DNA from: Verrucomicrobiota bacterium
GTDB lineage: Bacteria > Verrucomicrobiota > Verrucomicrobiia > JAWXBN01
Direction: 5' to 3'
DNA: 52,944 bases
Assembly (NCBI GenBank): GCA_034440155.1
Contig: JAWXBN010000085.1
Location: 1 to 52,944, forward strand
Made by a program: the position numbers and the translations under genes. Of this stretch, positions 1 to 52,944 are shown one piece after another. The notes under the pieces are model-generated. The model was not told the DNA's origin and ran no database searches. It was given only the letters and a program-made list of their open reading frames with translations. Numbering within the stretch: position 1 is the first letter of the stretch; each line of letters opens with the position of its first letter.

Positions 1-789
1 CGGGTAACGCGGGACGACTTGAAATTCCTGCATGGCCCGCGGCAACGGGAGCCTGGTATTCAGCTCCACCATCCGCCGGTTGATTTTAATCTGGTCGACA
101 CCGGCCAGAATACTCTCGCGCAATTTGTCTTTGGCAATTTGCGCGGGGTTTTCCAGCAAGGCTTCGATCGTGCCGAATTGGTTGATCAAAGCAGCGGCGG
201 TTTTCGGTCCGATACCTCGAATGCCCGGGATATTGTCGGCGCTGTCCCCGGTCAGGGAAAGCACGTCCCCAATTTGCGCGGGGGACACACCCCATTTTTC
301 TCGCACTCCCTCGATACCGATCAGGGAAAATTGCCCGTCTTTACCGGGGGAATAAATCGTCAAGCTCCCGTCCACAAGCTGCATGATATCCTTATCATTC
401 GTGGCGATGACCGTTTCCCAGCCAGCGGCCTTTGCCGCCACGGCGTAACTAGCGATGACATCATCAGCCTCTTGATCCTCGACTACGATCCGGGGGAACC
501 CGAGTAACTCAGTGATCCCGTCAATGACCGGTAGCTGGCAGGACATGTCCGCGGGCATCTCAGAGCGGTTCTGCTTGTATTGGGGCAGTAGCTCCATCCT
601 CTCGGCGGGTAATCCTCCGTCAAAGACCACGACCGCCAAATCAGGCTTCAAGTCGGAGAGCATCCGACGCAAGGCTTTAGCGAAGCCATACACCGCATTA
701 GTAGGCTCACCTTGGGAATTCGTCAGTGCCGTAACCGCATAAAATGAACGGTAAGCGTAATAATGGCCATCAACAAGCAGGAGTCTCAT
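1..789 (-). CDS. polA: 5'-3' exonuclease domain (DNA polymerase I N-terminus), partial
   Basis: This is the N-terminal 263 codons of a PolA-type 5'-3' exonuclease; the gene runs off the left edge. Family members remove RNA primers and flap structures during lagging-strand synthesis and repair. The start is the ATG complementary to 787-789 and reads MRLLLVDGHYYAYRSFYAV, the usual beginning of the family. Further on are FDGGLPAER and YKQNR (the metal-site and arch region), EADDVIA, NDKDIMQLV, and the helix-hairpin-helix stretch LTGDSADNIPGIRGIGPKTA, all in the family order. Only 66 bases separate it from hrpB upstream, so the two may be co-transcribed. The polymerase part would lie outside the window, so a stand-alone flap nuclease cannot be excluded. 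Confidence 0.88.
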   Translation of the reverse strand, partial: MRLLLVDGHYYAYRSFYAVTALTNSQGEPTNAVYGFAKALRRMLSDLKPDLAVVVFDGGLPAERMELLPQYKQNRSEMPADMSCQLPVIDGITELLGFPRIVVEDQEADDVIASYAVAAKAAGWETVIATNDKDIMQLVDGSLTIYSPGKDGQFSLIGIEGVREKWGVSPAQIGDVLSLTGDSADNIPGIRGIGPKTAAALINQFGTIEALLENPAQIAKDKLRESILAGVDQIKINRRMVELNTRLPLPRAMQEFQVVPRYP

Positions 790-855
790 AGGGGGTAAAC
801 CGTATAATAGAGAGCACACTCTTTGCAAGGGATTTCCCTCAGAGTCCAGGATTTT

Positions 856-3396
856 TTACTGCCATTCGTGGCGGGGGTAACGCCGGGAGAGTTCAGCCTT
901 GAGCTTTGGGTAATGCTCGGTCCAGAAGCCGGCGAGGTCCTGGGTGACTTGGACGGGGCGTTGGTTCGGGGCGAGGATTTCGACGAGGAGAGGGACCCTG
1001 CCCATGGCAATGGAAGGCGTGGCCTTGAGGCCAAAAAGATTCTGGATTGTGGTGCTGAGTTTCGGGGTCGTGCCATCACCGAAATACTCGATCTTCCCGC
1101 GTTTCCCACTGGGCAGCTCTAATCTTTCCGGCGCATATTTATCGATGAGCGGGAGCTGGCTGCTATTGAGCCAACTGCGGAGTATGGGCCAGAGGGGTTT
1201 ATCCTTGATCTCTTTATAAGAGACCGCTCCATAACAAAACTGCTCGATTAATGCCGCGATATCTTCTTTGGCCAGAGCGGCAATGCCCAGTTCTGGACAA
1301 TTTTTCGCGAGGAAATTCACACGGATAAACCATTGATTCACCTCATCAGTCCATTCATGGAGGATCAGGTTCTTCTTTAGTACCTCGAGGGCGAGAATGC
1401 GGGCGGCACCGTCCTTGTCGACTTCATCGGTTTTTTTTAGTGACAGGGGCAGGTCTTTAAAGAGTTTGCGTCGGACACTAGTGACCCGGCGTTGGATCGC
1501 GTCAAAGATTGTTTCCATGTCCTCGGAGAAATCCTGCGGGAAAATCTCGCGTAACCATTCCTCTTTGACGGCCGTGATGATCTCCAAGGACACATTGAGT
1601 TCCCGGTCACGGCCCTCGATTTCCTGGACTTCCGCGGCCACTACCAGGGGACTGTGGGTGACGATCGAGTCGCGGGATAAATTCCCCTTACGCCCGTGAA
1701 CGATCTGGCAACGGTGCGAACTCGCATCCAGACGGATGGCCAGATGGTCGATGAACCCGGTCAGGATACATTTCTGGATCACCTCGTCATTGGTGGGGCC
1801 CGGCTCCGTGTCGAGACCTTCCTCCTTTGCAATACGCAGGAAATGCTCGAAAAGAGGGCGCACCTGACGGGCGGACTGGGCATGGATGCCGAGTTTGCGA
1901 CAGGTATCAATATGATATCCACGTTTATCCGCAAAGGTCCAAGCGCGCATGAGCATAAAAAAGTCTGACTCCGCACTGCCCCCCAGGATATCCTCGCGGT
2001 TCTCCCTCATTTCCTTGCCTCCCCCCCGGAGCAGGATATTCCGGCCCTGGGTCAAGGCCGCAATCAAGGCCACGGGATAAACACAGTGGTAATCCTGCGC
2101 CGCAAGCAACATACGAGCATAACGCGGATGCACGGGGAATGAAAGCATGCGCCGCCCCAGCGGAGTAATATGCCCGGTAGCACTCTCTAATGCCCCGAGG
2201 TCCTTGAGCAAGGTTTCGGCCCGGTCGAGGAGCTGGGGTTTGGGCGATTCCAGCCAGCGGAAAGTGCGGATATCCTCGATATCAGCGGCTTTTAAAGTAA
2301 GGATGACTTCCGACAAATCGAGCCGGTTAATCTCGGGAATCTCCTGCTCGGGGCGTGACCTATGATCAGCCTCGGTCCATAAACGCAGACAAATGCCCGG
2401 GGCTGTACGCCCGGCGCGCCCTGTCCTTTGGTCGGCGGAGGCACGGGAGATTTTTTCGATCAATAAAGTATTTATCCCCCGTTGCGGATCATATTTCGGA
2501 ATGCGGGCGAGACCACCATCAATAACGACACGGACCCCGTCAATCGTCAGGGAAGTCTCGGCGACATTAGTCGATACAACCACTTTCCTCGCCTCATAAC
2601 GGGCTACGGCGGCATCTTGGTCACGCGGCTGGAGCTCTCCGTGCAAAGGCAGGACCAAAAAACCTTTGGCTGAACGGCTGGCCTGGATCATTTGCACCGT
2701 GCGATTAATCTCGTATGCTCCCGGCATAAAAACAAGGAAGTCCCCCTCCACCCCGGAGGCAACCAAACGCTCGAACTCCTCACAGGCCTGGTCCCATACC
2801 GGAGACTCGTCGGCCTTGCGCAAATAGCTCACTTCCACCGGGAACGTGCGTCCTTCACTGGAAATAACCTTTGTACTAGCTCCGAGGTATTCACGGAGCT
2901 CTTCGACCGCCAGCGTCGCGGACATCACGATAATCTGTAAATCCGGGCGGATACTTTCCTGGATCTGTAAAGCCCTGGCTAGCGTGATATCCCCGTAAAG
3001 ATGACGTTCATGGAACTCATCAAAGATAACCGTCCCGATCCCGTCGAGTCGGGGATTCGATAGCATTTGGCGCAACAAAATGCCTTCCGTCACAAATTTA
3101 ATCCGAGTCTGGGATCCTGAATAATCCTCGAAACGGATCTGGTAACCCACCTCGTCACCCACACGCACACGGCGCTCGGACGCGACCCGCGCAGCTAACA
3201 TCCGCGTGGCCAAACGGCGAGGCTGAAGAATCATGACCTGTCCATTGTCGGCCAACCCCCGTTCCAGCAGCATCTGGGGCACCTGTGTCGATTTACCTGA
3301 CCCCGTCGGTGCGTGGACAATCACCCGTTTCGACACGCCCAGCGCGGCGAGGAAGTCTTCTTCAATCTGGTAAATGGGTAAGTCCCGATTCGTCAT
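856..3396 (-). CDS. hrpB: ATP-dependent helicase HrpB
   Basis: An 846-residue DEAH-type helicase, close to the normal HrpB length of about 800-850. The Walker A motif GSGKST lies near residue 32. Motif II is DEFH within IFDEFHERHLYGD, the variant typical of HrpB rather than HrpA. SAT appears as VMSATL, and motif VI as QRTGRAGRTAPG. The C-terminus carries the HrpB signature: a late PLLVEILAPNQRPVQVTQDL stretch followed by WTEHYPKLKAELSRRYPRH. HrpB is a broadly conserved bacterial RNA/DNA helicase of the DExH family whose substrate is poorly defined. It starts at an ATG at 3396 and is followed by the polA-like gene on the same strand. Nothing suggests damage. Confidence 0.93.
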   Translation of the reverse strand: MTNRDLPIYQIEEDFLAALGVSKRVIVHAPTGSGKSTQVPQMLLERGLADNGQVMILQPRRLATRMLAARVASERRVRVGDEVGYQIRFEDYSGSQTRIKFVTEGILLRQMLSNPRLDGIGTVIFDEFHERHLYGDITLARALQIQESIRPDLQIIVMSATLAVEELREYLGASTKVISSEGRTFPVEVSYLRKADESPVWDQACEEFERLVASGVEGDFLVFMPGAYEINRTVQMIQASRSAKGFLVLPLHGELQPRDQDAAVARYEARKVVVSTNVAETSLTIDGVRVVIDGGLARIPKYDPQRGINTLLIEKISRASADQRTGRAGRTAPGICLRLWTEADHRSRPEQEIPEINRLDLSEVILTLKAADIEDIRTFRWLESPKPQLLDRAETLLKDLGALESATGHITPLGRRMLSFPVHPRYARMLLAAQDYHCVYPVALIAALTQGRNILLRGGGKEMRENREDILGGSAESDFFMLMRAWTFADKRGYHIDTCRKLGIHAQSARQVRPLFEHFLRIAKEEGLDTEPGPTNDEVIQKCILTGFIDHLAIRLDASSHRCQIVHGRKGNLSRDSIVTHSPLVVAAEVQEIEGRDRELNVSLEIITAVKEEWLREIFPQDFSEDMETIFDAIQRRVTSVRRKLFKDLPLSLKKTDEVDKDGAARILALEVLKKNLILHEWTDEVNQWFIRVNFLAKNCPELGIAALAKEDIAALIEQFCYGAVSYKEIKDKPLWPILRSWLNSSQLPLIDKYAPERLELPSGKRGKIEYFGDGTTPKLSTTIQNLFGLKATPSIAMGRVPLLVEILAPNQRPVQVTQDLAGFWTEHYPKLKAELSRRYPRHEWQ

Positions 3397-3562
3397 AAAC
3401 CCCCATCAAAACGGCGAACACATTTTTTTGCCAGAAGAATCCTGAATTCATCTCCCCATCGAATAGGTTATAGAGAGAGAAAAAAAAGTGAAAGCCTGCC
3501 CAGTGACCTACACCCCGCAGGTCGAAAGGATTGTCCTCTACGCCGTAAATAGCCCTTTGAAA

Positions 3563-4810
3563 TTATCCGAGGAATTTTTTGGCGATGACGACGGCGTTGT
3601 GGCCGCCGAAGCCGAAGGAGTCATTTACGGCGATATTGACCGTGCGCTCCTTGGGCGTATGGGCCGTGTAGTCCAGATCACATTCAGGATCGGGATTATC
3701 GAGATTAATAGTCGGCGGGATTATATTCTCTTGGACCGCCTTGATACAGACAGCCATTTCGATCGCCCCGGCAGCGCCGAGCAAGTGACCGGTCATGGAC
3801 TTTGTGGAGCTGACAGAAAGGACTTTGGCGTGATCGGCAAAAACAGTCTTAATCGCCTGGGTTTCGCAAATATCCCCGGTCTGGGTCGATGTGCCGTGGG
3901 CATTTATATACTCCACATCCGTGGTATTTAGCTTGGCCCCGGCGAGGGCGAGCTTCAGGCAACGAGCGGCACCGGCACCTTCAGGGGCGGGAGAGGTAAT
4001 GTGGTAAGCATCCGTGGTATTTGCATACCCGATGATCTCACCGTAGATTTTCGCACCACGAGCCTTTGCGCAGGAGAGCTCCTCCATAATTAAAACAGCT
4101 GAACCTTCACTCATGACGAATCCATCGCGGTCTTTATCAAAAGGACGAGAAGCCTTTGTCGGATCATCATTGCGGGTGCTCAAGGCACGCATAGCGGCAA
4201 ACCCGCCGATCCCGAGGGAGCCAATGGCTGCTTCCGCACCACCGGCCAAGAAAATGTCAGCCCCACCACATTTGATCTCTTTATAAGCCTCGCCGATACA
4301 ATGGGCGGCGGTCGCACAAGCGGAGACGATTGAAAAACTCGGGCCTTGGAGACCGTGCTCGATGCCGATGACCCCACCAGCGATATTACTAATGAGCTGG
4401 GGAATAATAAAGGGGGACACACGGGAAGGACCCTTTTCACGGAGGATCCGATACCCTTCTTCAAGGGAGAGAATCCCGCCGACACCTGAGCCGACATAAA
4501 CCCCCACACGGGTGCAATCAATTTTACTAAAATCAAGACCAGCGTCTGCCACAGCTTTCCCGGAAGCAGCCACACTGAGCTGACAATAACGGTCATTACG
4601 GCGGGCATCCTTGGGATTCTTAAAATACTTTGAACCATCGAAATCCTTGATTTGCCCGGCAATCTGACAATCAAAGCCGGACACATCAAAACATTCAATG
4701 CGGCTGACACCACTTTTCCCCGCGAGCAAATTGCCCCACAGGGTGTCCAAGTCCATCCCGAGGGGAGAGACAATACCTATACCGGTTACGACGACTCGAC
4801 GTTCACTCAT
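3563..4810 (-). CDS. fabF: 3-oxoacyl-ACP synthase II (KAS II)
   Basis: A 415-residue condensing enzyme that elongates acyl-ACP with malonyl-ACP in cytoplasmic type II fatty-acid synthesis. The catalytic triad is visible: Cys165 in SACATAAH, His305 in NAHGTSTQTGD, and His342 in KSMTGHLLGAAG. The C-terminal NDSFGFGGHNAV is also typical of the family. It is the last gene of fabD-fabG-acpP-fabF, all on the minus strand. The 162-base gap from acpP holds a strong hairpin (4921-4944). The start ATG at 4810 has no clear Shine-Dalgarno sequence. The acpP neighbour and the length support FabF over FabB. Confidence 0.95.
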   Translation of the reverse strand: MSERRVVVTGIGIVSPLGMDLDTLWGNLLAGKSGVSRIECFDVSGFDCQIAGQIKDFDGSKYFKNPKDARRNDRYCQLSVAASGKAVADAGLDFSKIDCTRVGVYVGSGVGGILSLEEGYRILREKGPSRVSPFIIPQLISNIAGGVIGIEHGLQGPSFSIVSACATAAHCIGEAYKEIKCGGADIFLAGGAEAAIGSLGIGGFAAMRALSTRNDDPTKASRPFDKDRDGFVMSEGSAVLIMEELSCAKARGAKIYGEIIGYANTTDAYHITSPAPEGAGAARCLKLALAGAKLNTTDVEYINAHGTSTQTGDICETQAIKTVFADHAKVLSVSSTKSMTGHLLGAAGAIEMAVCIKAVQENIIPPTINLDNPDPECDLDYTAHTPKERTVNIAVNDSFGFGGHNAVVIAKKFLG

Positions 4811-4920
4811 AATTAATTACAAAAACGCGAACTTGCCGATGTAGCAAGCCCGCACTTTAAAAAATATTAAATCTTGCTGGGGGAGGTGAAAAACCTTTTC
4901 GGGAATTTTCCAGAAAGCAC

Positions 4921-4944
4921 GGGGGAAGGAAATTCCCTTCCCCC
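4921..4944 (-). promoter_or_regulatory. Stable hairpin between acpP and fabF
   Basis: A perfect 9-bp inverted repeat (GGGGGAAGG and CCTTCCCCC) is separated by six bases, in the 162-base gap between acpP and fabF. In the direction of transcription it lies about 30 bases after the acpP stop. No T-run follows it directly, so it is a weak terminator candidate. An attenuator or an RNA-processing/3'-end stabiliser that keeps acpP mRNA above fabF mRNA is an inference. Confidence 0.5.
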
Positions 4945-4972
4945 ATGCCGGAAAATCAAAACATGTGAGGTA

Positions 4973-5218
4973 TTACTTGTCTTGCTTCTCTTCGATGTAG
5001 CGAATAACGTCGCCCACCGACTGGAGCTTTTCAGCGTCTTCATCAGGGACTTCGACGCCGAATTCCTCTTCAAAAGCCATGACGAGCTCTACTGTATCCA
5101 GGGAGTCCGCATTGAGGTCCTCGATAAAGGAAGCTTCAGGCTTCACTTGTTCGGGAGTAACCCCGAGTTGTTCCACAATGATTTCTCTCACGCGATCTTC
5201 AGTGCTTTTGTCTGCCAT
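4973..5218 (-). CDS. acpP: Acyl carrier protein
   Basis: An 81-residue acidic protein that carries growing acyl chains on a phosphopantetheine arm. The attachment site is Ser39 in the DSL motif, within [20 protein letters not shown], the standard helix-II sequence of ACPs. The remaining sequence, with its Glu/Asp-rich helices and the ending [11 protein letters not shown], matches the family in length and composition. A good ribosome site, AGGAG, lies about seven bases before the ATG at 5218, in contrast to the neighbouring fab genes and consistent with high expression. It is the third gene of the fab cluster, 36 bases after fabG. Confidence 0.97.
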
Positions 5219-5254
5219 ATATTTTCTCCTACGATTAGTGTTTCAAAAAATTGT

Positions 5255-5998
5255 TCAAATAACCATTCCCCCATCCACTGTCATTACTTGTCCTGTCATA
5301 TAATTACTCATGTCACTGGACAGGAACCAAACGGCATTTGCAATATCTTCGGTGCCACCAAAACGGCTCAGGGGGATCTTTGCAAGTAAATTTTGACGAA
5401 TTTCATCGTTTAATTTTCCGGTCATGTCCGTTTCGATGAATCCTGGGCAGATCACATTAACTTGAATCCCGCGTGAAGCGTACTCACGGGCAAGGGATTT
5501 ACTCAGGCCGATCAGCCCTGCTTTGGAGGCTGCGTAATTTGCCTGACCGGCATTACCGATCAATCCCACAATACTGGAAATATTGATGATTTTGCCACTT
5601 TTCTGCTTGAGCAAATTGCGCGTGAAAGCTTTACAAATATTAAAAGCGCCCTTGAGATTAATATCCAAAACCGTATCCCAGTCTTCTTCACTCATGCGCA
5701 TCATGAGTGTATCTCGGGTGACCCCGGCATTATTCACAATAATATCCAGACGGCCATGGACACCCCAGAGTTTCTCCGCAAATTCCTGAACGGCGGCGAA
5801 ATCCGCGACGTTAAGCTGGCCGGCCTCGGCCTCCAGGCCTTCCGCCCGCATTTCCTCAACCATCTTGAAGGAACTCTCGGATTGGCTCACGGCAATAACC
5901 TTTGCCCCTTCACGGGCAAGCTTGAGTGCGATTCCTTTGCCGATGCCGCGACCGGCACCAGTGACGAGAGCGATTTTACCTGTTAGAGATTTTTCCAT
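5255..5998 (-). CDS. fabG: 3-oxoacyl-ACP reductase
   Basis: A 247-residue classical short-chain dehydrogenase that reduces 3-oxoacyl-ACP with NADPH in fatty-acid elongation. It shows the dinucleotide motif TGAGRGIG at residues 13-20, the NNAG motif at 89-92 and the catalytic set Ser142, Tyr155 and Lys159 (YAASK). The C-terminus ends in GQVMTVDGGMVI, the usual FabG ending. Length and position between fabD and acpP make the reductase assignment firm. The start ATG at 5998 has no obvious Shine-Dalgarno sequence. A 112-base gap separates it from fabD. Confidence 0.95.
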   Translation of the reverse strand: MEKSLTGKIALVTGAGRGIGKGIALKLAREGAKVIAVSQSESSFKMVEEMRAEGLEAEAGQLNVADFAAVQEFAEKLWGVHGRLDIIVNNAGVTRDTLMMRMSEEDWDTVLDINLKGAFNICKAFTRNLLKQKSGKIINISSIVGLIGNAGQANYAASKAGLIGLSKSLAREYASRGIQVNVICPGFIETDMTGKLNDEIRQNLLAKIPLSRFGGTEDIANAVWFLSSDMSNYMTGQVMTVDGGMVI

Positions 5999-6110
5999 GA
6001 GTTGTAAGAATGGCTTCCCTGTTAATGTGTCCGTTGCCTTTTGCCAATCCTTTTTTTAAAAAATTAATATCTTTACAAAACCGGCTTGGCTTAGATTCCC
6101 TATCTTCCGA

Positions 6111-7037
6111 TTAAATTTTTGACAGGGTTTCCTCGAGTGATTTTACGTCACTCATCGTGTAAACAACCGCTTCTTTATTGATCCGGCGCATGAGTCCCGA
6201 GAGGACATTACCGGGGCCGAGCTCGATAAAATCAGTGTAACCTTTCCCGATTAAATATTGCATGGACTGGTCCCAGCGGACCGATCCACACACTTGCTCG
6301 GTGAGGGTGTGGCGGATTTCGCCTTGCTCCAGGGCAAATTGCGCAGAGACATTTGCGACGACTGGTTCGACGGGTTTGCCCACAGTCATTCCAGCTAAAA
6401 CAGCCCCCAGCTTTTCCTGAGCGGATTTCATAAGGCGGGAATGGTAGGCCCCGGCCACCGTCAGGGGAATCACTTTTTTCACCCCCTTGGCTTTTGCCAC
6501 TTCCACAGCCTTTGCAATATTCGAAGCTTCCCCGGAAAGGACAATTTGCCCTGGGCTATTAAAATTAGCCACATCCACATCGGCCTCTTGCGCAATTTGC
6601 ACGGCCGTCGCCTCATCAGCACCGATCAGGGATGCCATAGCTCCTTTGGTGGCGTCACAGGCTTGTTGCATGAATGTCCCGCGTTGCTCCACAAGCTTGA
6701 GACCTTCCTCGAAAGAAAAAGTCCCGGCAGCCGTGTGAGCGGTGAATTCTCCCAAGGACAAACCTGCACAGGCCCCGATTTGTAAATCCGGCTTATTTTT
6801 CCTGAGTATAGCAAGGGCAGCCATGCTGTGGGTGAAAATCCCGGGCTGGCAATTCGATGTCTTGGTCAGTTCCCCCTCCGGGCCGTCGAAACAAATCCTG
6901 GAGAGTTTGCGCGCCAGGATGGTATCAGCCTTTTCAAACACATCCCGGGCCTCAGCAAATTGTTCCGCGAGATCACGGCCCATTCCCACTGATTGCGCAC
7001 CCTGCCCGGCAAATAAAAGACAATACGTTTTACTCAT
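6111..7037 (-). CDS. fabD: Malonyl-CoA:ACP transacylase
   Basis: This enzyme loads malonate from CoA onto ACP, the entry step of chain elongation. The reading frame opens at a TTG at 7076, but the ATG at 7037 gives MSKTYCLLFAGQGAQ, the normal FabD beginning, so it is preferred (308 residues). Family residues are GQGAQ at 11-15, the active-site Ser94 in GLSLGEF, and His199 in GAYHS. The C-terminal ELGPGNVLSGLMRRI is also characteristic. It is the first gene of the minus-strand fab cluster seen here. fabH and plsX, often found upstream, are not in the window. Confidence 0.94.
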   Translation of the reverse strand: MSKTYCLLFAGQGAQSVGMGRDLAEQFAEARDVFEKADTILARKLSRICFDGPEGELTKTSNCQPGIFTHSMAALAILRKNKPDLQIGACAGLSLGEFTAHTAAGTFSFEEGLKLVEQRGTFMQQACDATKGAMASLIGADEATAVQIAQEADVDVANFNSPGQIVLSGEASNIAKAVEVAKAKGVKKVIPLTVAGAYHSRLMKSAQEKLGAVLAGMTVGKPVEPVVANVSAQFALEQGEIRHTLTEQVCGSVRWDQSMQYLIGKGYTDFIELGPGNVLSGLMRRINKEAVVYTMSDVKSLEETLSKI

Positions 7038-7108
7038 AATTGGCGACGAGTATGCGAAATGACGGATTCCACGCAATCAAAAAGATTTTTTCGCCGCCGT
7101 AGCCCCAT

Positions 7109-7121
7109 GAGCAATTTGCTC
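7109..7121. repeat. Perfect 13-base copy of the iterated pseudo-palindrome
   Basis: GAGCAATTTGCTC is a complete dyad around a central T. It lies in the non-coding gap between fabD and the next gene and is one of about 25 GCAAWTTGC copies in the window. Other perfect 13-base copies are at 21775-21787 (inside gmhA) and 38642-38654 (intergenic). No gene function is implied by this copy alone. Confidence 0.8.
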
Positions 7122-7210
7122 CCGAAACCCCGTGGGCAGAAAGGTGAGCAAACTAAAAAAAGAACATCAATCAACCACTCCCAGAAGACTAACTCATTGA
7201 TACTGTGACC

Positions 7211-7675
7211 TTAATGTCCGCTGTGTCCTGACCCGGCATGGTCGCAAATGCAGGCGTACTCAGCCAGTTTACAACCCCCGCATATCTCCGAATTAAAATC
7301 GATACGCAAATTCTGCGGTTTAGCAGAGGCATCCTTACGGATTTGAAGAACGATGCGATATCCGTTGCCTTCGGGAAGCGCGGTTTTTGAGATTATAAAA
7401 TCTCCCGATCGCTCAAACTCGAGGGCCACCTTGCCGGTCTTTGTCTCGGCACTCGCGCTGACTACCAGTGCTCCGGCGGGAACAGCTTTCATTTGCTCGT
7501 CGAGGAGGGTCATACGGATTTTTCGATCCGGTTGGACGTAGAACTCAATATATCCTAAATTCGTTTCGAGAATCTTGCCGCCACTGGGTCCGGCGACATT
7601 ATGATGATCACCTGCCGTCCAGGCGGTCATCGTAGTCATGAGAATGGCGATCAATAAGGTGAATAAGTATTTCAT
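7211..7675 (-). CDS. Secreted Cys/His-rich protein next to a metal-efflux remnant
   Basis: A 154-residue protein of no family I can name. An N-terminal signal peptide (MKYLFTLLIAILMTTMTAWTA) points to export to the periplasm. The middle is predicted to be beta-rich, with alternating hydrophobic residues and no catalytic motif. The last 25 residues carry four cysteines and three histidines (CGGC, then YACICDH, then HSGH), a likely metal-binding tail. It sits 58 bases downstream of the CzcA/CusA-type pump remnant on the same strand, so it was probably the last gene of a heavy-metal resistance operon. A periplasmic metal-binding role is inferred from the tail and the context. Confidence 0.7.
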   Translation of the reverse strand: MKYLFTLLIAILMTTMTAWTAGDHHNVAGPSGGKILETNLGYIEFYVQPDRKIRMTLLDEQMKAVPAGALVVSASAETKTGKVALEFERSGDFIISKTALPEGNGYRIVLQIRKDASAKPQNLRIDFNSEICGGCKLAEYACICDHAGSGHSGH

Positions 7676-7733
7676 AAACTTCTGCTCTTTCTCTGGGTTA
7701 TTTTTTTAAAAATATTTTTTGGCACATTACGGT

Positions 7734-9740
7734 TCAAAGACTTTTTCTCTCGATAAGCGTCTCCATCCAGTCATAGAGGATGGGGAGAATGATTAATGTC
7801 AAAAATGTGGAGGTAATGATTCCTCCGATCACTACCGTGGCCAGAGGCTGCTGCACCTCAGCACCTGCCCCGCTTGCAAAGGCCATCGGCAGAAAGCCCA
7901 GCGCGGCGACCATCGCGGTCATTAGCTTTGGGCGTAAACGGGTCAGCGTCCCTTCTACCACGGCGTCACGGATGGATTTGCCCTGTTCGCGTAGCTGGTT
8001 AATGAAAGAAACAAGCATCACACCATTAAGTACGGCGATACCAGAGAGTGCGATAAATCCAATCGCCGCCGAAATGGTAAAGGGCATACCGCGTAACCAG
8101 ATAGAGAGGACACCTCCCGTCACAGCCAAAGGAATGCAGAGAAAGACGAGCGCCGCCTGACGCAGAGAACCGAAACTAAAGAATAGCAGAATGAAGATCA
8201 GTGCCAGGGACAGAGGAACGATAACCATCAATCGTCTCGATGCCTCAATATAGTTTTTAAACTGGCCTCCGTACTCGATGCGATAACCTGGGGGGAGCTT
8301 GATCTGATCGGTTTTTTCACGGGCCTCCTCGACCCAGCTTGTCACATCCCGGCCCCGTAGGTTGACCATGATTGCCGCCCGTCTCTGACCTAGCTCACGG
8401 GAAATTGAGTTCACCTTTTCCCCGACTGTAAACTCAGCGACCTGTCCGAGGGTTAAGAGTCCTCCCTCAGAGGTCCTCACCGGCAGCGATTTCATCACCT
8501 GCATGTCATTGCGGATATCCTCAGGTAACCGGACGACCACCGGATAACGCCGATTCCCGTCGATGACCACACCACTTTCCATCCCTGCCAGTGCGGTGGA
8601 AACGGCCTCATTGATTTCGGAAACGTGGACGTTATAACGTTTCATCGCTTCACGGTCGGGAGATATTTCCAACAGGGGAGCTTTACCCAGTGCGTCGAAC
8701 TCCACCTCGGCAGACCCTGGCACTTTCTCAAGAATTTCGCGGACCTCTGTGGCGATCCTCTCGATTTCATCATACTGATCCCCAAAAACTTTCACGGCGA
8801 TATCCGCACGCGTACCCTCCAGAATTTCATTAAACCTCATTTCGATGGGCTGGGAAAAAAGGTAAGCCTGCCCGGGAACCTGAATCCCGAGTTCTTTGCT
8901 CATCAGACCAGCCAACTCCTCTTTGCTCCGGGCTGTAGTCCACTCGTTCTGTGGCTTATAGAAAATGTAGCTATCAGAAACATTCACCCCCATGGGGTCT
9001 GTCGCCACCTCCGCGGTCCCAATGCGGCTAAAGGTATAGGTGACCTCCGGGAACTTTTTGAGCAGCACTTTTTCTGAGGCTATTTGCATTTCCACCGATT
9101 TATCCAGGCCGATGCTTGTAGTGCGGATCATGTGTGTGGCGAAAGATCCTTCATCGAGCTGGGGAATGAATTCCTTGCCCATTCGGTTCAAAATGAATAA
9201 AGATGCAATAAATAAAATGAGGGCTCCACTGACAAATATCCACCGGCGACGGAGCGCTCTGAGCAATAGTGGAGTGTATATGTTTTTAAAAAATGTGACC
9301 AGACGACTATCCCTTTCCTCGATCTTCCCGCCGAGAAAGTAAGAACACAAAACAGGCATCAAGGTCAGGGCCAGCACAAGCGCACCGACTAATGCCATCA
9401 TGACGGTAATAGCCATGGGCTTGAACATTTTCCCCTCGATACCCGTCAGAGCGAGTATGGGTATGTACACCACCGTCACGATGAGCATCCCAAAAAACAT
9501 CGGGCTACCCACCTCTTTGGCAGCGATGAGAACCTCATGGCAACGCTCTTTGACACTCAGGACACGCCCGAGCTCACGCTGCCGATGGGCGAGATGACGG
9601 ATGATATTCTCCACCATGACTACCGCTCCATCTATAATCAGCCCAAAATCGACTGCGCCCAAGCTCATGAGATTTCCCGATATTTTCGTTTGTACCATCC
9701 CCGTGATGGCAAAGAGAAAGGAAAGTGGGATCGCCGCCGG
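7734..9740 (-). pseudogene. CzcA/CusA-family RND metal-efflux pump, 5'-truncated
   Basis: The open frame covers the C-terminal two thirds of a heavy-metal efflux RND transporter (families are about 1,030-1,060 residues). It contains the family stretches ISGNLMSLGAVDFGLIIDGA, ALTGIEGKMFKPMAITV and SRIGTAEVATDPMGVNVSD, and the terminal membrane block ISAAIGFIALSGIAVLNGVM. An ATG at 9698 opens 654 codons, but the native sequence continues upstream in frame (AAIPLSFLFAITG) to about 9737 and then stops matching the family. The N-terminal transmembrane helix and first periplasmic domain are therefore missing, and no membrane-fusion or outer-membrane partner gene lies upstream. It is most likely non-functional as a pump. 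The break coincides with the left edge of the CRISPR-Cas region. Confidence 0.85.
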
Positions 9741-9741
9741 A

Positions 9742-9858
9742 GCGAAACGTGAAACGCTTGTTTTTCTGAATTTCGAAGATGAGCGACTCTCGGGAGTGGA
9801 TGCTTCCGCCCTTTCCTATTTGCTGGAGGAATACTACCGCCAGTTTCCCCTAGTTTGA
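9742..9858 (+). pseudogene. Fragment of an AAA_14/DUF4143-type ATPase gene
   Basis: On the plus strand, 38 codons read KRETLVFLNFEDERL followed by LEEYYRQFP and then a stop. Asn-Phe-Glu-Asp-x-Arg-Leu followed by Leu-Glu-x-Tyr-Tyr is the segment between Walker A and Walker B in AAA_14-type ATPases that carry a DUF4143 domain. Neither Walker motif is present. Upstream the frame runs straight into the broken pump gene on the opposite strand, with the join between about 9736 and 9750. This is a remnant cut at both ends. The family call rests on a short match and is moderately secure. Confidence 0.55.
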
Positions 9859-10167
9859 TACATTGTTAATGATTGTCCGAATTCTTAATGGAGAACTAGG
9901 AGATAACTTTCAAAGGAATTACCTTAATTTAACTTTAGAATATCATTTATATATAATGATTTATCACGGTAATTAGATTGTTTAACGTAAGATTAAATTC
10001 GCAGATTATAGTGCAATATCTTCTGTTCAAGCTCTTTAGTTATTTTTATGATGATCTTTCAGTTTAAGTGTCGGATTGCGGGAATATTTTAAAATTAATC
10101 TTTTAGGATAGGTCTGTAGATGTCCTAGGGGTAGTAGTAAATTAAAGGGGTATTACAAATAATAAAA
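9859..10167. other. AT-rich non-coding region upstream of cas3
   Basis: About 309 bases with no credible reading frame, clearly richer in A+T than the flanking chromosome. It contains the promoter-like element at 9929-9957. I see no terminator, RNA gene or repeat unit beyond the dyad that overlaps that promoter. Confidence 0.7.
9929..9957 (+). promoter_or_regulatory. Candidate cas operon promoter with overlapping dyad
   Basis: TTAACT (9929-9934) and a perfect TATAAT (9952-9957) are spaced by 17 bases, about 210 bases before the cas3 ATG. The dyad ATCATT-N7-AATGAT at 9942-9960 overlaps the -10 box and could be an operator. This is a sigma-70-type promoter by consensus only; the region is AT-rich, so chance matches are possible. 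It would give a 5' leader of about 200 nt. Confidence 0.45.
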
Positions 10168-12363
10168 ATGAATTTATACTCACACAGCCTTCCAAATACT
10201 TCTCCCGATTACTGGGAAAAGCTGGAGATTCATCTGGATGAAGTAGCATCCTTGGCGGTACAATTTGCGGAAAAGATAGGATCATCTAGTTGGCTTCATA
10301 ATGCTGGCTGGTTACATGATTTAGGGAAGGTGGCTCCAGAGTTTCAGAACTATTTACTCCGAGAAAACGGGTTCGATCCCTCGGAGACCGATGATAGTGT
10401 GGGCGGAAGGATTAACCACTCAAGTGCAGGAGCAGCATTTGCAGAGGAAAAGTTTAATTCTGGTCAACGGCTTTATGGAAGGATTCTTTCCTATATCATT
10501 GCAGGGCATCATGCCGGTTTACCGGATTGGCATCCATCTGATTCAGCAAATGCAGCACTTTTAGTCAGGCTGTCTAATGAGGGGAAAAAGAATATTGATG
10601 CGGTTCGTCACTTGATAGGATTTGTTGACAAGGAGCTAAAACCTGTCAATTCGCTTCCTTGTCATATCACCCGTAAAAATCTGCATTTTTGGATTCGCAT
10701 GATGTTTTCATGTTTGGTTGATGCAGATTTTTTACGAACAGAAGCATTCATGTCGCCAGAACGTTCAGCAGAAAGGCGTAGTTCCGTGGGGCTTAATGAA
10801 CTTAAAGATAAGTTTGATGGTTTCATGAGACAAAAAACGAAGTATGCTCCACAAACAAAAGTTAATCAAATCCGCAAAACAGTATTAGATTCTTGTCGTG
10901 CCGCAGGTTCACAAAAAGCGGGGCTGTTTTCCCTGACTGTGCCGACAGGAGGGGGGAAGACACTTTCGTCGATGGCATTTGCCTTGGAACACGCGACAGT
11001 CCACCAGAACAACAGGATCATATACGTTATTCCCTACACAAGTATTATTGAACAGACAGCTGCTATCCTAGGAGAAATATTCGGATCCGAGAATGTAATT
11101 GAACATCACAGTAATATTAATTCAGATAAGGAAACCCAGCAGAGTAAACTAGCATCAGAGAACTGGGATGCCCCAATTATTGTAACGACGAATGTCCAAT
11201 TCTTCGAGTCTCTTTATGCCGCCAGGCCAAGCCGTTGTAGGAAACTACATAATTTACAAAATAGTATTGTGATACTTGACGAGGCTCAATTACTTCCTCC
11301 TGACTTACTTGGCCCCTGTGTGGATGCCTTGAATGAATTGACCGAAAACTATCAAGCCACAGTACTTTTTGCTACGGCGACACAACCAGCATTACCGGGA
11401 ATAAGTCATGTCCGTGAGATTATTCAGGACTCCGTTAGTATTTATGAGGAGTTGAAGAGAACGGAGATTGTTTTTCCTCAAGATATGAACACGTGCAGTT
11501 CTTGGGATCAAATTGCTGGGGAACTGAGAAAAAAAATCCAAGTGCTCTGTATTGTTAATACAAGGAAGGATTGTAGGACACTCCATGGACTCATGCCCAA
11601 GGGAACCGTACATCTTTCTACGTTGATGTGTGGTGAACATCGTTCGTTCACGATTCGGAAAATTAAGGAAAATCTCAAGACTGGTCAATCCATTCGTGTC
11701 ATCAGCACTCAATTAGTTGAGGCGGGTGTGGACATTGATTTTCCGGTAGTTTACCGGGCTCTGGCAGGATTGGATTCCATTGCGCAGGCTGCTGGGCGTT
11801 GTAATCGCGAAGGCAAACTCAATGATCAAGGGTCGCTAGGGCATGTTCATGTCTTTATCCCTCCTAAAAGCTCACCCCCCGGATTACTTCTTAAGGGGGA
11901 AAATGTGACACGGGAACTCTACTCCATGGGTAATATTGATGCACTTGCCCCTGATTCATACGAACGTTATTTTAAGTTATATTATTCGTCACTCAATGAC
12001 ACTGGGCAGGGTATCCTTAAAGATCTAATCCCCGATAACGATGAACTTGCCATCCCTTTCAGAAGTATAGCGACGAAGTTCCGTTTAATAGATGATAGTG
12101 CTCAACGTACTGTGCTCGTCCCCTACGGTAATGGCAAAGAGTTGATCCATGAACTTAAGATTACTGGTCCATATCATCAACTTCTCAGAAAATTACAACG
12201 CTTTACGATCAATCTTCCCGTCAAGTTGTTTGACAGATTCAAAGCGGCAGGCAGGATTTCTGAAGTTAATGAAGGTTTTTTTATTTGGGAAGGATGGTAT
12301 GATGAGGTTACAGGAGCTGATATTTACGAGGAGGGACCTAGTGATGAAGATTGTATTGTTTAA
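10168..12363 (+). CDS. cas3: CRISPR-associated helicase/nuclease Cas3 (type I-C)
   Basis: A 731-residue Cas3, the effector recruited by Cascade to nick, unwind and degrade invading DNA. The N-terminal HD nuclease has His22, the His50-Asp51 pair in WLHDLGK, His84 and the His114-His115 pair in AGHHAGLPDW. The helicase part has Walker A TGGGKT (260-265), motif II DEAQ (371-374, in place of DEAH/DECH), motif III ATATQP, motif V STQLVEAGVDIDFP and motif VI QAAGRCNREG (540-549). Both activities look intact. It is the first gene of the cas operon; the cas5c start lies 21 bases downstream. The long AT-rich leader before it holds the only promoter-like element I can see for the locus. Confidence 0.96.
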   Translation: MNLYSHSLPNTSPDYWEKLEIHLDEVASLAVQFAEKIGSSSWLHNAGWLHDLGKVAPEFQNYLLRENGFDPSETDDSVGGRINHSSAGAAFAEEKFNSGQRLYGRILSYIIAGHHAGLPDWHPSDSANAALLVRLSNEGKKNIDAVRHLIGFVDKELKPVNSLPCHITRKNLHFWIRMMFSCLVDADFLRTEAFMSPERSAERRSSVGLNELKDKFDGFMRQKTKYAPQTKVNQIRKTVLDSCRAAGSQKAGLFSLTVPTGGGKTLSSMAFALEHATVHQNNRIIYVIPYTSIIEQTAAILGEIFGSENVIEHHSNINSDKETQQSKLASENWDAPIIVTTNVQFFESLYAARPSRCRKLHNLQNSIVILDEAQLLPPDLLGPCVDALNELTENYQATVLFATATQPALPGISHVREIIQDSVSIYEELKRTEIVFPQDMNTCSSWDQIAGELRKKIQVLCIVNTRKDCRTLHGLMPKGTVHLSTLMCGEHRSFTIRKIKENLKTGQSIRVISTQLVEAGVDIDFPVVYRALAGLDSIAQAAGRCNREGKLNDQGSLGHVHVFIPPKSSPPGLLLKGENVTRELYSMGNIDALAPDSYERYFKLYYSSLNDTGQGILKDLIPDNDELAIPFRSIATKFRLIDDSAQRTVLVPYGNGKELIHELKITGPYHQLLRKLQRFTINLPVKLFDRFKAAGRISEVNEGFFIWEGWYDEVTGADIYEEGPSDEDCIV

Positions 12364-12384
12364 CTCAATAACCACGGAGGAATC

Positions 12385-13080
12385 ATGAAAGGTTTTTGTC
12401 TGGAAGTATGGGGCGACTACGCCTGTTTTACCCGTCCGGAGATGAAGGTGGAACGGGTGAGTTATGATGTAATTACCCCTTCATCTGCTAGGGCTATTTT
12501 TGAAGCGATTCTGTGGAAACCTGCCATTCGCTGGAGGATACAACGCATTGATGTATTGGCTCCCATACGATGGATTTCAGTGCGTCGTAATGAGGTTGGT
12601 AGCGTGATGTCAACTCGTTCAAAAGTAGGTATCTTTATTGAAGAAGACCGTCAGCAAAGAGCTGGACTGTTCCTTCGTGATGTCAAATACCGGTTGTTTG
12701 CTGAATTTGAATTTATCCCTCCAGATAAGAGGGGAAAAGGATTAAATCCCGTTCCCGAATTTCTTCAAGGAGACATCGAAGAGAATAAGATTATTCGCCA
12801 AGATGAAACCCCGGACAAGTATGCATCCATGTTTGAGCGGCGGGCGAGGAAAGGCCAGTGTTTCAATCAGCCCTATCTCGGATGCCGTGAGTTCTCAGCT
12901 TCCTTCCGTTTGGTTGAACCGGGTAGGGAAGCATCTCAGCCTATTTCTGAAACACGCGATTTAGGGTGGATGCTTTATGATTTGGATTATTCTGATCCGA
13001 TTGACCCCAAGCCCCGTTTTTTTCGGGCAGAACTCAAGAACGGTGTGATCGATCTCGATCATGTGGAGGTTAGATCGTGA
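12385..13080 (+). CDS. cas5c: Type I-C Cascade subunit and crRNA endonuclease Cas5c
   Basis: A 231-residue RAMP-fold protein. In type I-C systems, which lack Cas6, Cas5c cuts the pre-crRNA within the repeats and stays on the 5' handle. Recognisable family segments are LEVWGDYACFTRPEMKVERVSYD and TPSSARAIFEAILWKPAIRW near the N-terminus, RQQRAGLFLRDV in the middle, and MFERRARKGQCFNQPYLGCR later. A strong GGAGG lies seven bases before the ATG. Its TGA overlaps the GTG start of the next gene (GTGA at 13077-13080), so translation is probably coupled. The stretch before MFERRA reads DKY, whereas a catalytic His is described there in some homologues; I could not check whether this matters. Confidence 0.94.
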   Translation: MKGFCLEVWGDYACFTRPEMKVERVSYDVITPSSARAIFEAILWKPAIRWRIQRIDVLAPIRWISVRRNEVGSVMSTRSKVGIFIEEDRQQRAGLFLRDVKYRLFAEFEFIPPDKRGKGLNPVPEFLQGDIEENKIIRQDETPDKYASMFERRARKGQCFNQPYLGCREFSASFRLVEPGREASQPISETRDLGWMLYDLDYSDPIDPKPRFFRAELKNGVIDLDHVEVRS

Positions 13081-14267
13081 GCGAACTGCACACATCCTAT
13101 CCGGCACTGCTTGATCAAATTGCACATGTACATCAACAGGCCCAGGTCGGTGCGGCGGGTGCGGTTAACTCTCATCTCATTATCCGCAACTGGCTGATTG
13201 GTGCTTATCTAGTTGAATATGAGCAGAAGGGGGAAGACCGGGCGCGATATGGAGTTCAATTGCTTCAGCATGTTGCTCAGGATTTAAAAATCAGATCTGT
13301 AAATGGGTGTAGTCGCCAAATGTTGGAACGGATGCGGTTGTTCTATGTTGCGTATCCTCAAGTCTCAAAAACGATATCCTCACCGTCGGTGAGCATTTTT
13401 AATAACCCGCTTGTATACAAAGGGTTGCAAATTAGCTGTCCACCGGTGAGCAAAACCGGTTCCCCATCCGATAGGCACCCCTCACCCCTACCACCTGAGA
13501 TGGTTCTTAAATTATCTTGGACGCATCTTGTCGAGCTTCTTGGAGTCGATGATTCATGGGAGAGGGCATTCTACGAGAACGAATGCCTCAAAGGAAATTG
13601 GTCGAAACGCCAACTTCAACGCCAGATTGGATCACTTCTTTACGAGCGGACGGGGCTTTCCTCGGGCAAACAGTCCTTGATTGAACATGCCAGAAATCAG
13701 GCTGCACAAGCCCCTACTCAAGTAGCCGATCTGATCCGAGATCCCTATGTTTTGGAATTCACCGGTCTTTCGGAAAGATCCCACTATCTTGAAAAGGATC
13801 TGGAGAAAGCCCTCCTCGAACATCTTCAAACTTTTCTCTTGGAACTAGGCACGGGTTTCTGTTTTGAGGCCCGCCAGAAACGGATCACTGTGGGTAACAG
13901 TCATGACTATCTGGATATGGTATTTTACCACAGGATTCTCCGTTGCCACCTACTTATTGACCTGAAAACCAGGCCATTTGAACACGGTGATGCAGGACAG
14001 ATGAATTTCTATCTCAACTATTGGAAAGATCAGATGATGGGAGAGGGAGATGGACCTCCGGTTGGACTCTTGCTCTGTACAGCTCGTGACCAGACCAAGG
14101 TCGAATATTCTACTGGAGGGCTTGACCATCAGCTTTTTGTCTCTCGGTATCTGGTCGCCCTTCCTGATCCTCAAAAGCTTCAACAACTCATCGAAACAGA
14201 CCGTGTTGTCTGGGAACAGCATCATACCCCTGACGTCCCTATTTCTAACAACGAGGTAAAACCATGA
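13077..14267 (+). CDS. DUF1016 (YhcG-like) PD-(D/E)xK nuclease inside the cas operon
   Basis: A 396-residue protein of the DUF1016/YhcG family, not a standard Cas protein. The N-terminal DUF1016_N part (about residues 10-95) has VNSHLIIRNWLIGAYLVEYE and SRQMLERMRLFYVAYP. The C-terminal nuclease part (about 215-375) has RDPYVLEFTGLSERSHYLE, LELGTGFCFEARQKRITVG, and the catalytic core Asp280, Asp295-Leu-Lys297 and Gln308 (DYLDMVFYHRILRCHLLIDL, then GQMNFYL). It starts with GTG overlapping the cas5c stop, and its stop overlaps the cas8c ATG (ATGA at 14264-14267). It is therefore embedded in the operon, not dropped into a gap. Family members occur near restriction-modification and other defence genes, and a DNA-cutting or junction-cutting role is predicted. 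Its role here is unknown. Confidence 0.9.
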   Translation: MSELHTSYPALLDQIAHVHQQAQVGAAGAVNSHLIIRNWLIGAYLVEYEQKGEDRARYGVQLLQHVAQDLKIRSVNGCSRQMLERMRLFYVAYPQVSKTISSPSVSIFNNPLVYKGLQISCPPVSKTGSPSDRHPSPLPPEMVLKLSWTHLVELLGVDDSWERAFYENECLKGNWSKRQLQRQIGSLLYERTGLSSGKQSLIEHARNQAAQAPTQVADLIRDPYVLEFTGLSERSHYLEKDLEKALLEHLQTFLLELGTGFCFEARQKRITVGNSHDYLDMVFYHRILRCHLLIDLKTRPFEHGDAGQMNFYLNYWKDQMMGEGDGPPVGLLLCTARDQTKVEYSTGGLDHQLFVSRYLVALPDPQKLQQLIETDRVVWEQHHTPDVPISNNEVKP

Positions 14268-16027
14268 TTCTCCAAGCCCTGAAGGAATATTATGACAGGA
14301 AAGCCGCCGACCCAGACAGTGAGATCGCCCCGATAGGGTTTGAGTGGAAGGAAATTCCCTACATTGTCGTGATTGATTCGACTGGAAAATCGGTCTCGCT
14401 GGCCTGTACATACGAAGGGACGGGTAAGCAAAGAAGGGCAAAACGATTTCTGGTGGCTCAGACAGTTAAACGAACCGCGGGTGTCGCGGGAAACTTTCTT
14501 TGGGATAATCCTGAATATGCACTTGGCATTGATCTGAAAGGAAAGCCGGATCGAGTGGTTTTGCGACATAAGGCGTTTGTTGCTCGAATCAAAGAAATGG
14601 AGACCATTGGAGATGATGGCGTCACGGCTCTTCTGACGTTTTTGGACCAACCAGACAAAAAGGTGGTCATTGAGAGGTTTGATGAAGTAGCTAAACAATT
14701 AATCGAAGAAGGATCCAATGTCTCATTCAGATTAGCTGGCGAGATGGGATTGATTTCAGATAGCCCCAAAGTCCGGGCATTCATTCAAAAATCGGCCTCA
14801 GTATCTGGAACCTCTAAGGTGTGTTGCATGGTTACAGGAGATGTTGATGATTTTCAGGAAACACACCCAGCCATCAAAGGGGTATGGGGTGCGCAGACGT
14901 CCGGTGCCAATATTGTCTCTTTCAATCAATCGGCATTTCGTTCCTTCGGTAAAGAGCAGGCTGGAAACTCACCTGTGGGCAAACAAGCTGTCTTTGCCTA
15001 CACGACCGCTTTGAATGGATTGCTCCATAAGGACTCCAAACAGCGCATGCAAGTCGGAGATGCCTCGACTGTTTTTTGGGCGGAGAAAGAAACCGATTTG
15101 GAATCCCATTTTGTGGACATTTTTGGTGAAGCTGCCAAAGATAATCCTGATGCTGGCGTGAAGGCTGTTGAAGGGCTTTTCAAGGCAATCAATAATGGGG
15201 CCTATGCGGCAAGTGAATCACAGACACGCTTTTATGTTCTCGGGTTGGCACCGAATGCCGCAAGGATCTCTGTCCGGTTTTGGATTGTTGGAACGGCTGG
15301 GGAAATGGCCGGAAAAATAGCCTCCCATTTTAAAGATTTGGAAATTGACCACGGACCCAAGGATAGACCGTATTTCTCTCTTTTTAGATTGCTCGTCTCG
15401 ACAGCTTCCTCGGGTAAATCGGAAAATATTTCCCCGAACCTCAGCGGCGATGTAATGAGAGCTATTTTACAAGGGCTTCCTTATCCTGAAACCCTCCTCC
15501 ACGGGGTTACTCGAAGGATTCGAGCTGAAAGGGAAGTCACTCACATCCGTGCTGCCATCATCAAAGCCTGTATCAATCGAAAAACAAGATTTAACAATCC
15601 ACATGAACCAGAGGAGATCAAAGTGAGTCTCGATATTAAAAATACAAACATCGGTTACCGTCTAGGGCGGCTTTTTGCTACCCTTGAGAAAATCCAGCAA
15701 GAAGCCAGTCCGGGTATCAACGCCACGATCCGCGATAAATTTTATGGGGCGGCATCGGGTTCCCCTGTTACCGTTTTCGGCAATTTAATGCGATTAAAAA
15801 ACCATCACCTTGCCAAACTTGAAAACCAGGGAAGAAGAGTAAATTTGGAACGTCTCCTCGGCGAAATTATGGATGAGATCGGCGATTTCCCTGCTCATTT
15901 GCCTATTGGTGACCAAGGGCGATTTTCAATTGGTTACTACCACCAGATGCAATCGTTTTACACAAAGAAAACTGAAGAACAAAAAAAATTAAACATCAAC
16001 GAAAGAATCCATGATGAATCCGATTAA
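14264..16027 (+). CDS. cas8c: Type I-C Cascade large subunit Cas8c (Csd1)
   Basis: A 587-residue Csd1/Cas8c protein, the subunit that recognises the PAM and holds the R-loop in type I-C Cascade; in this subtype the same gene also yields a small C-terminal Cas11-like product in studied cases. Family stretches include [12 protein letters not shown] at the start, [11 protein letters not shown] near residue 80, and the mid-protein [20 protein letters not shown], followed by [20 protein letters not shown]. The C-terminus contains [17 protein letters not shown]. Length is normal for the family. Its ATG overlaps the stop of the DUF1016 gene, and its 3' end overlaps cas7c by 17 bases. I did not identify an internal Cas11 start with confidence. 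Confidence 0.94.
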
Positions 16028-16871
16028 AAACCGATATGACTTTGTACTTATTTTTGACGTCCTAGACGGTAATCCCAATGGCGATCCAGATGCAGGCAAC
16101 TTACCCCGGCTCGACCCCGAAACAGGTTGTGGTCTGGTCACGGATGTCTGCCTGAAGCGAAAGATCAGGAACTATGTTCAAATCACCAAAGGACTCTCTT
16201 CACCATTCGATATATTTGTAAAAGAGAAGGCTGTGTTGAATAAACTCATAGATGAAGCCCATGAGCAAGAAAGTGTAAAATCTAAAGAAAAGGGTGAAAA
16301 AACAGAAGAGGCAAGAAAATGGATGTGTTCAAAATATTTTGACATCCGCACCTTTGGTGCAGTCTTGAGCACAGGAAAAAATGCTGGTCAAGTCCGCGGT
16401 CCAGTCCAGCTTACATTTGCACGATCAGTCGATCCGATTGTCACTTTGGAGCATTCGATCACTCGTATGGCTGTCGCGACCGAAGCGGAGGCTGAGAAAC
16501 AAGGTGGTGACAACCGGACAATGGGACGCAAAAACACCGTTCCTTATGGTGTCTATGTCGGCCATGGGTTCATCTCGGCTCATCTTGCGGCACAAACCGG
16601 ATTTACGGAAGATGATCTTAATCTTTTATGGGAAGCACTGAAAAACATGTTTGAACACGACCGCTCGGCGGCACGAGGGACAATGTCGATGCAGAAATTG
16701 GTTGTTTTTAAACATGATACAGCCCTTGGGAATGCGCCTGCGCACGAACTTTTCAAAAGGGTAAGCTTGAAAAAGAAAGATTTAGAAAAACCGGCCCGTT
16801 CCTTTGATGATTATGACTGTTCAGTAGATGAGCAGGGACTCCCATCTGGTATTACCATTGAGTCCATCTAA
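16011..16871 (+). CDS. cas7c: Type I-C Cascade backbone subunit Cas7c (Csd2)
   Basis: A 286-residue RAMP protein that forms the helical backbone along the crRNA. The N-terminal [20 protein letters not shown] followed by [11 protein letters not shown] is the Csd2 signature. [21 protein letters not shown] and [14 protein letters not shown], followed by [20 protein letters not shown], are also characteristic. Length is normal. The start lies inside the end of cas8c; ATGATG allows initiation at 16011 or 16014. The 12-base gap to the GTG of cas4 keeps it within one transcription unit. Confidence 0.95.
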
Positions 16872-16883
16872 ATAGGATTAGAA

Positions 16884-17534
16884 GTGCTTAAAGTCATGGA
16901 ACAAGAACAATCTATTCCCCTTTCGGCACTCCAGCATCATCTTTTTTGTCCGAGGCAGTCTGCGTTAATCCATCTGGAGCGGCTCTGGCAGGAGAACCGT
17001 TTTACGATGGAGGGAAGGGTTTTACACGAGACAGCCCATGACCCTTCTGCTTCAGGAACGGATGGTAAAGGCGTTCGATTGGCGAGGGGATTATCCCTGT
17101 CTTCAACCCGGCTAGGGCTTTACGGTGTTGCTGATGTGGTGGAGTTCCATCCGGATGGGAGGGTGGTTCCTGTGGAATATAAGCGGGGTAAACCGAAGGA
17201 GCATGACGCAGACCGGATACAGCTCTGTGCCCAAGCATTTTGCCTCGAGGAAATGCTCTCGGTAGAAATTCCTTTGGGTTTTCTCTTTTATGGCCAGAAC
17301 CGGAGAAGGGAGGAGGTTTCTTTGGATGGCACACTCCGGGAACACACGGAGCAAATTGCAGCAGATTTGAGGGCAATGCTTAAATCCGGGGTAACTCCCA
17401 AGGCGGTACGTGAGCCGAAATGTGATAGTTGCTCTCTGATAGACCTTTGTTTGCCGGAGGCTATGAGATACCAGAGTGTCAGGGAATACAACAACCGGCT
17501 TTTTGACCATTTAAATGAGAATGATCCATCATGA
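16884..17534 (+). CDS. cas4: CRISPR adaptation exonuclease Cas4
   Basis: A 216-residue Cas4, a RecB-type nuclease with an iron-sulphur cluster that trims prespacers and checks the PAM before integration by Cas1-Cas2. Cluster cysteines are Cys22 (FCPRQ), Cys180, Cys183 and Cys189 (CDSCSLIDLC). Nuclease residues are His49, Asp84 in GVADVVEF and Glu98-Tyr-Lys100. The annotated start is GTG at 16884; an ATG four codons later (16896) is possible. Its stop overlaps the cas1 start (ATGA at 17531-17534). It carries the only exact GCAAWTTGC copy in the CRISPR-Cas region (17351-17359). Confidence 0.94.
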   Translation: MLKVMEQEQSIPLSALQHHLFCPRQSALIHLERLWQENRFTMEGRVLHETAHDPSASGTDGKGVRLARGLSLSSTRLGLYGVADVVEFHPDGRVVPVEYKRGKPKEHDADRIQLCAQAFCLEEMLSVEIPLGFLFYGQNRRREEVSLDGTLREHTEQIAADLRAMLKSGVTPKAVREPKCDSCSLIDLCLPEAMRYQSVREYNNRLFDHLNENDPS

Positions 17535-18556
17535 AAACACATCTCAATAGCCTTTATGTGACATTGGAAGGATCGTGGTTAACCAAAGATGGTCAAGCAG
17601 TGGATATACGTCATGAAAAACAATCAAAATTAAGGGTTCCTCTCCATAATCTCGAAAGCATTGTATGTTTGGGTTATGACATCGGGATGAGTCCCCAACT
17701 AATGGGTGCTTGTGCTGAAGCGGGTATAACGGTCTCATTTCTGTCTCCGAACGGGAAGTTTATGGCGTCAGTGCACGGGCCGACAAAGGGAAATGTCCTG
17801 CTGAGACGTCAGCAATATAGAAAAGCGGATGACGAAGAGGCTTGTCTATTGATTGCCAAGGAGAATATTGCCGCAAAAATTGCCAACGGTAGAACTGTCC
17901 TGCTTCGAGCAATACGCGACCATGGAGCCGATGATCTATTGGAACAAAAAAGTCTGGCTTTAGCCCGATCTGTGGATGAAGCCCGGAGAACCAACTCTCT
18001 GGATGCGTTGAGAGGAATCGAGGGGGATGCGGCTTCTTCTTATTTCCAAGCTTTTCCCCGGCTTATTCGCTCCGATGAACCGTCTTTTGTTTTTAAAGAC
18101 AGGAACCGTCGTCCACCACTGGATCCGGTTAATGCACTGCTATCCTATCTTTACACGATTTTAGCGCATGATGCTCGTTCGGCTTGCGAATCTGTAGGGT
18201 TGGATTCATCTGTAGGATTTCTCCACCGGGATCGTCCTGGGCGCCCTTCTTTGGCTTTGGATCTCATGGAGGAGTTCAGACCTGTTTTGGCAGATCGGTT
18301 AGTGCTGTCTTTGATTAATCGGCAACAAATCAAACGCACAGACTTCAAAACAAGGGAGTCGGGTGCAGTGGAAATGTCTGATGAAACACGGAAAGCTATT
18401 CTTGCTGCTTACCAAGAAAGGAAGCGGGATGAGGTTCACCACCCATTTCTCAATGAAAAGGTAACAGTGGGTCTACTTCTTCTCTTACAAGCCCGTCTAC
18501 TTGCCCGTCATATCAGGGGTGACTTGGATGCTTATCCACCTTATATCTGGAAATAA
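17531..18556 (+). CDS. cas1: CRISPR integrase Cas1 (type I-C)
   Basis: A 341-residue Cas1, the catalytic subunit of the spacer integrase. The metal-binding residues are visible: Glu164 in RGIEGDAASSYF, His232 in VGFLHRDRPGRPSLALDL, and Asp244 in the same segment. The N-terminal NSLYVTLEGSWLTKDGQAVD and the DPVNALLSYLYTIL helix are typical of the I-C clade. The start overlaps the cas4 stop. Cas2 follows after six bases. All three adaptation genes are intact, so the array can probably still grow. Confidence 0.96.
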   Translation: MKTHLNSLYVTLEGSWLTKDGQAVDIRHEKQSKLRVPLHNLESIVCLGYDIGMSPQLMGACAEAGITVSFLSPNGKFMASVHGPTKGNVLLRRQQYRKADDEEACLLIAKENIAAKIANGRTVLLRAIRDHGADDLLEQKSLALARSVDEARRTNSLDALRGIEGDAASSYFQAFPRLIRSDEPSFVFKDRNRRPPLDPVNALLSYLYTILAHDARSACESVGLDSSVGFLHRDRPGRPSLALDLMEEFRPVLADRLVLSLINRQQIKRTDFKTRESGAVEMSDETRKAILAAYQERKRDEVHHPFLNEKVTVGLLLLLQARLLARHIRGDLDAYPPYIWK

Positions 18557-18562
18557 TCATTT

Positions 18563-18853
18563 ATGTATATTTTGGTCACTTATGATGTCGCCACCTCCGA
18601 TGAGGGAGGTGCTCGCCGATTACGCCGTGTCGCTAAAATTTGCCTTGATTACGGTCAGCGTGTTCAAAATTCAGTTTTTGAATGTAAACTTGACCCCGCC
18701 AAGTTTATTGAACTTAAAAGTCGTCTGACATCCGAAATAAATGATAAAAAGGATAGCCTGCGCTTCTATCACCTCGGCAATAACTGGGAACAAAGAATCG
18801 ACCACATCGGAGCAAAACAATCCTATAATATTAATGGCCCGTTAATCCTTTAA
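18563..18853 (+). CDS. cas2: CRISPR integrase structural subunit Cas2
   Basis: A 96-residue Cas2 with the ferredoxin-like fold start MYILVTYDVATSDEGGARRL, including the conserved Asp8, and a central RVQNSVFECKL strand. It bridges two Cas1 dimers in the integration complex. Six bases separate it from cas1. It is the last cas gene; the CRISPR leader follows immediately. Confidence 0.95.
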   Translation: MYILVTYDVATSDEGGARRLRRVAKICLDYGQRVQNSVFECKLDPAKFIELKSRLTSEINDKKDSLRFYHLGNNWEQRIDHIGAKQSYNINGPLIL

Positions 18854-19038
18854 ATCTTTTCCGCGAACCCCTAACGATGGATATGTTCCCCTAAAGGTTC
18901 GCGCTAGGTATAAAGCATTTTCTATCAGTTCTTTGAAAACTTTATCAAGGGTATTTTAAGATATTGCCTAGCCCATAATGTCAGGTTCGCGGAATAACCC
19001 TTCTTTACTGTTGTTATTAAGTGAGTTAGTTTCTGACC
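18854..19038 (+). promoter_or_regulatory. CRISPR leader with long-range inverted repeat
   Basis: A 185-base AT-rich stretch between cas2 and the first repeat, in the expected leader position for a type I-C array whose repeats end in ATTGAAAC on this strand. It contains TTCCGCGAACC (18859-18869) and its exact reverse complement GGTTCGCGGAA (18984-18994), plus a third partial copy, GGTTCGCG, at 18896-18903. It should hold the array promoter and the integration anchoring sites, although I see no strong -35/-10 pair. Leader function is inferred from position. Confidence 0.75.
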
Positions 19039-20267
19039 GTCGCGCCCCACACGGGGCGCGTGGATTGAAACTCAATGCTGCTAGGTAAAAAACTCCGGCT
19101 GTCAGTCGCGCCCCACACGGGGCGCGTGGATTGAAACGGCAATGAGATAGACTAGACTAGTTATCCCGGGCGTCGCGCCCCACACGGGGCGCGTGGATTG
19201 AAACTATGCAGCTAAATATTGCGCTAAACTTGGAGATGTCGCGCCCCACACGGGGCGCGTGGATTGAAACTCCCCTACCCAGTTTCCCCCACCCATAGAT
19301 GCAGTCGCGCCCCACACGGGGCGCGTGGATTGAAACGCGCAAGTCGCCGATGCCAATAATGCAACGGCTGTCGCGCCCCACACGGGGCGCGTGGATTGAA
19401 ACACTTAATTGCATATTTTCCTTTTGTTTGGTTTAGTCGCGCCCCACACGGGGCGCGTGGATTGAAACATCAGGTTGCACATCGGGGAGCTCCGTGATGA
19501 GGTCGCGCCCCACACGGGGCGCGTGGATTGAAACGCCGTTGCGCAGGGAGTCTAAGCAACTTTCGGGGTCGCGCCCCACACGGGGCGCGTGGATTGAAAC
19601 CATTTTTTTCCTTTAGAAACACCCTCTAGGTTGAGTCGCGCCCCACACGGGGCGCGTGGATTGAAACAGTAGATTTCCCAGCCTGTCCGAGATTAAGTCC
19701 GTCGCGCCCCACACGGGGCGCGTGGATTGAAACTATTTTATAGTTTTCCACTAAGACCAATGGACGTGTCGCGCCCCACACGGGGCGCGTGGATTGAAAC
19801 CTCTTGCTGACTACTCCAGGCCGTAGGGGCCTCCGGTCGCGCCCCACACGGGGCGCGTGGATTGAAACTTTCTAACGACTCCTAGCTTGTTAGGAGTGAA
19901 TAGTCGCGCCCCACACGGGGCGCGTGGATTGAAACGCAGCGTTACACAGGACTACACGTATCTGCGCAAGTCGCGCCCCACACGGGGCGCGTGGATTGAA
20001 ACTGCACTCTCATCTTGAGCAAAGCGCCTGCCTCTAGTCGCGCCCCACACGGGGCGCGTGGATTGAAACTTTTTTCATAAGTTCCCACTGACGCTCGGCT
20101 AGTCGCGCCCCACACGGGGCGCGTGGATTGAAACGCGGGAATGGCTATTGTTAAGGGCAAAATCGTCGTCGCGCCCCACACGGGGCGCGTGGATTGAAAC
20201 TGCACTCTCAGCTTGAGCAAAGCGCCTGCCTCTTGTCGCGCCCCACACGGGGCGCGTGGATTGAAAC
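19039..20267 (+). CRISPR. Type I-C CRISPR array, 19 repeats and 18 spacers
   Basis: Nineteen identical 33-base repeats begin GTCGCGCCCC and end GTGGATTGAAAC. Each holds an 8-bp stem (CGCGCCCC / GGGGCGCG) with an ACAC loop, the type I-C repeat architecture. Repeat starts are 19039, 19105, 19172, 19238, 19304, 19370, 19436, 19502, 19568, 19635, 19701, 19768, 19836, 19903, 19970, 20037, 20102, 20168 and 20235. Spacers are 32-35 bases. No decayed repeat was seen at either end, so the array looks active. Spacers 15 (20003-20036) and 18 (20201-20234) differ at only two positions. Leader-proximal spacers should be the newest. I found no spacer match to other parts of this window by eye. Confidence 0.98.
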
Positions 20268-20380
20268 TAAAACGCGATTTCCAGGGGCCGAGGATGCCTC
20301 AATAGATAGAGCCAATAGGCACCTGCCCACCACATCGTCCGAGCCGATTCCTTAGTGGTGATCCCCTATGCACGCCCATT

Positions 20381-21613
20381 TTAGCGTTTCTTAATGATAC
20401 AATAAATGCCTATGACAGAAAAGATCACCACTGCTGCCCAAGCGCCCACGGAGGGGAAAATACGACTGCCTTTGCCGAGGGCGAGGGAGAAATTCGTCAC
20501 AAAAAAGAAGGAAATAAAGAGGATAAAAGGATAGGCGATGCCAGCGATCGGATCACGTTTGGTCACACTGGCAGCAAAAGGAATCGTAAATAAGGCGATG
20601 GCCAAACACCAAAATGGCATAGCATAACGGTAATAAAGCATCGTGAAATAGGGAGCCAAACGGGATGAACGGTAGCTTTTATTCTGAGCGATATAATCCC
20701 GGATTTCATTTGAGGTCATGCCTTCGATATCCTTGTTGTTACTGGCGAGCATCTGGCGGGGGGTCTCGATAAATTCCGAGTAATTTCGGGCAGGGATATT
20801 CTCGGCACGGGCCTCCCCTTTTTGCTCATCGAAATAAATCTCCCGGATATCATAAAGCTGCCATTCATTATTCACATAAGCCGCCTTACGGGCGTAAATT
20901 TTGCGGATATCACGGCCTTCCGCGTCCTGCTCGGTGATTTCCACGTCCTCGGCTGTGGTCCGGGTGACATTAAACATTTTGATATACCAGAAACGGAACT
21001 GGCTACCTTGGAAATATTGGACCTTGCGCCGGATCAGGTCCCCGGCGTCATTCCTCTCCCCTTGGATCAGCATCTGCCGACTCCGGTCGGTATAATCCGC
21101 CGTCGTATTCCGGTTCATCAAAAGTAATAACCCAGAAGCTGCTAAAGTCATCAGGATCATCGGGGCGGCAATCCGCTCCATGGCTATCCCGCAAGCACGC
21201 ATGGCCACAATCTCATTATTTTTTGCCAGCGTGACTAAAGTGTAAATCAGGGAAACCAGCAGGGAAACCGGCACCATATACATGAGAAGATAGGGAAGAT
21301 TCAAGAATAGGTATGACACCGTCTGGCCAAAAGTCAGACCGATTTTGACAATATCCTCGAGCTCACTCATCAGTATCTGAATGGTGAACATAAAGATCAT
21401 GGCCGCTAAAACCATCAACCAACTCATGCAGAACTCGCGTAATACGTGAAAATCCAATATCTGGGGCCGCCAATAAACCCAAGCTTTCCGGCTGGAATCA
21501 GGTTTTAAGTGTAACCACCGGTCAATCTTCGAGGCCGATTGTCCGGACTCCCCTCTGGAAAGGGCCTCCGGGACATCCTCCCCGATATCTCTATGCTCGT
21601 TGTTATGATCCAT
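20381..21613 (-). CDS. LptF/LptG family LPS-export permease
   Basis: A 410-residue inner-membrane protein of the YjgP/YjgQ (LptF/LptG) family. These proteins form the permease of the ABC transporter that extracts lipopolysaccharide and pushes it to the outer membrane. The pattern is typical: two membrane helices near residues 65-130, the conserved cytoplasmic loop AKNNEIVAMRACGIAMERI, a large periplasmic domain, and three helices at the C-terminus ending GIYCIIKKR. The first 50 residues are a charged extension not usual for the family. Whether it is LptF or LptG cannot be decided from sequence alone, and the partner is not in the window. It is divergent from gmhA, with 105 bases between starts. 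Confidence 0.85.
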   Translation of the reverse strand: MDHNNEHRDIGEDVPEALSRGESGQSASKIDRWLHLKPDSSRKAWVYWRPQILDFHVLREFCMSWLMVLAAMIFMFTIQILMSELEDIVKIGLTFGQTVSYLFLNLPYLLMYMVPVSLLVSLIYTLVTLAKNNEIVAMRACGIAMERIAAPMILMTLAASGLLLLMNRNTTADYTDRSRQMLIQGERNDAGDLIRRKVQYFQGSQFRFWYIKMFNVTRTTAEDVEITEQDAEGRDIRKIYARKAAYVNNEWQLYDIREIYFDEQKGEARAENIPARNYSEFIETPRQMLASNNKDIEGMTSNEIRDYIAQNKSYRSSRLAPYFTMLYYRYAMPFWCLAIALFTIPFAASVTKRDPIAGIAYPFILFISFFFVTNFSLALGKGSRIFPSVGAWAAVVIFSVIGIYCIIKKR

Positions 21614-21718
21614 AATTCATCGACAGGAAAGCATACAACCTGATTTAGTCCTTTCCGACAACGTTAAAAAGAAACTGACAGAACCGGATTTTCTGTTGTA
21701 ATTTGTATTCTTAAAACT

Positions 21719-22282
21719 ATGAGTCCATCCCTTGAATCCCAGTTGAACGAAAGTATCGAAGTCCAAAGCTCCCTGAGCAATTTGCTCCCCGTCATCCAAA
21801 AAGCCTCTGAAACAGTACTCTCCTGCCTCTTGGGCGGCGGGAAAATCCTGTCCTGTGGCAATGGGGGCAGTGCCGCTGATGCCCAACACCTGACCGAGGA
21901 ATTCATCGGGCGTTACCGCTCAAACCGCATTCCCCTGCCGGCTGTGGCTTTGACTGCCGATACTCAGGCGATTACTTGTATCGCTAATGATTTTGGCTGG
22001 GAAGAAATTTTCTCCCGCCAGGTCCGCGGCCTCGGGCGCAAAGGGGATATCTTGGTGGCTTTCAGTACGAGCGGGAATTCAGAAAATGTCATCCGTGCCT
22101 TAAATGCAGCCAAGGAGCTCGGTGTCATAACGATAAACCTTTCTGGAAAAAACGGCGGTAAATCAAAAGGTTTGGCCGATATTGAGATCATTATTCCGAG
22201 CCAAAACACAGCTCGAATACAAGAAGCCCACACATTTATCCTCCACTGCATCCTTGAGCACGTCGAAAGCCATTATGCGTAA
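21719..22282 (+). CDS. gmhA: Phosphoheptose (sedoheptulose-7-phosphate) isomerase
   Basis: A 187-residue SIS-domain protein that converts sedoheptulose 7-phosphate to D-glycero-D-manno-heptose 7-phosphate, the first step to the LPS core heptose. Family motifs are CGNGGSAADAQHLTEEFIGRY, VALTADTQAITCIANDFG, and AFSTSGNSENVIRAL. The C-terminal QEAHTFILHCILEHVE holds the conserved Glu and His. The length is typical. Its stop overlaps the start of the next gene by eight bases, so an operon with the deacetylase and the protease is likely. A perfect GAGCAATTTGCTC copy lies inside it (21775-21787). Confidence 0.93.
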   Translation: MSPSLESQLNESIEVQSSLSNLLPVIQKASETVLSCLLGGGKILSCGNGGSAADAQHLTEEFIGRYRSNRIPLPAVALTADTQAITCIANDFGWEEIFSRQVRGLGRKGDILVAFSTSGNSENVIRALNAAKELGVITINLSGKNGGKSKGLADIEIIIPSQNTARIQEAHTFILHCILEHVESHYA

Positions 22283-23963
22283 GTCGCTTTTTTTATTCAT
22301 TCCAGTCTTGGCCAGCGTACTTTTATGGACGGCTTGTTCAAAAAAGACTGAGCCCGGAACGGTTCAAAATCCGGAAAAACCAGCCGTGAACGAATCCTCC
22401 TCGATTCCATCTGGGTCACCCACAAATACTTTCGAGCAAATTGCGACGAATAATGTGGCCGATTCCTCGGTAGAGGAAAAACTCTCTGCACCTGCGGTTA
22501 CAAATAGCGTTTCGACAAATAACACATTCCACCTCATGGATCGCTGGCAACCTGACATCCCCCCTAATGATATTTCGGGTGCACCCGTATTTATCACAAA
22601 TCGTTTTGCCAGCACCATTACCTCCAGCCCAAATATTAAAATCGAGAAGTTCAGGGACATGTGGGCAAAAGGGGCCTCCATTGAACAAGCCGAATCACTG
22701 GTTATCGAACAAACCAATAGAATGAACCCCTCAATCCCGAAAGAGGAGATCAAGACCCCGGCAGGAACCTCTGGGGCAAAAACAGCCGAGGATCAGGAAA
22801 AAGAACTCCTTGAGAAAATGAAAAACCCGGACATGACACTGGCGATGATTCCAAAAATGGCCACTCAAGGCGAGACTTCAATCTCCGAAACGATGAAAGC
22901 CCGTAGTGATGCAAAGCCCACGATCACCATCCTCTGCTACCATCAATTTGACAGTGCCGGACCCTACTCGATGAAAACCGAGGAATTCCGCCAAAACCTA
23001 CAGGAGATCAAAGCCCGGGGATTTACGGTTATTCCTATGTCCCACGTGGTTGAATACTATCATGGCAAAAGGGATCAACTCCCTGAAAAATCCTTGGTCA
23101 TCACGATTGATGACGGCTACCGCTCTGTTTACCTGCATGCTTATCCCCTCTTAAAAGAGTACGGATTTCCTTGGGTTTTTTATATTTATTCCGATTTTGT
23201 GAATAGTGGAGCTGGCTCTGTCACTTGGGAGCAACTCAAGGAAATGTCAAAAAACGGTATGGAACTCGGCAGCCACTCGAAAAGCCACCCTTTCTTACCT
23301 AAAAAAGGAGGCAAAAACCAAGAGCAATACGACGCATGGTTGGATGCCGAAATCGTCCAATCCCGGAAAGTCATCGAGGAAAAAACCGGGGTGCCGGTCC
23401 AAACATTTGCTTATCCCTACGGGGCCTTTGACAAATATGTGCGCGCAAAAACCATCCAAGCCGGTTATGAAGGCATCGTGACTGTCGTCCACGCCAATAA
23501 TTTCACCCATTCTGACCCGATGGAGCTGAACCGTTTTGTGATGACTAAAGGTTATTCGATCACCCAGGCATTAAATGCCGCTGATAAAAACTTAGCCTTG
23601 CCATTGGCCAATCTTGAACCCTCCTTGGGGAGTCATCTACCCACTGCCCCCCAAATCATATCGGCCACGCTGCCCAGTGGATATACGACAAATGCCACCA
23701 ATATCTCGATGACCATCGGGGGAAATAATATTAACGGATTCAACTACGATCCTGCGACCCAGACACTCACCCTGACTAATCTACCCCCGGGACTCAAAGA
23801 CAAAGTCATCCTTAAAGTGACAGCTAAAAACGACCAGACCGGCCAAAAACAGACCGGCACTTGGTATTTTAATGTCCTCGCCCAAAATCCAGCATCTGTC
23901 AAACCAGCCGAACCCGTAGGAGCCAGCCCTGAAAGCCCTCCTACCACTCCCCACCAGCAATGA
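22275..23963 (+). CDS. Polysaccharide deacetylase lipoprotein
   Basis: A 562-residue exported protein with a NodB-type carbohydrate esterase domain. The frame opens upstream, but the ATG at 22275 gives MRKSLFLFIPVLASVLLWTAC, a signal peptide ending in a probable (slightly unusual) lipobox, so this start is preferred. A Ser/Thr/Asn-rich linker of roughly 180 residues follows. The deacetylase domain (about 210-420) has ILCYHQF, the metal-site Asp-Asp in ITIDDGYRSVYL, LGSHSKSHPFL with both metal His, and FAYPYGAFDKYV. The C-terminal 100 residues look like an immunoglobulin-type domain with a Pro-rich end. It overlaps gmhA upstream and the protease downstream. It probably removes N-acetyl groups from an envelope or extracellular glycan; the substrate is not known. 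Confidence 0.85.
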   Translation: MRKSLFLFIPVLASVLLWTACSKKTEPGTVQNPEKPAVNESSSIPSGSPTNTFEQIATNNVADSSVEEKLSAPAVTNSVSTNNTFHLMDRWQPDIPPNDISGAPVFITNRFASTITSSPNIKIEKFRDMWAKGASIEQAESLVIEQTNRMNPSIPKEEIKTPAGTSGAKTAEDQEKELLEKMKNPDMTLAMIPKMATQGETSISETMKARSDAKPTITILCYHQFDSAGPYSMKTEEFRQNLQEIKARGFTVIPMSHVVEYYHGKRDQLPEKSLVITIDDGYRSVYLHAYPLLKEYGFPWVFYIYSDFVNSGAGSVTWEQLKEMSKNGMELGSHSKSHPFLPKKGGKNQEQYDAWLDAEIVQSRKVIEEKTGVPVQTFAYPYGAFDKYVRAKTIQAGYEGIVTVVHANNFTHSDPMELNRFVMTKGYSITQALNAADKNLALPLANLEPSLGSHLPTAPQIISATLPSGYTTNATNISMTIGGNNINGFNYDPATQTLTLTNLPPGLKDKVILKVTAKNDQTGQKQTGTWYFNVLAQNPASVKPAEPVGASPESPPTTPHQQ

Positions 23964-25852
23964 TTCCCCATAATCAACGATGTGTATGTCCAAGGAGCAT
24001 TCTTGTTCTTTGTCTATTTCTATCACTCACCGTGACTGAGCTTTTCGGCTCAGCCGTACTCCAACAAAAGATCATCGACCAGTTCAATAAATCAGCGACC
24101 ATCCTCAACCAACAAACTTACCAGGACTTCGAGCAAATTGCTTCACAGACAACAGACGATCAAGCCCTTGTCGCACACCGGATGTCTGGATATCTGGAGG
24201 AAGCCCTCAAACTCCAGTCTGAATCCAAAAAATCCATCATTCCCTCAAGGCTCCAAGGGCTTTTCTGGTATTGTTACCGGGCGGGCCAATACGACATCAC
24301 CTCAGGCATTTATAAAATACTGACAACACGTTATCCTGAACAATCTTTACCCGCCGATCTCAGCCGTGCGGCTGCGGATTCGAGTAAAAGAATCGCCTCC
24401 TCAAAAGCCCTGATCCCCCAGATCGCCGGGGCTCAAAAATCTGGAAATCTCGGGCTCATGCGTTCCCTTATTGAGCAAGCCGAACAGATCAATCCTAATT
24501 CACCAGAAATCATGGCTTGGCGGGAAAAACTCTTCAGTTCAACAGCGACCGCCCAAAATATCCTGAATGAAATGCAACAAGCCTACAATGACCAGAATTA
24601 TGCCGTATTACCCTCCTTATTGGAAAAAATGAAAGCCGAAAGCACTAAAACCCCCGGAACCGATTCTTTTGTAACAGAGGCCGCCGGACTTATCGCTTTA
24701 TCGAATAAAAATCTCAAATCAGCGGACTCTCTCGTTCAAAAAGCTCTAGAGGCACAGAATAAGGGGTTCACCATCGACGCTGCCCAGATGGCATCAGAAG
24801 CATTAAAACTCTCAAAACAAAATGCCCAAGCAAACGATCTCCTTAATCAATGGGGGCAACAACTCCGAGCCTTTCAGGAAATTGAAGCCCAGATCAAAGA
24901 CTGCTTAAATAAAAATGATTATGCGGGGGCATGCAGTCTCTATAAGGAACTCTCCACCACCCCCTCCTCACAATCCTCTGAATTCATCAAAAAACACAAA
25001 GAATATGAAAGTATATCCCATGAACAAATCGATCAGGTTAAGGCAATTGCCATCCTGCTGGATCAAGGTCGTTTTGCCGAAGTCCTGCCCGGTATTAAAA
25101 AATGGGCTCCTGTCGTACAGAAAAAAGAAGTGGGCGTGACTGTCGGACGGGAGCTCGAAAAACAAAAAAAATATGAACTGGCCATGAAATATTACGAGCT
25201 CAGTGAGGATACTTACATGATTAACCGTGCCCGTGATTTGGTGGCCAAGGAAAGCTCGAAATTCGATGCGAAGTCCCTCTTGGATAGGTACAAAAAAAGC
25301 ATTCTAAAAATCTCTACGGTCACTAATGAAACCACCGGCGCAGCAAAAATGGGAACAGGCTTCATGATCTCGGCCAACGGATATATCCTGACAAACTGGC
25401 ATGTCATTGACGGAGGCAAAAAGATCTCGGTCATCATTGATAAGGACCAGCAACAATTTAAGGCAACATTGATTCCAGAAGGTTCCTCCAAAGAACACGA
25501 TATTGCCCTTCTCAAAGTGGATGGACTACAGGGTGAACCCTTAAGATTTGGTAACTCCGATGCTGTCGAGATTGGCGATAAGGTATTCACCATTGGTAAC
25601 CCTTTGTTGACAACAAACGTCATTACAGAAGGAACATTATCAAGCAGGCAAACGGGAATTGAAGGTTTTAAAAATACCCTCATCCTCGTGGCCGGCATAC
25701 CTGCTGATCACGGAAATAGTGGGGGTCCTATATTTAATGAATTTGGTGAAGTCATTGGCATTCTTATGGGCGGAGCGGAAGACACGCGGATCAGCCTGGG
25801 AATCGATATTCGTAATATTTCAGAAAAGATCGCCCCCTATATCAGGCAATAA
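23960..25852 (+). CDS. Exported trypsin-like serine protease with helical repeat domain
   Basis: A 630-residue protein. A signal segment (SILVLCLFLSLTVTELFGSA) suggests export. Residues about 40-430 are a long helical region with TPR-like character (repeated Ala/Leu/Gln-rich helices such as AQNILNEMQQAYNDQNYAVL). The C-terminal 190 residues are an HtrA-type protease with the triad His481 (NWHVIDGG), Asp514 (HDIALLKVDG) and Ser587 (HGNSGGPIF). No PDZ domain follows. The ATG overlaps the stop of the deacetylase gene (ATGA at 23960-23963), giving one operon with gmhA. Regulatory cleavage or quality control in the periplasm is likely; the helical part may select partners. Confidence 0.85.
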   Translation: MIPHNQRCVCPRSILVLCLFLSLTVTELFGSAVLQQKIIDQFNKSATILNQQTYQDFEQIASQTTDDQALVAHRMSGYLEEALKLQSESKKSIIPSRLQGLFWYCYRAGQYDITSGIYKILTTRYPEQSLPADLSRAAADSSKRIASSKALIPQIAGAQKSGNLGLMRSLIEQAEQINPNSPEIMAWREKLFSSTATAQNILNEMQQAYNDQNYAVLPSLLEKMKAESTKTPGTDSFVTEAAGLIALSNKNLKSADSLVQKALEAQNKGFTIDAAQMASEALKLSKQNAQANDLLNQWGQQLRAFQEIEAQIKDCLNKNDYAGACSLYKELSTTPSSQSSEFIKKHKEYESISHEQIDQVKAIAILLDQGRFAEVLPGIKKWAPVVQKKEVGVTVGRELEKQKKYELAMKYYELSEDTYMINRARDLVAKESSKFDAKSLLDRYKKSILKISTVTNETTGAAKMGTGFMISANGYILTNWHVIDGGKKISVIIDKDQQQFKATLIPEGSSKEHDIALLKVDGLQGEPLRFGNSDAVEIGDKVFTIGNPLLTTNVITEGTLSSRQTGIEGFKNTLILVAGIPADHGNSGGPIFNEFGEVIGILMGGAEDTRISLGIDIRNISEKIAPYIRQ

Positions 25853-25885
25853 AAAATCCGGCTATTTTTTAGTAATAGCCGGATT
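25851..25885 (-). terminator. Intrinsic terminator of nrdJ
   Basis: A perfect 12-bp stem (AATCCGGCTATT / AATAGCCGGATT) with a 7-base loop lies in the gap between the convergent protease and nrdJ genes. On the minus strand it is followed by a run of T, so it terminates nrdJ. The plus-strand side lacks a T-run but could still slow readthrough from the protease operon. Confidence 0.85.
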
Positions 25886-25919
25886 AAACTGGTTTATCAG
25901 ATTGCTTATTGGAGGGATT

Positions 25920-28900
25920 TTATTCCCCGCAACCGCCGTCTTTATACAGGCAACCGGGATTAACACAACGTTTACATTTACCGTCGCTGATAAAGGTCAG
26001 TTGGCTGCATTTCGGGCAGATATTGGCTGATCCAGCGGTACGGAAATTCATACGCCCACCACTCCCACCAGCCCCAGGCAACTTTGTTTTATTCACAATG
26101 GTCTCAACCCCGAGTGCAAGAGATTCGTTTACATCAATTTGCTCTTTGAGGGTCCGCGGAGGCATCGCAACGGAAGGGAGCTCCAGCTGGTTATTAAGCG
26201 GACGCAGGCAGCGGTCCGGACCCGGGAAGAGGTAATCCATTATTTTCATGATCAAGTCGATGACGCTGGAGCACGAGTTAATCGCGGCACGCCCATCCTC
26301 ACTGTCATCCTCGACAACGACAAACCCACTGGGCTCGAATGTCATATACCGGAAGTCATGCAAGACATCATCCAGTGCGATCCCATATTGAAGCTGGATC
26401 GAGATGGCTTTACAAAAAGCATCCAAGACACCATTCGCATAGGTCCCTTGCTGTCCGATACGTCCAAAAATCTCACCGCACCGCCCATCAGGATAGACCC
26501 CGACACTGATATAGCCTTTGTGTGCACCGGCAAGGCTGAATTTAATTGTTTGCCCCATACGACGACCCGGTAATTTGCGGCGGATCGGCCCGGCGAATTT
26601 TTGGCGTTCAATATCCAGGATACTCTCGGCGGAAATGAGCAATTGTTTATAAACGGTCTGCGGGTCGTGGCGCCGGCCTTCCGGAGTGTCGACTTGATAA
26701 ACGCTATTAGCTTTGGATTCCGCACGGAAAAGGGCGATACATTTGATACCCATATTATGGCAGATGATGAAACTGCGTTCGATATCATCAACCGTGGCAC
26801 TGTTCGGCAAATTGCATGTCTTTGAGCTGGCACCACTGATAAAGGGCTGGACAGCCCCGAGCATCCGCAAGTGGCCTTCGACTGAGATATAACGTTGCCC
26901 ATCACCATTCGTGGCGGAACAATCGAAAGTGGCCAAGTGCTCGGGGGCGAGCCAAGGCACATCCTCAAGATGGCTCTTTCCATTAAGGACGAGTTTTTGC
27001 TCATCAGTGATATCCGGGTCGTAAGGATTCTGGCGGAGTTTCCATGCGACTTTTTTCACATAATCGACGGAATGTGTCTCGCTCATTGGATCATCATTGA
27101 GTCCTGAATCACTTTTTAAGAGCAGGCTCTGGAGTGCAATCCTCACTGGGCCGGCGTGGCCGACTTTCGTGGTGGACAAGTGGGCGAGGGCTTCGGTCTC
27201 GTCATTAGTACAGGCAGTAAGCAATCCATCGAGCCCGGCACATTCAAAGGCCGCTTCACGGACTTGGAACTCAGAGTAACCAAGCTGGTGAAGTCCTTCA
27301 AGGGCCAAGCGGTTAAACATCTTGATATGTCCGCCACCACTTAATTGTTTGAATTTAACCAGTGTATAATCAGGCTCGATCGAGGTGGTCCCTTCATCAT
27401 AACAACCCAATGGTGCCGAGATGGTCCCTGTCGGGGCCATGACCGTAGTAAAGCTATTACGGAAGACCTGTCCGGGCACACAGACCTCGCGCCAAGTTTG
27501 GTGCGCCATGTCACGGACGGTAGAGAATCCTGCGATCAGGGACTGGTTGATTTTCGACGGATCCACAAAAACGCGGCGGAAGGCATTTAATGCATCTAAC
27601 CCATTTAACCCTTGCACCGTCGGGAGAAGGGCTTGGGAACGGTTATACAAATCGTGGATCTTGGCATTCAAGAAATCATCTTCTTTACCCGGCAGGTCGG
27701 TAGATAATTCCTGAACGACACGATGGAGGTTAAGGACTTGGCGCAGGCTGCCTTGTGTCTCGTCAAAGGCGATGTAGCCACCGAGTTCAGCACCGAGCTC
27801 GGCACTGACTTTAAAGCTTGTTGACGTCAGGAGGCTGGTGAGCTGCGAACAAATCCAACGCCCCTCATCACTATCATAAGGAATCCCCATGGCCATGAGG
27901 AGTCCCCCGGTATTAGCAAATCCAAGACCCGTCGTGCGGTAATGGCGTGTGCCCACAGCGATTTCAGGAATCGGGAATCCGCCACACTGGATATTCAAGT
28001 CCGCACAAATCATCGCCAACCGAGAAGCGTGGGCGAGACCTTTGGCATCAAAGGTATGGGTATCCATATCGATGAAACGGAAAACATTAAAGCTCGCCAG
28101 GTTACAGGAGGTATTATTGAGATGGAGATATTCGGAGCAAGGATTGCTTGTGGTAATGTCCCCGTGTTCCTTGACTGGGTTCCAGAGATTGATCCAGTCA
28201 TTATTATGCTGTCCGGGCTCCCCGTTACCCCAGACATTTTCGGCCATTTCACGGAGCAATTTGCGCGCAGGGAATGTCTCGTGGATATGGTCGGGTTTGC
28301 TCACCCAGCGGGTGTGGTAATTCTCATCCGCGTAAAAGGCGCGCCAGAAATCCCCTTTCAAGGAAACGGAGTGATTGGCATTTTGATGGGCAAGGGTCTC
28401 ACCATACAATAAACCGTCCATGTGTTTGGAATACTCGATTTGATTGGTCACCGGCACGGCGGCAAGCATTTTATCCACGAGTTTCGAGGCGGCACTATGA
28501 TCACGGTTCTGCGCGGCTAGTTTACGCAGCCCGACAGTGACATTATGTTCACGCAAGACGATTTTAGCAAATTCCTCCTGGTCATTTTTCACACGGATAA
28601 AACGAAAAATATCAGGATGATCACCGAAAAGAAGGACCATGCGGGCGGCACGGCGTGTTTTCCCACCGCTTTTGATGGCTCCAGCCATACGATCCCAGCC
28701 TTTATCAAATGAAACTGGACCGGAGGAATGCCCTTTGCCAGTGATGGGCTCGACAGAACTGCGCAAGGTGGAGACATTCACCCCGATACCTGAACCGGAG
28801 GCAAATACGCGACCTTCAGTCTTCAAATGCTCAAGGATACTTTCCATATTGTCTTTGACTTCTAACAAGAAACAGGCACTGCATTGTGGGTGCGCCATGG

Positions 28901-29609
28901 TATTGGTCTCGGCAGCAGAGATCTCGACTTTTCCTCCAACGGGACGTTCAACCGAAAAGTAAGCCTTGGCTCCCCTTTGGGCTTTTTCACGAAGGTCTGC
29001 ACGACCCCAACGCCATTGCTCGTAATGACCGATATTGAACCATACCGGGGAGTTTGGAGCCCAAATTTGTTTTACCAACATCGCTTTGAGTTCATCATTA
29101 AAAATCTCGGCATCCTTCAAAGTCGCCAAATACCCTTCACTCCATGCCCACACGGTATACGTATTGGCGATCCGGTCAAAAGGTTGGCGAAGGCTTTCCT
29201 CATATTCCGCTGTGCCGGGCTTACTTCCATAAAGATATTTATCCGATGTGATCAAAACTGCATTTTGGTCCCAATGGGCGGGACATTCCACATTATCGCG
29301 TTTAAAACGCACTTTACCGGTCTCAAAATCCTTAATCTCCAGGTTTGTTTTCCTCCATTGGATAGCAAGATAAGGATGGAGTTCATTATTACTGAAATAA
29401 CGGCCAATATTAAGTCCTCCGCCTACTTTTTTGCGGGGAGGCAATAATATCTTCTGTCCATCTCTTAAAAGCAACTCAGCCTCGACGCTTTTTACGGAAG
29501 GCTCATCTTGTTTTGATTCGGTGGGTTCTATAACCTCTGATTCTTTGGAAGAGGCCTGTTTTTTGGTTCCTTTTGCAGGAGTATCAAGAGTTGCTGGAGG
29601 GACGGACAT
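25920..29609 (-). CDS. nrdJ: Adenosylcobalamin-dependent ribonucleotide reductase (class II)
   Basis: A 1,229-residue class II reductase that makes deoxyribonucleotides without oxygen or an iron subunit. Visible features are HPQCSACFLLEVKDNMESIL (substrate-site Cys), the NPCSEYLHLNNTSCNLASFN segment starting at residue 489 with the active-site Cys, and MAPTGTISAPLGCYDEGTTS. A zinc-ribbon-like Cys-rich end (CPKCSQ, then CKRCVNPGC) closes the protein. The first 60 residues are a low-complexity Lys/Glu/Ser-rich extension. Length fits the large NrdJ group. No B12 riboswitch is seen upstream; two NrdR-like boxes are (29722-29769). It carries its own terminator. Confidence 0.95.
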   Translation of the reverse strand: MSVPPATLDTPAKGTKKQASSKESEVIEPTESKQDEPSVKSVEAELLLRDGQKILLPPRKKVGGGLNIGRYFSNNELHPYLAIQWRKTNLEIKDFETGKVRFKRDNVECPAHWDQNAVLITSDKYLYGSKPGTAEYEESLRQPFDRIANTYTVWAWSEGYLATLKDAEIFNDELKAMLVKQIWAPNSPVWFNIGHYEQWRWGRADLREKAQRGAKAYFSVERPVGGKVEISAAETNTMAHPQCSACFLLEVKDNMESILEHLKTEGRVFASGSGIGVNVSTLRSSVEPITGKGHSSGPVSFDKGWDRMAGAIKSGGKTRRAARMVLLFGDHPDIFRFIRVKNDQEEFAKIVLREHNVTVGLRKLAAQNRDHSAASKLVDKMLAAVPVTNQIEYSKHMDGLLYGETLAHQNANHSVSLKGDFWRAFYADENYHTRWVSKPDHIHETFPARKLLREMAENVWGNGEPGQHNNDWINLWNPVKEHGDITTSNPCSEYLHLNNTSCNLASFNVFRFIDMDTHTFDAKGLAHASRLAMICADLNIQCGGFPIPEIAVGTRHYRTTGLGFANTGGLLMAMGIPYDSDEGRWICSQLTSLLTSTSFKVSAELGAELGGYIAFDETQGSLRQVLNLHRVVQELSTDLPGKEDDFLNAKIHDLYNRSQALLPTVQGLNGLDALNAFRRVFVDPSKINQSLIAGFSTVRDMAHQTWREVCVPGQVFRNSFTTVMAPTGTISAPLGCYDEGTTSIEPDYTLVKFKQLSGGGHIKMFNRLALEGLHQLGYSEFQVREAAFECAGLDGLLTACTNDETEALAHLSTTKVGHAGPVRIALQSLLLKSDSGLNDDPMSETHSVDYVKKVAWKLRQNPYDPDITDEQKLVLNGKSHLEDVPWLAPEHLATFDCSATNGDGQRYISVEGHLRMLGAVQPFISGASSKTCNLPNSATVDDIERSFIICHNMGIKCIALFRAESKANSVYQVDTPEGRRHDPQTVYKQLLISAESILDIERQKFAGPIRRKLPGRRMGQTIKFSLAGAHKGYISVGVYPDGRCGEIFGRIGQQGTYANGVLDAFCKAISIQLQYGIALDDVLHDFRYMTFEPSGFVVVEDDSEDGRAAINSCSSVIDLIMKIMDYLFPGPDRCLRPLNNQLELPSVAMPPRTLKEQIDVNESLALGVETIVNKTKLPGAGGSGGRMNFRTAGSANICPKCSQLTFISDGKCKRCVNPGCLYKDGGCGE

Positions 29610-29969
29610 TTTATTTCTACCTCTGTTTTAATGTTTAACGATTGTTTTTATGTCTCTAGACTTTTTAAAGTTTTAAAATTAAAAATTGACGTTTGGTTTT
29701 TATGTGTTTTTCGTAAAAAATACCCTGCTAATTGTGTCTGCAGGGATAACGACCTACTATATATAGAAGTCGTACCGACTTATGCAAGTGGTTTTTTTCT
29801 AATTTTTTAAGCCTCTTTGCCACCTAAAAACAGAGGGTTTCTCTTAATACCAAAAGAAAAGACCTCCCTTAAATTCTTAAAATAGTGAGGGCAGGGTGTG
29901 TTCCTTTGATGATATTACAAAATAAAATCGCAGGATTCAAAAAAATTTGTCATACTAAACCATTCCTTG
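29610..29969. other. Intergenic region between divergent nrdJ and lgt
   Basis: About 360 AT-rich bases with no convincing gene. It contains the tandem NrdR-like boxes at 29722-29769. I looked for a cobalamin riboswitch because nrdJ needs B12, but found no recognisable B12 box. Long A and T runs near 29640-29720 may help promoter melting. Confidence 0.6.
29722..29769 (-). promoter_or_regulatory. Tandem NrdR-like boxes upstream of nrdJ
   Basis: Two 16-base sites, 29722-29737 and 29754-29769, each match the NrdR consensus (ACACWATATATWGTGT) at 11 of 16 positions by hand. The second has the complete core CTATATATAG; the first has a good right half, AATTGTGT. Their centres are 32 bases apart, the usual about-three-turn spacing of NrdR box pairs. 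NrdR represses ribonucleotide reductase genes when dATP is high. The nrdR gene is not in the window, and the individual matches are moderate. Confidence 0.42.
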
Positions 29970-30782
29970 ATGATATCTATGATTTTTCTAGCCTATTATA
30001 TTCACGATTTAAATCCTGTGATTTTCCATATCTATGGTCCTGCGGCAGTTCGTTGGTATGGATTGGCCTATCTGAGTGGATTTATCACTGCATTTTTCCT
30101 CCTTAAATACCTCATCCGGAAAAATAAGCTTCACATGCCAGAGAAAATCCTAGCAGATTTCATCATGTGGGCCGCCTTTTTAGGAGTCATGGCGGGGGGC
30201 CGGATCGGTTATATTCTGCTTTATGATTTTAATTATTTTATCCATCACCCGGTGATGCTTTTAGAGATATGGCATGGGGGAATGTCCAGTCACGGGGGGA
30301 TGGCGGGAGTGATCCTGGTGATGATCTGGTTTGCGCGTAAACACAAGTTATCCTTTTGGAATATTGCCGATAATATGGCCTGTGTTGTCCCTGTGGGGTT
30401 ATTTTTCGGAAGACTGGCGAATTTTATTAACGGTGAGCTTTACGGCAAAATCACTAATATCCCTTGGGCGGTCATTTTCAAGGATGCCAACGGGTCTTTG
30501 ACCGATCCACGCCATCCCTCGCAACTCTATGAAGCGGCAGGTGAAGGCCTGCTTCTTTTTACCATCCTTTGGCTTTTACGATTCACCAAATATTCAATTC
30601 CTGATGGACGTTTAAGTGGTTTTTTCCTGGTTGCTTACGGTGTCATCCGTATTTTTGTCGAGATTTTCAGGGAGCCGGATGCCGATTTAATCCTTGGATT
30701 GAGCCGCGGCCAATTCTATTCTCTTTTCTGCGTTCTAGCAGGATTGGGCATTCTATTACTCCGTCGCCCCAAAAGAAGCTAA
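29970..30782 (+). CDS. lgt: Prolipoprotein diacylglyceryl transferase
   Basis: A multi-spanning inner-membrane enzyme that attaches diacylglycerol from phosphatidylglycerol to the lipobox cysteine of exported lipoproteins. Signature segments are NPVIFHIYGPAAVRWYGLAY, GGRIGYILLYD, HGGMSSHGGMAGV, and the Lgt motif GRLANFINGELYGK; HPSQLYEAAGEG and the C-terminal FRRPD-like FREPD follow. The frame opens at a TTG (29967); ATGs at 29970 and 29979 are better starts, and the family usually begins just before HDLNPV. No Shine-Dalgarno sequence is evident. Candidate substrates in this window include the 40-residue lipoprotein just downstream and the polysaccharide deacetylase. Confidence 0.94.
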   Translation: MISMIFLAYYIHDLNPVIFHIYGPAAVRWYGLAYLSGFITAFFLLKYLIRKNKLHMPEKILADFIMWAAFLGVMAGGRIGYILLYDFNYFIHHPVMLLEIWHGGMSSHGGMAGVILVMIWFARKHKLSFWNIADNMACVVPVGLFFGRLANFINGELYGKITNIPWAVIFKDANGSLTDPRHPSQLYEAAGEGLLLFTILWLLRFTKYSIPDGRLSGFFLVAYGVIRIFVEIFREPDADLILGLSRGQFYSLFCVLAGLGILLLRRPKRS

Positions 30783-30839
30783 AAAACATTCGCAAAAAGG
30801 GATTGCCTGCCTGTTGACAACTGATAGCCTAAGGTCGAT

Positions 30840-30962
30840 ATGAAATTCATCGCATTAACAGTTGTTGCCTCTTTGGCAGTATTATTCGTCGGTTGCTCTT
30901 CCACACCGAAAACAACCTCGAGTAATAACACAGTCGTTCACGAAATGAGCGGCTCGAAATAG
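30840..30962 (+). CDS. Small lipoprotein of 40 residues
   Basis: A short gene directly after lgt. It encodes MKFIALTVVASLAVLFVGCS and then about 20 polar residues rich in Ser, Thr and Asn. The hydrophobic stretch ends in a lipobox-like FVGC, so a mature peptide of about 22 residues tethered to a membrane is expected. AAGG lies a few bases before the ATG, and a strong intrinsic terminator follows 45 bases after the stop, which together argue that this is a real expressed gene. It resembles the entericidin-like class of tiny lipoproteins in size only; no function can be assigned. Confidence 0.72.
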   Translation: MKFIALTVVASLAVLFVGCSSTPKTTSSNNTVVHEMSGSK

Positions 30963-31006
30963 TCAGTCTTTTTCTTGATTTTTTAATTAAGGAAGAAACC
31001 AATCTC

Positions 31007-31043
31007 AAAGCTTACCATAGTAATCTTATGGTAAGCTTTTTTT
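31007..31043 (+). terminator. Intrinsic terminator after the small lipoprotein gene
   Basis: A perfect 13-bp inverted repeat (AAAGCTTACCATA / TATGGTAAGCTTT) with a 7-base loop is followed by a run of seven T on the plus strand. It ends the lgt/small-lipoprotein transcription unit. Confidence 0.93.
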
Positions 31044-31099
31044 ATTCCCCTATCACATCCAAGAGCATGATCCCATCCCTGGATCTACCGGAATAGCCC

Positions 31100-32071
31100 C
31101 TAAAATCTTGATAAGGTAAAAGAGTAAATGATAGGCAGAGAAATCAATGAGAACAAGGTGGTAACCAATACCAATGCCGATGCGAGCGGGGCATCACACC
31201 CGTATTTACGCGCAAAAACTACCATAAAAAGGGAAGAAGGCATAGCCGCTACCATCACTAAAACACCGCACCACATGGGATCAACCGCCAAAAACATCCC
31301 TGTCTGACGTATGAACAAGGGCTGGAGAAGCACTTTGATCAAGACAACAACAATGGCCGCACCTGCGATGATTTTCCTATTCACTGGAGAAAAGACAAAT
31401 CCTGCAAGCATAGCAGCAGCAATCGCTGTAATGACCGTCCAGAATAGATAGAAACAATTAATCATTCCTGAAACCGGCACTATTTTTTGTGGTAAACCGG
31501 CTAATTGGGCCAGTCCACCCAGAAGGAATGCGAGAAAGATGGGGGAATAAAGGAATTTGAGGAGTTCATTAAAAACAACTTTTTTACCTTGTTTCTGGTT
31601 TCCAAAAACAATCGCAACGGGAATACTTAACACCAGAACCACAATAGAAATACCCAACCCCATACTGATAATCGCCTCCGTAAAGGCACTCCATTGCCCT
31701 GAGTAAAGACTTGAGACAAGAGCGAATCCAGTAATCGAGGCCGCCCCACCCCCGGAACACAGAATCAGGGACCCCGTGCTGGCAGCATTGAGTTTTAACA
31801 CTTTTTCCGCCACCAGATAAGCAATCATCCCCCCGAAAATGGCGGTGGCATAAACCAAAAGAGGGGCAAACATAAGATTCAAGATCACCGGCGAAATCAA
31901 TAAACCCAGAAAGACAGATACAGGAAGAGCCACTTTCATGAGTATGTCCGTCAAACATTTCTCATTGTCCTGTGATATCAGAGATTTCTTTTTTAAATAA
32001 AAAGCTAAACCGTAGAGGCCGAGTAATACAATTTCGGTTTTAAAAACACTCCAGATCGTATCCATGCCCAT
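31100..32071 (-). CDS. AEC-family transporter (auxin efflux carrier-like)
   Basis: A membrane protein of about 323 residues with ten predicted hydrophobic segments in the five-plus-five arrangement of the AEC family. Bacterial members export or exchange organic anions such as malate and malonate. The frame opens with a TTG at 32095, but the ATG at 32071 (MGMDTIWSVFKTEIVLLGLY) is a better start; a second Met follows two residues later. Segments VALPVSVFLGLLISP and AAMPSSLFMVVFARKYGCDA, with the mid-membrane Pro/Ser motifs of the family, support the call. It lies alone, divergent from gltA. The substrate cannot be predicted, although a citrate-cycle acid would fit the neighbour. Confidence 0.8.
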   Translation of the reverse strand: MGMDTIWSVFKTEIVLLGLYGLAFYLKKKSLISQDNEKCLTDILMKVALPVSVFLGLLISPVILNLMFAPLLVYATAIFGGMIAYLVAEKVLKLNAASTGSLILCSGGGAASITGFALVSSLYSGQWSAFTEAIISMGLGISIVVLVLSIPVAIVFGNQKQGKKVVFNELLKFLYSPIFLAFLLGGLAQLAGLPQKIVPVSGMINCFYLFWTVITAIAAAMLAGFVFSPVNRKIIAGAAIVVVLIKVLLQPLFIRQTGMFLAVDPMWCGVLVMVAAMPSSLFMVVFARKYGCDAPLASALVLVTTLFSLISLPIIYSFTLSRF

Positions 32072-32222
32072 AATTTGACAAATTTCTCCGGACAAACCAA
32101 GATTAAAATGGATAAGCGATAAAACTCATTATTCAGTTTCCCTCGGCTGAGTAGAAAGCCCTTGACGGGGCAAGAAATTGCAGGTGTATTCAATCGTCTA
32201 AATTTCAGCGAGAGGAGATTCC

Positions 32223-33509
32223 ATGAGCAAAATCGCAAAACTTGAATACGATGGCAAAATTCAAGAATTATCAGTGATCGAAGGTACCGAGAAAGAGCTC
32301 GGGGTCGATGTTAGCCAACTCCGCGCCCAAACAGGACTGGTTTGTCTGGACGAAGGGTTTGGTAACACAGCCTCTTGTAAGAGTGAAATCACCTTTATTG
32401 ATGGTGACAAGGGGATTTTACGATACAGAGGCATTCCCATCGAGGAAATGGCTGAAAATTCCTCATTTATTGAAACTGCCTACCTCTTAATCTGGGGCCA
32501 TCTCCCTTCACGTGAGGAATTACGCGGCTTTTCAAACCACCTCATGGATGAGTCAATGATCCATGAAAATATGAAATTTCTTTTCGAGGGATTCCCCTCC
32601 ACAGCTCATCCCATGGCCATCCTTTCAGCGATGATTAATGCCATGGGCTGCTTTGAACCGGTCGGTGAAGTCCTTGACGCCAAACAATTTGAACGTGCCA
32701 CAGCCGCCCTTTTGGCAAAAGTCTGTACAATTGCCGCGTGCTCCTACCGAAAATCCCGAGGACTACCCTTTAATTATCCAAATCCGGCATTCAAGTACGC
32801 GGCCAATTTCCTGCATATGATGTTTTCCATGCCCCACAAGGAATACGTTCCTGAGCCCGAAGCCGCCCATGCACTGGACATGCTCCTTTTACTGCATGCC
32901 GACCACGAGCAAAATTGCTCCACATCCACAGTCCGGATGGTGGCCTCCAGCCGTGCCAATATCTATGCCAGTACAGCCGCCGGGGTTTGCGCCCTCTGGG
33001 GTTCCCGTCATGGCGGAGCTAACCAAGCTGTCTTGGAAATGCTCGAGCAAATCCACAAGGAAGGTGATGACGGCTCGAAGTTTATTAATGCCGCAAAAGA
33101 TAAAAATAGCGGCCGCCGTTTAATGGGTTTTGGCCACCGGGTTTACCGGAATTACGATCCCCGCGCCAAAATCATTAAAAGAGCTTGCGATAATTTACTC
33201 AAAAAGATGGGAATCTCTGATCCCCTTTTGGACATTGCCCGCAAGCTTGAAGAAGTCGCCATTCATGATCCCTACTTTGTTGAGCGGAAACTTTATCCTA
33301 ATGTCGATTTCTACAGCGGGATTATCCTCCGAGCCCTCGGGATTCCCACCCAAATGTTTACGGTTATGTTCTCCATCGGGCGCATGCCTGGTTGGATCGC
33401 CCAATACAAGGAAATCTCTGACGACCTGAGCAACCGGATCGCACGGCCGAGACAGATTTACATCGGCAAGGAGCTGAACCATTTCCTGCCAATAGAAGAA
33501 CGGGGTTAA
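32223..33509 (+). CDS. gltA: Citrate synthase (type II, GltA-like)
   Basis: A 428-residue citrate synthase that condenses oxaloacetate and acetyl-CoA at the entry of the citric acid cycle. Length and the N-terminal beta region (AKLEYDGKIQELSVIEGT) match the hexameric, NADH-sensitive GltA group. Active-site segments are LLLHADHEQNCSTSTVRMV, WGSRHGGANQAVLEML and MGFGHRVYRNYDPRA, each with its catalytic or substrate-binding His, and VDFYSGIILRALGIP with the catalytic Asp. GAGGAGATTCC before the ATG is one of the better ribosome sites here. A weak hairpin with a T-rich tail follows (33547-33575). Confidence 0.96.
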   Translation: MSKIAKLEYDGKIQELSVIEGTEKELGVDVSQLRAQTGLVCLDEGFGNTASCKSEITFIDGDKGILRYRGIPIEEMAENSSFIETAYLLIWGHLPSREELRGFSNHLMDESMIHENMKFLFEGFPSTAHPMAILSAMINAMGCFEPVGEVLDAKQFERATAALLAKVCTIAACSYRKSRGLPFNYPNPAFKYAANFLHMMFSMPHKEYVPEPEAAHALDMLLLLHADHEQNCSTSTVRMVASSRANIYASTAAGVCALWGSRHGGANQAVLEMLEQIHKEGDDGSKFINAAKDKNSGRRLMGFGHRVYRNYDPRAKIIKRACDNLLKKMGISDPLLDIARKLEEVAIHDPYFVERKLYPNVDFYSGIILRALGIPTQMFTVMFSIGRMPGWIAQYKEISDDLSNRIARPRQIYIGKELNHFLPIEERG

Positions 33510-33546
33510 TCCCCCCCCTCGATGGTTATTCCATTTTGACCGGCAC

Positions 33547-33575
33547 TCCCGGTAACGGGAATTATTTTCTTTTTG
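33547..33575 (+). terminator. Weak intrinsic terminator after gltA
   Basis: A 5-bp GC-rich stem (TCCCG / CGGGA) with a GTAA loop is followed by a T-rich stretch. The stem is short, so partial termination is the most that can be proposed; the next gene starts 14 bases later. Confidence 0.4.
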
Positions 33576-33588
33576 ACACAGGATACCT

Positions 33589-34086
33589 ATGCCCGATATC
33601 AGTGAATACGTTGTCAAATACGACGCCCAGAAATGTTTGATCGAATCCCAGAGTCGCTTTCTTTTAGACTGCTACAAAAAGCTCACGGGGCATCACTTGA
33701 TCGAGATTGAAGAAACTGCGAGTCCTACACAAATTGCCCAGGCTGTTTTTTTCGCTCCATTTGCGATCCTGTCCGGGGGTAATGAATCAGATCAAATACT
33801 TAATTACGCGAATCTCAAAGCCTTGCAGCTTTGGGAAATGGAATGGACGGAGATTACCCGTACCCCCTCCCGACTGACGGCTGAACCCCTCCATCGAGAT
33901 GAAAGGGCCCGATTTTTAGAAAAAGTTCGAGTCGAAGGTTATATCAGCGACTACCAAGGCATCCGCATTTCAAAAAACAAACGCCGGTTCAGGATTGAAG
34001 AGGCCACAGTGTGGAATCTTGTGTGCCCCGATGATGGAGAATTCCTCGGCCAAGCGGCAACATTTTCACGATACACTTACCTGTGA
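33589..34086 (+). CDS. MEKHLA-domain protein
   Basis: A 165-residue protein made almost entirely of the MEKHLA domain, a PAS-like sensory fold. Characteristic parts are PFAILSGGNESDQILNYANL, LQLWEMEWTEITRTPSRLTA and GVRIS-like GIRISKNKRRFRIEEATVWN. There is no output domain, no signal peptide and no membrane segment, so it should be a cytoplasmic single-domain protein. Homologous stand-alone proteins occur in several bacteria without a defined function; plant proteins use the domain in transcription factors. It lies between gltA and the SirB1-like gene on the same strand. Confidence 0.82.
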   Translation: MPDISEYVVKYDAQKCLIESQSRFLLDCYKKLTGHHLIEIEETASPTQIAQAVFFAPFAILSGGNESDQILNYANLKALQLWEMEWTEITRTPSRLTAEPLHRDERARFLEKVRVEGYISDYQGIRISKNKRRFRIEEATVWNLVCPDDGEFLGQAATFSRYTYL

Positions 34087-34206
34087 TTTATGTCTCATTT
34101 TCGGTTTTTAATCCCGCCTTCTTTGCTGGCGGTGGTTTTTGAATTCCGTAGAAAAAATATTATTTTCGGGTTAGCGCAGGCATCAAAACTGCTTTATACT
34201 ACAATC

Positions 34207-35031
34207 ATGGGACAACTGACAAAATCCAATCTCTCGACATTATTGAGGGACGAAGACCCGGCAATCGTCACCTTAATGCGCCAGCAGCTCTATGAACTAG
34301 GGACAAACGACATTGAGTCTCTGGAGAAACTCCTCCACTGTGATGATGCTGTGGTATCCCGTCATATCCAAGAGGTGCTCGACGAGGTATTAATCGAGCA
34401 AAACGAACAGGATTTCCTCCTGTATTGTCATTCATTCAGCGAAGACGGCGACATGGAGGAGGCCGCTTGGCGCTTGGCCGCAGTCTGTTATCCGAGGGTA
34501 AATTATGAAGCCGGGAAAAGGACATTGGATGAGTGGGCCGAGAAGTTACGCTTGCGCCTGACGAACCCGGACAATGCGATTAAAGGCATTAATGATATTG
34601 CCGCTTTTGTTACTTATGAACTTGGATTCCATCCAAACGACTCGACCTATTACGACACGGAAAATAGTTTTATCAACCGTGTTATTGAGACGAGGACAGG
34701 CATCCCCATTACCCTTTCCCTGATCTATCTTTTCCTTGGAAAACGGCTGGACCTGCCTATTCACGGGATCGGCCTGCCCGGACGCTTTATCTGCGCTTGG
34801 GATAATGTCCTTTTCGACCCATTCAATAAAGGACAAATCCTCTCCAAGGATGATTGTATCCGGATGCTCGAAGACATGGGTATTTCATTCCAGGAAGGTT
34901 TTCTTTCCGTCACCCCTTCAAAGGCCATTCTCATGCGGATGATCCATAACCTCGTCAATATCTACGCCTCCGAGAACAATACTGACATGCAACAAAAAAT
35001 GATTAATTTCATCGTCGCATTACAGACTTAA
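34207..35031 (+). CDS. SirB1-like transglutaminase-fold protein
   Basis: A 274-residue protein of the SirB1/transglutaminase-like superfamily. The frame opens at 34090, but the ATG at 34207 (MGQLTKSNLSTLLRDEDPAI) removes an unlikely hydrophobic leader and fits the family. The core domain has IETRTGIPITLSLIYLFLGK, then LPIHGIGLPGRFICAWD and FDPFNKGQILS. In this family the fold usually lacks protease activity, and the function is unknown. A HEAT-like helical N-terminal part (residues 1-110) precedes it. The 3' end overlaps a small minus-strand gene by 12 bases. Confidence 0.8.
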   Translation: MGQLTKSNLSTLLRDEDPAIVTLMRQQLYELGTNDIESLEKLLHCDDAVVSRHIQEVLDEVLIEQNEQDFLLYCHSFSEDGDMEEAAWRLAAVCYPRVNYEAGKRTLDEWAEKLRLRLTNPDNAIKGINDIAAFVTYELGFHPNDSTYYDTENSFINRVIETRTGIPITLSLIYLFLGKRLDLPIHGIGLPGRFICAWDNVLFDPFNKGQILSKDDCIRMLEDMGISFQEGFLSVTPSKAILMRMIHNLVNIYASENNTDMQQKMINFIVALQT

Positions 35032-35166
35032 CTCGACGGCTTCTTCGGTCGAGAGACTCAACTCCGAAGTCGACCGTTTCTTGCAGAAGCAATAGCGGGG
35101 AAAATAATAATACGCATTAGCTCGCCTCTGGCAGACATTGCCGAAGACGACGTGTAGGTCACCCAT
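35020..35166 (-). CDS. Possible small Cys-containing protein of 48 residues
   Basis: A small minus-strand frame whose codons are rich in third-position C and G and give a protein-like sequence (MGDLHVVFGNVCQRRANAYY, then FPRYCFCKKRS). It has three cysteines, a Tyr-rich centre and an acidic end. AAAGGA lies 11 bases before the ATG at 35166; an in-frame ATG at 35187 and a TTG at 35223 are alternatives. It overlaps the end of the SirB1-like gene by 12 bases. I do not recognise it, and it may be a chance frame. A 6-bp inverted repeat (CTCGAC / GTCGAG, 35032-35053) lies inside its 3' end. Confidence 0.4.
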   Translation of the reverse strand: MGDLHVVFGNVCQRRANAYYYFPRYCFCKKRSTSELSLSTEEAVELSL

Positions 35167-35377
35167 TGAAAACGGTATCCTTTCCATCCCTGGGGAGAAG
35201 GAAGTCAAAGTCAGTTGATTCAAGGCTCTTGAAACAGAATAAAAACTTCAGCTAGTGCAAATTGCACCGGCTTTTTTTCTGACGATCACAAAAAGACCCG
35301 CTCCATCGAGACAGTTTTCCCAAAAACTTTTTGCCCCCAGGCTGTTTGTACTGTAGTTATAGACAAAACCCCCTTTT
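35167..35377. other. Non-coding region upstream of the DegP gene
   Basis: No further gene is seen. It contains GTGCAAATTGCAC at 35255-35267, a 13-base dyad built on the iterated GCAAWTTGC core with different outer bases from the usual GAG/CTC. No clear promoter was identified before the protease gene. Confidence 0.55.
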
Positions 35378-36916
35378 ATGATTTCTTTTATCCCCCCATC
35401 TTTTCAAAACAAATTGTTCCTGATTTTTTCGATTACCCTGCTCTTGAGCCTTCCTGCCCAGGCCATTTGGCCCTTCCCGGATTCTTCTGAAAAGGCGAAC
35501 CCTCCCAAAAAACAAGCGCCCCCGGCTATTACAGAGTCGATGACACCACTATCCTCCACACCCGAAGGTGGAAAACAACAGTTAGGAACAAGCTTCTCCG
35601 GTGTCGTGGATTTAGCGGGTAAAAGTGTGGTCAATATCCAGACGCTCTCAACCGGCAAAAAAAAATCCCCGGTCAAAAAACATCCCTCGTTGGATGACGA
35701 GTTTATGAAACGCTTTTTTAACAAGCCAAATAGCCCACTGGACAAACCGGAAGGGCGACGGATCCACAGCCTCGGATCGGGTATTATTGTTTCGCCGGAA
35801 GGTTATATCCTGACGAATAATCATGTCATTGACGGGGCCGACGAAATCAAAATCACCCTCAAAGATGATAAGACTGAGTACAAGGCAAAACTCATTGGGA
35901 CCGATCCAAAGACTGATATTGCCCTCTTGAAAATCGATGCCAAAGACCTTCCTTCCATTGAGTTCGGTAATAGCGACCTCCTCCGAGTCGGTGATATCGT
36001 CCTGGCGATCGGAAATCCCTTTGGTTTGGGGCAGACAGTCACCATGGGTATTATTAGTGCTACCGGGCGCAGCGGCATCGGGGTATCCGACCTCGAGAAT
36101 TTCATCCAGACGGATGCCTCCATCAATCAAGGTAATAGCGGCGGAGCCCTCGTAAATACCTCTGGCGAACTCATCGGGATCAATAATGCCATTTTCAGCC
36201 AGAGCGGCGGAAATATCGGGATCGGATTTGCCGTCCCTGTGAATATGGCCAAAAACATCATGGAGCTGCTGATCAAAGACGGTAAAGTCACCCGGGGATA
36301 CTTAGGAGTCGTCATTCAACCGGTGACACCGAAAATCGCCGAGTTCTTTAAACTCCCTGATAGCACCGGAGCACTGGTGGGGGATGTCACGAGTGGCAGC
36401 GGGGCAGAAGCTGCCGGGATTAAACGCGGTGACGTCATTATCGAGCTCGATGGCCGGAAAATAAAAGATTCCAAAGAGTTACAGCTCCTTGTTTCCCAAA
36501 ATGCCCCCGGGAAAAAAGTCTCGATCAAAGCCATTCGCGACGGCAAACCCCGTATCTTTTCGGTATCACTCAAGATTTTACCCGACAAAAAAACCGACGG
36601 ATCCGGGATCAATCCGGCTGAAATCCCCAAGAAAAACCTTTTTGAAGGAGTGGAAATCGGAAATATTGACGCCCCACTCCGTACCCAGTTCAATCTCCCG
36701 GGTAATTTATCCGGGGCCTTCGTCACCAATGTCGATCCGGAAAGTGCCGCAGCAGAAGCCGGGCTCCATCCCGGGGATATCATCCAAGAGATCAATCGGG
36801 TTAAAATCAGTGACGCCACATCCGCTTATCAAGCTAAACAAAATGTCAAAGATAAATCCTCCGTGGTTGTCTTGTGGAACGATGGCACAACCAGATATAT
36901 CGTCATCGAAGAGTAA
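35378..36916 (+). CDS. degP: Periplasmic serine endoprotease DegP/DegQ (Do family)
   Basis: A 512-residue exported protease-chaperone that degrades or refolds damaged envelope proteins. A signal peptide (LFLIFSITLLLSLPAQA) is followed by a Pro-rich linker. The trypsin-like domain has His149 (TNNHVIDGA), Asp180 (KTDIALLKI) and Ser254 (NQGNSGGALVN). Two PDZ domains follow, at about 285-390 (GYLGVVIQPVTPKIAEFF) and 420-510 (GAFVTNVDPESAAAEAGLHP). Length and architecture match the Do family. It stands alone on the plus strand before ychF. A second, PDZ-less protease of the same fold lies at 23960-25852. Confidence 0.93.
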   Translation: MISFIPPSFQNKLFLIFSITLLLSLPAQAIWPFPDSSEKANPPKKQAPPAITESMTPLSSTPEGGKQQLGTSFSGVVDLAGKSVVNIQTLSTGKKKSPVKKHPSLDDEFMKRFFNKPNSPLDKPEGRRIHSLGSGIIVSPEGYILTNNHVIDGADEIKITLKDDKTEYKAKLIGTDPKTDIALLKIDAKDLPSIEFGNSDLLRVGDIVLAIGNPFGLGQTVTMGIISATGRSGIGVSDLENFIQTDASINQGNSGGALVNTSGELIGINNAIFSQSGGNIGIGFAVPVNMAKNIMELLIKDGKVTRGYLGVVIQPVTPKIAEFFKLPDSTGALVGDVTSGSGAEAAGIKRGDVIIELDGRKIKDSKELQLLVSQNAPGKKVSIKAIRDGKPRIFSVSLKILPDKKTDGSGINPAEIPKKNLFEGVEIGNIDAPLRTQFNLPGNLSGAFVTNVDPESAAAEAGLHPGDIIQEINRVKISDATSAYQAKQNVKDKSSVVVLWNDGTTRYIVIEE

Positions 36917-37036
36917 TTTCCCCACCCGACTCACCTGGATATTAAGGCCCCATCTAATGAGGGCATCCGCTTCGGTCATTAATATTTAAAATTCAGGCTT
37001 GGCGAATGGGGCAATTTGCGTGTGAATAATCGGCCT

Positions 37037-38146
37037 ATGTTATCAGCTGGAATCGTTGGTTTGCCGAATGTGGGAAAATCCACATTATTTAATGCCCTCA
37101 CCCGCTCGCGTAAAGCTGAGTCGGCCAATTACCCTTTTTGCACGATCGACCCGAATGTCGGGGTCGTCACAGTGCCCGATCCCCGTCTGGAGCAACTTGC
37201 TAAAATCGAGAACTCTCAAAAGATTGTCCCCGCGGCCATTGAATTTGTCGATATCGCCGGTTTGGTCAAAGGGGCGGCCCAAGGCGAAGGGCTGGGCAAC
37301 CAATTCCTCGCCGCCATCCGAGAAGTCCATGCCATTACCCAGGTCGTGCGCTGTTTCGATGATGAAAATATCCACCATGTCAACGGTTCTGTCGACCCGG
37401 TCCGCGATATCGAGGTGATTAATACCGAGCTCATCCTCTCCGACCTTGCCGGTATCCAAAAGCGGAGGGAAAAAACAATCAAGCTCGCCCGTGGAAATAA
37501 TAAGGAAGCAATTGCAGAGCTCGCTGTCCTGGAAAAACTTGAGCCTTACCTCGACTCGGGTAAACCCGCCCATACCATCCAGCTCTCCGATGATGAGAAA
37601 ATCATCATGAAATCATTTTTCCTCCTCAGCGGTAAACCGACCATCTTTGCCTGTAACGTGGCCGAAGGAGACCTCGCAAAGGGAGACGAGAATCCTTACG
37701 TCCAGAAAGTCCGTGAATACGTCAAAACCCATCTCGACACGGAAGCCGTCGTCATCAGCGCCCAGATCGAAAGCGAACTCATCGACCTCAGCCCTGAAGA
37801 AGCCGCCGCTTACCTCAAAGACCTCGGGGTGGAAGAGTCCGGCGTCGGCGCCTTGATCCGTGCTGCATACAAATTACTCGGCCTCCAGACATACTTCACT
37901 CTCGGGCCAAAAGAAACACATGCCTGGACCATCCGCGTCGGGGCTAAAGCACCGGAAGCCGCTGGCGTCATCCATACCGATTTTGAACGTGGCTACATCG
38001 CTGCCGAATGCACGGCATGTAGTGATTTGCTCTCACTGGGCTCATTCACCAAGGCCAAGGAAGCCGGCAAACTCCGCCTCGAAGGCAAGGAATACACCGT
38101 TAAAGACGGTGATGTCATGGAGTTCCGCTTTAATGTATCCAAATAA
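37037..38146 (+). CDS. ychF: Ribosome-associated GTPase/ATPase YchF
   Basis: A 369-residue Obg-family P-loop protein (OLA1/YchF), which binds ribosomes and prefers ATP. The frame opens at a TTG (37016), but the ATG at 37037 gives [20 protein letters not shown], the standard start with G1. G3 is [20 protein letters not shown], and the non-canonical G4 region is FACNVAE. The C-terminal TGS domain has [20 protein letters not shown] and the terminal [15 protein letters not shown]. Family length is 360-370. A GNAT gene follows after three bases. Confidence 0.95.
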
Positions 38147-38149
38147 AGC

Positions 38150-38614
38150 ATGAGCGAACCGGTTTTCACTGCTTACACTTCCTCGGCACGGGATCGCCTG
38201 CTGCCGTTAGTGAAAATGTTTTATGCTCACGAGCAAGTTGTTTTTGATGAGAAAATCATTTTCTCGGTATTAGAGGAATTAGCCGCTCCTCATCCCCCGG
38301 GCTTCCTTTATTTTATCGAGCAGGACGGGAAAACAGCCGGATACCTTTTGGTGACATCATGCTTTAGTATGGAGTTTGGGGGCCGCTTTCTTTTACTGGA
38401 TGAACTCTTCCTTTTGGAAGAATTCCGAGGAAAAGGAGTCGGCAAAAAGGTGGTGCAATTTACAGAAAGTCTCTGTGAAAAAACGGGCTGTTCCCACTTG
38501 CGACTCGAAGTCCACCACGCCAATCACCGCGCCCTAGCCACCTATCACAAGGCCGGCTTTTTGAGTCACGGTCGGGATTATCTCACCAAGTCCATCGATT
38601 CCGGAAAAAATTAG
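38150..38614 (+). CDS. GNAT-family N-acetyltransferase
   Basis: A 154-residue GCN5-related acetyltransferase. The acetyl-CoA-binding motif A is visible as LDELFLLEEFRGKGVGKKVV (about residues 82-101, with the Q/RxxGxG/A pattern RGKGVG). NHRALATYHKAGFLSHGRDY gives the usual C-terminal motif B. The substrate cannot be inferred. It starts three bases after the ychF stop, so the two are probably co-transcribed. The stretch after it carries a perfect GAGCAATTTGCTC copy (38642-38654). Confidence 0.85.
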   Translation: MSEPVFTAYTSSARDRLLPLVKMFYAHEQVVFDEKIIFSVLEELAAPHPPGFLYFIEQDGKTAGYLLVTSCFSMEFGGRFLLLDELFLLEEFRGKGVGKKVVQFTESLCEKTGCSHLRLEVHHANHRALATYHKAGFLSHGRDYLTKSIDSGKN

Positions 38615-38641
38615 TCCTCTTTTATCTCTCCTCCCCCGTCA

Positions 38642-38654
38642 GAGCAATTTGCTC
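38642..38654. repeat. Perfect 13-base copy of the iterated pseudo-palindrome, intergenic
   Basis: GAGCAATTTGCTC lies in the 87-base gap between the GNAT gene and the URO-D-like gene. It is the same sequence as at 7109-7121 and 21775-21787. It is not followed by a T-run and is too short for a terminator. Confidence 0.8.
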
Positions 38655-38701
38655 CACCTCTGATTTTTGATGAACTCAATCCGAAAGGAAATTCTGTTTT
38701 T

Positions 38702-39787
38702 ATGTCATCACTCGTTTTCCGCCCTGATATGGACGAAGTCCGCCATCGCCTCACCACGTTCTGGAATGGAGGCGACCTCGGACGCCCTGCCATCGCCCTT
38801 TGTTCCGCACGGAAAGAACCATGGGAGCAAATTGCTTTTATGGAGAAACCTGACGATTGGCCGACATGGTACTCCACCAAAGACATGGAATACCGGGTAT
38901 ACCAAGGATTCACTGATGCTGCCCGTGCAAATCACCATGCGGAAGCCGTCCCGAATACTGCACCCGATCTCGCCCCAAATTGCCTGGCTCTCTTCCTCGG
39001 TTGCCATGGTGTGGAAGGTGATGGCACGGTCTGGTGTGAACCCTGTATGAGTTCACCCGATGAGGCAAAATTCGAATACAATGCCGATAATTTTTATTGG
39101 AAATTCTGCCTTGCACTCAATCGCCGCCTCGATCTGGTCGGCAAAGGAAAATTCCTCCAGGCTTTTCCAGACCTCATCGAAGGATTAGACACTCTGGCGG
39201 CCATGCGCGGCGCCCAGCCCCTCCTCATGGACATGATTGAAAATCCTGATTGGGTCCATGAATGTCTCCGGAAAATCACTGACCTTTATTTCCGGTATTA
39301 TGACGTGCTCTATGAAAAGACCAAAGACGAGGTCGGAGGAAGCATTTTCTGGGCTTGGGCTCCTGGGCGGATGGCTAAATTCCAATGCGACTTCTCCGCG
39401 ATGATCTCGCCACGGATGTTTAAGGAATTTATGCTTCCCATCCTCAATGAAATGTGTGAACGGGTGAGTTACTGCATGTACCACTGGGACGGCCCCCAAG
39501 CCCTGCCGCATGCAGACCATATTTTATCCATTAAATCCTTAAAAATGGTGCAGTGGACCCCGGGCGAAGGCAGTGTCGGGCCCACTACCGATAAACAGTG
39601 GTGGCCTTACTACCACAAAATCATTGATGCAGGTAAAAGGGTCTATATCCACGTGATGGATGCCAAACAATTGGCCGCAATGAAAATGGAGTTCGGCCCA
39701 AAATTCAACAGCTTCTACCTTCATATCTGTGAGCAAATGCCTACGGTAGAAGCTGCTGAAGAATTAATCAAATCCACCCAAGAATGA
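38702..39787 (+). CDS. Uroporphyrinogen decarboxylase-fold (URO-D-like) protein
   Basis: A 361-residue protein of the URO-D/methyltransferase superfamily. It is not HemE: the HemE signatures are absent. Instead it resembles the group common in Planctomycetes and Verrucomicrobia, with MYHWDGPQALPHADHILSIK followed by MVQWTPGEG. In corrinoid methyltransferases of this fold (MtaA/MtbA) this region carries a His-x-Cys zinc site; here an Asp stands where the Cys would be. The substrate is therefore unknown. AAAGGAA lies 11 bases before the ATG. It is a single gene with no corrinoid protein beside it. Confidence 0.75.
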   Translation: MSSLVFRPDMDEVRHRLTTFWNGGDLGRPAIALCSARKEPWEQIAFMEKPDDWPTWYSTKDMEYRVYQGFTDAARANHHAEAVPNTAPDLAPNCLALFLGCHGVEGDGTVWCEPCMSSPDEAKFEYNADNFYWKFCLALNRRLDLVGKGKFLQAFPDLIEGLDTLAAMRGAQPLLMDMIENPDWVHECLRKITDLYFRYYDVLYEKTKDEVGGSIFWAWAPGRMAKFQCDFSAMISPRMFKEFMLPILNEMCERVSYCMYHWDGPQALPHADHILSIKSLKMVQWTPGEGSVGPTTDKQWWPYYHKIIDAGKRVYIHVMDAKQLAAMKMEFGPKFNSFYLHICEQMPTVEAAEELIKSTQE

Positions 39788-39883
39788 GGCTAAGATATAC
39801 CCTGAAGATTGTCCACAGGGTAAACGCGTGCCAATAAAAAACTTTACATTCTGCGCGACCTTTTCGGAAAAACATGTTATAGA

Positions 39884-40162
39884 ATGATGATGAAAACATT
39901 CTTTATTCTCGTCGTCATCGCGGCAGGGGTTTATTTCGGTTGGAAATATCTGAATAAAATCGATATCGACGGAAGTACGGCAAAACAGGCACAAGAATTT
40001 GACCGCGAGGTAAAAGAACAGGGTCAAGGGAAGAGGGCCATTGAAAACCTGCCTCCCTCGGATAAAACCGCCTCATCTTATGTGGCACCTGTAGCCAGCA
40101 CGATGGAAAAGCTCAAAGGGGCTAATGCCGCTACAAATGACCGTAATGGCGATGCTCCCTAA
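39884..40162 (+). CDS. Small membrane-anchored protein of unknown function
   Basis: A 92-residue protein with one N-terminal hydrophobic segment (FFILVVIAAGVYFGWKYLNK) and a polar, charged remainder that should face the periplasm or cytoplasm. ATGATGATG allows three starts (39884, 39887, 39890). The segment lacks a clear cleavage site and looks like an uncleaved anchor. The tail is Lys/Glu/Gln-rich, then Ser/Ala-rich, and probably disordered. I do not recognise a family. It converges with the large surface protein gene. Confidence 0.6.
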   Translation: MMMKTFFILVVIAAGVYFGWKYLNKIDIDGSTAKQAQEFDREVKEQGQGKRAIENLPPSDKTASSYVAPVASTMEKLKGANAATNDRNGDAP

Positions 40163-40243
40163 TCCGTAAAAGTCTCAAAACAATTTGCCTTGAGTACAGG
40201 TATGGCGGGTATCCCGATCATCCCCTCATCATCAGGGGGAGGA

Positions 40244-43200
40244 CTACCGATTACGAAGTGCTGCCTTTTTCCGGCGGGCGATGAAAATCCCGTATGCACT
40301 CATGGCCATCCCGATAATCATTAAGCCATACGTACTTGGTTCCGGAATGACCGCCAGATAATAATAACCGGCCACAAAGGTCGTCTTCAAATATTGGTCT
40401 GCATTTAAGCCCACGGCTTGGAATCCGGAAGTAAAGAATCCCGAACCGTTCTGGTAAGCAGCGAAAATATTATTGGATGAACGAAAGCCACCGTAATAAA
40501 TATTCGTACTGGTAATCCCACTGGGGGGCGCATCAAAGCTCCATAAAATCGTCCCTGTATTGGTAAAAGTCGTTCCGGCAAATTCGATCCCTTGGAAACC
40601 ATTGGTATTCGCACTCATTGACCCCCCGTTTTCTTTTTTGAGGTTTATGGTTCCAGCATTAGTAAAGTTCCCATTCACCCGGAAGATATTCCCATTGGTC
40701 ACATCAGTCGTGTCGATACACAGTGACGTGCCGAAATTTACCGTCATCGCCCCGCTATTGGTCACCATGCCTTTGATGATCATACTGCCTCCCGTCAAAC
40801 GGGTCTGGGTCGCTGTCACATTCATATTACTGAGGATGGTGTGACCGGGACCGGTTTTTACAAAATTTCCCGTGCCGAGGTTCATATTACTGGCAAAAAT
40901 CGTATTCCCGAAACCGCCATTGGTCAGGCTTTGATCGGCACTGGTCACTGTCCCTGCAATCGTAAATACATCCCGGTCAGAATTGATGGAAGCTCCGCCG
41001 GTACCCACCGTAATATTCCCACTCCAAGTATTTGACCCTTGCAAATTGCGCAAAGCCCCTTCGACCGCCACACCCGTTCCTATAATCGTGAGGTTTTCAC
41101 GGATATTGATATCCGTATTTCCACGGGCGATTTCCAAGCTTGAACCTGAAGCCACTGTCGTCGCCCCGTTAGTCGCTCCCAGTGAATAGGAATCACTCAC
41201 ACGGAGGACCCCATCCGATAAAGTCGTAACACCCGTATAGGAGTTTGATGCGCCTAATGTCAGTTTTCCGTTCCCCAGTTTTGTCAAAGCACCAGTACCC
41301 GTCACATTCCCGTTCATTAATGAACCTAGGGCATTACTGATCGTTAAGACACTTGTGACAGAGCTCAAATTAACCGTTGTGCCCGCATCGGCCAAAATAT
41401 AACCCAATGTCTCACTACTATTTGAGAGATTTAATGTTCCGGAATTTTCAATATGGACGACGGATGAATCAGAAATTTGGTTATTCGCCAAAAGATTAAC
41501 GGTTCCTGTCCCGCCTATCCGGAGAAGCCCAGCAGTGGCATTAACTCCAGCCGTTTTATTCAGATTTAAATTTCCTGCTACCACTTCAGTTTCGCCGGTG
41601 TAAGTATTTGCTGAAGTACCACTGAACGTCACTGTCCCTGTTCCATTCTTCGTAAAATTACCTAACCCCGTTTGGATGATACCTGAAAAGGTGATATTTC
41701 CATTCCCACCCGCCGTTACCGTAGTATTTGTCCCGTTAATATTACCGGAAAGGGTCAGGGTATTGGTATCGGATTGGATACGGGCGTCCCGCGTTAACGT
41801 TATATTGTTAGCAATCGTGTTATTACCGGAGATATTCCGGAGTGCCCCATTCTCGTTTTGACCGGTTCCTTCAATCGAGAGATTATAATTGGCGAGTGTA
41901 ATACCCCCCTGTATTTCTAAACCGGCACCGGTATGAACCGTGACGGCATTCACATTATCACCAAGGGCCTGAGCACTACGGACATTGACTACGCCCTCTT
42001 GGATAGATACTGCCCCGTTAAATGTATTAGCCCCGCTCAAAATCAATCTGCCGTCCCCATATTTATAGAAACCCGCTGTCACATTTTCACTAATCACCCC
42101 CGAGAGGGTGAGATCTCCAGTCCCTGAAACATCCATAATAGTACTCGCAGAATCCAAACGGATTGTCCCCGAGATCGTTTGATTATTCGTGGACATCTGG
42201 ATAATGCTGGGCAATGTACCACCGAATCGTAATTGACTGCCACTTCCCACAACAAAGGTTCCTGCATTCGTATTAAAACGAATCACATTTACATTTCTAT
42301 TTGCATTCACTACCGGGCCATTTGTCCGTACTGTGCCTTCAAAAGATATCCTTGTTGTAGTTGCAGAAGGCGGAGCCACATTTGAAACCCAGTTATTGGC
42401 CGTATTTAAATTATTGTCACCCCCGCCCCCGTCCCAGACATTCCAAGTATTCGTCGGACCGGTAAGGAAAGTCCAAGTAGAACCGTAACCGGTAATCGTT
42501 TGGTTCGGTGCGGACGTAATGGCTCCACTGCCTTCTCCTGAAAAATACATCAGGTTCATAACAGCATTCGAAACGGAATTCGAGGCACTACTCAGAAAAG
42601 CCAAACGATCTCCTGCCGATTGATTACGCACAACTAAAGGTCCACCGGCTGTTCCGGCATTACTAAACATAAAAGAATTTGAGGTGCCTGCCGTTCCGAA
42701 ATCCAAGAGCCCTTCATTAAAGGATAAGGTCAAGATACGTTCAGAATTTGTCCCAGCCAGGTCAAATTTTCCTCCGATAAGATTCATCGAACTATTATCG
42801 GATAACCGGTCACTCGAAGAAATGCGTAATATCCCATCATTAATGGTTGTAGTGCCCGTAAAAGTATTCGAGCCTCCTAATACAACAATTCCATCCCCTT
42901 CTTTAGTGATACTGCCTACTCCTCCACCAGTACCATTTTGTAAGACTCCATTAATAATGAAGGGGGAAGCTGTCGCGACCACATCGAGGGTCTGGGTTCT
43001 GTCCGTGGCCCCTTCACTCAGGAACATGGCTCCATTCATGACCGTGCTTGCCGTATTGGTCACATAAAGAATCCGGTTAGCCCCGTTATTGGTCATGGCT
43101 CCGTTTAAAGTCAGGGCATTTGTGCCCCCGATCCTTAAATCGGCAAGGAGATTAATATTATTCGAGATCGCCCGGGAGCCACTATAAGCGAGAATATTTC

Positions 43201-44734
43201 CGCCACTCCCCTGAACTGTCAGGGTACTCGTCCCGAGTGCATTACTACTGCCTATCCCTAAAGTCCCTGCGGATAACCTCGTGCCCCCGCTATAAGTATT
43301 ACTCCCGCTCAAAACAAGTAATCCCGGGCCGGTCTGGGAGACTGATCCATTGTTAGTAATATTCCCGCTGATTTGGGCATTCCCCACGCCCGTACTCTGG
43401 AGGGAGAACCCCCCGTTATCCAGTGTGCCACTGAGTACGGTCAAAAAGTTTTCAGCATCAGCGTCCAAAACCATATTTGTGGACATCACGATATTCGCAG
43501 AGATATTGTGGGCGGCATCACCTGAATTATTACTGGTGCGGATCTGCAAATCTCCGGGCATCCCCCTGCCATCCATATAAAGTGTCCCATTCGTGATTGT
43601 ATAAGAATAAGCCCCATCAAATTGAATGGCCCGGTTAGTGACTGTCCCTCCCCCCAGATTTACGAGTTGGTTACTCGCGATATAGGTATCACCAAATAAA
43701 ATATCCGCTCCGGCAGTCGGTGTCGTGCCGGTTGTATTCGTATTAACCGTATTTGTGATACTGCACAATGTAGGGGTGACCCGTGGGCCTACCCAGTTAT
43801 TACTCACTGTCCACAGGCCATTGGCTGCGTCATTATCCCACTGGAAAGCCGTTACATTTGTAATCGTGACATTACGCAGATCATGATAATCCACTGAACC
43901 ACCCGTTCCTCCGAAAAAACCAAAACCTAAAGTGTCCGGGCGCGTATAAGCTGACAAATCCGTCGTGAAAAGGTCAACATAAGTATTTGTCCCATATTTC
44001 ATGGAAACTGTCAGGATATTATCGCGGGTCAGATAAATTTGAAGGTTCCGGTTATCCACTGCATTGGTGGGCCGGTAAGTTTCAAAATTCAATTGAGTGG
44101 TCGCATTCGTATAAAGGTTTGTGGTCCCGGCTAAATATTCATACCCGCTGGTACCACTGCCTGGGCCGCGGACAGCCACGGAGTTTGTATAAATGGTATT
44201 AGGCCCAGTAGGCCCAGGGCCTCCAATTCTGCCTTCGGTTGGACTGGAAAAATTTCCCCATGTATCGATACCGATCCCTAAATATCCCCCAGCGAGTCCA
44301 TCAATTCCGGTTTTTTGGGCATATCCCAGAGAACCCCCACTAGCTCCAATCGCAAAGGGTACTGAACCATCGTAGAGGAAAAAACCAATCCCATCAGCAC
44401 CAATACCGGAAGCATTTGTATTCCAAATCGCAAAATCAAAGTTGATTTTGATTTCCGTATTCGCAGAGAAAATCGTATCATTATAAACCGCGTATGATGC
44501 GATGTTATTGCCTGTGTCCGTAAGCCTTAACCAACCACTCCCGTTAGCATCCCCATTGGTCGCTGTCAAATTAGGTGTGTAACCCACCCCACCCAAAGTC
44601 CATCCTGTCACTGTATTACTGGTGAATGATTCACTCACGACTAATGTCTGTGCACGCGCCCCCATCATCGTCACTAGGCCAAAAAGGCATAGTCCCATGA
44701 GAAAAGTTTTAGTCGGTGTACAATAATGAAACAT
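40244..44734 (-). CDS. Giant lectin-like, beta-strand-repeat, PEP-CTERM surface protein
   Basis: About 1,496 residues from the ATG at 44734 (MFHYCTPTKTFLMGLCLFGL; the frame opens 16 codons earlier at a GTG). After the signal peptide comes an L-type lectin-like beta-sandwich (about 30-300; FDFAIWN, then GADGIGFFLYDGS and YLGIGIDTWGNF). The rest is repeats of the autotransporter-associated beta-strand type, for example GDGIVVLGGSNTFTGTTTIN, GNGKLTLGASNSYTGVTTLS and GPGLLVLSGSNTYSGGTRLS, at least five in all. The end is VIPEPSTYGLMIIGMAMSAY and a short basic tail, a PEP-CTERM sorting signal. It is probably exported, sorted by an exosortase encoded elsewhere, and part of the extracellular matrix. 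It is rich in Asn, Thr and Gly. Confidence 0.88.
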   Translation of the reverse strand: MFHYCTPTKTFLMGLCLFGLVTMMGARAQTLVVSESFTSNTVTGWTLGGVGYTPNLTATNGDANGSGWLRLTDTGNNIASYAVYNDTIFSANTEIKINFDFAIWNTNASGIGADGIGFFLYDGSVPFAIGASGGSLGYAQKTGIDGLAGGYLGIGIDTWGNFSSPTEGRIGGPGPTGPNTIYTNSVAVRGPGSGTSGYEYLAGTTNLYTNATTQLNFETYRPTNAVDNRNLQIYLTRDNILTVSMKYGTNTYVDLFTTDLSAYTRPDTLGFGFFGGTGGSVDYHDLRNVTITNVTAFQWDNDAANGLWTVSNNWVGPRVTPTLCSITNTVNTNTTGTTPTAGADILFGDTYIASNQLVNLGGGTVTNRAIQFDGAYSYTITNGTLYMDGRGMPGDLQIRTSNNSGDAAHNISANIVMSTNMVLDADAENFLTVLSGTLDNGGFSLQSTGVGNAQISGNITNNGSVSQTGPGLLVLSGSNTYSGGTRLSAGTLGIGSSNALGTSTLTVQGSGGNILAYSGSRAISNNINLLADLRIGGTNALTLNGAMTNNGANRILYVTNTASTVMNGAMFLSEGATDRTQTLDVVATASPFIINGVLQNGTGGGVGSITKEGDGIVVLGGSNTFTGTTTINDGILRISSSDRLSDNSSMNLIGGKFDLAGTNSERILTLSFNEGLLDFGTAGTSNSFMFSNAGTAGGPLVVRNQSAGDRLAFLSSASNSVSNAVMNLMYFSGEGSGAITSAPNQTITGYGSTWTFLTGPTNTWNVWDGGGGDNNLNTANNWVSNVAPPSATTTRISFEGTVRTNGPVVNANRNVNVIRFNTNAGTFVVGSGSQLRFGGTLPSIIQMSTNNQTISGTIRLDSASTIMDVSGTGDLTLSGVISENVTAGFYKYGDGRLILSGANTFNGAVSIQEGVVNVRSAQALGDNVNAVTVHTGAGLEIQGGITLANYNLSIEGTGQNENGALRNISGNNTIANNITLTRDARIQSDTNTLTLSGNINGTNTTVTAGGNGNITFSGIIQTGLGNFTKNGTGTVTFSGTSANTYTGETEVVAGNLNLNKTAGVNATAGLLRIGGTGTVNLLANNQISDSSVVHIENSGTLNLSNSSETLGYILADAGTTVNLSSVTSVLTISNALGSLMNGNVTGTGALTKLGNGKLTLGASNSYTGVTTLSDGVLRVSDSYSLGATNGATTVASGSSLEIARGNTDINIRENLTIIGTGVAVEGALRNLQGSNTWSGNITVGTGGASINSDRDVFTIAGTVTSADQSLTNGGFGNTIFASNMNLGTGNFVKTGPGHTILSNMNVTATQTRLTGGSMIIKGMVTNSGAMTVNFGTSLCIDTTDVTNGNIFRVNGNFTNAGTINLKKENGGSMSANTNGFQGIEFAGTTFTNTGTILWSFDAPPSGITSTNIYYGGFRSSNNIFAAYQNGSGFFTSGFQAVGLNADQYLKTTFVAGYYYLAVIPEPSTYGLMIIGMAMSAYGIFIARRKKAALRNR

Positions 44735-44782
44735 GATCTTGATCTTGATATTGGGTAATGTTTTGGGCTTAGGAAAAGGCAC

Positions 44783-45129
44783 ATCAAAACTACAAGCCTA
44801 ATTTGCATCCCCTCCGGATAAATAGCGACATATCTTCGACAAGCGGTAGTAACAAATCGTCAAGCGGTAGTAAACATTTTTATTGAAATTTTAAATTTCC
44901 TATTCATTTGGCATTGTAATACTTAAAAGGATTTTTACATAAAATTTTTATTATGGTAATTATTGCTTTTTAATTGCTAATAATTAATTGAATACTACGA
45001 AGTCCTATACCCGAAAATAGGGGGAGAATAGACATCAAACTTCGAACTCAGACATCATTCTACGGCCATCACATGGTCTGCTCATGAGAGGGGATAATAT
45101 CCTGTCATTTATCCATAAGTCATTAGTCT
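44783..45129. other. AT-rich intergenic region between the PEP-CTERM gene and iclR-like gene
   Basis: About 350 bases with no gene. The right part follows the 3' end of the IclR gene; it contains GGATAATATCC (45093-45103), a short palindrome without a T-run. The left part is the upstream region of the surface protein gene and holds a direct repeat pair (44840-44873). Around 44998-45048 an inverted CGAAGT / ACTTCG pair encloses an imperfect CCTAT-CCC / GGG-ATAG hairpin of unknown meaning. Confidence 0.6.
44840..44873 (-). repeat. Direct repeat pair upstream of the PEP-CTERM gene
   Basis: CAAGCGGTAGTAA occurs at 44840-44852 and again at 44861-44873, in the same orientation and 21 bases apart, which is two helical turns. 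The match extends to TCG-N before each copy. It lies about 105-140 bases before the ATG of the surface protein (58-91 bases before the GTG that opens the frame). This is the layout of a dimer- or tandem-binding operator. The regulator is unknown. Confidence 0.6.
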
Positions 45130-45906
45130 CTAAAGCTCAAAGCCTTGAATGGTCTGGGTGATTTTTTGCCCGATCTCCTTGACTGGGGGGATCAGTTTTT
45201 CAAATTTCCCCTTCATTCGCTCTTTTGGGCCAGAGATTCCTACTGCACAAACAATGCGATCCCGAAAATCATAAATAGGGACAGCCATACATAAGACCCC
45301 TTGGGAACGCTCTTCCTTATCAGTAGAATATCCCATTTTCCGCACATCCTGCAGGTGGAGGGCTAATTTCCCGATATCAATAATCGTCGTGGGTGTATGA
45401 GATACTAACCTCACTCCCTCAAAAAGCATTTCTAAATCTTTGAAGGACATTTGACATAATAAACTTTTCCCCACAGCCGTGGAGTGGAGTTCATCCACAT
45501 GCCCTAATTGATGGTAGATCGACACCATTTCCGTCGCCGTCTCGGAATCAACAAAAACCGATTGCACTCCACTCCTGACGACCGTGTGTGCTGTCTCCCC
45601 GCTGAATCTCACTAATTCACGAAGGAAAGGATTGATCAATTCTGTCAGCTTTAATTGTTTCTCCAAAGCCGTCGCCAGCTTATAAATGCCCAGTCCCAGT
45701 GAATAAACCCTTTCATCTTTCTCTTGGGATACAAGACGGTGCTTTATCAGGGTTGAAAGCATCCGGTGAACGGAACTCCGGTCGACTTGCATGAATGCCG
45801 CAAGCTCCGCCAAGTTATATTTCCTTTGGGGAGTGTCTGCCATTTTTTGCAAGAGTTTCAATCCCCGGTCGAGGGCTTGGATGACTGTGAAATCGGTTTT
45901 AGGCAT
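45130..45906 (-). CDS. IclR-family transcriptional regulator
   Basis: A 258-residue regulator. The frame opens 18 codons earlier, but the ATG at 45906 (MPKTDFTVIQALDRGLKLLQ) fits the family start. The N-terminal winged helix has YNLAELAAFMQVDRSSVHRM and LIKHRLVSQEKDERVYSLGL. The C-terminal effector domain has HTVVRSGVQSVFVDSETATE, then HSTAVGKSLL and GVLCMAVPIYDFRDRIVCAV, the standard IclR pattern with the conserved Cys. These regulators usually control an adjacent catabolic operon and bind a small acid or sugar acid. It is divergent from the cyclase operon, with 137 bases between starts, so it probably regulates both directions. Confidence 0.9.
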   Translation of the reverse strand: MPKTDFTVIQALDRGLKLLQKMADTPQRKYNLAELAAFMQVDRSSVHRMLSTLIKHRLVSQEKDERVYSLGLGIYKLATALEKQLKLTELINPFLRELVRFSGETAHTVVRSGVQSVFVDSETATEMVSIYHQLGHVDELHSTAVGKSLLCQMSFKDLEMLFEGVRLVSHTPTTIIDIGKLALHLQDVRKMGYSTDKEERSQGVLCMAVPIYDFRDRIVCAVGISGPKERMKGKFEKLIPPVKEIGQKITQTIQGFEL

Positions 45907-45985
45907 GATAAAAACAATTAAGGGTTCGAGTCCGTTTTTCTCCAGTGGATTTTTAATCAATCATCTGCATTTTAGATTTGCATTA

Positions 45986-46016
45986 TTGACTCACATTGCG
46001 CTATATACAATATTAT
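45986..46016 (+). promoter_or_regulatory. Candidate promoter of the cyclase operon
   Basis: TTGACT (45986-45991) and TATTAT (46011-46016) are separated by 19 bases, in the gap between the iclR-like gene and the cyclase, about 28 bases before the start codon. The spacing is long. The surrounding AT-rich direct repeats (TTTGCATT, ATTGCGC, ATTGCAC) could be regulator sites but show no clean palindrome. Confidence 0.35.
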
Positions 46017-46043
46017 TGCACGAATAAAAATGGAGAAAATACG

Positions 46044-46730
46044 ATGAGACCCGATTTATTTGAAGGAATGACCATGGTAGACCTCTCTCTACCAATCTAT
46101 CATGACGCACCTATCTGGAGTGCTGAGCCCCAATGTATCGTCCATGACTGGATCCGGAAAGGCCGTTGTTACGGTCGTCCTGAGCCCCTGAATATGAAAT
46201 ACTTCTGCATGGCTGGACATCAGGGCACTCACACAGACGCTCCTTACCATATGAATAATGAGGGGGTCAAGCTCGACCAGATTCCCCTCTCCCGGTACAA
46301 GGGCTGGACACGCGTACTGGATTTTCGTGATAAAAAACTGGGGGATCATTTTACCGCTGAAGACATGGTCAAACATGGGGTGAAAACAGGCGAACGCATT
46401 TTGCTCTGCACAGGATGGGATCGTTACTTGAACCCCTTCGATGAAACATATTTTAACCTCGACCACCCCCATTTTTCTGAGGACGGCATCTACTGGCTCT
46501 TGGATAATAAAATCGAGCTCGTCGGGATGGACACACCTTCGACAGACCCTTCCCTCGTGGATCATCCAAAGATTTTCGAGCGCCAGGAACATTTCCCGAT
46601 TCTACTCGAACTCATGACTAACCTCGATAAAGTCGTCGGGAAAGAGGTGTATCTGATGTGTCTGCCTCTTAATGTCCGTGAGGGTGACGGTTCGTGGGTT
46701 CGCGCTGTGGCATTCGTTCCGGAAAAATAA
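46044..46730 (+). CDS. Cyclase-family metal-dependent hydrolase (kynurenine formamidase-like)
   Basis: A 228-residue protein of the cyclase superfamily. The hallmark metal site HQGTHTDAPYH is present at about residue 57, preceded by MVDLSLPIYHDAPIW, the usual family opening. Later conserved parts are GMDTPSTDPSLVDHPKIF and LPLNVREGDGSWVRAVA. The ATG at 46044 is preferred over the upstream opening because GGAGAAAA precedes it. Members hydrolyse N-formylkynurenine or cyclic amides and lactones. Given the sugar-acid-type neighbours, lactone hydrolysis seems as likely as kynurenine metabolism. It is the first gene of the operon. Confidence 0.83.
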   Translation: MRPDLFEGMTMVDLSLPIYHDAPIWSAEPQCIVHDWIRKGRCYGRPEPLNMKYFCMAGHQGTHTDAPYHMNNEGVKLDQIPLSRYKGWTRVLDFRDKKLGDHFTAEDMVKHGVKTGERILLCTGWDRYLNPFDETYFNLDHPHFSEDGIYWLLDNKIELVGMDTPSTDPSLVDHPKIFERQEHFPILLELMTNLDKVVGKEVYLMCLPLNVREGDGSWVRAVAFVPEK

Positions 46731-46758
46731 TTAACCTGATTCAAGAAAGATAAATATC

Positions 46759-47049
46759 ATGAAAGTAGAACATATTGTTTGGTTTAAATGGAATGAAGGC
46801 GTCTCGGAAGATCGCATTCAACATCATCTCAATGGCCTGAGCGCCCTCGTGAATACAGTCCCCGGGATTATTTCCTTGCGACTCGGTAAAAACTTTACTG
46901 ATCGTGCCAAAGGCTTTACCCATGGCCTCGTCGTCACCCTCGAGAATAAAGCTGCTTTACCCATTTACGCCGATCACCCCGAGCACATGGCTGTGGCTAC
47001 AGAGCTCCGTAAGGATGCCGAAGTGATGGCCATGGATTTTGAATTCTAA
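46759..47049 (+). CDS. Dabb (stress-responsive A/B barrel) domain protein
   Basis: A 96-residue single-domain protein. MKVEHIVWFKWNEGVSEDRI, LVNTVPGIISLRLGKNF and the ending DHPEHMAVATELRKDAEVMA match the Dabb domain, a dimeric alpha+beta barrel. Such proteins are small auxiliary enzymes or ligand binders; some act in catabolic operons as lyases or isomerases. It follows the cyclase by 28 bases on the same strand. AAGAAAGA before the ATG is a weak ribosome site. The exact role is unknown. Confidence 0.85.
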   Translation: MKVEHIVWFKWNEGVSEDRIQHHLNGLSALVNTVPGIISLRLGKNFTDRAKGFTHGLVVTLENKAALPIYADHPEHMAVATELRKDAEVMAMDFEF

Positions 47050-47161
47050 AAAAACCGGAATATTCCAAAATCAGGAACGCGGGGTCTCCTCCCGCATGAT
47101 TATTGCCAATGGCCGTGAGAGGGACCCCACGGTCTGATTAAATGATTTGGATCACTTATTT

Positions 47162-48754
47162 ATGAGCACCACACTCTGCGGCGGACATTTTATCAACGGT
47201 CAATGGATGACCTCCGAGGGAAAACCCTTCCAGTCCATCAACCCCCAAACTGGGGAAAAACTCCCCACGGTTTTTCATGGGGCTAATCCCGAGCAAATTG
47301 CGCAGGCCTGTGAATCCGCGCAAATTGCTTTTTCAAAAACCCGCCAGCTCCCTCCCACGCAAATTGCGCAGCTCCTAGAGCAAATCGCCACCGAGATCGA
47401 AGCCGCCGGGGATGAGCTCCTCCAAATGGCATCCCATGAAAGTGGATTACCCGTGCAACCACGCTTGATGGGAGAGCGTGCCCGCACCTGTGGACAGCTT
47501 CGCCTTTTTGCTGCCCTCGTCAAAGAGGGTGACTGGGTCGATGCCCGCATCGACCGCCCTGATCCCGCGCGCACCCCACTTCCAAAGCCCGATGTCCGCA
47601 GCGCCCTCGAAGCCATCGGCCCTGTCGTCGTATTCGATGCGAGTAATTTCCCCTTGGCTTTCGGAGCATGTGGTGGTGATACCGCATCCGCACTCGCAGC
47701 AGGAAATCCTGTTATTATCAAAGGACACACCGCCCATCCGGGTACTAATGAGCTCGTTACCCAGGCCGTACAAAAAGCCCTAGAAAAATGCAATTTGCCC
47801 GCAAGCTTTTTCCAACTCCTGCAAGGGAGCGGATCAACCGTCGGCTCAGCCCTCGTGATTGATCCCCGGATAAAAGCTGTCGGATTCACCGGTTCACTCT
47901 CCGGAGGCCGCGCACTCTTTGACCTTGCTGCCAAACGTCCAGACCCGATTCCTGTTTATGCCGAAATGGGCAGTCTCAATCCTCTTGTCATCCTCCCTAA
48001 GGCTATTGAAAATAAAACCACACAAATTGCGGAAGGTCTTGCCGGGGCACTCACCCTGGGAGCAGGCCAATTCTGCACACGCCCCGGCCTGATTTTCGCA
48101 GCAAATTGCGCCGCCACAGATTCGCTCATCACGCAAATTGCCCAAAAGCTAGCCGGCCAGAAATTCTGCATGCTCACCCCTGGGATCCGTGACCATTTTA
48201 ATTCCATTGTGGAGCAATTTGCTACAATCAATAGTGTCAAAGTCCATGTCGCCCCTGAAAAGTCAGGTGCTGCGGGCACAGGAGCTTTCCTCTTAGAAAC
48301 CGATGTAAAAACTTTTCTTACCTCCCCTGCCTTGCAGGAAGAGGCCTTTGGCCCGTCAGGACTGATCGTAAGGTTTGATTCTATTCATGATCTCTCCTCC
48401 CTCTTTACCTTGGTGAAAGGCACCCTCACAGCGACCATCCACCATGACGCAGCTGACGATACCGTGGAAGTGGCCGCAGCCTTTTCTCAAGCGGCGCAAA
48501 TTGCAGGGCGCGTAATCAGTAATGGTTATCCGACCGGGGTAGAAGTCTGCCATGCCATGGTCCATGGTGGGCCGTATCCCGCGACTAGTCACTCCGGATT
48601 CACCTCTGTCGGTACCGGTGCTATCCGCCGTTTCGCACGCCCGGTGTGTTACCAAAATCTCCCCGACACCCTATTGCCCGAAACCCTCCGTGATTTAAAT
48701 CCCCGGAAGATTTTCAGGCTCGTCGATGGGCAATACACTCAAAATCACTCCTGA
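47162..48754 (+). CDS. Aldehyde dehydrogenase (2,5-dioxovalerate/ketoglutarate semialdehyde type)
   Basis: A 530-residue NAD(P)-dependent aldehyde dehydrogenase. It resembles the alpha-ketoglutaric semialdehyde dehydrogenase group that ends pentose, uronate and hydroxyproline breakdown. The catalytic Glu268 (AEMGSLNP) and Cys305 (GQFCTRPG) are present; DASNFPLAFGACGGDTASAL and VIIKGHTAHPGTNE form the cofactor site. The ATG at 47162 is preferred over the TTG that opens the frame. It is the third gene of the operon, and the Gfo/Idh gene follows after five bases. It carries eight GCAAWTTGC copies, five of which encode the same Gln-Ile-Ala in one frame, one Gln-Phe-Ala, and two in another frame. 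Confidence 0.87.
   Translation: MSTTLCGGHFINGQWMTSEGKPFQSINPQTGEKLPTVFHGANPEQIAQACESAQIAFSKTRQLPPTQIAQLLEQIATEIEAAGDELLQMASHESGLPVQPRLMGERARTCGQLRLFAALVKEGDWVDARIDRPDPARTPLPKPDVRSALEAIGPVVVFDASNFPLAFGACGGDTASALAAGNPVIIKGHTAHPGTNELVTQAVQKALEKCNLPASFFQLLQGSGSTVGSALVIDPRIKAVGFTGSLSGGRALFDLAAKRPDPIPVYAEMGSLNPLVILPKAIENKTTQIAEGLAGALTLGAGQFCTRPGLIFAANCAATDSLITQIAQKLAGQKFCMLTPGIRDHFNSIVEQFATINSVKVHVAPEKSGAAGTGAFLLETDVKTFLTSPALQEEAFGPSGLIVRFDSIHDLSSLFTLVKGTLTATIHHDAADDTVEVAAAFSQAAQIAGRVISNGYPTGVEVCHAMVHGGPYPATSHSGFTSVGTGAIRRFARPVCYQNLPDTLLPETLRDLNPRKIFRLVDGQYTQNHS
47293..48504. repeat. Cluster of eight GCAAWTTGC motifs inside the dehydrogenase gene
   Basis: Exact copies start at 47293, 47320, 47359, 47790, 48101, 48133, 48214 and 48496. 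Near-matches (for example ACAAATTGC near 48033) raise the number further. Copies at 47790 and 48101 are read in a different frame from the others, so protein sequence alone does not explain them. See the findings for the window-wide list. Confidence 0.85.
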
Positions 48755-48759
48755 AAAAT

Positions 48760-49875
48760 ATGATGAAAAAAATCGGAATCGGATTTGTCGGTTGTGGGGC
48801 CAGTCAATCCATGTATGGACCTGCTCTGCGATACCTGGATGAAGGCCAAGCCGTCGCTTGGGTGGATGTCGAGCTGCAAAAAGCCCAAGATGCCTCCACA
48901 CGGTACGGGGGGAAGGCTTTTACCGATTATGATGAGTTCCTCAAATGTCCCGGACTGGATGCCGTGGTCATTGTTTCCCCCCCTTGGCTACACCTCACCC
49001 AAGCAGATGCAGCGGCCAAGGCAGGAAAACATGTCCTTTGTGAAAAACCCATGGGACGAACTGTCGATGAATGCCGGCAGATGATCGAAGCTGTCGAGGG
49101 GCGAGGGAAGATCCTGATGATCGGATTCATGAAACGTTTCAGCCCATGGTTCCTGAAAATCAAAACCATGATCGACTCTGGGGAGCTGGGTGAAGTCTTT
49201 CATGTCTCTGTCGACTGGAGCTGGCCACAATATGCCCTCAGCGGTTGGCGCGATAAACGTGAAAACCTCGGTGGACTCTTTTTTGATCACGGCAGCCATA
49301 CAATCGACCTTTGCCGTTGGTGGCTCGGTGAGATAGAAACCGCTTATGCCGATGTGCGCATTTTGCTCGAAGGCCGGGAAGTCGAGGATTTCACCCAGGC
49401 CATTTACAAACATCAAAGTGGGGCTATCAGCACCCATTATAATTCACGCATGACCCATCGCCCCCTCCGTGAGGCCTACCTGATCGAAGGCAGCAAGGCT
49501 ACGGTGACAATCGAGTGCGTGGGTAAATGGAGCTTTATTTCCCCTGAACCCTTTGTGATCAGGAAATATGTCCAGAACCAAGAACAACCCATCGCGATTG
49601 ACATTCCTTGGAGCTGGGATCTGGATGAATACGTGAAATCCACCTGGATGTATTTGGGTTCCCTACGCCATTTCTGTGAAGCGATGATTTCCGAAAAACA
49701 ACCAGCCCTCTGCACCGGAAATGATGGATTAAAATCTGTGGAGGCCATTAATGCCGCCTATATCTCCGCCTGGAAAAAGCAAGTGATTACATTGCCTCTA
49801 AACGAAACTTACGAGCCTGAAAAAATCTTTGAGTCATTTGCCGTCGAAAGTCCGAAGATCCCTATTTCACGCTAA
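48760..49875 (+). CDS. Gfo/Idh/MocA-family oxidoreductase
   Basis: A 371-residue NAD(P)-dependent oxidoreductase. The Rossmann motif GFVGCGASQSMYG is at residues 8-20, and the catalytic-site lysine motif CEKPMG is near 93-98. The C-terminal alpha/beta domain has LFFDHGSHTIDLCRWWLGE with the conserved Asp-x-x-x-His type pattern. The family oxidises sugars, inositols or sugar acids. ATGATG permits a start at 48760 or 48763. It lies five bases after the dehydrogenase stop and is the last gene of the operon; its 3' end overlaps the convergent PAS gene by 14 bases. Confidence 0.87.
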   Translation: MMKKIGIGFVGCGASQSMYGPALRYLDEGQAVAWVDVELQKAQDASTRYGGKAFTDYDEFLKCPGLDAVVIVSPPWLHLTQADAAAKAGKHVLCEKPMGRTVDECRQMIEAVEGRGKILMIGFMKRFSPWFLKIKTMIDSGELGEVFHVSVDWSWPQYALSGWRDKRENLGGLFFDHGSHTIDLCRWWLGEIETAYADVRILLEGREVEDFTQAIYKHQSGAISTHYNSRMTHRPLREAYLIEGSKATVTIECVGKWSFISPEPFVIRKYVQNQEQPIAIDIPWSWDLDEYVKSTWMYLGSLRHFCEAMISEKQPALCTGNDGLKSVEAINAAYISAWKKQVITLPLNETYEPEKIFESFAVESPKIPISR

Positions 49876-50326
49876 CCTCATCCTCGAAATTTGCATGGTG
49901 TAAAAGGGCAGAATAAAGCTCAACAATCGTCTTCTCTTTTTCAAGCTCGGCAATCTTTCTGCTCGTAATCTCTTTTTCAAGGGCGACAAAGTTTTTGAAT
50001 TTTCCTGCCTTATCCCGGAGCGGAATCAAATCGATAGCCACCCAGTAGGCATCACCATCCTTATGATAATTCAGGATCTCGACCGAACACGAGTTTTTTT
50101 CTTGAATCGCTTTCCTCATCCGCTTAACCACTGCACTGTCAGTCAATGGTCCCTGCAAGAGTGCCCCCGGCTTTTTCCCGATGATTTCATCAATGGAATA
50201 TCCACACATGGAGACAAAAAGGTCGTTAACCCACTCGACCTTTCCTTGAGTATCCGTCACGACAATTCCGTAACCACTATGTTCGAGTAGTCCGACCGAG
50301 AGCTCCTCATCATTAAAAATATTCAT
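49862..50326 (-). CDS. Single PAS-domain protein
   Basis: A 154-residue cytoplasmic protein with one PAS domain (about residues 10-125) and a short C-terminal coiled coil (KIAELEKEKTIVELYSALLH). The frame opens at a GTG 21 codons earlier, but the ATG at 50326 follows GGGGGAAAG at good spacing. Segments GYGIVVTDTQGKVEWVN, IGKKPGALLQGPLTDSAVVK and ILNYHKDGDAYWVAIDLIPL place it with the LOV-like PAS group. The photoreactive Cys of true LOV domains is absent, so a light-sensing adduct is not expected, though flavin binding is possible. It has no output domain and might pair with a kinase elsewhere. Confidence 0.8.
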   Translation of the reverse strand: MNIFNDEELSVGLLEHSGYGIVVTDTQGKVEWVNDLFVSMCGYSIDEIIGKKPGALLQGPLTDSAVVKRMRKAIQEKNSCSVEILNYHKDGDAYWVAIDLIPLRDKAGKFKNFVALEKEITSRKIAELEKEKTIVELYSALLHHANFEDEVSVK

Positions 50327-50486
50327 AGTCTCTTTCCCCCCTTCGATTAACCTTATCTGTAAATTAATCGCCTTTTGAATATTGTCCACAAAGTATCACT
50401 TTTATTACCTCGCCAACGTATAGATAACTAATAGAAAATCTGCTATTCTCAGAGAAACAGGATAGATTAAGGCAATTGAAGATAAA

Positions 50487-52166
50487 TTATCCCACCGGCG
50501 TAGACGGAGAGGCTTGAGGCTCGGGCACAGTAGCCTGAGTTGGTTCAATAACCTCTTCGATTGGAGCGGCAGTAGGAATAGATATAACATCGGCTTCCGC
50601 TTTAACGGGGAGAGCTTCTTTCTTTTCCTGAAGCTGCGGCGGATTTTTCTTTCCGATTTCGAGGCTCCCATCAAAAAACTCAATCACATATCCCTCATGC
50701 ACCAGCCATAATAAATCAGCCAGTACCGAGTTCTCATGATAAGCCTGAGTAGCACGGGATTGGCGGGCATTACGTTTCTCAGGTAAAAAATAGACTGTCG
50801 CCGATTCCTGTAATGCAGGATTACTCCGGAGACCCTCAAAAGGATCAAAATAAACCGTTGCTGATTCTGCCAAAGCCTTATTTTTATCGGGCGGAGTGAA
50901 TGGAATGTGTTGAACAAGGTTTTTGAGTTTGATGCCGGACTGCTCGCGGACAGTCGCGATAATATGGGAGATATTTGATGAAACCGTCGCCAAATCGATA
51001 TCAAAGAATTTTGGTTTTGCAGAATTCACCACCGTGACATTTTTCCGGTTTTTGAAAATGTGTAATCCCACATGCACAAGGCCCGGGCGGATTTCATTGA
51101 CGAATTTAATCGGGAATTTCACTTCAGCTTCCCAAGCCTGAAACGCCGCCTGGCGCAGGCCTGTATCAAGGAGCTTTCGTGCGGTTGTACCACTCACCGT
51201 GAATTGGCGGTCTTTTTTGCAAATTTTAGGAAGGATATTTTCCTTAAAATATTTTTCGACCTCATCCAGACTACCGAGCTTCGGCACATCATCCGCTTGG
51301 TCTTTTGGCTGGTACTCGATCTTCCAGCTTTCGAGCTCTTTCCATTTATTTAAATTCTCTTCGTCTTTGATAATTTCAATTTTTGTGCGGAATTGGTCGA
51401 AAGACATCTTCTTAGAGTATTTGCCAAGAAAAAGCTCTTTTTGCCGTGCCAGATAAGCATGGTGATTTGGTGGTCCGAGTAATTCCCCACCGAGTTTACA
51501 TTTAGCCACACCGCTAAAATTACCTTTTGGAGCTTCGGTTTGGTTCTTGTGGACAGTGAAATATTCTTCCATACGATTTTTTAGGACAAAAGTCACTAAT
51601 TCACTCTGTTTGGTAAAAAGGAGGCCTGTAGGCAAATCTTGGAAAAGCTCCAAACCTTCTTCTTTAGATTGGAACTTCACATCTTGTCTTTCAGGCTTAT
51701 CAAGGAAGAGGCGGGCAATATCAAAAACTGGGAAAGCTTTAAATGAACCTTTAATCTGTTTAGCCACTGTGGATAATCCTCCTTCAATCGGAAGATATCC
51801 TATTTCAACATTCGGCAAAATAACGGGTTGGGGTGCTACTACCGGTTCACGTTCTTCACGGCTAAAACGGGGTCCGCGCGAATCCCTTTGGGGGCCACGG
51901 TCACGGTCATTGCGGGGGCGATCCCCAGGGCGACCTTCTGAACGGCCCCTTGGAGAAGAATCACGCCCTCCACGGGCAGCAACACCTTGGCGGTTCCCAG
52001 GAGTAAAACTATCACGGCGGGGTCGACCACCTTGTCCTTCACGACGAGAAGGCGCGACTATTTCATCCTCATTATATGTGGGGGTGGTACCACCCGATTC
52101 GGACTTTGTCCAATCCGGGAGGATTTCTAAATTTAGTAATTCATCAAGTTTGAGCTGGTCAGCCAT
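50487..52166 (-). CDS. Arg/Gly-rich disordered protein of unknown function
   Basis: A 559-residue protein I cannot assign to a family. It begins MADQLKLDELLNLEILPDW. Residues about 40-110 are a low-complexity, strongly basic region of Arg, Gly, Asp, Pro and Ser with repeated RG and RD pairs (e.g. GRPRRDS, AARGGRD), resembling RNA-binding RGG tails. Residues 115-510 are a folded, Lys/Phe/Leu-rich part without a catalytic motif I know. A short repeat, ESATVYF, occurs twice (near 50848 and 50803). The last 50 residues are Pro/Glu/Ala-rich and probably unstructured. There is no signal peptide. An RNA- or nucleoprotein-binding role is inferred only from the basic region. Confidence 0.7.
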   Translation of the reverse strand: MADQLKLDELLNLEILPDWTKSESGGTTPTYNEDEIVAPSRREGQGGRPRRDSFTPGNRQGVAARGGRDSSPRGRSEGRPGDRPRNDRDRGPQRDSRGPRFSREEREPVVAPQPVILPNVEIGYLPIEGGLSTVAKQIKGSFKAFPVFDIARLFLDKPERQDVKFQSKEEGLELFQDLPTGLLFTKQSELVTFVLKNRMEEYFTVHKNQTEAPKGNFSGVAKCKLGGELLGPPNHHAYLARQKELFLGKYSKKMSFDQFRTKIEIIKDEENLNKWKELESWKIEYQPKDQADDVPKLGSLDEVEKYFKENILPKICKKDRQFTVSGTTARKLLDTGLRQAAFQAWEAEVKFPIKFVNEIRPGLVHVGLHIFKNRKNVTVVNSAKPKFFDIDLATVSSNISHIIATVREQSGIKLKNLVQHIPFTPPDKNKALAESATVYFDPFEGLRSNPALQESATVYFLPEKRNARQSRATQAYHENSVLADLLWLVHEGYVIEFFDGSLEIGKKNPPQLQEKKEALPVKAEADVISIPTAAPIEEVIEPTQATVPEPQASPSTPVG

Positions 52167-52339
52167 AAAAACCCTAATTTTTCAGGAAATCCGACATCCA
52201 TGATTTGCAAATAGTGGAATTCTTTTACCCCCTCGTATACTCTCGAAGGATCAATATCCAATCCACGTTCCCTTTCTACGGAAACGAGATACCAATACTA
52301 CTTGTATTTTGAATGGAATGACAAGAGCAATCTCTTCTG

Positions 52340-52942
52340 TCACCATAAATCTACAGGACCACCGGGGACAGGGATGGATTGGCGGTTAGCGACGGATGGT
52401 TGATCCCCGACATCCTCATGATAAAGGGCTTGAGGATCTTGAGACCTGTATTGTGCGAGTAAATGACCTGATCCATCAAGGAATTGTTCACGCCATTTCG
52501 AGTAATCTATGATCAATTGGTCATATTCAAGCTTTGTCGAAAGGGTCACTACCCTCTTATTAAAAAAATTTGCCGGACCAAAACGTTTGGAATACCACGG
52601 CCCTACCTTTCGGAACATACGGCAGCCATGCACCTCTCCAAATACTTCAATCATCCTCTGTAAATGCCTCGACATGACGATGATTCTTTCTGCAAAGAGT
52701 GGCTCCGGTAATAATTCACCCGTTTTCAAGAAATGATCAGTATGATTAAATATCCAGGGATTGTAGAATGCACCACGGCCGATGGAAACGGCTGCACATC
52801 CGGTCTCATCAATCATTCTTTTCGCTGCCTCGGGAGTCGTAATGTCACCATTGCCAATCACGGGAATCCGTCGGGCCGCCTCGACAGCCAAACGAATACC
52901 TTTAAGCTTTACATAACCCGAAAAACCTTGTTCCCGTGTACG
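52340..52942 (-). CDS. tRNA-dihydrouridine synthase, C-terminal part (partial)
   Basis: The frame is open to the right edge, so the N-terminus lies outside. The visible 200 residues begin RTREQGFSGYVKLKGIRLAV and continue PVIGNGDITTPEAAKRMIDE and SIGRGAFYNPWIF, the FMN- and tRNA-binding C-terminal half of Dus flavoenzymes, which reduce uridine to dihydrouridine in tRNA. The HxRTREQ segment is characteristic of the family. A helical tail (CRMFRKVGPWYSKRF) is followed by an unusual Pro/Gln-rich ending of about 35 residues. The subtype (DusA, B or C) cannot be set from this part. It is upstream of the Arg/Gly-rich gene on the same strand, 173 bases away. Confidence 0.9.
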   Translation of the reverse strand, partial: RTREQGFSGYVKLKGIRLAVEAARRIPVIGNGDITTPEAAKRMIDETGCAAVSIGRGAFYNPWIFNHTDHFLKTGELLPEPLFAERIIVMSRHLQRMIEVFGEVHGCRMFRKVGPWYSKRFGPANFFNKRVVTLSTKLEYDQLIIDYSKWREQFLDGSGHLLAQYRSQDPQALYHEDVGDQPSVANRQSIPVPGGPVDLW

Positions 52943-52944
52943 AC

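Follow-up and report, generated by a model that had tools for sequence, protein, structure and literature searches.

The window analysed here is the whole stretch of 52,944 nucleotides at positions 1 to 52,944 of contig JAWXBN010000085.1 (assembly GCA_034440155.1) from a Verrucomicrobiota bacterium, and it carries a CRISPR-Cas locus on its forward strand. The first gene, cas3 with HD and helicase domains (10168-12363), scored above the cut-offs of NCBIfam TIGR01587 and TIGR01596 and was called Cas3c by PADLOC. It is followed by cas5c (12385-13080; TIGR01876, 226.7 bits), cas8c or Csd1 (14264-16027; TIGR01863, 598.9 bits) and cas7 or Csd2 (16011-16871; TIGR02589, 408.2 bits), all likewise above their cut-offs, which makes the effector part one of type I-C. 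The adaptation genes cas4 (16884-17534; TIGR00372, 140 bits), cas1c (17531-18556; TIGR03640, 498.7 bits against a cut-off of 385) and cas2 (18563-18853; TIGR01573, 71.2 bits) adjoin an array at 19039-20267 whose repeats end in GTGGATTGAAAC, an ending typical of type I-C, and the array was assigned to this subtype. The interval from cas2 to the first repeat (18854-19038), A+T-rich by eye, is the probable leader, judged by its position and sequence. Beyond the distal end of the array lies an LptF/LptG gene on the opposite strand (20381-21613).

The operon also contains a gene for a DUF1016/YhcG PDDEXK nuclease (13077-14267, forward strand), which was recognized by PF06250 and PF17761 and by PADLOC as PDC-S02 and had no NCBIfam match. 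It lies between cas5c and cas8c and overlaps each of them by 4 bases. In the 19 comparison loci that have both neighbours, no DUF1016 gene was found at this place, the gap between cas5c and cas8c measuring 0-54 bases in 18 of them and 277 bases in L122. Relatives at an E value of 1e-40 or better are present in 73 of 288 genomes of the phylum, own genome included, and 30 DUF1016 loci, one of them the window's own, were fetched. The two nearest of the 29 other relatives (64% and 69% identical) also adjoin I-C genes, with the same order cas3-cas5c-DUF1016-cas8c in L195 and a position beside cas3 in L194. Around the other 27, within about 1.5 kb on each side, no homologue of the seven window proteins (six Cas proteins and DUF1016) was detected besides DUF1016 itself. 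Residues D295 and K297, which we take to be the D-x-K of the PDDEXK motif, are conserved in all three DUF1016 proteins found with I-C genes. In a literature search for DUF1016 together with CRISPR, neither term appeared in the title or abstract of any match. A DUF1016 nuclease gene inside a cas operon is perhaps more surprising than the spacer pair described below and may merit a study of its own.

The array consists of 19 repeats of 33 nt, all identical, and 18 spacers of 32-35 nt. Its repeat was present, at up to 3 mismatches, in 1 of the 56 other genomes searched; the relatives listed were from the same class, none of them from the same genus or family. As originally predicted, spacers 15 (20003-20036) and 18 (20201-20234), both 34 nt long, are nearly the same: they agree at 32 of 34 positions and differ at position 11 (T/G) and position 34 (A/T). 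They are the sole alike pair among the 18 spacers, with a local alignment score of 31 compared to 9 for the runner-up on either strand. Allowing up to 3 mismatches over the first 33 positions, the only matches in the window, and likewise in the 2.76-Mb draft genome, were spacers 15 and 18 themselves, and for the window 100 shuffles gave a mean of 0.00. Comparison of all 18 spacers with the remainder of the window gave at best 21 matching positions, which we take as chance. Positions 1-10 of the two spacers are identical, which gives them a common start at the PAM end, i.e. the 5' end of the spacer. Spacers 16 (20070-20101) and 17 (20135-20167), which stand between the two copies, are unrelated to either; the original prediction had called both these spacers and the repeats unrelated, and for the repeats, all 19 of them identical, this is wrong.

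Spacer 18 is the final spacer of the array, followed by a terminal repeat (20235-20267) that is undamaged and the same as the other 18. Since the probable leader lies between the end of cas2 at 18853 and the first repeat at 19039, spacer 18 should be the older copy and spacer 15 the newer one, provided that insertion occurs at the leader end. The predicted age order, with the copy farther from the leader as the older, thus follows from array polarity under the same assumption.

Both spacers were searched for outside the array. Positions 1-33, written with K at position 11, gave no exact match in viral contigs, and neither did three degenerate patterns in which every third position was left free, one for each reading phase. 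The 26-nt core of the spacers had no exact match in genome contigs. In blastn searches against phage and plasmid records, spacers 15 and 18 hit no protospacer; the lowest E value was 0.1 (23 bases), the longest match, with an E value of 1, was 84.8% identical over 97% of spacer 18, and all record matches were read as chance. Across 387 genomes of the phylum, own genome included, only the window matched at 3 mismatches, and no protospacer was seen. Spacer 17 over its full length and spacer 16 over 28 of its 32 bases likewise lacked exact viral matches. The check proposed with the original prediction, namely to find both protospacers next to the same PAM, therefore came back empty from viral, phage, plasmid and genome searches and gave no answer.

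Given the two mismatches and the unrelated neighbours, the pair is not an exact copy, and in-array duplication without further change does not account for it. Ends that are impossible for a copy, i.e. a different length or a shifted start, would suffice to identify separate captures but are not required for them; here, both spacers have 34 nt. The original prediction had argued that the pair is not a simple array duplication. This argument was too strong, because the same order results when a block is copied and a deletion between identical repeats later shortens the array end. Such a history would start with unequal recombination at the repeats that duplicates a block, for example an ancestor of spacer 18 together with spacers 16 and 17, and would continue with a distal deletion and two substitutions in one or both copies. 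Any two of the identical repeats can recombine, the common start, equal length and short distance fit, and the intact terminal repeat agrees with a renewed array end, though this is a common feature: of the 72 arrays of the first survey that were fetched up to their end, 33 have it as well. In a published application of SpacerPlacer (PMC11472070), 695 of 805 duplicate candidates fell into the class of duplications, with only 8 reacquisitions and 7 independent insertions. That work resembles ours in dealing with repeated spacers in one array and in having reacquisition among its event classes; it differs in that most of its candidates are in-array duplications and that it uses groups of related arrays, whereas the window array stands alone. 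Because duplications dominate the candidates reported there for CRISPRCasdb, copying with later drift stays alive as an explanation, although it demands two rearrangements plus two mutations within one 34-base pair and none in 627 repeat bases. For the latter comparison, the 627 repeat bases (19 x 33) contained 0 substitutions and the 68 bases of spacers 15 and 18 contained 2 differences. The chance of such a result is 0.010 at equal rates; it rises to 0.07 with a repeat rate of 0.3 times the spacer rate and to 0.27 with 0.1 times. That the repeats are identical is weak evidence against a copied unit having drifted slowly, and it is weakened further in that selection or gene conversion may preserve their identity.

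In order to see how such pairs look elsewhere, we surveyed I-C-like arrays. A first set of at least 120 stretches of genome contigs, chosen for sharing the repeat stem, yielded 101 arrays with 1,794 spacers. Relatives contributed a further 56 stretches to the enlarged set. All but one of these lie at Cas1c genes, namely at 55 of the 75 other Cas1c places over the cut-off, the 20 with little downstream contig being omitted. The resulting 155 arrays were reduced to 148 by redundancy removal and to 146, with 3,055 spacers, by dropping 2 that were not I-C-like. The arrays end in GGATTGAAAC in 132 of 146 cases, the first set having been chosen by that very ending. Spacer boundaries were shifted by the script in at least 4 arrays, and pairs that differ by indels, of which L123 holds 6, were left uncounted.

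Matching spacers were found in 92 of 65,486 pairs within arrays and in 7 of 4,599,499 pairs between arrays, and since the former rate is far above the latter, nearly all within-array matches are not due to chance. On the same strand and with the same start, 54 exact pairs had equal lengths and 14 were exact over their common part but differed in length; 14 further pairs carried 1-6 mismatches, 6 of them with equal and 8 with different lengths. The remaining pairs comprised 6 with a shifted start and 4 on opposite strands. The opposite-strand pairs (spacers 4/5 of L118 and 34/89, 50/111 and 79/101 of L079, with 0, 0, 4 and 6 mismatches, respectively) have starts shifted by 1-3 bases, as expected for flipped insertion of the same fragment. 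In a single array, L181, we counted 25 exact equal-length pairs, i.e. 25 of the survey's 54; this looks like a large block duplication, to judge from pooled distances that peak at 21, or an assembly repeat.

Simple copying does not yield pairs of different length, and the lengths of the mismatched pairs can therefore be compared with what copying and separate capture predict. One of the 14 mismatched pairs was dropped from this follow-up as a member of a family already counted, which left 13 pairs, 5 of equal and 8 of different length. If they were drifted copies, all 13 should have equal lengths. Two random spacers of one array have equal lengths with a probability of 0.343, so that separate capture predicts about 4.5 of 13, and the 5 seen are well within this expectation (P(>=5) = 0.48). 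Simple scaling from the 8 different-length pairs leads to about 4.2 equal-length separate captures compared to the 5 observed. Among pairs with at least 2 mismatches, as in the window, 4 had different lengths and 1 had equal lengths. In-array copies exist, as seen from 54 equal-length versus 14 different-length exact pairs, but they seldom show substitutions: the equal-length pairs are 54 exact versus 6 mismatched. Because the mismatched pairs show the length spread of separate captures, the window pair most likely belongs to the class of recaptured spacers, small as the survey counts are, with only 3 of the 14 mismatched pairs coming from the enlargement. With regard to spacing, a distance of 3 was held by 8 of the 54 exact pairs, and the mismatched pairs were 2 to 71 apart, with 0 of 14 at a distance of 3.

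Among arrays with 10 or more spacers (83 in all), a same-start pair is present in 29, an inexact one in 14, and a pair of different length or shifted start in 16. Repeated capture of one site from its PAM end is therefore no rarity in I-C arrays. The types of pair seen in the survey have a possible basis in experiments on acquisition by the type I-F system of Pectobacterium, for which inaccurate PAM-distal cutting, slipping and flipping were described (PMC5059440). These processes would explain the same-start pairs of different length, the shifted starts and the opposite-strand pairs; the differences are that this work is experimental and concerns type I-F, and that the window pair is equal in length.

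Taking these results together, we consider it probable, from the comparison of arrays, that one PAM-anchored protospacer was captured on two separate occasions, from two variants of the same element, first as spacer 18 and later as spacer 15. The separate acquisition put forward in the original prediction is thereby the better-supported cause, on account of the survey lengths, and it is unproven, as neither protospacer nor PAM was found. Also against it count the equal length of the two spacers and their distance of only 3. Copying followed by drift, with the length spread of the mismatched survey pairs as evidence against it, appears unlikely to us. Less probable still is an artefact of assembly or a mixture of strains, by which the contig would join the arrays of two strains that each have one version of the spacer; the draft genome consists of 132 contigs and, by our own reasoning, identical 33-nt repeats invite wrong joins at short k-mers, but the longest exact stretch common to the two units is 43 bases (the repeat plus 10), so that longer k-mers separate them.

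TTC, on the 5' side, is the triplet expected as the PAM in type I-C, to judge from the downstream PAM 5'-GAA-3' given in PMC5071653. Inside the spacers of the first set, it occurred 693 times compared to 868 expected, the third lowest value of any triplet, and GAA occurred 918 times compared to 973; since CCC and CTA are lower still, we make no claim of triplet avoidance inside spacers. TTC and GAA are both absent from spacers 15 and 18. Inner PAM triplets were reported to lower capture during priming in E. coli (PMC6282206), and on this matter one pair proves nothing.

The original prediction had further proposed that the two element variants had escaped or drifted. The I-C seed has been described as positions 1-5, 7 and 8 (PMC5071653), and the differences at positions 11 and 34 both lie outside of it. 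Escape as the cause of the window pair is therefore unsupported and drift fits better; because neither difference is in the seed, spacer 18 probably still recognized the later variant. In the survey, 12 of 25 mismatches fell into the seed compared to 5.1 expected (binomial p 0.002, mismatches treated as independent); counted by pairs, 8 of 13 had at least one seed mismatch compared to 4.4 expected (permutation p 0.029). The first 8 positions held 13 mismatches and the last 8 held 3 (p 0.02), where detection by shared 12-mers favours mismatches near either end when several are present, and among single-mismatch pairs 4 of 8 had theirs in the seed (p 0.06). The excess was noticed in the first set and tested on the enlarged set that contains it, the 3 new pairs having mismatches at positions 7, 12 and 1. 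The enrichment is only suggestive of recaptured pairs often recording escape. The window pair resembles the alternative case, in which a drifted variant was still recognized.

The closest known case is the I-C array of Legionella pneumophila Toronto-2005 (ST222), in which two spacer pairs lie on overlapping regions of the mobile element LME-1 and for which renewed capture is the reading proposed by the authors (PMC5071653). The subtype is the same, and in both cases two spacers of different age in one strain point to one region of an element. The Legionella pairs concern a known element and overlapping regions of it, and a weakness in PAM or seed affects their older spacer; in the window pair, by contrast, the site is the same, the differences are outside the seed and the element is a presumed one.

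On the reading of separate captures, Cas4-Cas1-Cas2 would have taken up the same PAM-anchored protospacer twice, either from two variants of an element or from two close relatives. Of these, the earlier capture would be the present spacer 18; the next surviving captures would be spacers 17 and 16, and spacer 15 would have followed. The PAM end would set the common start, and the ruler would give the same length of 34 nt by ordinary chance. The differences at positions 11 and 34 would be polymorphisms of the mobile element. Recognition of the later variant by spacer 18 could itself have driven the renewed capture, by targeted or primed adaptation.

The pair is thus best regarded as a real but ordinary feature of a known kind, left by more than one encounter with the same element. 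As a tentative proposal, which we hold to be possible rather than likely, near-identical I-C pairs could be read as a record of how a host repeatedly met evolving elements, even ones that are unidentified. The seed crowding in the survey would then look as if escape mutants had been recaptured, and the window pair would represent a contrasting class, the targeting-driven recapture of a drifted but still recognized variant, with spacers 16 and 17 perhaps stemming from the same element and the same episode. The survey offers a yardstick that comes from arrays alone, in that the spread of lengths separates recapture from copying, and the location of mismatches may separate escape from neutral drift in the same way. 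With more arrays, host-virus arms races may become readable in uncultured microbes whose viruses were never sequenced.
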